Positions 1-33,638 of a stretch of DNA of 33,638 nucleotides are shown piece after piece. The stretch spans positions 1-33,638 of the forward strand of contig NZ_PVWJ01000052.1 of the NCBI RefSeq assembly GCF_003003775.1. The letters are read 5' to 3'. The translations under genes were made by a program, and so were the position numbers. The notes beneath the pieces are model-generated. The model saw only the letters and a list, made by a program, of their open reading frames with translations, did not search any database and was not told where the DNA came from. Within the stretch, counting starts at the first letter, position 1; every line of letters starts with the position of its first letter. The stretch comes from Merismopedia glauca CCAP 1448/3. GTDB taxonomy: Bacteria; Cyanobacteriota; Cyanobacteriia; Cyanobacteriales; CCAP-1448.

Positions 1-40
1 GGATTGGGCATGGGACATGGGGCCTGGGGCATTGGGGCGG
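1..40. repeat. Degenerate G-rich 7-bp tandem repeat (GCATGGG type)
   Basis: Five consecutive heptamers can be read: GGATTGG, GCATGGG, ACATGGG, GCCTGGG and GCATTGG, followed by GGCGG. The array lies beyond the 3' end of ctaD, which reads leftward. It contains five runs of three or four G spaced by 3-4 nt, which meets the usual quadruplex-forming pattern. The heptamer is the reverse complement of the CCCATGC/CCTATGC units at 30966-31000, so both arrays belong to one family. The rest of 1-111 shows no gene; ctaE, often next to ctaD, is not visible. Confidence 0.75.
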
Positions 41-111
41 ATTTAGCAGATGGATTTTCCCTCAGAGAGGTTGATATCAAACAAAACCCGCCCTCTGCTT
101 CAGAAATGGAA

Positions 112-1827
112 CTATTTTGACTGTGAATCAGAGGTAGCACTGACAGGTTCGTTATCTGGTCCTACAGGATATTTGACTTCTACTGAAGAACGACTTTCAA
201 CCTCGGATAAGTCACTCATTCCATAGTCATAAACCCCTACAGTTAATACAGGTAAGACCTCGAAATTCTCAATTGATGGTGGCGAACTAGTCAACCATTC
301 AAAACCTAAAGCCTGCCAAGGGTTATCTTCTGCCTTAGTACCCCTTGTCCAACTCCAAACGGCATTGATCAGGAAAGGTATGGTTGAAACTGCCAGGATG
401 TAGCTACCAATGGTACAAATAAAGTTGATATTGGCGAACTGGGGATCGTACATCGCTACCCGTCTGGGCATCCCTTGCAAGCCCAAAACGTGCATCGGCA
501 GGAAGGTCAGGTTAAAACCGAAATAAGTGAGGATAAAATGGACAATTCCCCAAGGTTCATTAATCATTCTCCCCGTCATTTTAGGAAACCAGTGATAGAT
601 GGCGGTGTAAATCCCAAACATACTTCCACCAAATAACACGTAGTGCAGGTGAGCGACTACGAAATAGGTATCGTGGACGTGGATATCAAAGGGAACTGAA
701 GCTAGCATTACGCCACTGAGTCCCCCGACTACGAAAGTCGAAATAAAGCCCATCGCAAAAAGCATGGGGCTATTGAGGCGAATTTTTCCGCCCCACATGG
801 TAGCTAACCAGCCAAAAATCTTGATCCCCGTGGGTACGGCGATGATCATGGTGGTAATCATGAAAAACATCCGCAACCAGCCAGGAGTACCACTGGTAAA
901 CATATGGTGCGCCCAGACAATCAAACCCAGAAAGCTGATAGCTAAACTAGAGTAGGCGATCGCTGCATAACCAAAGATTGGTTTGCGAGAATGCACCGGA
1001 ATTACTTCTGACATTACCCCAAAAAAGGGCAAAACCATAATGTAAACAGCTGGGTGGGAATAAAACCAGAATAAATGCTGGTAGACAACTGGATCTCCGC
1101 CACCAGTAGGATTAAAGAACGTTGTGCCGATTAGCAAGTCAAAAGCCAGTAAAATCAAGGCTCCGGCTAGGACTGGAGTCGCAATCACGGCGAGTAAAGA
1201 AGTAGATAGCATCGCCCAGCAAAATAAAGGCATCTGATTGAGCCTCATACTAGGAACCCGCATCTTCCAAAGGGTGACTAGGAAGTTAATCCCGCCCAAA
1301 ATTGAGGAAGTTCCTAAAAGCAAAACGCTCATAATCCAGATAGCTTCACCTACCTGACTGGCAGTAACGCTCAAAGGTGGGTAGGAAGTCCAGCCAGCTT
1401 GAGCCGGATCGAAGAAGAAGCTAGAGATAAGTAAGATGCCTGTGGGGGGAATGATCCAAAAGGCTACAGCATTGAGCCGAGGGAAAGCCATATCCCGCGC
1501 CCCAATCATCAACGGCAGCAGATAATTAGCAAATCCAGCACCAGCAGGCACAATCCATAAAAAGATCATGATCGTGCCGTGAAGGGTAAATAAGCTGTTG
1601 TAGAGGCGAGGATCGACAAAATCTGGAGCAGGGGTAGCTAATTCAGTCCGAATCGCTGTAGCTAAGGCTCCCCCAACTAGATAAAACAGGAAGCCAGTCA
1701 CTAGATATTGAATCCCAATGACCTTGTGATCGGTGCTGAAGGTGAAATAATCTTGCCACCTTCTTTCCTCACTATGAGGGTGATGTGACAAATGTTCACC
1801 ACTTGGTTGCAACTGTGCTTGTGTCAT
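112..1827 (-). CDS. ctaD: Cytochrome c oxidase subunit I
   Basis: This is the catalytic subunit of an aa3-type heme-copper oxidase, which reduces O2 to water and pumps protons in the respiratory membrane. The 571-residue length is normal and about twelve membrane helices are evident. Expected ligands are all present: His83 and His395 for low-spin heme a, His393 for heme a3, and His258, His307 and His308 for CuB, with Tyr262 placed to crosslink to His258. A K-channel lysine is likely at Lys336. The helix VI motif is Tyr-Ser-His-Pro (256-259) with no nearby glutamate, which is the A2 type of proton channel rather than the A1 type. It follows ctaC after 149 bp and is probably co-transcribed with it. 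The start is the ATG at 1825-1827. Confidence 0.97.
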   Translation of the reverse strand: MTQAQLQPSGEHLSHHPHSEERRWQDYFTFSTDHKVIGIQYLVTGFLFYLVGGALATAIRTELATPAPDFVDPRLYNSLFTLHGTIMIFLWIVPAGAGFANYLLPLMIGARDMAFPRLNAVAFWIIPPTGILLISSFFFDPAQAGWTSYPPLSVTASQVGEAIWIMSVLLLGTSSILGGINFLVTLWKMRVPSMRLNQMPLFCWAMLSTSLLAVIATPVLAGALILLAFDLLIGTTFFNPTGGGDPVVYQHLFWFYSHPAVYIMVLPFFGVMSEVIPVHSRKPIFGYAAIAYSSLAISFLGLIVWAHHMFTSGTPGWLRMFFMITTMIIAVPTGIKIFGWLATMWGGKIRLNSPMLFAMGFISTFVVGGLSGVMLASVPFDIHVHDTYFVVAHLHYVLFGGSMFGIYTAIYHWFPKMTGRMINEPWGIVHFILTYFGFNLTFLPMHVLGLQGMPRRVAMYDPQFANINFICTIGSYILAVSTIPFLINAVWSWTRGTKAEDNPWQALGFEWLTSSPPSIENFEVLPVLTVGVYDYGMSDLSEVESRSSVEVKYPVGPDNEPVSATSDSQSK

Positions 1828-1841
1828 ACGCGAAAATTAAG

Positions 1842-1876
1842 GAAGAGGGAAGAAGGAAGAAGGAACAAGGAAGAGG
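1842..1876. repeat. 7-bp tandem repeat (GAAGAAG type) between ctaC and ctaD
   Basis: Five heptamers run in register: GAAGAGG, GAAGAAG, GAAGAAG, GAACAAG and GAAGAGG. It is the same cyclic family as the array at the end of secF (30452-30486). On the coding (minus) strand it lies just upstream of ctaD as a pyrimidine-rich tract. Confidence 0.75.
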
Positions 1877-1884
1877 ATTCCTCT

Positions 1885-1940
1885 GAAAAGCTTAGCTTTT
1901 CCATCAGATATATCAGTAGGGTGGGCAATGCCTACTCTAC
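1885..1940. repeat. Two adjacent hairpins in the ctaC-ctaD spacer
   Basis: The first hairpin has 7-bp arms GAAAAGC/GCTTTTC (1885-1891 and 1895-1901) with a 3-nt loop. The second pairs GTAGGGTGGGC (1916-1926) with GCCTACTCTAC (1930-1940), nine Watson-Crick pairs plus two G-U pairs. The second resembles the GTAGGGTGGGCA motif seen again near 20964, so it is probably a dispersed repeat and not a gene-specific attenuator. Confidence 0.5.
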
Positions 1941-1976
1941 ATATAGTGTCAAAGTTGGCAATTTGCGTAAATCCTA

Positions 1977-2960
1977 TTAATGATGAGAGTGGTGCATTTC
2001 GCTGACTAATTGAGTGTCTATACCCATTTCTTGCGCGTAAGGTGCTAGAAATTGGCTATCTGAGAGGTTAGTTGGGTTGAGGGCAAGTGCTTTGGAGTTA
2101 TTGGGTTGGCTGGCGATTTGCTGACTTTGCACCCAGTTTTGGTAATCTTCTGGTGTGTGAGCAATTAACTTAGTAATCATCGAACCGTGGTAAGAACCAC
2201 ATAGTTCGGCACAGCGTAAGGGATATTCTCCCACTCGATTGAGGGTAAAGCGCAACTGAGCAGTACGTCCGGGGATCGCATCTTGTTTGAGACGCAATTG
2301 GGGCACCCAAAAAGCGTGTATAACGTCGTTAGCTGACAAATTAACTTGGATTTCTTGACCAACTGGCAAGTGTAATTCCCCAGTGGTAATACCGCTATCA
2401 GGGTAGTTAAAAATCCAAGCGTATTGCAAACCTGTGACATTTACCTCTAATTCCGCAGATTTACCCTGATTGAGGGGAGAAGCGCCAACTCCTAGAGCAA
2501 TTTGGCGAGAATCAGATGGCATCGTCTCTAAAGGCGCAGCGATCGCTGCACCTCGGTGTGATTTAGGAGAGTGCATCGCGTGCATATCTCCTGCTGTCAT
2601 GGGATCGACTCCTCCTAGGGTGTTGTAAATCTCAAAGCTATAAATTGAGATCCAAACCACAATCGCGGCGGGAATAGCTGTCCAGAGAATTTCTAAGGGG
2701 ACATTCCCGTGCAATCCTGGACCATCGGTATTGTCTCCTTTGCGTTTGCGGAAGTAAAAAGCGCAAAAGATTAACGTCCCTTGAACAATCAAAAATAGAC
2801 CTGTAGCTATGATCATCATGGTGTCGAATAGATCGTCAACCTGATTAGCTTCGTCAGAGGCGGCGATCGGCATGAGACCGTGGTTTTGACCGTACCACAG
2901 ACTCAATAAGGTCAGCACGATGCCGATCAATAAAGTAGAAATAGTACTTGGAATATTCAC
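1977..2960 (-). CDS. ctaC: Cytochrome c oxidase subunit II
   Basis: This subunit accepts electrons from cytochrome c or plastocyanin at the binuclear CuA centre and passes them to subunit I. Hydrophobic segments lie at about residues 5-25, 47-70 and 88-110, the first probably a signal or anchor, followed by a periplasmic or lumenal cupredoxin domain. CuA ligands are complete: His215, Cys250, Glu252 (backbone), Cys254, His258 and Met261. The aromatic entry region (about 177-183) is present. A His/Met-containing stretch (about 126-135) sits between the last helix and the cupredoxin fold. The C-terminus ends in a His-rich tail (His-His-Ser-His-His). No lipobox cysteine is seen. It is the first gene of the ctaC-ctaD unit and diverges from ctaA. 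Confidence 0.96.
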   Translation of the reverse strand: MNIPSTISTLLIGIVLTLLSLWYGQNHGLMPIAASDEANQVDDLFDTMMIIATGLFLIVQGTLIFCAFYFRKRKGDNTDGPGLHGNVPLEILWTAIPAAIVVWISIYSFEIYNTLGGVDPMTAGDMHAMHSPKSHRGAAIAAPLETMPSDSRQIALGVGASPLNQGKSAELEVNVTGLQYAWIFNYPDSGITTGELHLPVGQEIQVNLSANDVIHAFWVPQLRLKQDAIPGRTAQLRFTLNRVGEYPLRCAELCGSYHGSMITKLIAHTPEDYQNWVQSQQIASQPNNSKALALNPTNLSDSQFLAPYAQEMGIDTQLVSEMHHSHH

Positions 2961-3004
2961 GGTCGTTTAGGTATGTGGCTACAAGATTTAAGGATAACTA
3001 AACT

Positions 3005-3018
3005 GAAGTCAGAAGTCA
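3005..3018. repeat. Two-copy GAAGTCA heptamer
   Basis: Two exact tandem copies of GAAGTCA. This is the same unit as the longer arrays at 14842-14874 and 32611-32671, so it is either a seed or a remnant of that family. Confidence 0.6.
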
Positions 3019-3200
3019 GATCGCAAAAGACGAGATATAAGCGCTTGCGCGCGGCTACGCCTACGCGTCTGTACAGAATCAGGATTTCGGATTTCGCTCT
3101 ATCTCCGTGTCCCCTCACCTCCTCTGCTCTTGATGCCCAACTACCACGGTAAACTACCCAGAGCAGATAGTGGTCAGCAAATCTCTATAGTTTTGCAATT

Positions 3201-3263
3201 TTTTAAGAATCTCTTGTGTAAAGATTGATTTCGGCGGCGGGAATGTCAAAGAAATTCTTAAAA
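3201..3263. promoter_or_regulatory. Spaced 10-bp inverted repeat, possible operator
   Basis: TTTTAAGAAT (3201-3210) is exactly complementary to ATTCTTAAAA (3254-3263), with 43 bp between. It lies in the shared upstream region of ctaC and ctaA. The AT-rich arms could arise by chance, and no known regulator is implied. Confidence 0.25.
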
Positions 3264-3390
3264 CGTTCGCTGGCAGTTAATATAGCGATTCCCAGTCATG
3301 GATAAGGGTTGGTTCGTTTCTAGATCGAAAAATAACGAGTCAAAATAAAGAGTATCTATACTTAGAGTAACCACAGCTAATTCATTAAGC

Positions 3391-4302
3391 ATGACTAACT
3401 TTGTCTGGAGAGAGCAAATTACTGTTAATTCTCCTTCATGGGTAGAGAGAATCCGCAGTTTGGTTTGGAAATGTGCGATCGCTACCCTATTACTTATGAT
3501 GGTTGGCAGCGCTACCAGAGTGATGGACGCAGGTTTAGCTTGCCCTGACTGGCCCTTGTGTTATGGTCAGTTAGTTCCCCATCAACAAATGAATTTTCAA
3601 GTCTTCCTGGAGTGGTTTCATCGCTTAGATGCAGCTTTAATTGGATTGAGTACCTTAATTTTGACCGGAGTTTCTTGGTGGCAAAGACGCGCACTACCGA
3701 CTTGGTTACCTTGGGCGAGTAGTTTTGCTTTGTTAGCAATAGTTTTTCAAGGGGTATTAGGCGGATTAACTGTAACTGAGTTACTCCGGTTTGATATTGT
3801 TACGGCTCACCTGGCTACTGCCATGTTATTTTTTGCTACCTTGGTAGTCATGGGAACGATGCTATCTCCCTACCAAGGAACAGGGGCGGGTTATCCTTTA
3901 GCTTGGGTTAGTGGTACGGCAGCCACGTTAGTCTATTTGCAAAGCTTGCTGGGGGGATTAGTGGCTTCTCGTTGGGCTGTGCATCAATGCTTGGGGATCT
4001 CTCAGTTGTGTGCTGTGATGAACAGTCATATGGCGGCTGTAGTCCCCACTACTTTGGTGACGGCTAGTTTAATCTGGTTGGCTTGGCGGACTCCTGCTTT
4101 ACATTTTGGTTTGCGCCAATTGACTAAGGCGATCGCCACTCTGTTAATATTACAAATTGCTTTGGGAGTAGCTACTTTTTGGTTCCGTCTCCAAGTAGAA
4201 CCCCTAACGGTAGCTCATCATACAATCGGCGTGACTCTTTTGGGTACATTAGTGGCATTTACGGTTTTAGCCATCAAGGATCGTCAAGCAGTGACTGTTT
4301 AG
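3391..4302 (+). CDS. ctaA: Heme A synthase (COX15/CtaA family)
   Basis: It oxidises the C8 methyl of heme O to a formyl group, giving the heme A needed by the adjacent oxidase. The 303-residue protein has about eight membrane helices in two four-helix halves. Histidines at expected positions are His77 (in a Trp-Phe-His-Arg motif), His140, His213 and His276/277. Two extracytoplasmic cysteine pairs are present, Cys51/Cys57 and Cys200/Cys207, matching the arrangement known from Bacillus CtaA. It diverges from ctaC and is followed by ctaB after 202 bp. The order ctaA-ctaB next to ctaCD is common in cyanobacteria. Confidence 0.95.
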   Translation: MTNFVWREQITVNSPSWVERIRSLVWKCAIATLLLMMVGSATRVMDAGLACPDWPLCYGQLVPHQQMNFQVFLEWFHRLDAALIGLSTLILTGVSWWQRRALPTWLPWASSFALLAIVFQGVLGGLTVTELLRFDIVTAHLATAMLFFATLVVMGTMLSPYQGTGAGYPLAWVSGTAATLVYLQSLLGGLVASRWAVHQCLGISQLCAVMNSHMAAVVPTTLVTASLIWLAWRTPALHFGLRQLTKAIATLLILQIALGVATFWFRLQVEPLTVAHHTIGVTLLGTLVAFTVLAIKDRQAVTV

Positions 4303-4401
4303 GAATTAATCCCGTTGCCAATCAATAAGTTTATATGCTCATAATGTTAGGTCTGCGGTGAGGTAAAATTTATCCTCCGTTTATATAGCCTTTCTAAGAT
4401 A

Positions 4402-4455
4402 GATTGTGGGACAGGCTTCCACGCTGTGCCTATGCAGGCAAGATGCCTCACAATC
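4402..4455. repeat. Imperfect palindromic dispersed repeat (CAGGC/GCCT type)
   Basis: GATTGTG (4402-4408) pairs with CACAATC (4449-4455), and AGGC near 4413 pairs with GCCT at 4445-4448. The inner part also carries GCCTATGCAGGC. It resembles the hairpin at 8345-8369, so it is probably a dispersed cyanobacterial repeat and not a gene-specific element. Confidence 0.5.
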
Positions 4456-4504
4456 GCCAAATCTGAAGGGCTGAAATCGTTGCAAAAATTGAGGAATCTT
4501 CGGC

Positions 4505-5443
4505 ATGATTGAGGCAAATCTCTCTCAAACCCATCAAAGACTTGGGGAAATTATTTATAGCTATTACCAACTCACCAAACCGAGAATTATTCCGTTATTG
4601 CTAGTCACAACAGCAGCAGGAATGTGGATGGCGGGTGAAGGAAAAGTCGATCCATTTTTGCTATTAATAACTTTACTCGGTGGGACTTTAGCTGCGGCTT
4701 CCGCCCAAGCACTCAATTGTATCTACGATCGCGATATCGATTATACGATGGAAAGGACTCGTCATCGTCCCATACCCTCCGGCAAAATTCAACCTAGAGA
4801 CGCGGCATTGTTTGCGATCGCTCTAGGAACCCTTTCTTTTATCTTGTTATCGGCGTTTGTCAACCTTTTATCGGCTTTACTGGCAATGGCAGGGATTGTG
4901 TTTTACATGGCAATTTACACCCATTTGCTTAAACGCCATACCACCCAAAATATCGTCATTGGTGGAGCCGCAGGAGCGATTCCAGCCCTGGTTGGCTGGG
5001 CGGCGGTGCGAAATGACCTAACGTGGGCACCTTGGCTGTTATTTGCCTTAGTTTTCTTGTGGACACCTCCTCATTTTTGGGCATTAGCTTTGATGATCAA
5101 AGATGACTATGCTCAAGTCGGCGTACCGATGTTACCTGTTGTGGCTGGAGAAGAGGCTACAACGGGACAAATCTGGGTTTATAGCTTAATTTTGGTGCCA
5201 TCTAGCTTACTTTTGGTTTATCCACTCCACGCTTCTGGACTTCTTTACGGATTGGTTGCGGCGATCTTGGGATTCATTTTCTTAAAAAAAGCCTGGTTGT
5301 TGAAGCAAGTACCTACTGACAAAGACTTAGCGCGATCGCTCTTCAAGTTCTCAATCCTTTATATGATGCTACTTTGTGCCGGAATCGTGGTTGACAGTCT
5401 TCCCATAACTCATTATCTAGTTGGGACTTTGCCTAATATATAA
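4505..5443 (+). CDS. ctaB: Protoheme IX farnesyltransferase (heme O synthase)
   Basis: This UbiA-family prenyltransferase transfers farnesyl to heme B to make heme O, the substrate of CtaA. The first Asp-rich motif is seen as Asn71-x3-Asp75-x-Asp77-x-Asp79 followed by an Arg-His-Arg-Pro sequence. The second is Lys-Asp-Asp-Tyr at about residues 199-202, followed by a Gly-Val-Pro-Met-Leu-Pro stretch. About nine membrane helices fill the 312-residue chain. It is downstream of ctaA in the same direction. The ATG at 4505 gives normal family length. Confidence 0.96.
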
Positions 5444-5596
5444 AATCGGCTGTTAGTTTTCATTCCTACTTGGGAAACCTATGGAAGGTAGCCACTGGTT
5501 AATGCAAGGGATGTTTTCTCCAGACTCTTGTAGATGTAGCACTGCTATGTTTCTACCAATACCAGGCTCCTGACTTTTATCCCCATAGAAGATTAT

Positions 5597-6136
5597 ATGA
5601 AAAACTGGCCCACTTGGTTTCCCTGCCCTAGCGCGTGGATGAGCGCTTTATTTTTGACTGTATTTGCTGGTTCTATTGCCGTTTGGTCACAGAGAATTAG
5701 CGATCTAGGGATGTACTTAGCTAAATATTCCCACAGATTTACGTTTGGATGCGGAGTTTTAGCGATAATTTTCCCGATTATCATGGTGGCTATTATCCAT
5801 CATGTCTTTCACGTATTTCTAGATAACTGCCTTCCCGATTCCCAAGGTGCAGAAAGTACAAGAACTCAAGGTCTTTTTCCAACTACTTTCAGTTGGTGGG
5901 AAGGTTTATACAGTTGGTTAGTTCTGGTTTTAGCTACCATCTTAACTGGGGGAATTCTCGGTATTATCTTGTCTCAAGAAGAGATTTGGCGATCGCTATA
6001 CGTCTGGCAAAGAGTCTGGTACAAATTTGACTATCTCATGACTTTTCCCACTTTTGTTTGGGTAATAGTAGCAGCTTATTTATATCAATTTGAACACATA
6101 GTTCGCGAAAAATTTATAGCTGCTAAGACTCCCTAA
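5597..6136 (+). CDS. Four-helix membrane protein of unknown function
   Basis: I do not recognise the family. The 179-residue protein has four hydrophobic segments at about 14-31, 48-70, 103-126 and 148-166. A His-His-Val-Phe-His cluster (68-72) sits at the end of the second helix, followed by a 30-residue polar loop with one cysteine. Both termini are short. It lies 153 bp after ctaB and 56 bp before a dynamin-like GTPase, all on the same strand, so it could be a tail of the heme A operon or the first gene of the GTPase cluster. The upstream AGAAG supports the ATG at 5597. That it is a real gene is likely; any function would be a guess. Confidence 0.75.
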   Translation: MKNWPTWFPCPSAWMSALFLTVFAGSIAVWSQRISDLGMYLAKYSHRFTFGCGVLAIIFPIIMVAIIHHVFHVFLDNCLPDSQGAESTRTQGLFPTTFSWWEGLYSWLVLVLATILTGGILGIILSQEEIWRSLYVWQRVWYKFDYLMTFPTFVWVIVAAYLYQFEHIVREKFIAAKTP

Positions 6137-6192
6137 AATTCCAGAATTTAAACCCATTTTCAGGATTTTATCTCACTATTTTTAGCAATATA

Positions 6193-8283
6193 ATGACTAT
6201 GATTTCTCCCGTTGAATCGACAGTTTTCCTCGACCATTTAGAACTAGTTAATCGCGGACGCTCTCTAGTAGCTAGTTTATTAGAAAGCATGGCAGATCGA
6301 GTTAAATTTGCTGAAGATAGCACCAAGAGAAACTCAGGTCAATTGGGATTAGTTAGAGAGATTGAAGATTTAGATAGAGTTAGCGATAAATTAAAAAAAG
6401 GTGTTTTTAGGTTACTCGTACTCGGTGATATGAAGCGAGGAAAAAGCACCTTTTTAAATGCTTTAATTGGGGAGAAAGTTTTACCTAGCGATGTCAATCC
6501 CTGTACTGCTATTCTGACGGTTTTGCGGTATGGGACTACTAAAAAAGTGACTGTTTATTTTAGCGATCGCCGAAGTCCAGAAGAGTTAGATTTTCAAGAA
6601 TTCAAACTAAAATACACTATCGATCCATCGGAAGCAAAACAATTAGAGCAAGAAAATAAATCGGCTTTTCCTAATGTAGATTATGCAGTCGTTGAATATC
6701 CGTTACCTCTATTAGCTAAAGGAGTGGAAATCGTTGATAGTCCCGGACTGAACGATACAGAAGCGAGGAACGAACTATCATTAGGATATGTCAATAACTG
6801 TCATGCAATTCTGTTTGTTTTAGCTGCGTCTCAGCCTTGTACTTTAGCAGAACGTCGCTATTTAGAAAACTACATTAAAGATCGAGGATTGAGTGTTTTC
6901 TTTTTAATTAATGCTTGGGATCGAGTGCGGGAAAGTTTAATCGATCCTGATGATACAGAAGAGTTAGAGTTAGCGGAAACCAGATTGAGACAAGTTTTTG
7001 CGAATAATTTAGCTGAATACTGTCGGGTAGATGGTTACAATCTTTACGAAGAAAGAGTATTTGAAGTTTCTTCTCTTCAGGCTTTAAGAAAAAGATTAAA
7101 AAATCCAGATGCGTTGTTAGAAGGAACTGGGTTTCCTGAATTTATTAAGGCTCTAAATACCTTTTTAACCAAGGAAAGAGGAATAGCAGAATTACGGGAA
7201 GGAAGGACTATTGCTCGACAAATTACTCACAGAATTCAAGAGGCGATCGCCAGACGCATTCCTTTACTAGACACGGATGTAAATGAGCTAAAAAAACGAA
7301 TTAATTCCGTGACTCCAGAGTTTGAGCAACTAACTGAAATTCGCGATCGCTTCCAATCAGAAATAGTTAGGAGTCGAGATACAAAATCTCAGGCGATCGC
7401 TGAATCTTTTCGCACTTATACTTTAAATTTAGGGAACACATTTGAAGCTGATTTTCTCAAGTATCAACCTGAATTGAAGTTACTTGATTTCTTAAGTCAG
7501 GGAAAGCGAGAGGCGTTTAATGCAGCTATGCAAAAAGCTTTTGAACAGTACATAAATGATAAATTAGCAGATTGGAGTCGCAGCGCAGAACAAGAAATGA
7601 AAACTGCTTTTAGTCAACTTTCTCAAACTGCGGCTAAATACGGATCTTCTTACAATCAAATCACCGATAGAATCACCGAAAAACTGACGGGACAGCAAGT
7701 CCCTACTAATATCAATTCTACTACTGAAGATAACTCTCCAGGATGGGCAAAATGGGCAATGGGACTTTTCTCATTATCTACAGGTAATATCGCAGGGATG
7801 GCGCTAGCTGGTGCTGGTTTTGATTGGAAAAGTATCCTCCTCAATTACTTTACCGTAGTCGGTTTAGGTAGTATCATTGCCGCAGTATTTCCCGTGGCAC
7901 TTTTCGCAGGACCAATTGGATTGGGTTTGCTAGGATTAGGTGTAGGTGTATTTCAAGCCGATCGCTCTCGTCACGAAGTAGTAAAATTAGCCAAACAAGA
8001 GTTAGTTAAACATTTACCTCGCTTGGCTCAAGAGCAATCAAAAACTGTTTTTAATGCAGTTCAAGAGTGCTTTAATGTGTACGAACGAGAAGTAACTAAA
8101 CGCATCAATGAAGATATTCAATCTCGACAATCTGAACTAGATAATTTGTTGGCTCAAAAATCATCGTTTGAGATCGATCGCCAAACCGAAATAGAACGGT
8201 TACAAAAACTAGAAACAGAAGTTAGCGGTAAACTGAAAGAAGTCGAAAATATCTATCAAGATTGTATTTCCTCTTTGTCATAA
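6193..8283 (+). CDS. Dynamin-like GTPase 1
   Basis: This is a large GTPase of the bacterial dynamin-like protein family, expected to bind and remodel membranes. GTPase motifs are G1 Gly-Asp-Met-Lys-Arg-Gly-Lys-Ser (78-85), G2 Thr105, G3 Asp182-Ser-Pro-Gly185 and a G4-like Asn240-Ala-Trp-Asp243. Helical, charged stalk-like regions follow (about 335-510 and 600-696). A strongly hydrophobic block at about 549-588, rich in Gly, Val and Ala, fits a membrane paddle or hairpin. The 696-residue length suits the family. It follows the four-helix protein by 56 bp and precedes a second, shorter dynamin-like gene. The bacterial family is known to tubulate or fuse membranes; the physiological role here is unknown. 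Confidence 0.9.
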   Translation: MTMISPVESTVFLDHLELVNRGRSLVASLLESMADRVKFAEDSTKRNSGQLGLVREIEDLDRVSDKLKKGVFRLLVLGDMKRGKSTFLNALIGEKVLPSDVNPCTAILTVLRYGTTKKVTVYFSDRRSPEELDFQEFKLKYTIDPSEAKQLEQENKSAFPNVDYAVVEYPLPLLAKGVEIVDSPGLNDTEARNELSLGYVNNCHAILFVLAASQPCTLAERRYLENYIKDRGLSVFFLINAWDRVRESLIDPDDTEELELAETRLRQVFANNLAEYCRVDGYNLYEERVFEVSSLQALRKRLKNPDALLEGTGFPEFIKALNTFLTKERGIAELREGRTIARQITHRIQEAIARRIPLLDTDVNELKKRINSVTPEFEQLTEIRDRFQSEIVRSRDTKSQAIAESFRTYTLNLGNTFEADFLKYQPELKLLDFLSQGKREAFNAAMQKAFEQYINDKLADWSRSAEQEMKTAFSQLSQTAAKYGSSYNQITDRITEKLTGQQVPTNINSTTEDNSPGWAKWAMGLFSLSTGNIAGMALAGAGFDWKSILLNYFTVVGLGSIIAAVFPVALFAGPIGLGLLGLGVGVFQADRSRHEVVKLAKQELVKHLPRLAQEQSKTVFNAVQECFNVYEREVTKRINEDIQSRQSELDNLLAQKSSFEIDRQTEIERLQKLETEVSGKLKEVENIYQDCISSLS

Positions 8284-8504
8284 ACTGCTATATCATTTAT
8301 TTGTGAACTTACACTTAAGCTACTCTGCATTTAAATTATATAACTGGGGCAGGCAGGATGCCTACCCCACAAGAGTCTAATTAAATTTAAATATCTCTAG
8401 ATGCGTTTTAGCTGAATCCACCAAGTATTGATATCTCTCTCTGTGTTCTTTATGCCTCTGTGGTGAATTTAAAATTCCATACCTGACATCTTAGTAAATG
8501 AACC
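8284..8504. repeat. Spacer between the two GTPase genes with a GC-rich hairpin
   Basis: The 221-bp spacer holds an imperfect hairpin at 8345-8369: TGGGG pairs with CCCCA and AGGC with GCCT, with one mismatch and a 5-nt loop. It is related to the element at 4402-4455. No T-run follows, so it is not a classical terminator, and the two GTPase genes may still share a transcript. Confidence 0.5.
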
Positions 8505-10160
8505 GTGAATGAAAACCTTTTCAATTATCTAATGACAGCAATGGGAGTTTTGGCATTTGAGCCAAACTCTCAAATTAAGCAAGATGTAATTGCCCTTGGC
8601 GAGTACCTCCAAAACCCTCACTTTCGCATCGCAGTATTTGCACCTTTTAACTATGGTAAATCAACTTTACTAAATGCATGGTTAGGCGCTCGCTTATTAC
8701 CGATGGATTTGATTCCTACTACTGGTGCTGCAATTCATGTTAAATATGGAGAGCAGATCGAAACTCATATTACTCTAAAAGATGGCACAAAGATCGTCAA
8801 AAATGGGACAAATATTCTGCAAGAATATGCCATTTTAGATAACGATAGAAGGATGCGATCAGACGTTACTGCTGTTGAAGTTTATTATCCCGATCCTTGG
8901 CTCAAAACTGGAGTAGAATTAATCGATCTACCAGGTACAGACGATCGCGAAGCACAAGATAACTTAGTACGCGATCGCTTACTCACCGCAGATTTAATTA
9001 TTCAAGTTTTAGATGCTCGTAAATTAATGACTCTTAATGAAAGGGAAAATTTGCGAGATTGGTTGTCAGATAGAGGGATTAAAACAGTTGTTTTTGCAAT
9101 TAACTTTCTCAACTTAATTCCTTCAGAAGAACAGCAAGAAGTGAATCGTCGAATGCGATTTGTAGCTGAAAGTTTTCGATCTGAATTACCAAATAACGTC
9201 AGCAATCTTTACCGAGTTGATGCTTTACCAGCATTAAGAGCTAAACTCAAAGGAGATTCAGCCGCTTTAGCAACAAATGGATTAACTACTTTTGTTAGTG
9301 CGATAGAACAAATTACCGCAATTCAGCAGTCAGAAAAAAGCCTGCGTCTTCCTCGTTTACTAGCTGTAGTCGAACCAATCAAACAAGCTTTAGCCAGCAA
9401 AATCACGACTATTACCACTGAATTAACTGAAGCTAAAGAACAGTATCAAGCAGAAATTGAAGTCAAACAAAAAGCTGAAAAAATTATCAAACAAGCCTTT
9501 CAAAGAAGCCTTTCTGAACTAGAAAGTTGGTTGTATTTGCCAAACCTATTATCAGCTTATCAATCCCAGCTAGCTACAGCTTTAGAACAAAGTAAACTAG
9601 ACGATTGGGAAAATCAACAACTGCAACCCAAACTATTAGAATACCAAAACGCGATCGCACATTGGGTAAACAAAGCTAGTGAATTTTTTGACAAGAAACC
9701 TCCAGCCGAATTATCTATCACCTTACCCAAACCTCCAGAGATTCCCCTTCCCAAATCGCCAAATACCCCCAATAAATCCAGTGATGTCGATCTAACGCCA
9801 GTTGCGATCGCAACTGGATTAGGTTGGCTGTTAGGAGGACCTGTAGGTGCTGCTATAATTGGTGGTGCTACCTATTTAATTGATAAAAACTCAGAATCAC
9901 CTGTCAAACCAATTGTAACCGATCCCGAACTGATTAAAAAAGCTGCTAGTGAAGCGGCTAAAAACTATTTAACTACCTTTAGTAATGAAGCTTTCCCACC
10001 TCTGAAAGAGTATCAACAAATAGTAGAGAAGTGGCTAGATTTTCAACCTAGTTTAGAACCTCAAAACACGAGCGAGCGATATCATAATTTACAGCTATTA
10101 ACTACTTTATCCTCTAATTTAGAGCGAGAATTAGAGATATTATCCCCAAAAATATCCTAG
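8505..10160 (+). CDS. Dynamin-like GTPase 2, shorter
   Basis: A second and clearly different dynamin-like GTPase of 551 residues. G1 is Ala-Pro-Phe-Asn-Tyr-Gly-Lys-Ser (46-53), a Thr-Thr pair near 72-73 suits G2, and G3 is Asp141-Leu-Pro-Gly144. The G4 position reads Asn-Phe-Leu-Asn (near 198-201), lacking the usual final Asp, so base specificity may be relaxed. A long helical region (about 285-385), a Pro-rich stretch near 400-425 and a hydrophobic Gly/Ala block (about 432-460) follow. The start is a GTG; the nearby ATGs at 8498 and 8509 are out of frame. Adjacent unequal dynamin-like proteins are known to cooperate in some bacteria, and a heterotypic pair is a reasonable inference here. Confidence 0.87.
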   Translation: MNENLFNYLMTAMGVLAFEPNSQIKQDVIALGEYLQNPHFRIAVFAPFNYGKSTLLNAWLGARLLPMDLIPTTGAAIHVKYGEQIETHITLKDGTKIVKNGTNILQEYAILDNDRRMRSDVTAVEVYYPDPWLKTGVELIDLPGTDDREAQDNLVRDRLLTADLIIQVLDARKLMTLNERENLRDWLSDRGIKTVVFAINFLNLIPSEEQQEVNRRMRFVAESFRSELPNNVSNLYRVDALPALRAKLKGDSAALATNGLTTFVSAIEQITAIQQSEKSLRLPRLLAVVEPIKQALASKITTITTELTEAKEQYQAEIEVKQKAEKIIKQAFQRSLSELESWLYLPNLLSAYQSQLATALEQSKLDDWENQQLQPKLLEYQNAIAHWVNKASEFFDKKPPAELSITLPKPPEIPLPKSPNTPNKSSDVDLTPVAIATGLGWLLGGPVGAAIIGGATYLIDKNSESPVKPIVTDPELIKKAASEAAKNYLTTFSNEAFPPLKEYQQIVEKWLDFQPSLEPQNTSERYHNLQLLTTLSSNLERELEILSPKIS

Positions 10161-10587
10161 TCAGCAATCTTGTTTAATTGTTACATTGAAGCAATACCAG
10201 CCAGCATTCAAGATCTTTTCACTTTTAACCACAGGAGTGGAAGATCGCAGGAAAGTCAGACGTTCTCAAACCCTCTCCGTGTCTCCTTCTCCTTTGTCAG
10301 TCTCAACTACCAAGCTATTTGCTCTCGTCAGCTGATCAGAGGGCGACAAGCGCCCTCTGATCAGCTGAGTGCGTCAGCCCTAAATGACATAAAGATACAA
10401 AAAAATTTCAGAAAAACTGCTATCTTAAATGTTTTTGAATAAGCGGTTTCTTGGTTGTTTCTCAAGTAAACTATTTTTGCTCAGTCGGGCAGTAAAATAG
10501 CCAAACAGACTGAGAGCATGATATACCGTCAATGGCAAAGTCTATCAGTCGCCCCCAACGGGCGAGGTATCTACCCAGAAAATTCTC
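10161..10587. other. 427-bp intergenic region with hairpins, no convincing gene
   Basis: A 90-codon reading frame crosses this region but has no recognisable features and runs through a perfect hairpin (10328-10368), so it is not called. A weaker inverted repeat (GCTCAGTC near 10480, GACTGAG near 10509) and a short CGCCC/GGGCG stem just before the aspC start are visible. The aspC promoter should lie here. Confidence 0.5.
10328..10368. repeat. Perfect 18-bp inverted repeat with 5-nt loop
   Basis: TCAGCTGATCAGAGGGCG (10328-10345) is exactly complementary to 10351-10368; the loop is ACAAG. The arms themselves contain the palindromes CAGCTG and TGATCA. It is too perfect to be chance, and no U-rich tail follows either arm closely. 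It may be the 3' terminator or processing hairpin of the GTPase transcript, or a small palindromic repeat element. Confidence 0.8.
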
Positions 10588-11754
10588 ATGAAGCTAGCAG
10601 CTAGAGTCCATCAAATTACTCCTTCTTTAACCTTGCAAATTTCGGCTCAAGCCAAGAGTATGAAAGCAGAAGGAATCGATGTCTGTAGTTTTACCGCCGG
10701 AGAGCCAGATTTCGATACTCCAGAACACATTAAAGCTGCGGCGATCGAAGCTTTGCAAATGGGTAAAACTAAATATGGTCCGGCGGCTGGGGAACCTTTA
10801 TTAAGGGAAGCTATAGCCAAAAAACTCCGCCAAGACAATCAACTTAGTTATGAAGCTAGTAACGTCATTGTGACTAATGGCGGGAAACATTCTCTGTTTA
10901 ACTTGATGCTAGCTTTAGTCGAACCTGGAGATGAAGTAATTATTCCGGCTCCCTATTGGTTGAGTTATCCAGAAATGGTGACTTTAGCTGGAGGTACGCC
11001 CGTTATTTTACCGACTAATGCTCAAAGTGGTTACAAAATTGCTCCTGAGCAACTCCAAGAGGCGATTACTTCCCGCACCCGTTTATTAGTCCTCAATTCC
11101 CCTTCCAATCCGACTGGGGTGGTTTATACTCCAGAAGAACTCAAAGCGATCGCTCAAGTAGTTGTAGAGCGAGATATACTCGTCGTCTCTGATGAAATCT
11201 ACGAGAAAATTCTTTACGATGGCGTTGAGCAAGTCAGTATCGGCTCTTTAGGAGCAGAGATTTTTGCCCGTACTATTATCAGTAATGGGTTTGCTAAGGC
11301 TTATTCTATGACTGGATGGCGGATTGGTTACTTAGCAGGCGCTAAAGAGCTAATTGATGTCGTCACGGCGATTCAAAGCCACAGTACATCTAATGTCTGT
11401 ACCTTTGCTCAATATGGGGCGATCGCGGCTTTAGAAGGCTCCCAAGAGTGTATCGCCAAAATGCACCAATCTTTCGCCCAGCGCCGTCTAGTCATGTTAG
11501 ATTTATTAGCGGCGATACCTGGGTTTACTGGTGCTAAACCAAATGGAGCATTCTACATATTCGTCAATATCGGGACTACAGGTTTAGGTTCTCTAGAATT
11601 TTGCCAAGCTTTACTGAAACAACAACAAGTTGCGGCAATTCCAGGTTTAGCTTTTGGCGCTGACGATCACATTCGGCTATCCTATGCTACCGATTTGCTG
11701 ACTATTGAAAAAGGTATGGCTAGGCTGAAGGAATTTGTCAGTCAGATGCTTTAG
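10588..11754 (+). CDS. aspC: Pyridoxal-phosphate aspartate aminotransferase, class I
   Basis: It interconverts aspartate/2-oxoglutarate and oxaloacetate/glutamate; members of this subgroup can also act on prephenate. The 388-residue chain shows an N-terminal Gly-Glu-Pro-Asp-Phe motif, an Asn-Ser-Pro-Ser-Asn-Pro-Thr-Gly substrate/PLP loop near residue 170, Ser-Asp-Glu-Ile-Tyr, and the PLP Schiff-base lysine Lys237 in [11 protein letters not shown]. The subgroup resembles type Ib bacterial AspATs. It stands alone between the GTPases and the convergent rimI. Exact substrate range cannot be read from sequence. Confidence 0.93.
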
Positions 11755-11796
11755 TGACAAGATAGAGCGATCGCAGTTTTGAAGTAGCTATGCAGC

Positions 11797-12387
11797 TTAG
11801 CAACAATGGCGATCGCTTATCTCTATTTCCCAATTCGCCAATGTTTGAGCAAATTCTGGGTATTGTAAGCCTCCGCGCCACAAAATCAAAGCATCTTCAT
11901 TATTATCCTGATAGTAGCGAGGACGTTTACCTGCTAGCTTAAAACCAAATTTTGCGTATAAGGAAATAGCATCTTGATTACCCGCACGAACCTCTAAAGT
12001 TGCTCTTTCTAATCCTTCTTCCCATGCCTTTTTTAACAAACCATACAATAACATTTGTCCCAATCCTTGACGGCGATACTTAGGATGAATTGCCAGTAAG
12101 GTGATGTGGGATTCTTCAACGATAGACCAAAAACAACCTATTCCTAGCAAATTATCCGTTATTTCTATATGTGGAATCTTGGTCGCTACAGTAGTGGGTT
12201 CAGAGAGATTATTTGCCAAACCATCTCTGTGAGCTACAGATAATAAAAGGAAATGACTGCGATCGCTAGCCAATTCTCTTTGATAGCCTTCTAAAGTCCA
12301 TAAACCACTAAAACACAATTGGTCTAATTCTAAAACAGCAGGAAGATCTGCTGCGGTTAAAGGTTTAAATTGTAAATAAGTCACCAT
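11797..12387 (-). CDS. rimI: Ribosomal protein N-terminal alanine acetyltransferase (GNAT)
   Basis: A GNAT-fold acetyltransferase of 196 residues, expected to acetylate protein N-termini such as ribosomal S18. The acetyl-CoA loop Arg-Arg-Gln-Gly-Leu-Gly is present, followed by the RimI-typical run with Glu-Val-Arg, an Asn near it, Leu-Tyr-x-Lys-x-Gly-Phe and a Tyr-Tyr pair before the C-terminus. The sequence is slightly longer than RimI of enterobacteria (about 148), due to a central insertion around residues 60-85. It is convergent with aspC and lies 30 bp downstream of the sulfotransferase gene. Confidence 0.88.
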   Translation of the reverse strand: MVTYLQFKPLTAADLPAVLELDQLCFSGLWTLEGYQRELASDRSHFLLLSVAHRDGLANNLSEPTTVATKIPHIEITDNLLGIGCFWSIVEESHITLLAIHPKYRRQGLGQMLLYGLLKKAWEEGLERATLEVRAGNQDAISLYAKFGFKLAGKRPRYYQDNNEDALILWRGGLQYPEFAQTLANWEIEISDRHCC

Positions 12388-12417
12388 TTATGAGTTGCAG
12401 GATCTCGGTTTTTGGCT

Positions 12418-13242
12418 CTAATTACTTACTTCTTTCAACCCAATTATTTCCATGTCTTGAGGAGATAGTTGCCAAACGCGAGCGAGATTATAGACGGCTT
12501 CTTTATGCATTTCTGGCATTTGTGCCCCTCTTCCAGAAATACCGACATTTAGCCTGGTTTTTTTACTAGTCATGCTAGATATAGCAGATTCAATTTTGGC
12601 AGGATTCTTGTCTATATTATAGAATTTTAAGATTTTACTTAAAGTGTCTGGCTGGTTGGCAAATAACTCTTCATAAGAGAGCCATAATGTGTCTATTTTT
12701 GGTGATGCTTCTCGCCAAGATACAAAGAAGTTAAAATACCAAGGTAAATGAATATGTATTAGGAATAGTAGCTGTTCTTCCTTAGTCATCTCGAAATATT
12801 TTTGATGAATGTAGCCGGTTGGTGATAAGTGGCTTTGTTTCTCGATATGATCTTGGAGAGACAAGATCGCATCAAAAATATTTCTGAGCAAAATAATTGG
12901 TCTGAGTTGATACGCTTGCAAAATTAAAAGGTTATTATTTGTAGCTTTTAAGTGTTGCTGTACAATAAAGTTATCTCGACAAAATTTACGCAATTTGTAT
13001 TCATGAATATCTTGCTCATTTTGACCAAAAAATTGAGATGTAGATCCTAATTGAAATCCTGTAATTTCAGCTAACAATTTAGTTAAATACGTCGATCCTG
13101 ATTTAGGGAAACAAGCAACTATTATATGGGTTGTAGTTAATAAATTAGGATTGACTTTCAAAGAAGGTTCGTAATGAAAATCTTCTAGACCTATTATTTG
13201 TTTGGTCAGATTTTTAGCTTGCTGAACAAGTTTTGTCACCAT
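12418..13242 (-). CDS. Sulfotransferase-domain protein
   Basis: A PAPS-dependent sulfotransferase fold, 274 residues. The 5'-phosphosulfate loop is Phe-Pro-Lys47-Ser-Gly-Ser-Thr51-Tyr. The 3'-phosphate motif has Arg120 and Ser128 in Leu-Arg-Asn-Ile-Phe-Asp-Ala-Ile-Leu-Ser. His97 sits where the catalytic base lies in the family. The acceptor cannot be told; candidates include polysaccharides, lipids or small metabolites. The gene lies 30 bp upstream of rimI and is divergent from lysA across 210 bp. Its base composition looks AT-richer than that of its neighbours, which together with its position suggests insertion between two housekeeping genes. Confidence 0.85.
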   Translation of the reverse strand: MVTKLVQQAKNLTKQIIGLEDFHYEPSLKVNPNLLTTTHIIVACFPKSGSTYLTKLLAEITGFQLGSTSQFFGQNEQDIHEYKLRKFCRDNFIVQQHLKATNNNLLILQAYQLRPIILLRNIFDAILSLQDHIEKQSHLSPTGYIHQKYFEMTKEEQLLFLIHIHLPWYFNFFVSWREASPKIDTLWLSYEELFANQPDTLSKILKFYNIDKNPAKIESAISSMTSKKTRLNVGISGRGAQMPEMHKEAVYNLARVWQLSPQDMEIIGLKEVSN

Positions 13243-13452
13243 ATGAATCTTAAATATCTATAATCTTGGCATTCTAACACCAGCCTAATTTTTCTGGTAG
13301 TGGAGTGTGGAAATAGCAATCATAGAATTTGCGAAAATTTGGACAGTTTACGATAAAATCAAAATCTTTATGCTCGATACGATTCAGGCAAATCACTGAG
13401 ATTTGATAGTACACTGAGGAAAAAGCATTCCATACCCAACGCTATCGACATC

Positions 13453-14877
13453 ATGGTATTGACTCATCCCGTAGGGGAAACCCTAGACACCAACTGTGCG
13501 CGCCAGTATTTACCACAACTAAACCCTCATACTTCCCCTAATCAAGAACTTTTACCCATTACAGCCACTGTCAATGAGCAAGATGATTTAGCTATCGGTG
13601 GTTGTGATGTGACCACCTTGGTAGAGCAATTTGGCTCACCTCTATATATTTTAGATGAAGATACCCTACGGACAAATTGTCGCCTGTATCGAGAAGCACT
13701 CCAGGAATACTATCCTGGTTCTTCTCAGGTATTGTATGCTTCTAAAGCGTGGAGTTGTCTGGCAGTTTGCGCGATCGCCAAGAGTGAAGGTTTAGGGATC
13801 GATGTAGTCTCTGGTGGCGAACTCTATACAGCTTTACAAGCAGGGGTAAGTCCCGACAAAATCTATTTTCATGGCAATAATAAATCTAAAGCAGAATTAG
13901 AGTTAGCAATTGCCAATGAATGCACCATAGTAGTAGACAACTGGCTAGAAATAGAAACCTTAGCCCAAATATCTGGAACTAAAACCACCAAAGTCATGTT
14001 GAGGGTAACACCAGGAATTGAGTGTCATACCCATGAATATATCCGCACGGGACATTTAGATAGTAAATTTGGCTTCGATCCCAATCAACTGGATGCGGTT
14101 TTCAGTTTTGTCAGTCAGCAACCCAACTTGAATTGTCTGGGTTTACACGCTCACATCGGTTCGCAGATTTTTGAACGTCAACCTCATCAAGACTTAGGTC
14201 CTGTGATGGTAGATTGGTTGGGTAAAGCTAGTAGCTATGGTTTAGAGATTTCCGAGTTAAATATTGGTGGTGGCTTGGGAATTTGCTACACTCAAGCCGA
14301 CGATCCCCCCAGCATCCAAGAGTGGGTTAAAGGTGCAGCTACGGCTGTAGTTAATGCTTGTCAAAGTCAAGGAATATCCCTACCCAAATTGCTTTGCGAA
14401 CCAGGGCGATCACTCATCGGTTCAGCTTGCGTCACCGCTTATACTGTCGGTAGCACCAAAGTAGTACCAGAAATCCGCACCTACATAGCAGTAGATGGGG
14501 GAATGTCTGATAATCCTCGTCCGATTACTTATCAATCTCAATATCGAGCTTTGATAGCTAATAAAATGTCTGCACCCCACAGTGAAACCGTCACCATTGC
14601 GGGCAAACACTGCGAATCAGGCGACATTTTAATCAAAGATATCCAATTACCCCAAATAGTTGCTGGAGACACCTTAGTCGTCATGGCAACAGGTGCTTAT
14701 AACTACAGCATGGCTTCTAACTACAATCGCTTGCCTAGACCAGCAGCAGTCTTAGTCAAAAATGGAGAAGCTAACTTAATCTTACAGCGAGAAACTTACA
14801 CAGATTTGCTGCGTCAAGACCTTTTACCACAAAGGCTAAATGAAGTCAGAAGTCAGAAGTCAGAAGTCAGAAGTTAA
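13453..14877 (+). CDS. lysA: Diaminopimelate decarboxylase
   Basis: It decarboxylates meso-diaminopimelate to L-lysine, the last step of lysine synthesis, using PLP. The fold-III barrel is evident: PLP lysine Lys98 in Tyr-Ala-Ser-Lys-Ala, His-Ala-His-Ile-Gly-Ser, the Gly-Gly-Gly-Leu-Gly phosphate loop, Glu-Pro-Gly-Arg and the C-terminal Cys-Glu-Ser-Gly-Asp motif, then Gly-Ala-Tyr-Asn-Tyr. The N-terminus has a roughly 40-residue extension common in cyanobacterial LysA. The last 11 residues and the stop codon derive from a GAAGTCA tandem repeat (14842-14874). It is followed by cdaA and uppS on the same strand. Confidence 0.95.
   Translation: MVLTHPVGETLDTNCARQYLPQLNPHTSPNQELLPITATVNEQDDLAIGGCDVTTLVEQFGSPLYILDEDTLRTNCRLYREALQEYYPGSSQVLYASKAWSCLAVCAIAKSEGLGIDVVSGGELYTALQAGVSPDKIYFHGNNKSKAELELAIANECTIVVDNWLEIETLAQISGTKTTKVMLRVTPGIECHTHEYIRTGHLDSKFGFDPNQLDAVFSFVSQQPNLNCLGLHAHIGSQIFERQPHQDLGPVMVDWLGKASSYGLEISELNIGGGLGICYTQADDPPSIQEWVKGAATAVVNACQSQGISLPKLLCEPGRSLIGSACVTAYTVGSTKVVPEIRTYIAVDGGMSDNPRPITYQSQYRALIANKMSAPHSETVTIAGKHCESGDILIKDIQLPQIVAGDTLVVMATGAYNYSMASNYNRLPRPAAVLVKNGEANLILQRETYTDLLRQDLLPQRLNEVRSQKSEVRS
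14842..14874. repeat. GAAGTCA 7-bp tandem repeat forming the LysA tail
   Basis: Four exact GAAGTCA units plus GAAGT, then TAA. Three heptamers equal seven codons (Glu-Val-Arg-Ser-Gln-Lys-Ser) and the unit has no stop in any forward frame, so an array falling at a gene end extends the protein until a stop beyond the array is met. Confidence 0.9.
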
Positions 14878-14990
14878 AACCAGTTGCTTCAATGGTTCCA
14901 GTCTTCTAGAGTGCCCTAATCTTGATGCGTACTGCTATATGAACTACGTTGACACCCCAATTCGGAATAGTTCAGGGCGAAAGAAAACCC

Positions 14991-15018
14991 AATCAACAAT
15001 CAACAATCAACAATCAAC
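14991..15018. repeat. AATCAAC 7-bp tandem repeat
   Basis: Four exact copies of AATCAAC between lysA and cdaA. It differs in unit sequence from the GAAGTCA array 117 bp upstream, so two unrelated heptamer families sit in one 220-bp spacer. Confidence 0.85.
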
Positions 15019-15097
15019 TAAATTAAATGTGGATAGTTAATTAAGGTTACAATCAAGCCAGTGCCAGGGTAAATTTAGCAAAGTTTGTCAACCTTTC

Positions 15098-16006
15098 ATG
15101 CGTTTGGGTCTGATGCCTAGCTGGACTCAGCCGTTCATCTTGAAGTTGGTAGATGTAGGGCTGGTTTTAGCACTAACTTATATGCTTCTCCTCATTATTG
15201 GGGAGCGGCGAACTTTATGGATGGTCAGAGGATTGATCGTCTTAATGCTAGGTGCAGTAGTAGGAAAGCAGTTAGGGCTAGAATTTCTAAGCTTTGTATT
15301 AGATAAACTAGCGATTGGCTCTGTTTTGGCAATGGCAGTCATATTTCAAGCTGATTTTCGCCGTTTCCTCGAATTATTAGGTAGAGGTAGAATTACCCAA
15401 CTCCTGAGTTCATCTACTCAGATAGTTCCAAATAGCGATAATGTAATTGATGAAATTGTCGATGCCGTCAAAGAACTATCCCAAAACCGGACTGGTGCTT
15501 TGATGATTTTGGAAACTGGGGAACCAATTGAAGAAAGCGATTTTCCGGTTCCAGGGGTGAAAATCAACGCAGAAATTTCCAAAGAGTTGTTACAAACAAT
15601 TTTTCAGACTAGCACCTTACTGCATGATGGGGCACTATTAATTAGCGGCGATCGCATTATGGCAGCAGGGATTATTTTGCCGTTGTCAGAACGTACCGCT
15701 TCTAGACAGTTAGGCACCCGTCATCGGGCCGCAATGGGGATCACAGAACGTCTCCCTAATTGTATCTGTGTGGTAGTTTCTGAAGAAACTGGCTCCATTT
15801 CTCTAGCAGAAGCCGGAAATCTCAATCGACCCCTAACTAGCAGTAAACTCAAAGAGTTATTAGAGCAAAAATTCTCGCCTGCTGTCGATCAAAAAGTTGT
15901 CAATCCTGGCTTACGGAGTCTGGTTCTACAACTCCTCAAAAAAGGGCAAGCATTATTTCGCCGCGTTTTTCGTCTATCTTCGTCAACTTCCCAAAAGAAG
16001 CTATGA
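15098..16006 (+). CDS. cdaA: Diadenylate cyclase (c-di-AMP synthase)
   Basis: It condenses two ATP to cyclic di-AMP, a second messenger linked to potassium, osmotic and cell-wall control, and in cyanobacteria to day/night physiology. Three N-terminal membrane helices (about 13-80) are followed by a DAC domain. Catalytic motifs are Asp177-Gly-Ala and Arg208-His-Arg210, with Gly-Thr before the latter. The 302-residue length includes a C-terminal tail beyond the cyclase domain. The stop overlaps the uppS start by 4 nt (ATGA), indicating translational coupling. It belongs with lysA upstream. The ATG at 15098 gives the expected helix-first N-terminus. Confidence 0.95.
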
Positions 16007-16752
16007 CCGCCAATCAATCTACTCTCGATTACTTACCTACAGACCTAGATAGCAGCCGTTTACCCAAACACGTAGCTGTCATTATGGATGGCAACGGTAG
16101 ATGGGCTAAAAACCGAGGAATGCCTCGGATTATGGGTCATCGTCGTGGGGTAGATGTTTTAAAAGATTTGTTGCGCTGTTGCCAAGATTGGGGGATTCCA
16201 GCTTTAACTGCTTACGCCTTTTCTACAGAAAATTGGGGTCGTCCCATTGAAGAAGTAGATTTTTTGATGACCCTCTTCGAGCGGGTATTGCGGCGAGAAT
16301 TGGAAGAAATGAGGCAAAAAGATGTTCAGATTAAGTTTGTAGGCAATTTATCAGCTTTACCATCGTCTTTAAGGGCAGAAATTGACCGCTCAGTTAGCCT
16401 AACGGCGGAAAACAAAGGCATTCGCTTCACTGTTGCTACCAATTATGGAGGACGGGAAGAAATCTTGCAAGCTTGTCGGGAAATCGCCAGTCAAGTCAAA
16501 TCAGGCAAAATTCAAGTAGAAGAGATTGATGAGGCTTTATTTAGCAGCCATCTCTATACTGCCCATGTTTGCGACCCAGATTTACTAATTCGGACTAGTG
16601 GAGAGATGCGGATTAGTAACTTTTTATTGTGGCAATTGGCTTATGCTGAGTTCTACATTACTCAAACTCTGTGGCCAGATTTTAGTCGTAGTGAGTTTCA
16701 CCAAGCACTTCTAGCATACCAAAAACGCGATCGCCGCTTTGGTAAGGTTTGA
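16003..16752 (+). CDS. uppS: Isoprenyl transferase (undecaprenyl diphosphate synthase type)
   Basis: A cis-prenyltransferase that extends farnesyl-PP to the long-chain polyprenyl-PP carrier for peptidoglycan and glycan synthesis. The Met-Asp29-Gly-Asn-Gly-Arg-Trp-Ala motif with the catalytic Asp29, Gly-His-Arg-Arg-Gly, Phe-Ser-Thr-Glu-Asn-Trp, and the Arg-Thr-Ser-Gly-Glu region are intact. The 249 residues match the family. Translation starts within the cdaA stop. Coupling a c-di-AMP synthase to a cell-wall lipid-carrier enzyme and to DAP decarboxylase fits a shared envelope theme. Confidence 0.96.
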
Positions 16753-16776
16753 ATTTATCGATCAATAACAACATTT

Positions 16777-16802
16777 GTAGAGTGTGTGTAGACATACTCT
16801 AC
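16777..16802 (+). terminator. Probable terminator after uppS
   Basis: GTAGAGTGTGT (16777-16787) pairs with ACATACTCTAC (16792-16802), 10 of 11 positions Watson-Crick, loop of 4 nt, followed by CCTATTTTTG. It sits 24 bp after the uppS stop. Its stem resembles the GTAGRGTG-type dispersed repeat near 1916, so it may be a repeat used as a terminator. Confidence 0.55.
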
Positions 16803-17054
16803 CCTATTTTTGCGTAAATTTACGGAAAATTATCCCCAGATAATTGGATGGATTAAGTATTTTATTGGATAGTTGTTTGCCTCACATATCGCTAATCTAA
16901 AAATTATTATTTACATAAAAATAATTAGGAACCAATAAATCAAGCCAATCAATCTTGGTTTTTAGTTGTTATGTAATACCTCTGATTAGGGACTTCAATT
17001 CCTAATATCTGAAATTCCGCAAAGGTGTGCTTTTTCAAGCATAAAAATACCCAT
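16803..17054. other. AT-rich upstream region of the carotenoid-oxygenase gene
   Basis: It contains short palindromes: GTAAATTTAC near 16814, an AATTAT/ATAATT pair just after it, and an AATTATT/AATAATT pair near 16902-16926. No gene is seen. The promoter of the 17055 gene is expected here, but no clear -35/-10 pair was identified. Confidence 0.4.
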
Positions 17055-19304
17055 ATGAGTAATATTTTCCCTAGATCTGTGCTGTCAGTAAGTCGCGAAG
17101 AATTTGGCGATCAAAAATATAATCCTCAAGCCAAAAATCCACCTCTAAATTTAAAAGTAAAAGCAGGTAAGTTACCTAATGATATACAGGGTCATGTATT
17201 TATTGTAGGTCCAGTTGGTTCTGTTGATTCTGAAAATAATCCTGATAACTCGGCGGTTGTTCCTAGTGCTGATGGTACAACCCTACTTTATAACGGCGAT
17301 GGAATGATTTATCGAATTGATTTTGATAACATCCAATCTGGAGTATCTTTATCAACACGGATTATTAAAACACCTTGTTATTATGCCGATGCTGCTACTA
17401 ATAAGCTGACTAAATATCAAGATTTAAAGTTTCACAATTCTGGCATTACTCGTATAGGGTCGCTAGGTGTGCGAAATCAACTCAATACTGCATTTCTGCC
17501 CATGAAGTTTGGGGGAGAAGATCGAGAGAGATTATTAGCTACTTGGGATGCAGGTCGTCCTTACGAGATCGATCCTCAAACCCTAGAAGCAGTAACACCA
17601 GTTGGTTGGGATCGAGAGTGGGAAGAAGTAACTAAACTTTCGCATTTACCTTTTAAACCCCCTACTCCTTTTAAGGTGATCCAAACTTGTGCCCATCCAG
17701 TTTTCGATCCCACTCTAGATAATGGGACGATGTTTACTGTTAATAGTGGACGTTCTTTATCTAATATTTTATCTCAATTAATTCCCTTGATTTACGTTTT
17801 CCAAGAGTTATTTGATTATGTCAAAGGATTTTTTGATAGATCGCCAATTACCTCAGCAATAATGGACGATTCAGAACAATTTAAAGTTCATAAAATTGAG
17901 GTTCATCAAGAAACTTGGAAAGATAAGTTATTGCATATCTTGGCAATTATTATTCAATTTGGGAGAGGTTTCATAGATTTATTTGTTGGCAACTTTGTTG
18001 ACTTGGTGGCTTGGGATGGTTCAGGAGAGTTACAAAAGTGGAGAATTCTGCATCATGGGTTGCCAATTAATATTAAACAAAGTACCCATCAAATTGGTAT
18101 TACTAAAGATTATGTATTAATTATCGACACAGCTTTTAAAATTTCGATAGAAGAACTTTTGCCACCTTTGACAAAACGCAATGCCGAACAGATCGAAAAG
18201 TGGATTAGAAACATTTTAGATCATCCTCAATTTGCTAATAACTATGCTTACATCGTTCGGCGGCGCGATCTCAAACCAGGACAAAAATTCGTTCGGGCGA
18301 AAAAGGTAACTATTCCTTTAGAATCAGCCCACTTTTTAGTAGATTATCAAAATCCATCGGGACAAATTACAATTCATTTTTCTCATGTTTGCGCCTGGGA
18401 TGCAGCAGAAACGGTTTCTAAATTTGACTTCGATCTAGATGCTTCACCAGAAGAATTACAACGGCTTTATGGAGTTCTTTACGGACCTACAGATATTAGT
18501 CGATTAGGCTGTTATGCGATCGATGGAGAAACAGGTAAAGTAGTTAGCAAACAGACGGTGATGGATTTAGACTTGACTTGGGGACCTGCTATCTACACTT
18601 ATCGCAATAATTTGCACAACTCTACTCCAGATAGATTTGAAGATATCTACTGGAGTTCTCTGGGATGTTGGGATGAATTGCTGATGCCTCATATTATTAA
18701 ACTTTACGAAGATTACGAGTATCGAGAAGTGGGGATAGATTTGATCGAGGAGATTACTAAACAAGGCAGAAAGTCTAATATTTTACGGTTGCATATTTCC
18801 CCATTAGAAAGTTTATCAGCAAGCGATCGCGCTCCCCGCAGCGCAAGCGATCGCCGTTTACAAATCGCTGATGCTTACCAGTTTCCTGATGGTTTTTACG
18901 TAACTTCACCCCAGTTTGTTCCTTCTAGTCAAAGAAGTGGTTCGACGGATGGTTATGTCGTTTGTATTGTCCATTATGGAGATGGTAAAGAAGAAACTAA
19001 TGGCAATGAAATCTGGATTTTTGATGGTAGAGATTTAAAAAATGGACCAATCTGTCAGCTATGGCATGAGAAATTGAATATTGGCTTTACAGTCCACTCT
19101 ACCTGGCTAGAAAAAGTACAGGAACGTGTAGCTAGCTATTATATTCCCGTAGAGGAAGATTATCGAGATATAGTGGCACAGCAGCCTGAAGAAATCCAAG
19201 ATTTATTTGAAAACTGGATTTATCCACAGAAAGAACCTCTAATCAAAGACGATAGCAATCCTTTGATTCTGGAGTTACCAAAACTAGCAGAAATTCATCG
19301 CTGA
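17055..19304 (+). CDS. Carotenoid oxygenase (RPE65/CCD superfamily), extra-long
   Basis: An iron-dependent carotenoid or apocarotenoid cleavage enzyme by family. The four iron-binding histidines of the seven-blade propeller can be placed: His214 (Ala-His-Pro), His345 (Ser-Thr-His), His444 (His-Phe-Ser-His) and His681 (Val-His-Ser-Thr-Trp), numbering from the ATG at 17055. At 749 residues it is far longer than the usual ~480-500. Much of the excess is between the first two histidines (about 235-320), which contains two hydrophobic helices, and another lies before the fourth. An in-frame repeat containing HIP1 sites encodes about residues 589-600. A GTG at 17025 would add ten residues but has no properly placed ribosome site. 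Substrate unknown; some family members cleave stilbenes or lignin fragments. Confidence 0.82.
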   Translation: MSNIFPRSVLSVSREEFGDQKYNPQAKNPPLNLKVKAGKLPNDIQGHVFIVGPVGSVDSENNPDNSAVVPSADGTTLLYNGDGMIYRIDFDNIQSGVSLSTRIIKTPCYYADAATNKLTKYQDLKFHNSGITRIGSLGVRNQLNTAFLPMKFGGEDRERLLATWDAGRPYEIDPQTLEAVTPVGWDREWEEVTKLSHLPFKPPTPFKVIQTCAHPVFDPTLDNGTMFTVNSGRSLSNILSQLIPLIYVFQELFDYVKGFFDRSPITSAIMDDSEQFKVHKIEVHQETWKDKLLHILAIIIQFGRGFIDLFVGNFVDLVAWDGSGELQKWRILHHGLPINIKQSTHQIGITKDYVLIIDTAFKISIEELLPPLTKRNAEQIEKWIRNILDHPQFANNYAYIVRRRDLKPGQKFVRAKKVTIPLESAHFLVDYQNPSGQITIHFSHVCAWDAAETVSKFDFDLDASPEELQRLYGVLYGPTDISRLGCYAIDGETGKVVSKQTVMDLDLTWGPAIYTYRNNLHNSTPDRFEDIYWSSLGCWDELLMPHIIKLYEDYEYREVGIDLIEEITKQGRKSNILRLHISPLESLSASDRAPRSASDRRLQIADAYQFPDGFYVTSPQFVPSSQRSGSTDGYVVCIVHYGDGKEETNGNEIWIFDGRDLKNGPICQLWHEKLNIGFTVHSTWLEKVQERVASYYIPVEEDYRDIVAQQPEEIQDLFENWIYPQKEPLIKDDSNPLILELPKLAEIHR
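18819..18854. repeat. HIP1-containing direct repeat inside the carotenoid-oxygenase gene
   Basis: GCAAGCGATCGC occurs exactly at 18819-18830 and 18843-18854, 24 bp apart and in frame, separated by GCTCCCCGCAGC. It encodes a Ser/Ala/Arg/Asp-rich stretch unlike its surroundings. The arrangement resembles a dispersed cyanobacterial repeat inserted in frame. Confidence 0.7.
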
Positions 19305-19489
19305 GGATTTCTCTTTCCCTTTATCCTCAGCATCCAGAACATTCAGGAAAATAATTGTGAGGATAATTGCGGCAAACTAAACACCTGCTATTTGATACAA
19401 TACCTGGCAAGTTCGCCCCAGACACAGTTAGGCTCATCTTTTTAAGATAAAAATCCAACTTTGGGGGGTTGATTGCACAGGAAAGCCTA

Positions 19490-19511
19490 AATAGGAGCGA
19501 TCGCTCCTATT
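19490..19511. promoter_or_regulatory. 22-bp perfect palindrome centred on HIP1, upstream of the sulfide:quinone reductase
   Basis: The half-site AATAGGAGCGA is followed by its exact reverse complement, with GCGATCGC at the centre. It lies 54 bp before the preferred start. A reading frame open through this site would add 32 residues from a TTG, but these look non-coding. It may be only an extended HIP1 site, or an operator. Confidence 0.45.
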
Positions 19512-19564
19512 CCCACCAAATTGAATTAGTATATTCATCTACTGATTCAGGTATCAAATTCAAT

Positions 19565-20797
19565 ATGACATCTCTACATCATCAAATTGTTATTGTTGGG
19601 GGAGGGACGGCTGGAATTACCGTCGCTGCTCAATTACAGGGAAAACAACAGTTAGATATAGCGATAATTGAGCCATCAGACAAGCATTATTATCAACCCG
19701 CTTGGACTTTAGTCGGCGGTGGTGCATATAACATTGCAGATACAGTTAAACCAGAATCTAACTACATTCCCCAAGGTGTTGCCTGGATTCAAGATTATGT
19801 CACTCAACTAGATCCAGAGCGTAGTACAGTTATTACTAGCCAAGGAAAGGAAATTAGCTACGATTGTCTCGTATTATGTCCAGGAATCCAAATTAACTGG
19901 CATTTAATAGAAGGCTTGCCAGAAGCTTTAGGAACAGGCGGTGTTTGCAGCAACTACGCCTTTGAACAAGCCCCGTATACGTGGGAGTGCATCCGCAACT
20001 TTAAAGGCGGTAAAGCCCTATTTACCTTCCCTGGAACCCCGATTAAATGTGGGGGTGCGCCGCAGAAGATTATGTATTTGGCTGATGATGCTTTTCGTAG
20101 CCAAGGAGTGCGTTCCCAAACCGAGGTTTCCTACTTGACAGCGATGGGGGCGATTTTCCCCGTACCCGCCTACGCCGAAAGATTATTAAAAGTCGTAGAA
20201 AGGCGTAATATTCCCGTTTATTACCAGCATAATCTCAAAGCTATTCGCCCTGCTACCAAAGAAGCTGTCTTTAGCGTCACCTCTGATTCGGGCGTAAGTG
20301 AAGTCGTTATGACTTACGATATGCTCCACGTTACGCCACCGATGAGTGCCCCAGATTTTATCAAACAAAGCCCCTTAGCTAATAGCGCTGGCTGGGTAGA
20401 TGTGAATAAAGACACCTTACAACACAATACCTATCCTAACGTCTTCAGCTTGGGTGATGCTTCCTCTTTACCTACCTCTAAAACTGCCGCCGCCGTTCGG
20501 AGACAAGCACCAGTATTAGTGGCAAATTTGATTGCATTACTGAATAATCAGAATTTAAAGGATAAATATAACGGCTATACTTGCTGTCCCTTAATTACAG
20601 GCTATGGGAAAACGATTATGGCTGAATTTGACTATACTAATCAGCCTTTATCTACCTTTCCATTCGATCCTAGGGAAGAACGCTATAGTATGTGGTTACT
20701 CAAACGCTATGTCTTACCTTGGGTATATTGGAACCGGATGCTTAAAGGAAAGGCTTTTGAGGGGGATGCATTAGGGTTAAAAGGTTGGAAACCATAA
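19565..20797 (+). CDS. sqr: Sulfide:quinone oxidoreductase, type II
   Basis: A flavoprotein that oxidises sulfide and passes electrons to quinone. The FAD Rossmann motif Gly-Gly-Gly-Thr-Ala-Gly lies at about residues 11-16, then Tyr-Gln-Pro-x-Trp-Thr-Leu-Val-Gly and the Ser-Leu-Gly-Asp second FAD motif. The two redox cysteines of the type II (mitochondrial SQOR-like) group are both present: Cys162 in Pro-Ile-Lys-Cys-Gly-Gly-Ala-Pro-Gln-Lys and Cys341 in Thr-Cys-Cys-Pro-Leu. The tail (Phe-Pro-Phe-Asp, Trp-Tyr-x-Trp-Asn-type region) also fits. I chose the ATG at 19565 because the flavin motif should begin near the N-terminus. It probably serves sulfide detoxification and not phototrophic growth on sulfide. 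Confidence 0.9.
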   Translation: MTSLHHQIVIVGGGTAGITVAAQLQGKQQLDIAIIEPSDKHYYQPAWTLVGGGAYNIADTVKPESNYIPQGVAWIQDYVTQLDPERSTVITSQGKEISYDCLVLCPGIQINWHLIEGLPEALGTGGVCSNYAFEQAPYTWECIRNFKGGKALFTFPGTPIKCGGAPQKIMYLADDAFRSQGVRSQTEVSYLTAMGAIFPVPAYAERLLKVVERRNIPVYYQHNLKAIRPATKEAVFSVTSDSGVSEVVMTYDMLHVTPPMSAPDFIKQSPLANSAGWVDVNKDTLQHNTYPNVFSLGDASSLPTSKTAAAVRRQAPVLVANLIALLNNQNLKDKYNGYTCCPLITGYGKTIMAEFDYTNQPLSTFPFDPREERYSMWLLKRYVLPWVYWNRMLKGKAFEGDALGLKGWKP

Positions 20798-20854
20798 AAA
20801 ATACTTTTGCCAGAGTTATATTATATCTCTGGCATCACTTCTGATTGACTAACT

Positions 20855-20941
20855 ATGTCAGCCAAAGATAAATTTCACAATCTGGTTAAAACTGCCTTAG
20901 AAAATGATGAATGGAAAATTACATCAGATCCACGTTTATGA
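20855..20941 (+). pseudogene. Truncated start of a XisH-family gene
   Basis: A 28-residue frame begins Met-Ser-Ala-Lys-Asp-Lys-Phe-His, contains Val-Lys-x-Ala-Leu-Glu and Trp-Lys-Ile-Thr, and stops after Asp-Pro-Arg-Leu. This matches from memory the N-terminus of XisH proteins (about 138 residues), which were named for control of fdxN element excision and usually pair with XisI. The remaining ~110 codons and any xisI are absent, so it is a remnant. A GAGTTT/AAACTC stem follows directly. Confidence 0.7.
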
Positions 20942-20981
20942 TGTTGAGTTTTTTGAAACTCTTGTAGGGTGGGCATTTTGC

Positions 20982-21407
20982 TTACGTTGCTGACCAGTCC
21001 TCTATTCTCAATTCTACAATTTGCCCAAAATCTGACACGTTGCGGGTAAGTAGGATTGCCTTATTGGTCAGAGAAATCGCAGCAATTTTTAGATCCATGT
21101 TTCCTAAACGAGGATAGGCTTTTCGTAAGCGTTGATGTTCTAGAGCGGATGCACGACTAAAAGGAGTGATGGCGATTGAGCGATAGTCCATAGCAAGTTG
21201 CTATAGTCCTTGATATGCAAAAACCCGTTCCTCTAGAGTTTTTGCCCTGGATAGAACACTTAGCCTACCTCTAACTTGTTCCTCGTAGGTAATCACAGTC
21301 ACTGCAACCTCAACGTCTTTAATAGCTGCTAGTCTTGTTAAAATCCGTTTTCCCTCTTGTCCGTTACGCTCAATCAGGCTGAGATGGTCAGTGTCAAGAA
21401 TATACAT
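20982..21407 (-). pseudogene. vapC: VapC-type PIN toxin gene interrupted by one amber codon
   Basis: Read straight through, this frame is 141 codons: an N-terminal half (21407 to 21201) ending at TAG (21201-21203, codon 69) and a C-terminal half in the same frame continuing to the TGA-type end at 20982. Both halves make one PIN-domain RNase toxin, with the acidic residues Asp5, Glu42, Asp105 and Asp126 all preserved. No frameshift or deletion is seen, so a single change, such as CAG to TAG, would explain the defect. It follows its antitoxin by 16 bp. It is either a recent inactivation, a sequencing error, or a gene read by suppression; Met73 could restart a half-protein lacking Asp5 and Glu42. 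Confidence 0.8.
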
Positions 21408-21423
21408 TGTGGAGTGCTATAAC

Positions 21424-21636
21424 CTACTCAGCAGACTTACGCCATTCTTGTCCAAGGCGAACCGCTTCATCAAAAGTGGGGTCATTTTCAAAGCTACCTG
21501 CAACTTTTAACCACCAAGAAGATTCTTTTTGGAGGAAACCAGAGAGCATCTGTTTCATTTGCACCAGTTCTGCCTCTAAGGTTGCAACTCGTGCTTCGAG
21601 ACGTTGAGATCGTTCTTCGAGTTGCTGAGAGAGCAT
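21424..21636 (-). CDS. Antitoxin partner of the VapC-type toxin
   Basis: A 70-residue protein with an N-terminal coiled coil (Leu/Glu/Gln heptads, about 3-30) and a C-terminal toxin-binding-like part with Trp-Trp, Gly-Ser-Phe, Asp-Pro-x-Phe-Asp-Glu-Ala and Arg-Leu-Gly-x-Glu-Trp-Arg. This pattern is common among small cyanobacterial antitoxins encoded just before PIN toxins. I use the ATG at 21636 because the coiled coil starts there; an upstream ATG at 21684 would add 16 residues. It is first in the operon, as expected. It appears intact although the toxin is broken. Confidence 0.75.
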   Translation of the reverse strand: MLSQQLEERSQRLEARVATLEAELVQMKQMLSGFLQKESSWWLKVAGSFENDPTFDEAVRLGQEWRKSAE

Positions 21637-21803
21637 AAATAATTTGCCGTAAGTTAGAGTTATGTCAAAATTATAGCAATACATCTAGTGTTATAACTGG
21701 CTCAGTCAAATTAGCTGATACTACTGAGCAAAATTGGCAATTTGGTCTGACAGTTTATCCTTGAACTAAAATAGCTACAGTACCCGTTCAGGCTATATTT
21801 TCC

Positions 21804-23159
21804 ATGACCACTGCCGATCGCCGCTATCACATTACTACTTTTGGTTGCCAAATGAACAAAGCCGACTCAGAACGTATGGCTGGTGTTCTGGAAGAAATGG
21901 GCTATCAGTGGTCAGAAGAGCCGGAAAATGCTAATCTTTTACTCTATAATACCTGTACAATTCGGGATAATGCCGAACACAAGGTTTATTCTCATTTAGG
22001 TAGACAAGCTAGACGCAAGCACCAAGAACCAGATCTAACTATAGTTGTTGCTGGTTGTGTCGCGCAACAAGAGGGAGAAGCCCTATTACGACGGGTTCCA
22101 GAACTAGATTTAGTCATGGGTCCCCAGCACGCAAACCGCCTTGCCGACTTGTTAGAACAGGTATTTGATGGGAATCAAGTAGTTGCCACTGAATCAGTCC
22201 ATATTATTGAAGATATCACTAAACCCCGTCGGGATAGTAAAGTTACGGCTTGGGTAAATGTAATTTATGGCTGTAACGAACGCTGTACCTATTGTGTCGT
22301 ACCTAATGTACGCGGAATCGAACAATCTCGCACTCCAGAGGCGATTAAATCCGAAATGGAAGAATTAGGTCGTCAAGGATATAAGGAAGTTACTTTATTG
22401 GGGCAAAATATCGACGCTTACGGGCGAGATTTGCCAGGAAGTACCGCCGAAGGTCGGAATTTATATACTCTCACCGATCTACTCTACTACGTTCATGATG
22501 TACCTGGGGTAGAACGGATTCGATTTGCTACCAGTCATCCCCGCTACTTTACCGAAAGGCTGATTAAAGCTTGTCAAGAGTTACCCAAAGTGTGCGAACA
22601 TTTCCATATTCCTTTCCAATCTGGCGATAATGAGATCCTGAAGGCAATGAGTCGGGGATACACTCAAGAGAAGTACCGCCGCATTATCGATACCGTGCGT
22701 CAGTATATGCCTGATGCGTCAATCAGTGCTGATGCCATTGTCGGTTTTCCTGGAGAAACGGAGGCTCAGTTTGAAAATACCCTAAAATTAGTCGAAGATA
22801 TCGGCTTTGACTTATTGAATACTGCGGCTTATTCACCCCGTCCTCAAACACCAGCCGCTTTGTGGGAAAATCAACTAAGTGAAGAAGTGAAAAGCGATCG
22901 CCTGCAACGTCTCAATCATCTAGTCAATACCAAAGCCGCCGAGCGTTCTTGGCGCTATATGGGTAGAATTGAAGAAGTATTGGTAGAAGACCAAAACCCC
23001 AAAGATCCCCATCAGGTTATGGGACGCACTAGAGGGAATCGCCTCACCTTCTTTAAAGGCAGTATAGACGAATTGAAAGGTCAGATCGTCAAAGTCAAAA
23101 TTACTGAAGTTAGACCTTTCAGTTTGACAGGGATAAGCTGTGCAGGTGTAGATCCCTGA
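21804..23159 (+). CDS. miaB: tRNA-2-methylthio-N6-isopentenyladenosine(37) methylthiotransferase
   Basis: A radical-SAM enzyme with two [4Fe-4S] clusters that adds a methylthio group to i6A37 in tRNAs reading UNN codons. The N-terminal cluster cysteines are Cys15, Cys51 and Cys85, and the radical-SAM triad is Cys157-x3-Cys161-x2-Cys164. A Gly-Phe-Pro-Gly-Glu motif follows, and a TRAM domain ends the 451-residue chain. The stop codon (23157-23159) lies inside the left arm of a 16-bp perfect hairpin, so the gene end and the repeat overlap. Convergent with the 23188 gene. Confidence 0.96.
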
Positions 23160-23183
23160 CTTCTTGGAGAAGTCAGGGATCTA
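23149..23183. terminator. Perfect 16-bp hairpin between convergent genes, overlapping the miaB stop
   Basis: TAGATCCCTGACTTCT (23149-23164) is exactly complementary to 23168-23183, with loop TGG. It can act on both converging transcripts. The GATCCC-GACTTCTT core is a pattern I recall as a dispersed palindrome in cyanobacteria. No U-tract follows. Confidence 0.7.
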
Positions 23184-23187
23184 AGTC

Positions 23188-23535
23188 CTAATTTAGGGCA
23201 TTTTCAAGGTGTTCCCAACGGTTATTAGCTACGATCGCATTTTCAATACCATCGAAAAATTGCCGACAATGATTATCTACCTGTAGGGGTAATTCTTCGT
23301 TTTTCGCGACAATTTTGATGTGTACTTGGCTTTGCGTAGCTCTAGTTGCATCGATCAAAGCTTCTATCGTGACTAACTTAGCATAAGAGACATTTCCTGG
23401 CTTTTCCCTTGCCATTATGTACTCTTCTGTTTCGTAAATCACTTCACAACCACAAGATCGCAAAATTTCCACCAAACTCTGGTGTGCAGTTTCCAAAGGG
23501 ACTCCTGCATTGAATGATGAAGTGTAGCGAGCCAT
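23188..23535 (-). CDS. Conserved cyanobacterial hypothetical protein
   Basis: A 115-residue soluble, mixed alpha/beta protein with no membrane segment and no known catalytic motif. Similar proteins beginning Met-Ala-Arg-Tyr and containing an Ala-Lys-Leu-Val-Thr-x-Glu strand and an Asn-Glu-Glu-Leu-Pro-Leu-Gln-Val-Asp-Asn-His-Cys-Arg-Gln run recur in cyanobacteria, but no function is known to me. It carries Cys28 and Cys30 in a Cys-Gly-Cys pair. It stands alone, convergent with miaB. Confidence 0.8.
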   Translation of the reverse strand: MARYTSSFNAGVPLETAHQSLVEILRSCGCEVIYETEEYIMAREKPGNVSYAKLVTIEALIDATRATQSQVHIKIVAKNEELPLQVDNHCRQFFDGIENAIVANNRWEHLENALN

Positions 23536-23793
23536 ATGAAACCCCAGGCACCAAGTAATTTAAATTTAACGATCGCCAAAACCGCGCCGATCGATTGAGC
23601 GCAACAATACCCAAATTATGACACGAAAACTCTCACCCAACATCTGAAGAGGGTTTAGTCAAAATCAGCCAGAAGGCAGAGATTTGATGAATGGTAGTTA
23701 TATCATGGGATTTAATACAGAATCCTTGACTCGATCTGCAAATTGGTCGATCGCACTTCTAAAACTAATTTTCTAGAGTATCAAATAAAGGAC

Positions 23794-24417
23794 ATGAAAG
23801 GGAAACTGATAGTTTTTGAAGGGGTAGAAGGGTGTGGAAAAACGACTCAAATTGAACAAACCCGTCAGTGGTTAGAAGATTTAGCAATATCTGTTGCAGT
23901 CACCAGACAACCTGGAGGGACGCAATTAGGACAAGAACTCAGGCAGATTTTACTTCATTCCCAAGGCTATTCCATAGATCCCAAGGCAGAACTATTATTA
24001 TACGCCGCCGATCGTGCCCAACATCTAGCCGAAGTCATTAAACCAGAATTGGAAAAAGGTACGATAGTCTTGTGCGATCGCTATACTGACTCTACCATTG
24101 CTTATCAAGGTTACGGTCGCGGTTTGGATTTAGCAGCTATAGAAACTCTGAATCGACTAGCTACTGGAGGATTAGAACCATATTTAACCTTATGGCTGGA
24201 TATTGACGTAGAAATTGGGCTGAACAGGGTAAAAGTTAGAGGGGAAAGCGATCGCCTAGAGCAAGATACGATAGACTTTCATCGCTTAGTTCAACAAGGC
24301 TATCAAAAACTAGCATTGCACCACCCCCAAATAATTCACAGAGTTGATGCTAGCTTGAGCTTAGAAGCCGTTCAATTACAAATTAGGTCACTTTTGGCAT
24401 CCCATCTCAATCTCTAA
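23794..24417 (+). CDS. tmk: Thymidylate kinase
   Basis: It phosphorylates dTMP to dTDP. The P-loop Gly-Val-Glu-Gly-Cys-Gly-Lys-Thr (10-17), the Asp-Arg-Tyr-x-Asp-Ser-Thr motif, Tyr-Gln-Gly-x-Gly-Arg-Gly, and a lid with Arg-Gly-Glu-Ser-Asp-Arg are all seen. I prefer the ATG at 23794 (207 residues, AAAGG close upstream) over an in-frame TTG at 23743, which adds 17 residues with no family counterpart. In many bacteria tmk sits directly before holB. Here 436 bp of repeat and remnant DNA separate them. Confidence 0.95.
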   Translation: MKGKLIVFEGVEGCGKTTQIEQTRQWLEDLAISVAVTRQPGGTQLGQELRQILLHSQGYSIDPKAELLLYAADRAQHLAEVIKPELEKGTIVLCDRYTDSTIAYQGYGRGLDLAAIETLNRLATGGLEPYLTLWLDIDVEIGLNRVKVRGESDRLEQDTIDFHRLVQQGYQKLALHHPQIIHRVDASLSLEAVQLQIRSLLASHLNL

Positions 24418-24431
24418 AACCTTTATATTAG

Positions 24432-24584
24432 CAAGGTCAGCGAGATGAGGGCTTGCGGTTATGGAGAGAAGGAGTGAAGTTATTGGGTAAAACTCCCGAT
24501 TTGCAGTTTTTGAAGGAAAATAATGCTTGGAGCGATATTATCTTGAAAGATGCGGCGAAGTTACTGAAAGATCTGCGCCTTTAG
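24432..24584 (+). pseudogene. Small open fragment resembling the tail of a TPR protein
   Basis: An open stretch of 50 codons with no ATG start ends in TAG. It reads Gly-Gln-Arg-Asp-Glu-Gly-Leu-Arg-Leu-Trp, then Lys-Leu-Leu-Gly-Lys-Thr-Pro and ends Ala-Lys-Leu-Leu-Lys-Asp-Leu-Arg-Leu. The pattern suits the last helices of a tetratricopeptide-type protein whose 5' part is lost. A GTG at 24474-24476 could start a 37-residue peptide. The assignment is tentative. Confidence 0.35.
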
Positions 24585-24596
24585 GTTTGGCGACAA

Positions 24597-24765
24597 CCGC
24601 CAGGGGTTGAAAACCCCTGGCTAATAGCTAAAGTCGTCTAAAGACGACTGGAAAAGAGTCTGATTTCACTCAAGCCAATTTGAGTATAAATTGACCCAAT
24701 GAAAAGGCTTTTCAGTCGGTTAAAACCGACTTGAGCTATGAGACAGGGACTTAAGTCCCTGGCGG
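24597..24765. repeat. 169-bp multi-hairpin element with terminal inverted repeats
   Basis: The ends CCGCCAGGG (24597-24605) and CCCTGGCGG (24757-24765) are exact inverted repeats. Inside are five hairpins: GCCAGGGGTT/AACCCCTGGC (24599-24621), AGTCGTCT/AGACGACT (24632-24649), ACTCAA/TTGAGT (24668-24685), AGTCGGTT/AACCGACT (24714-24731) and the full palindrome at 24744-24761. The first pair of hairpins and the last pair are inverted versions of one module, joined by TAATAGCTAA-like linkers. This is the layout of paired REP elements (BIME). No transposase is present, so it would be non-autonomous. Confidence 0.8.
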
Positions 24766-24853
24766 ATGTGGCAGCTAGCCTTAGAATCGAGCGATTGCCA
24801 GACAAACTAATGAAAAGTCAAAGGCGATCGCCTAACTGTTGGAAATTATCATT

Positions 24854-25777
24854 ATGAGTCACTTTACCCAACTTATCGGTCAACCGCAAGCAGTTCAGTT
24901 ATTATCTCAAGCAATAGCACAAAATCGGATAGCACCAGCGTATCTGTTTGCAGGATCGGATGGAGTGGGGAAAAAAGTAGCTGCTAAAGGATTTATCGAG
25001 CTAATTTGTAACAAACCCGTTAAAAGCGGTAATATTGGTGATTTATTGTGGGTAGAACCTACTTACCTCCATCAAGGTCAACGAATTTCCGTTGCCGAAG
25101 CAGCCGCTCAAGGAGTTAAGAAAAAAGCACCGCCGGAGGTGCGTTTAGACCAAATTCGAGAAATTAGTGTCTTTTTGAGTCGTCCTCCCTTAATCGCTCC
25201 GCGATCGATTGTAGTTATCGAACAAGCTGAAACAATGGGAGAAGCCGCAGCGAATGCTTTGCTCAAAACCCTAGAAGAACCAGGACAAGCCACCATCATT
25301 TTACTGGCTCCTAGCGTGGGATCGTTACTGCCTACTTTGGTCTCTCGGTGTCAAACTATTCCTTTTGTACGGCTAGATATCAAGGGGATGCAGCAAGTTT
25401 TGACTCAAATTGGTCAAACAGAGATCCTCCAGACTCCAGAAATTATAGCTCTCGCGCAGGGAAGTCCAGGAGCAGCGATCGCTCACTCTCAACAATTATC
25501 GCAAATTCCGATAGATTTGCTAGATCGAGTTCGTACTTTACCGCAGAACTACCGTCAAGCCTTAGAAATAGCGCGCCAAATTGACAAAAGCCTAGAAATT
25601 GACAGCCAAATTTGGTTAGTTGACTATCTCCAGCAGTATTACTGGAAAAAGTGGCAGCAAAAAGCCCTCCTGGAACCTTTAGAAACTGCTCGTCGCTACC
25701 TTTTGAGTTACGTGCAACCCAGATTGGTTTGGGAATGTACTTTTCTAACTTTCCGTAATTTGACTGCTGGCTCTTGA
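24854..25777 (+). CDS. holB: DNA polymerase III delta-prime subunit
   Basis: A clamp-loader AAA+ subunit that, with tau/gamma and delta, loads the sliding clamp. The P-loop-like Gly-Ser-Asp-Gly-Val-Gly-Lys-Lys (about 35-42) has Lys in place of Ser/Thr, in line with delta-prime not hydrolysing ATP. The Ala-Leu-Leu-Lys-Thr-Leu-Glu-Glu-Pro motif and a Ser-Arg-Cys sensor-1 type motif follow. I use the ATG at 24854 (307 residues) and not the TTG five codons earlier. A HIP1 palindrome AGGCGATCGCCT lies just upstream. Confidence 0.9.
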   Translation: MSHFTQLIGQPQAVQLLSQAIAQNRIAPAYLFAGSDGVGKKVAAKGFIELICNKPVKSGNIGDLLWVEPTYLHQGQRISVAEAAAQGVKKKAPPEVRLDQIREISVFLSRPPLIAPRSIVVIEQAETMGEAAANALLKTLEEPGQATIILLAPSVGSLLPTLVSRCQTIPFVRLDIKGMQQVLTQIGQTEILQTPEIIALAQGSPGAAIAHSQQLSQIPIDLLDRVRTLPQNYRQALEIARQIDKSLEIDSQIWLVDYLQQYYWKKWQQKALLEPLETARRYLLSYVQPRLVWECTFLTFRNLTAGS

Positions 25778-25802
25778 TTCTTAAGATGATGTAGTAGTAA
25801 AC

Positions 25803-26024
25803 ATGAGCGATCGCTCTTATGATAGCTACAGTATTGGCTTTCCTAGTGACGGTACTTGGTGGGTGCGGCTTAACAGTGATTGGAACGGTTTTAGTCCAGA
25901 TTTTGGAAATAAACCTGGTTACAATACCACAGCGTTTAATAGCAATCCTGGAGATCCAGATCGAATGCCTTTTTGTGGCAATGTCGGGATCGGCTCCTAT
26001 AGTGTTTTAATTCTCTCCCAATAA
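25803..26024 (+). pseudogene. C-terminal fragment of an alpha-amylase family enzyme
   Basis: A 73-codon frame gives Gly-Phe-Pro-Ser-Asp-Gly-Thr-Trp, Arg-Leu-Asn-Ser-Asp-Trp-Asn-Gly, Pro-Gly-Tyr-Asn-Thr-Thr and a final Gly-Asn-Val-Gly-Ile-Gly-Ser-Tyr-Ser-x-Leu-Ile-Leu-Ser-Gln. This is the last half of the all-beta C-terminal domain of bacterial amylases and branching-type enzymes. The catalytic barrel is absent. The apparent ATG is within a HIP1 context (GAGCGATCGCTC), so the start is probably fortuitous. A frame in +1 register here encodes a hydrophobic peptide and is taken as a shadow. Confidence 0.7.
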
Positions 26025-26406
26025 GTAACGTAGTGCTATATTTCCCCTCCTTCTCCTGCAAGGAGAGGGAGGATGGGAGGGTTTTAGAGTATCGAAATTT
26101 ACTCTCTAACTATGGTCGATATCTCACCACTAAAGAACTCTGTCGTCAGTTAGAATCGTGGAATTTCAACGCTTTTGAAGATATCTCACTATTTATGTTT
26201 GGGGGATACGATTAATTTTGATCCAACTCTAGATAAATGTTGGGGCTAGTTTTGGTAGGTGTGATACACTTTGCCAGATTGAGATTCAAGAAACTTGAAA
26301 GTTAAGTAAACATTACCAAAAAGGTGTGGGAAGCAACCCATATGTAAGCGTATAGAACGAGCGATCGCCGTGATAAATTCAAGACATGAACTTAGGAGCG
26401 ATCTAG
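26025..26406. other. Intergenic region with a purine/pyrimidine hairpin and one weak frame
   Basis: At about 26044-26076, CCTCCTTCTCCT pairs imperfectly with AGGAGAGGGAGG, a dispersed-repeat-like hairpin. A 60-codon frame (26033-26215) starts inside it. Its last 44 residues (from Val-Leu-Glu-Tyr to Gly-Gly-Tyr-Asp) look protein-like, with a Tyr-Leu-Thr-Thr-Lys-Glu-Leu helix, and could be a gene remnant I cannot identify. AGGAG about 8 bp before 26407 is the ribosome site of the next gene. Confidence 0.4.
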
Positions 26407-26766
26407 ATGTACGGAGCAGATACCGATAAGCGGAAGCTACTTTCTGTATTGAGTCACGGCTCGATTTTCTTTAATGCCACTGTGGTAGCAATTGGCATTC
26501 CCATTGCTATTTTGATAGTATCCGATGACCCTGTAGTTAAAGAAAATGCCAAGGAAGCTATCAATTTCCACCTGAATGTGGGCTTAGTAAATATCTTGTG
26601 GGCCGCATTGTGGATATTTTTAGCCATTATCACTTTAGGTCTAGCTTTGCCCCTATTTTCACTTTGGGTTTTCCTGCACTGGGGTTTAACTATTTGGGCA
26701 ATTTGGTCTTGTTTGCAGAACCCAGAAGTACCTTTTCGCTATCCCTTTATCTTTCGCGTTATCTAA
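26407..26766 (+). CDS. Small DUF4870/Tic20-like membrane protein
   Basis: A 119-residue integral membrane protein with about three hydrophobic segments (18-38, 55-80 and 84-103). The motif Lys-Glu-Asn-Ala-Lys-Glu-Ala-Ile-Asn-Phe-His, with Asp-Asp-Pro before it, is the signature of the DUF4870 group, which is distantly related to Tic20-type proteins. Function is not known. It has a good ribosome site (AGGAG) and stands between holB-region debris and pdhB. Confidence 0.8.
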   Translation: MYGADTDKRKLLSVLSHGSIFFNATVVAIGIPIAILIVSDDPVVKENAKEAINFHLNVGLVNILWAALWIFLAIITLGLALPLFSLWVFLHWGLTIWAIWSCLQNPEVPFRYPFIFRVI

Positions 26767-26902
26767 GCATATGGGGAGGTATGCTCGTCATGTCTCCCTC
26801 CTAGAAAAATTTATTGTTATGGCTCATCTGCCAGGAGCGATCGCGAGTTATGATTAGGGTTTGACTATTTTACTTACCCACTACATTTAACCCAATCATC
26901 TG

Positions 26903-27886
26903 ATGGCAGAAACTTTATTTTTCAATGCTTTACGTGAAGCGATCGATGAAGAAATGGCGCGTGACTCTTCCGTCTTCGTTTTGGGTGAAGATGTTGGTCA
27001 CTATGGCGGTTCCTATAAGGTTACCAAAGACTTATATAAAAAGTATGGCGATTTAAGGGTTCTCGATACTCCCATTGCTGAAAATAGCTTTACAGGCTTA
27101 GCTGTCGGAGCCGCGATGACGGGTTTGCGCCCTATCATTGAAGGAATGAATATGGGCTTCTTACTGCTAGCTTTTAACCAAATTTCCAACAATGCTGGAA
27201 TGTTGCGTTACACCTCTGGCGGAAACTTCAAAATTCCTCTAGTCATCAGAGGACCAGGTGGTGTAGGTCGTCAACTCGGTGCAGAACACTCTCAACGCCT
27301 AGAAGCCTACTTCCAAGCTGTCCCAGGACTCAAAATTGTAGCTTGTTCTACCCCGTATAATGCCAAAGGGTTGCTCAAATCTGCCATTAGAGATGAAAAT
27401 CCGGTACTGTTCTTTGAACACGTCCTCCTCTACAACCTGAAAGAAAACCTGCCAGAAAAAGAATACTTGATCCCTCTAGATAAAGCTGAAATCGTCCGTC
27501 CTGGTAAAGATGTGACGATTTTGACCTATTCCAGAATGCGCCACCACGTCATGCAGGCTGTTCCTGCGATCGAAAAACAAGGTTTCGATCCAGAAGTGAT
27601 TGACTTAATTTCCCTCAAACCTTTGGATATGGAAACGATTGGTGCATCGGTTCGCAAAACCCATCGTGTAATTATTGTAGAAGAATGCATGAAAACAGGA
27701 GGAATCGCCGCCGAACTCATTGCCAGAATTAGTGAAGAATTGTTTGATGAATTAGATGCTCCCATTGTGCGATTATCTTCTCAAGATATTCCTACCCCTT
27801 ACAATGGCAAGCTAGAGAGTTTGACAATTGTCCAGCCTCCACAAATCGTAGAAGCAGTGCAAAAAATCGTGACTGGTAAGATTTAA
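26903..27886 (+). CDS. pdhB: Pyruvate dehydrogenase E1 component, beta subunit
   Basis: The transketolase-like beta chain of the E1 heterotetramer that decarboxylates pyruvate to feed acetyl-CoA synthesis. Gly-Glu-Asp-Val-Gly-x-Tyr-Gly-Gly, Asp-Thr-Pro-Ile-Ala-Glu-Asn-Ser-Phe with the conserved thiamine-contact glutamate, and Gly-Ala-Glu-His-Ser-Gln are present. A full-length transketolase C-terminal domain ends the 327 residues. No pdhA is adjacent, as is usual in cyanobacteria, where pdh genes are scattered. A hairpin terminator follows directly. Confidence 0.96.
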
Positions 27887-27892
27887 TCCTAA

Positions 27893-27916
27893 AAAGACGC
27901 GAATTTTTGCGTCTTT
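27893..27916 (+). terminator. Terminator-like hairpin after pdhB
   Basis: AAAGACGC (27893-27900) pairs with GCGTCTTT (27909-27916), 8 bp perfect, loop GAATTTTT, 7 bp after the pdhB stop. A short T-run is part of the stem end. A modest but plausible rho-independent stop, consistent with pdhB being separate from secDF. Confidence 0.6.
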
Positions 27917-27928
27917 CTGGATACAAAG

Positions 27929-28060
27929 TGCGGCTGGGCGGGTTTGGTTTAATATTGATAACTTCGGATTAATTTGTGGTGAAGAGGGCAGATTTTGTTT
28001 GATATTGATAACTTCGGATTAATTTGTTTGCTAAACCTGCCCCTACAAACCCGCACCGAC
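27929..28060. repeat. Direct repeat with 50-bp period inside inverted GCGGGTTTG arms
   Basis: A 26-bp sequence beginning ATATTGATAACTTCGG is exact at 27952-27977 and 28002-28027. Outside them, GCGGGTTTG (27938-27946) is the inverse of CAAACCCGC (28046-28054). The whole stretch looks like a small non-coding repeat unit, duplicated once. It takes up most of the 241-bp pdhB-secD spacer. Confidence 0.65.
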
Positions 28061-28127
28061 AAATCTTATGGTTGTTTAATTGGATCTGATATAAATTCTG
28101 ACTTGTGACTTATTTATCGTATTTGCT

Positions 28128-29525
28128 ATGCAAAAACAACGTTCCGTATTGGCATTAATCATAGTTTTAGTAATTCTTGCCATAGGTGTTTTAGTCGCTA
28201 GACCGATTAAATTAGGACTAGATTTACAAGGTGGTTCTCAATTAACTTTGCAACTTAAAACTACAGCCGAAGTTAAAGAGATTAAAAGTGAAGATTTAGA
28301 CGCTGTCAAAAATATTGTCGAAAATCGGATTAACGCTTTGGGTGTGGCTGAACCCCTGATTCAAACTGTAGGTAATGACCAGATCATAGTCCAGTTGGCA
28401 GGTGTAAACGATCCTAAAGATGCAGAACGAGTCCTCAACGTGCGGGCGCAATTAGACTTTAGGGAACAAAAACCAGGCACTGAAGGGCAATTACAAGCTC
28501 AAAATCAAGTTAGACAAGTTTTGCTGCAAGAAAAAGAGAAACTCAACCAAAGTAAAGATAAAGCTGCGATAGATAAAAATAAAGAGTCTCTTGCCAAGAT
28601 AAACGAAGAAATTGGCAAAATGTTTCAGTCTACGGGTTTGACTGGCAAAAATCTCAAAGATGCTCGTCAACAACCAGTTGGTCAAGCGTGGGAAGTATCG
28701 TTGCTGTTCGATCCTGAAGGTGGAGAGAAATTTGCCCAACTAACCAAAAATCTGGCAGGTACAGGTCGTAGTATCGGTATTTTTCTTGATGGTGAGCCGA
28801 TTAGTACTCCAACTGTTGATGTCAAGTTTGCTCAAACAGGGATTACGGGAGGCGCAGCCGTGATTGAAGGCAATTTTAGCGCTAAAGAATCTTACGAGTT
28901 AGGCATTCAATTACGGGGTGGTGCTTTACCTGTACCAGTAGAAATCGTTGAAAATCGTACTGTTGGGGCTACTTTAGGGAGAGATAGTATTCAACGTAGT
29001 ATCTACGCTGCTTCTGGAGGATTACTGCTAGTGCTGTTGTTTATGGGAGTTTACTATCGTCTCCCAGGGGCGATCGCAGATGTCTCTTTGGTAATCTACG
29101 CTTTACTAAACTTAGCTGTATTTGCTCTGTTGGGAGTGGTTCTGACTTTACCTGGAATTGCTGGGTTTATCTTGAGTATTGGGATGGCTGTAGATGCTAA
29201 CGTCCTCATTTTTGAACGAACTAGAGAAGAACTCCGTGCGGGTAAAACTTTGTATCGTTCGGTTGAATCAGGATTTTATCGGGCTTTTTCCAGTATTTTA
29301 GACAGTAATGTGACTACTTTGATTGCTTGTGGCGCTCTATTTTACTTTGGGAGCGGATTAGTTAAAGGTTTTGCCGTTACTCTAGGGATTGGTGTGTTGA
29401 TTAGTATGTTCACTGCACTTACTTGCAGCCGATCGCTACTTCTATTAGCAGTTTTGGGATTTCCCTTCCTCCGGCAGAGATTGGATTTATTCTGTCCTAA
29501 TTTGCCAACTTCTGTGAATTCTTGA
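28128..29525 (+). CDS. secD: Protein translocase subunit SecD
   Basis: With SecF it uses the proton gradient to pull exported proteins off SecYEG. The N-terminal helix (about 8-25), the Gly-Leu-Asp-Leu-Gln-Gly-Gly-Ser motif, a large periplasmic or lumenal P1 domain, and five C-terminal helices with the Gly-Met-Ala-Val-Asp-Ala-Asn-Val-Leu-Ile-Phe-Glu-Arg motif are all clear. Length (465) is normal for cyanobacteria. The stop is 9 bp before secF, which has a strong AGGAG site, so the pair is an operon. Confidence 0.97.
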   Translation: MQKQRSVLALIIVLVILAIGVLVARPIKLGLDLQGGSQLTLQLKTTAEVKEIKSEDLDAVKNIVENRINALGVAEPLIQTVGNDQIIVQLAGVNDPKDAERVLNVRAQLDFREQKPGTEGQLQAQNQVRQVLLQEKEKLNQSKDKAAIDKNKESLAKINEEIGKMFQSTGLTGKNLKDARQQPVGQAWEVSLLFDPEGGEKFAQLTKNLAGTGRSIGIFLDGEPISTPTVDVKFAQTGITGGAAVIEGNFSAKESYELGIQLRGGALPVPVEIVENRTVGATLGRDSIQRSIYAASGGLLLVLLFMGVYYRLPGAIADVSLVIYALLNLAVFALLGVVLTLPGIAGFILSIGMAVDANVLIFERTREELRAGKTLYRSVESGFYRAFSSILDSNVTTLIACGALFYFGSGLVKGFAVTLGIGVLISMFTALTCSRSLLLLAVLGFPFLRQRLDLFCPNLPTSVNS

Positions 29526-29534
29526 GGAGCAACC

Positions 29535-30497
29535 ATGAAACTAAATGTCATCAAAAATCGAGGGTTGTGGTGGGGAATTTCTAGCCTCATTATTCTCAGT
29601 GGTTTAGCCTCAATGGTTATTTCCTGGAATAGACCAGATATTCGCGCTCCTTTACGCCCTAGCCTGGATTTTATTGGTGGAACGCGCTTGCAGTACGAGT
29701 TAGATTGCTCTAAGCCAGGTAACTGCGATAAACCAATTGATATTGCTGTTGTCAGCGAAGTAATGAAAGCCCAAGATTTGGCTAACAGTAGTATTCAAGT
29801 AGTAGATAAATATGGTGTTTCCATACGTACCAAAAAATTAGACGTAGGCGATCGCACTCAGCTAGAAGCAGCACTGACTCAAAAACTCGGCGCTTTCGAT
29901 CCCCAAAAGACTCAAAATGATACTGTAGGGCCAACTTTAGGACAGCAAATTTTCCAACAGGGCTTACTAGCCTTGATTGTCTCTTTTGCGGGAATTCTGA
30001 TTTATTTGACTTTTCGCTTCCAGTTTGACTATTCTTTCTTCGCCTTCGTCGCTCTAGTTCACGATGTACTCATCACTGCTGGAATTTTCTCCATTTTGGG
30101 TTTAGTGCAAGGAATCGAGGTAGATAGTCTCTTTATTGTCTCTTTGCTGACAATTATCGGATTTTCAGTCAACGATACGGTGGTTATTTACGATCGCATT
30201 CGGGAAGTATTGAGTCTTAACCCAGAAGCCTCGATCGATCAGGTGGTAGACGATGCGGTGAATCAAACTTTAACGCGATCAATTAATACCACTGTGACAG
30301 TATTGTTGACTTTAAGCGCGATTTTCTTCTTTGGTGGTGAAACCCTCAAATATTTTGCTCTAGCTTTAATTATTGGATTTACGGCTGGGGCATATTCGAG
30401 TATCTTTATTGCCAGTACCTTACTAGCTTGGTGGAGAGGACGTAGTACTAAGAAGGAAGATGGAAGAAGGAAGATGGAAGAAGGGATAAATTCCTAA
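29535..30497 (+). CDS. secF: Protein translocase subunit SecF
   Basis: The SecD partner. It shows one N-terminal helix, Leu-Asp-Phe-Ile-Gly-Gly-Thr, a short P1 domain, and five C-terminal helices including [11 protein letters not shown]. Its last residues (after Trp-Arg-Gly-Arg) are coded by a GAAGGAA/GATGGAA heptamer array and end Glu-Glu-Gly-Ile-Asn-Ser. The charged tail is therefore probably repeat-derived. AGGAG lies 7 bp before the ATG. The next gene starts 2 bp after the stop. Confidence 0.96.
30452..30486. repeat. 7-bp tandem repeat forming the SecF tail
   Basis: The units are GAAGGAA, GATGGAA, GAAGGAA, GATGGAA and GAAGGGA, so there is a 14-bp higher period. The array codes for about the last 16 residues before the stop. 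It belongs to the cyclic GAAGAAG family seen at 1842-1876. Confidence 0.8.
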
Positions 30498-30499
30498 AA

Positions 30500-30916
30500 A
30501 TGACCAAAATCTCCAAGATAGCTGATGATGATGGTGAAAAAATCGAACTAGATCCAACTTTTGAGGCGCAACTGGAAAAGTTACACCGTCTCAGTGTCTA
30601 TGGTAGGTGGTTGACTGTGCTACTTTTATGGCTCAGTGTGGGCGCTGGGAGTTTGTGGCAATTACGCTACAATATCGGTCTATTGCAAGAAAATTTTACC
30701 TGGGCTGCTGTACGCTACGGCTTGCTTTTTAATCCTCTACCTACCATTGGTTTATCTGTGTGTATTGGGATGACTGCTGCGGTTCTAGTGTGGCAAAGTC
30801 GCAATATTCTCTACGGGTTATCAGAACCAGAACAAAAGCGTTTAGTACAACAAGTACGGCAAATTAGACATCAAGGCAGATCTCATCCTTTATGGAGGTG
30901 GATTTGTCAAGATTAG
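30500..30916 (+). CDS. Conserved cyanobacterial two-helix membrane protein
   Basis: A 138-residue protein with two predicted membrane segments (about 37-57 and 77-98), a charged N-terminal region and a basic C-terminal cytosolic tail ending in Trp-Arg-Trp. It starts 2 bp after secF, so it is translationally linked. Similar small proteins appear to follow secDF in other cyanobacteria (from memory), which would suit an accessory of the translocase, but no function is established. A HIP1-centred palindrome CTTAGCGATCGCTAAG begins just after its stop (30917-30932). Confidence 0.75.
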   Translation: MTKISKIADDDGEKIELDPTFEAQLEKLHRLSVYGRWLTVLLLWLSVGAGSLWQLRYNIGLLQENFTWAAVRYGLLFNPLPTIGLSVCIGMTAAVLVWQSRNILYGLSEPEQKRLVQQVRQIRHQGRSHPLWRWICQD

Positions 30917-30943
30917 CTTAGCGATCGCTAAGTACCTCAACAC

Positions 30944-31025
30944 AATTAATTGTATATTTTCTAGTCCCATGCCCTATGCCCTATGCCCTATGCCCCGTGC
31001 CCAAAACCAACTTATACAATTAATT
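30944..31025. repeat. AATTAATTGTATA inverted repeats flanking a heptamer array
   Basis: AATTAATTGTATA (30944-30956) is exactly inverted at 31013-31025. Between the arms lies the CCTATGC heptamer array. The left arm also overlaps the palindrome ACAATTAATTGT. The arrangement could be an inserted unit with its own ends. Confidence 0.55.
30966..31000. repeat. C-rich 7-bp tandem repeat (CCTATGC type)
   Basis: The units are CCCATGC, CCTATGC three times, and CCCGTGC. Six runs of three or more C spaced by about 4 nt give a quadruplex-type pattern on the minus strand. The unit is the reverse complement family of 1-40. Confidence 0.85.
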
Positions 31026-31084
31026 TTGCCTACCTACTTACTTCCTAATTTTACTCTCGATACCCAAAAACCCTAGCGGAGAAC

Positions 31085-31099
31085 CGGAGTATACTAGAA
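31085..31099 (+). promoter_or_regulatory. Candidate operator/-10 element upstream of the Rrf2-type regulator
   Basis: The 8-bp palindrome AGTATACT (31089-31096) contains TATACT, a good -10 hexamer, about 30 bp before the GTG start. No matching -35 is obvious 16-18 bp upstream. An Rrf2-family dimer could bind such a palindrome and regulate its own gene, but this is speculation from position. Confidence 0.3.
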
Positions 31100-31125
31100 G
31101 GACTACTGATTATAAATTAAGTCCT

Positions 31126-31563
31126 GTGGAACTCTCTTGCAAGACGGAATACGCTCTGCTGGCATTATTGGAACTAGCCAGTCACTATCAACCAGGAGAA
31201 CCGTTACAAATTAGGCAAATCGCCGATAAACAACTGATTCCAGATCGCTACTTAGAACAGTTGCTAGCCACTCTCCGCCGTGGAGGTTTAATTAAAAGCC
31301 TGCGTGGTGCTAAAGGAGGCTATCTTCTGGCGCGAGAACCTTGGAAAATTCACCTGTTTGAAGTGGTGAAATGTTTAGAGGGTGCCGAAAGACAAGCTTC
31401 TAGTGCAGATCCTATTGCCAAAACGGTCGAGACTGCGGTAGTTATGGAAGTCTGGAAGGAAGTGGATGCTAGTGTAGATGAAGTTTTACAACGCTACACT
31501 CTCCAAGATTTGTGCGATCGCCGAGACGCTAGACGGCAACTCGATATTATGTACTATATCTGA
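31126..31563 (+). CDS. Rrf2-family transcriptional regulator
   Basis: A winged-helix regulator of 145 residues that starts with GTG. The N-terminus (Cys-Lys-Thr-Glu-Tyr-Ala-Leu), the recognition helix region (Pro-Asp-Arg-Tyr-Leu-Glu-Gln-Leu-Leu-x2-Leu-Arg) and the wing Gly-Ala-Lys-Gly-Gly-Tyr-Leu-Leu fit Rrf2. The three closely spaced cysteines that hold the iron-sulfur cluster in IscR are missing: only one cysteine (Lys-Cys-Leu-Glu) is in that segment. It is therefore more like CymR, the cysteine-metabolism repressor that binds CysK in Bacillus. The next gene, 109 bp on, is a cysteine synthase. No upstream AGGAG is evident, which leaves the exact start less certain. Confidence 0.87.
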   Translation: MELSCKTEYALLALLELASHYQPGEPLQIRQIADKQLIPDRYLEQLLATLRRGGLIKSLRGAKGGYLLAREPWKIHLFEVVKCLEGAERQASSADPIAKTVETAVVMEVWKEVDASVDEVLQRYTLQDLCDRRDARRQLDIMYYI

Positions 31564-31672
31564 TCGGTTAACTATGCCGATAAGATAAATTAAAAGCCAG
31601 ATGCTTCAGCTTCAAAAACAGAAGCCGAGAAATTCCCCTTCTTCCTTCATCAACCCCCAAAAACTTTTATTT

Positions 31673-32611
31673 ATGCGGATAGCCAAAAATATTACCGAAC
31701 TGATTGGACGCACACCTTTAGTAGAATTAAACCGAATTCCTCAAGCTGAAGGTTGTTTAGCAAGAATTCTGGTTAAACTTGAAGGCATGAACCCCGCAGC
31801 CTCAGTTAAAGATCGAATTGGCGCTAATATGATTGAAGCCGCCGAAAAAGAAGGATTGATTTATCCAGGGAAAACCCTATTAGTTGAACCCACATCAGGA
31901 AACACAGGAATTGCTCTGGCGATGGTAGCCGCAGCCAAAGGCTATCGGTTAATCTTAACCATGCCAGAAACCATGAGTTTAGAAAGACGAGCCATGTTAC
32001 GAGCTTATGGAGCAGAATTGGAATTAACTCCAGGAACCGAAGGAATGAGCGGTTGTATTCGCAGAGCGCAAGAAATTGTGGATAAAACTCCCCACGCCTA
32101 TATGTTGCAGCAATTTCGCAATCCAGCCAATCCAGCTATTCATCGCGAAACTACGGCTGAAGAAATTTGGCAAGATACAGATGGACAAGTTGATATCCTA
32201 ATTGCAGGAGTAGGAACTGGGGGAACGATTACCGGAGTTGCAGAAGCTATCAAAAGCCGAAAACCCAGTTTTAAGGCGATCGCTGTCGAACCAGTCAATA
32301 GTCCCGTTCTTTCTGGTGGTAAACCAGGACCCCATAAGATTCAAGGGATTGGGGCAGGATTTGTACCTCAAGTCTTAAAAGCCAGCTTAATTGACGAAAT
32401 AATTACTGTTTCTGACGAAGAAGCTATATCCTACGGACGCAGACTTGCTAGAGAAGAAGGATTGTTATCGGGAATCTCATCTGGTGCGGCTCTTTGTGCA
32501 GCCATTAAAGTCGGTCAGCGCCCAGAAAATCAAGATAAACTGATCGTAATGATTCAGCCAAGTTATGGGGAACGTTATCTGAGTACACCCCTATTCCAAG
32601 ATCCAGTTTAG
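31673..32611 (+). CDS. cysK: Cysteine synthase (O-acetylserine sulfhydrylase)
   Basis: A PLP enzyme making cysteine from O-acetylserine and sulfide. The Schiff-base lysine is Lys46 in Asn-Pro-Ala-Ala-Ser-Val-Lys-Asp-Arg, followed by the substrate loop Thr-Ser-Gly-Asn-Thr-Gly and the phosphate loop Gly-Thr-Gly-Gly-Thr, with a Ser-Ser-Gly motif near the end. I choose the ATG at 31673 (312 residues); a frame open upstream to 31601 would add 24 unlikely residues. The downstream repeat begins on the last base of its TAG. cysK and cysM types cannot be firmly separated by eye. Confidence 0.93.
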
Positions 32612-32671
32612 AAGTCAGAAGTCAGAAGTCAGAAGTCAGAAGTCAGAAGTCAGAAGTCAGAAGTCAGAAGT
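32611..32671. repeat. GAAGTCA 7-bp tandem repeat, 8.7 copies
   Basis: Eight exact copies of GAAGTCA plus GAAGT, starting on the last base of the cysK stop codon. It is the longest array in the window. Copies are identical, which implies recent expansion or active homogenisation. Confidence 0.95.
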
Positions 32672-32749
32672 AAAATTTGATAGGATTCAAGGCTTTAGCA
32701 TTCGATCCTATTGTAATAGTATTGGCGACGGCGTTTCAATTGCTCTTCC

Positions 32750-33436
32750 ATGCCGGAACATAATCATTACCAAACCTTACAAATCAAACCCTCTGCCACT
32801 TTATCTGAGATCAAACAAGCTTATCGACGTTTGGTCAAATTATGCCATCCAGATGTCAAGGGTGCGAAGAGCGATCGCCACCAAATTCGAGAAATTAATG
32901 CTGCTTATGAGGTACTCAGCGATTCACACCAACGAGCTAATTATGACCGAAAACTGTTTGAGCAAAACGAAACTAGAAATCATCAGCAGTCAAATAGTAA
33001 CTTTTCCCAGCGTCCCACTGGACAAAAGGCTGATGACGAAGTACAAAGATGGCTCAAACAAGTATACTTACCTGTTAATCAACTAATTGCTCGAATTATT
33101 AATCCTTTAGTGGCACAAATTGATGCCCTATCAGCAGATCCTTTTGATGATGACTTAATGACCGACTTTCAAATGTATCTGGATGATTGTCGTCATTACT
33201 TAAATCAAGCTCAAAAACTTTTCCGCTCTTTACCCAACCCCTATATTTTGGCAGGAACTGCTGCCAATTTATATTATTGCCTCAATCAACTAGGAGATGC
33301 GGTAGAAGAGTTTAATTTCTTCACCCTCAATTACGACGACAATTACTTACATAGTGGTCAGGAAATGTTTAGAATTGCCGCCGGATTGAAAAGAGAAGCT
33401 CAATCCTCTATCAAGAATTCTCGGCTAGTAGTTTGA
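32750..33436 (+). CDS. J-domain protein
   Basis: An N-terminal J domain (about residues 5-70) carries the His33-Pro-Asp35 motif that stimulates Hsp70 ATPase, with the expected Tyr-Arg-Arg-Leu before it and Ala-Tyr-Glu-Val-Leu-Ser-Asp after. A polar Asn/Gln linker (70-95) leads to a helical C-terminal domain of about 130 residues that I do not recognise. No Gly/Phe-rich or zinc-finger regions are present, so it is a class C co-chaperone with a specialised client or location, as in several cyanobacterial J proteins. The 228-residue frame starts with ATG. Confidence 0.9.
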   Translation: MPEHNHYQTLQIKPSATLSEIKQAYRRLVKLCHPDVKGAKSDRHQIREINAAYEVLSDSHQRANYDRKLFEQNETRNHQQSNSNFSQRPTGQKADDEVQRWLKQVYLPVNQLIARIINPLVAQIDALSADPFDDDLMTDFQMYLDDCRHYLNQAQKLFRSLPNPYILAGTAANLYYCLNQLGDAVEEFNFFTLNYDDNYLHSGQEMFRIAAGLKREAQSSIKNSRLVV

Positions 33437-33493
33437 CGATCCCGAATAGGATTTTTCTCAAATTAGGAAGTCAGTGAACTAAGCTTGATGGAA

Positions 33494-33514
33494 ATAATAG
33501 ATAATAGATAATAG
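33494..33514. repeat. ATAATAG 7-bp tandem repeat
   Basis: Three exact ATAATAG copies, followed by a partial CTATAG. This is a further heptamer family at the right edge. From 33437 to the end (202 bp) no gene was found; a 14-codon frame near 33556 is not convincing. Confidence 0.65.
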
Positions 33515-33638
33515 CTATAGATTAATTTTTAATAGTTTGATGAGGTAGATATATTATGACTCAATACGGTTCAGTTAAGCTTCAAAGTCTTATAAACTAG
33601 GTGTTGTTTCCCAAAATGGCAATCAAGTAGAGTGTATC

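Follow-up and report, generated by a model that had tools for sequence, protein, structure and literature searches.

The locus considered here raises the question of whether two unequal dynamin-like GTPases and the small membrane protein encoded upstream of them form a single membrane-acting system. It lies in the cyanobacterium Merismopedia glauca CCAP 1448/3 (assembly GCF_003003775.1, consisting of 254 contigs and 5.2 Mb), and the window denotes the whole stretch of DNA that was analyzed, namely 33,638 nucleotides of contig NZ_PVWJ01000052.1. The gene module, comprising the small gene, D1, and D2, is very probably real. The preferred explanation, in which D1 and D2 are a heterotypic pair and dedicated membrane partners recruit or anchor them, is given roughly even weight; the linkage of the genes is observed, and the mechanism is what we infer from it.

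Organization of the locus

The three genes follow one another on the same strand (Table 1), and the open reading frames confirm the arrangement described in the initial annotation, a membrane protein with a 696-residue and a 551-residue GTPase. The ORF coordinates place 56 bp between the small gene and D1 and 221 bp between D1 and D2. The longer gap contains a GC-rich palindromic repeat with 22 copies in the genome at ≤2 mismatches (0 for the reversed control), and its hairpin could break transcription between the two dynamin genes. A promoter scan returned 9 promoter-like sites compared with 13.1 in shuffles, and a terminator scan returned 6 terminator-like sites compared with 4.1, none of the 6 lying between the genes; no claim on operon status is based on these scans.

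Table 1. Features of the small gene-D1-D2 module, in window coordinates.
Feature	Coordinates	Strand	Description and basis
Small protein gene	5597..6136	+	179-aa ORF; integral membrane protein by four hydrophobic segments
D1	6193..8283	+	696-aa ORF; phmmer match to BDLP1, PF21808, PF00350
D1-D2 gap	8284..8504	.	221 bp; hairpin-forming dispersed repeat at 8346-8368
D2	8505..10160	+	551-aa ORF with GTG start; PF00350, fold matches

The heme A genes ctaA and ctaB lie upstream in the window and were considered as a part of the system. A search of the other loci (L023-L134 and L142-L158, with limited flanks) did not find them, and hence they look like local neighborhood only, as had been suspected from the outset.

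Apart from D1 and D2, the host genome harbors Dynamin_N matches at 14 places, not all of which are dynamins; the best further match lies in an 809-codon frame (matches listed at G000:C8:36356-37087 and elsewhere). The Dynamin_N family is not specific, since it is also matched in 12 of 14 control genomes.

The two dynamins

By sequence, D1 is homologous to BDLP1 over its full length, helical domain included. In a phmmer search, its residues 3-693 match the BDLP1 of Nostoc punctiforme (E 0, 1035 bits), a protein of solved structure (PDB 2J68, 2J69, and 2W6D), and Pfam detects the helical domain (PF21808, E 3.4e-173) as well as Dynamin_N (PF00350, E 5.5e-33). The G motifs of D1 are GDMKRGKST (G1), DSPGLND (G3), and NAWD (G4), which conform to GxxxxGKS/T, DxPG, and NxxD, respectively, and G4 reads NAWD or NGWD in 54 of 55 D1 proteins. 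Hydropathy reveals a hydrophobic block at residues 553-571. Fragmented matches to D1 occur in seven genomes (G016, G042, G043, G147, G160, G196, and G246), with stops in G042, and resemble genes in decay or breaks in the assembly.

D2 is the shorter of the two, and its sequence and structural model identify it as a mitofusin/BDLP-type dynamin with a GTPase domain and neck/trunk helices. Pfam detects Dynamin_N (PF00350, E 1.5e-24), and among proteins of solved structure BDLP1 is the closest in sequence (2j68, E 8.8e-22). The motifs are APFNYGKST (G1), DLPGTDD (G3), and NFLN at the position where NKxD is canonical, such that the canonical G4 aspartate is absent. In an alignment of the window D2 with 37 of 39 others (A4; copies of 454 aa and 516 aa were left out), N200 and N203 are invariant in 38 of 38 rows, giving N-x-x-N. 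In Ras-like GTPases, replacement of aspartate by asparagine at the G4 position moves the preference toward xanthine nucleotides. A hydrophobic block is found at residues ∼434-459 by hydropathy, and the claims that both GTPases keep G1 and G3, carry a paddle-like block each, and are unequal in length and in G4 are borne out by the motifs and blocks described above.

The model of D2, built from 38 sequences, has a pLDDT of 81.2, with a poorly modeled and unreliable paddle-like stretch at residues 417-471. The best Foldseek match is 2j69 (E 1.5e-16), and the fold matches comprise BDLP1, IniA, mitofusins, and the Campylobacter dynamin pair.

In 8 of 55 D2 matches, a count that includes some genomes twice, a J domain follows D2 on the same strand at ≤500 bp. 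It shares one open frame with D2 in L032, L033, and L037 and is encoded separately downstream in L030, L035, L070, L116, and L117; L037, the sole J-domain locus scanned, matches Pfam DnaJ at 9e-14. The position of the J domain beside D2 suggests a link of the dynamin to Hsp70.

The dynamin pair across the order

The prevalence of the pair was assessed in a sample of 120 genomes of the order, counting D1 at ≥45% identity and D2 at E ≤ 1e-40. While 46 genomes have a D1 match at E ≤ 1e-40, 6 of these at 25-27% identity were not counted as D1. Both D1 and D2 were found in 40 of 120 genomes each; the 41 genomes with either consist of 39 with both, one with D1 alone, and one with D2 alone (Fisher p 3e-29, relatedness ignored). 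Among these 39 with both, the closest D1 and D2 copies are ≤1.2 kb apart in 20, ≤6 kb in 28, and ≤15 kb in 32, and the remainder have them on different contigs (6) or far apart (1). The linked pairs lie on one strand in 31 of 32 cases, and tandem copies of D1 are present in 13 genomes. The linkage of the two GTPases in relatives, on which the initial annotation had staked part of its proposal, is therefore upheld by 39 of 41 genomes for presence and 32 of 39 for proximity.

The pair itself is not new, as BDLP1 has been reported in tandem with a second dynamin, BDLP2 (PMC4159319), and the dynamin groups Tandem A and Tandem B are known in cyanobacteria (Jilly et al. 2018, PMC5827413). Genes encoding leucine-rich repeats occur between D1 and D2 in G020, G068, and G086 (Pfam was run on one of them); at L063-L065, L086, L115, L120, and L121, such genes separate the dynamin genes from each other or the small gene from D2.

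The small membrane protein

The upstream gene encodes a protein with four hydrophobic segments by hydropathy and the motif HHVFH at residues 68-72, in agreement with the four-helix protein and His-His-x-x-His cluster first described. An AlphaFold2 model displays five helices at a mean pLDDT of 88.8. The conserved blocks are W-x-P, P-I...HHxxH, SWWEGxYxW, and Y163, and the residues P60, H68, H69, S99, W101, E102, Y105, and Y163 are each present in ≥43 of the 46 rows of the alignment (A3, in which one 127-aa fragment was left out). No family in Pfam, NCBIfam, PADLOC, or PHROGs matches the protein, and matches to SteA-like_C and to an ABC permease model were rejected as far below the cut-off; four relatives (L026, L068, L046, and L142) likewise have no Pfam match over the cut-off. 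Foldseek returned no match to the fold at E ≤ 0.001, and the best VIA Z was 5.3 over 77 residues. None of the fold matches was clear, and helical ones such as those to a BAR domain, to sulerythrin, and to Rnf subunits were set aside. The named loci with the small protein are cyanobacterial in 32 of 32 records.

A single-protein search detected the small protein in 19 of 120 genomes, the weakest case (G098) being a match of 37 residues, and a profile search detected the family, longer extended relatives included, in 103 of 388 genomes. D1 and D2 were mapped in 54 of these 103 genomes of the order, and the other 49 (≤143 bits) are outside the following count. Beside D1 and/or D2, the small gene is found in 19 of the 54 (G000, G015, G016, G032, G043, G049, G054, G064, G073, G090, G107, G146, G164, G185, G205, G222, G247, G342, and G353). 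Outside the order and within the same class, 8 genomes carry the family at E ≤ 1e-20 (one of two copies was examined in G544), with adjacency in 3 (G438, G456, and G550). Altogether, 22 genomes with 11 family labels have the small gene adjacent to a dynamin. These genomes are related and thus not independent; nevertheless, the adjacencies are not attributable to chance, since random placement within 2 kb is expected in far less than 1% of cases by an estimate from genome size.

The adjacent small genes comprise 20 distinct sequences, that of the window included, and all 20 lie on the strand of the dynamin, with 33-521 bp separating them from the closest dynamin match. The order of genes varies. 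The exact window order, small-D1-D2, recurs in G185, G205, and G247, while D1-D1-small-D2 is found in G032, G054, and G064, small-D2 in G073 and G049, D1-small in G342 and G353, and c1-small-D1(-D1)-D2, with the c1 family described below, elsewhere. Among the 16 best hits in the 388 genomes (≥215 bits), 14 are adjacent to dynamins; of the two exceptions, one comes from a genome in which neither D1 nor D2 is matched at E ≤ 1e-40, and the other lies on a 4.2-kb contig. A midpoint-rooted tree, in which identical rows were merged and stretches of <100 residues dropped, places all 20 adjacent sequences together with 12 non-adjacent ones, some of them fragments or on short contigs, on one branch of 32 rows with support 99/91, and 0 of the 29 rows outside that branch are adjacent. 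The tool warned that the window row sits on a long branch.

Viewed from the dynamins, the small gene is less constant. In the 120-genome sample, D1 is present in 14 of 16 genomes with the small family at E ≤ 1e-20 (Fisher p 2.5e-6, relatedness ignored), but the small gene is adjacent in 11 of 40 D1 genomes and not adjacent in 29, and the pair can therefore do without it. Relatives of the small protein in Nostoc/Anabaena-type genomes lie away from dynamins, in eight loci near an lpx-like or lipid A-type gene run (L095, L097, L100, L101, L103, L106, L112, and L114; neighbor genes named by eye), and most of these relatives have C-terminal extensions. Given distant homologues that lack dynamin neighbors and the majority of pair genomes that lack an adjacent copy, the small protein is best regarded as an optional partner. 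The proposal that the three genes form one system thus stands in part. Co-occurrence, linkage, and a shared strand speak for it, and the small gene recurs beside dynamins as predicted in 20 of the 32 rows of its own clade; the adverse outcome envisaged at the start, homologues found mainly without dynamin neighbors, is half realized, as the wider family mostly lies elsewhere and the gene is often missing beside the pair.

A second small family upstream of D1

A further family, c1, consists of proteins of ∼110 aa with a charged, coiled-coil-like N-terminus and a hydrophobic C-terminus. It is encoded directly upstream of D1, for example at L056:3009-3326 and at 20 other loci, and 20 of these 21 proteins were aligned (A2). 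A profile search found no c1 in the genome of the window. At ≥69 bits, 31 hits were obtained in 120 genomes, and 26 are adjacent to a dynamin gene, one of them within 668 bp of D2 and the others no more than 405 bp from D1; below 69 bits there are 12 hits, none of them adjacent to D1 or D2. As a strict dynamin marker c1 was rejected once profiles of D1 and D2 had been applied to the 5 exceptions among the 31: 4 have no dynamin nearby, and in G057 neither dynamin passed the ORF search (broken frame). Four members of c1 were scanned with Pfam, and one weakly passes DUF3040 (28.3 bits vs 24.7).

The two small families also occur together, as c1-small-D1 in G222, G438, G456, and G550 and as c1-small-D2 in G015. 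These runs, present in 2 genomes within the order of the window and 3 outside it, make an ancestral cluster c1-small-D1-D2 plausible, and the window may plausibly hold a version from which c1 was lost. A c1 gene (≥69 bits) or a small-family gene is present somewhere in 35 of 40 D1 genomes; among the 5 that have neither are G020, G068, and G086, the genomes with leucine-rich-repeat genes between D1 and D2.

Proposed mechanism and rival explanations

The identity and conservation of the genes, their co-occurrence and linkage on a shared strand, and their repeated re-association are observed. The small protein is a candidate docking partner because its gene travels with dynamins in many cyanobacteria. 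In the preferred explanation, D1 would bind and curve the membrane through its hydrophobic paddle, and the shorter D2 would pair with it, a physical interaction proposed by analogy to the hetero-complex of the Campylobacter pair (PMC6104087). The four-helix protein may recruit or anchor the pair at one membrane, like the receptors of mitochondrial dynamins, and c1 may share or take over the anchoring role in other cyanobacteria. In the cell, the system would most likely serve to tether, fuse, or repair either the plasma membrane or the thylakoid membrane. A receptor-based machine, in which D1 and D2 are docked by the four-helix protein and c1, with an optional J-domain module and with D2 as a regulatory or non-canonical nucleotide subunit, is a tentative possibility. 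We know of no earlier membrane receptor for a bacterial dynamin, and the small protein would be the first.

The conserved His-His and Glu within a membrane protein are also compatible with enzymatic activity or with binding of a metal or heme. On balance, it is rather unlikely that the small protein works independently as an enzyme, a transporter, or a metal/heme binder, for instance in lipid or envelope chemistry, and that its tie to the dynamins is co-expression under the same stress, with no physical partnership. The near-invariant H68, H69, S99, W101, E102, and Y163 look like a functional site, and the relatives away from dynamins, many of them C-terminally extended, together with the 12 non-adjacent rows of the clade, fit such a role; re-association with D1 or D2 in several orders on one strand, however, exceeds what co-regulation usually needs. 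Chance neighborhood, with a small gene that merely precedes the dynamins, is already disfavored and very improbable in light of same-strand adjacency in varied order across the 22 genomes and 11 families, even though many distant homologues are encoded elsewhere and the short gap to D1 is the one sign of co-transcription.

An anti-phage or stress-defense role of the cluster is improbable; under this reading, the dynamins would work on damaged membrane, with the small membrane proteins as sensors or effectors. PADLOC has no hit for the small protein, its LeoA hits to D1 (58 bits) and D2 (32 bits) fall short of a strong whole-model match and resemble general dynamin similarity, and no split leoB/leoC arrangement is present among the ORFs of the window. 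The weak LeoA/LeoBC similarity nonetheless counts toward a defense role, as do the patchy presence of D1 and D2 (each in 40 of 120 genomes), broken-looking copies in some genomes, and a study in which a Bacillus subtilis dynamin reportedly provides phage resistance.

Comparison with known systems

D1 adjoins a second, much diverged dynamin, as is described for BDLP1/BDLP2 and for the Tandem groups, and the passages available from these sources mention nothing resembling the 179-aa protein or c1 (PMC4159319, PMC5827413). D2 is the putative counterpart of BDLP2/Tandem A. A role of the small protein or c1 as a dynamin partner was not found in the open-access literature, including the accessible parts of PMC5827413, PMC6104087, PMC9950537, and PMC4159319, although the gene-context supplement of PMC5827413 might list neighbors; PMC2862293 has no mention of BDLP2 or an operon. 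The Campylobacter proteins Cj-DLP1 and Cj-DLP2 (PDB 5OWV, 5OXF) are likewise two unequal adjacent dynamins, and their operon, in the portion of the source available, includes a putatively HcpA-like beta-lactamase and no four-helix membrane protein (PMC6104087). The D2 model matches chains of both at 11-17% identity.

The top Z for the D2 model belongs to Fzo1 (9kfd_B, Z 27.6 over 325 residues, rmsd 4.8), and MFN1 (5yew_A) follows at 27.3. Mitofusins and Fzo1 share 16-18% identity with D2, in which transmembrane anchors are putative. For BDLP1, crystal and tube structures exist and the function in the cell is called unclear in the part of PMC5827413 available. What is newly recognized here is a recurrent membrane partner, the small protein, of an already known dynamin pair, and together with c1 it provides a concrete handle on which membrane the pair works at and how it arrives there. 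The dynamin-recruiting membrane proteins Mff, MiD, and Fis1 are proposed as functional analogues, with no claim of homology. Each of these is anchored by a single segment, whereas the small protein has four hydrophobic segments.
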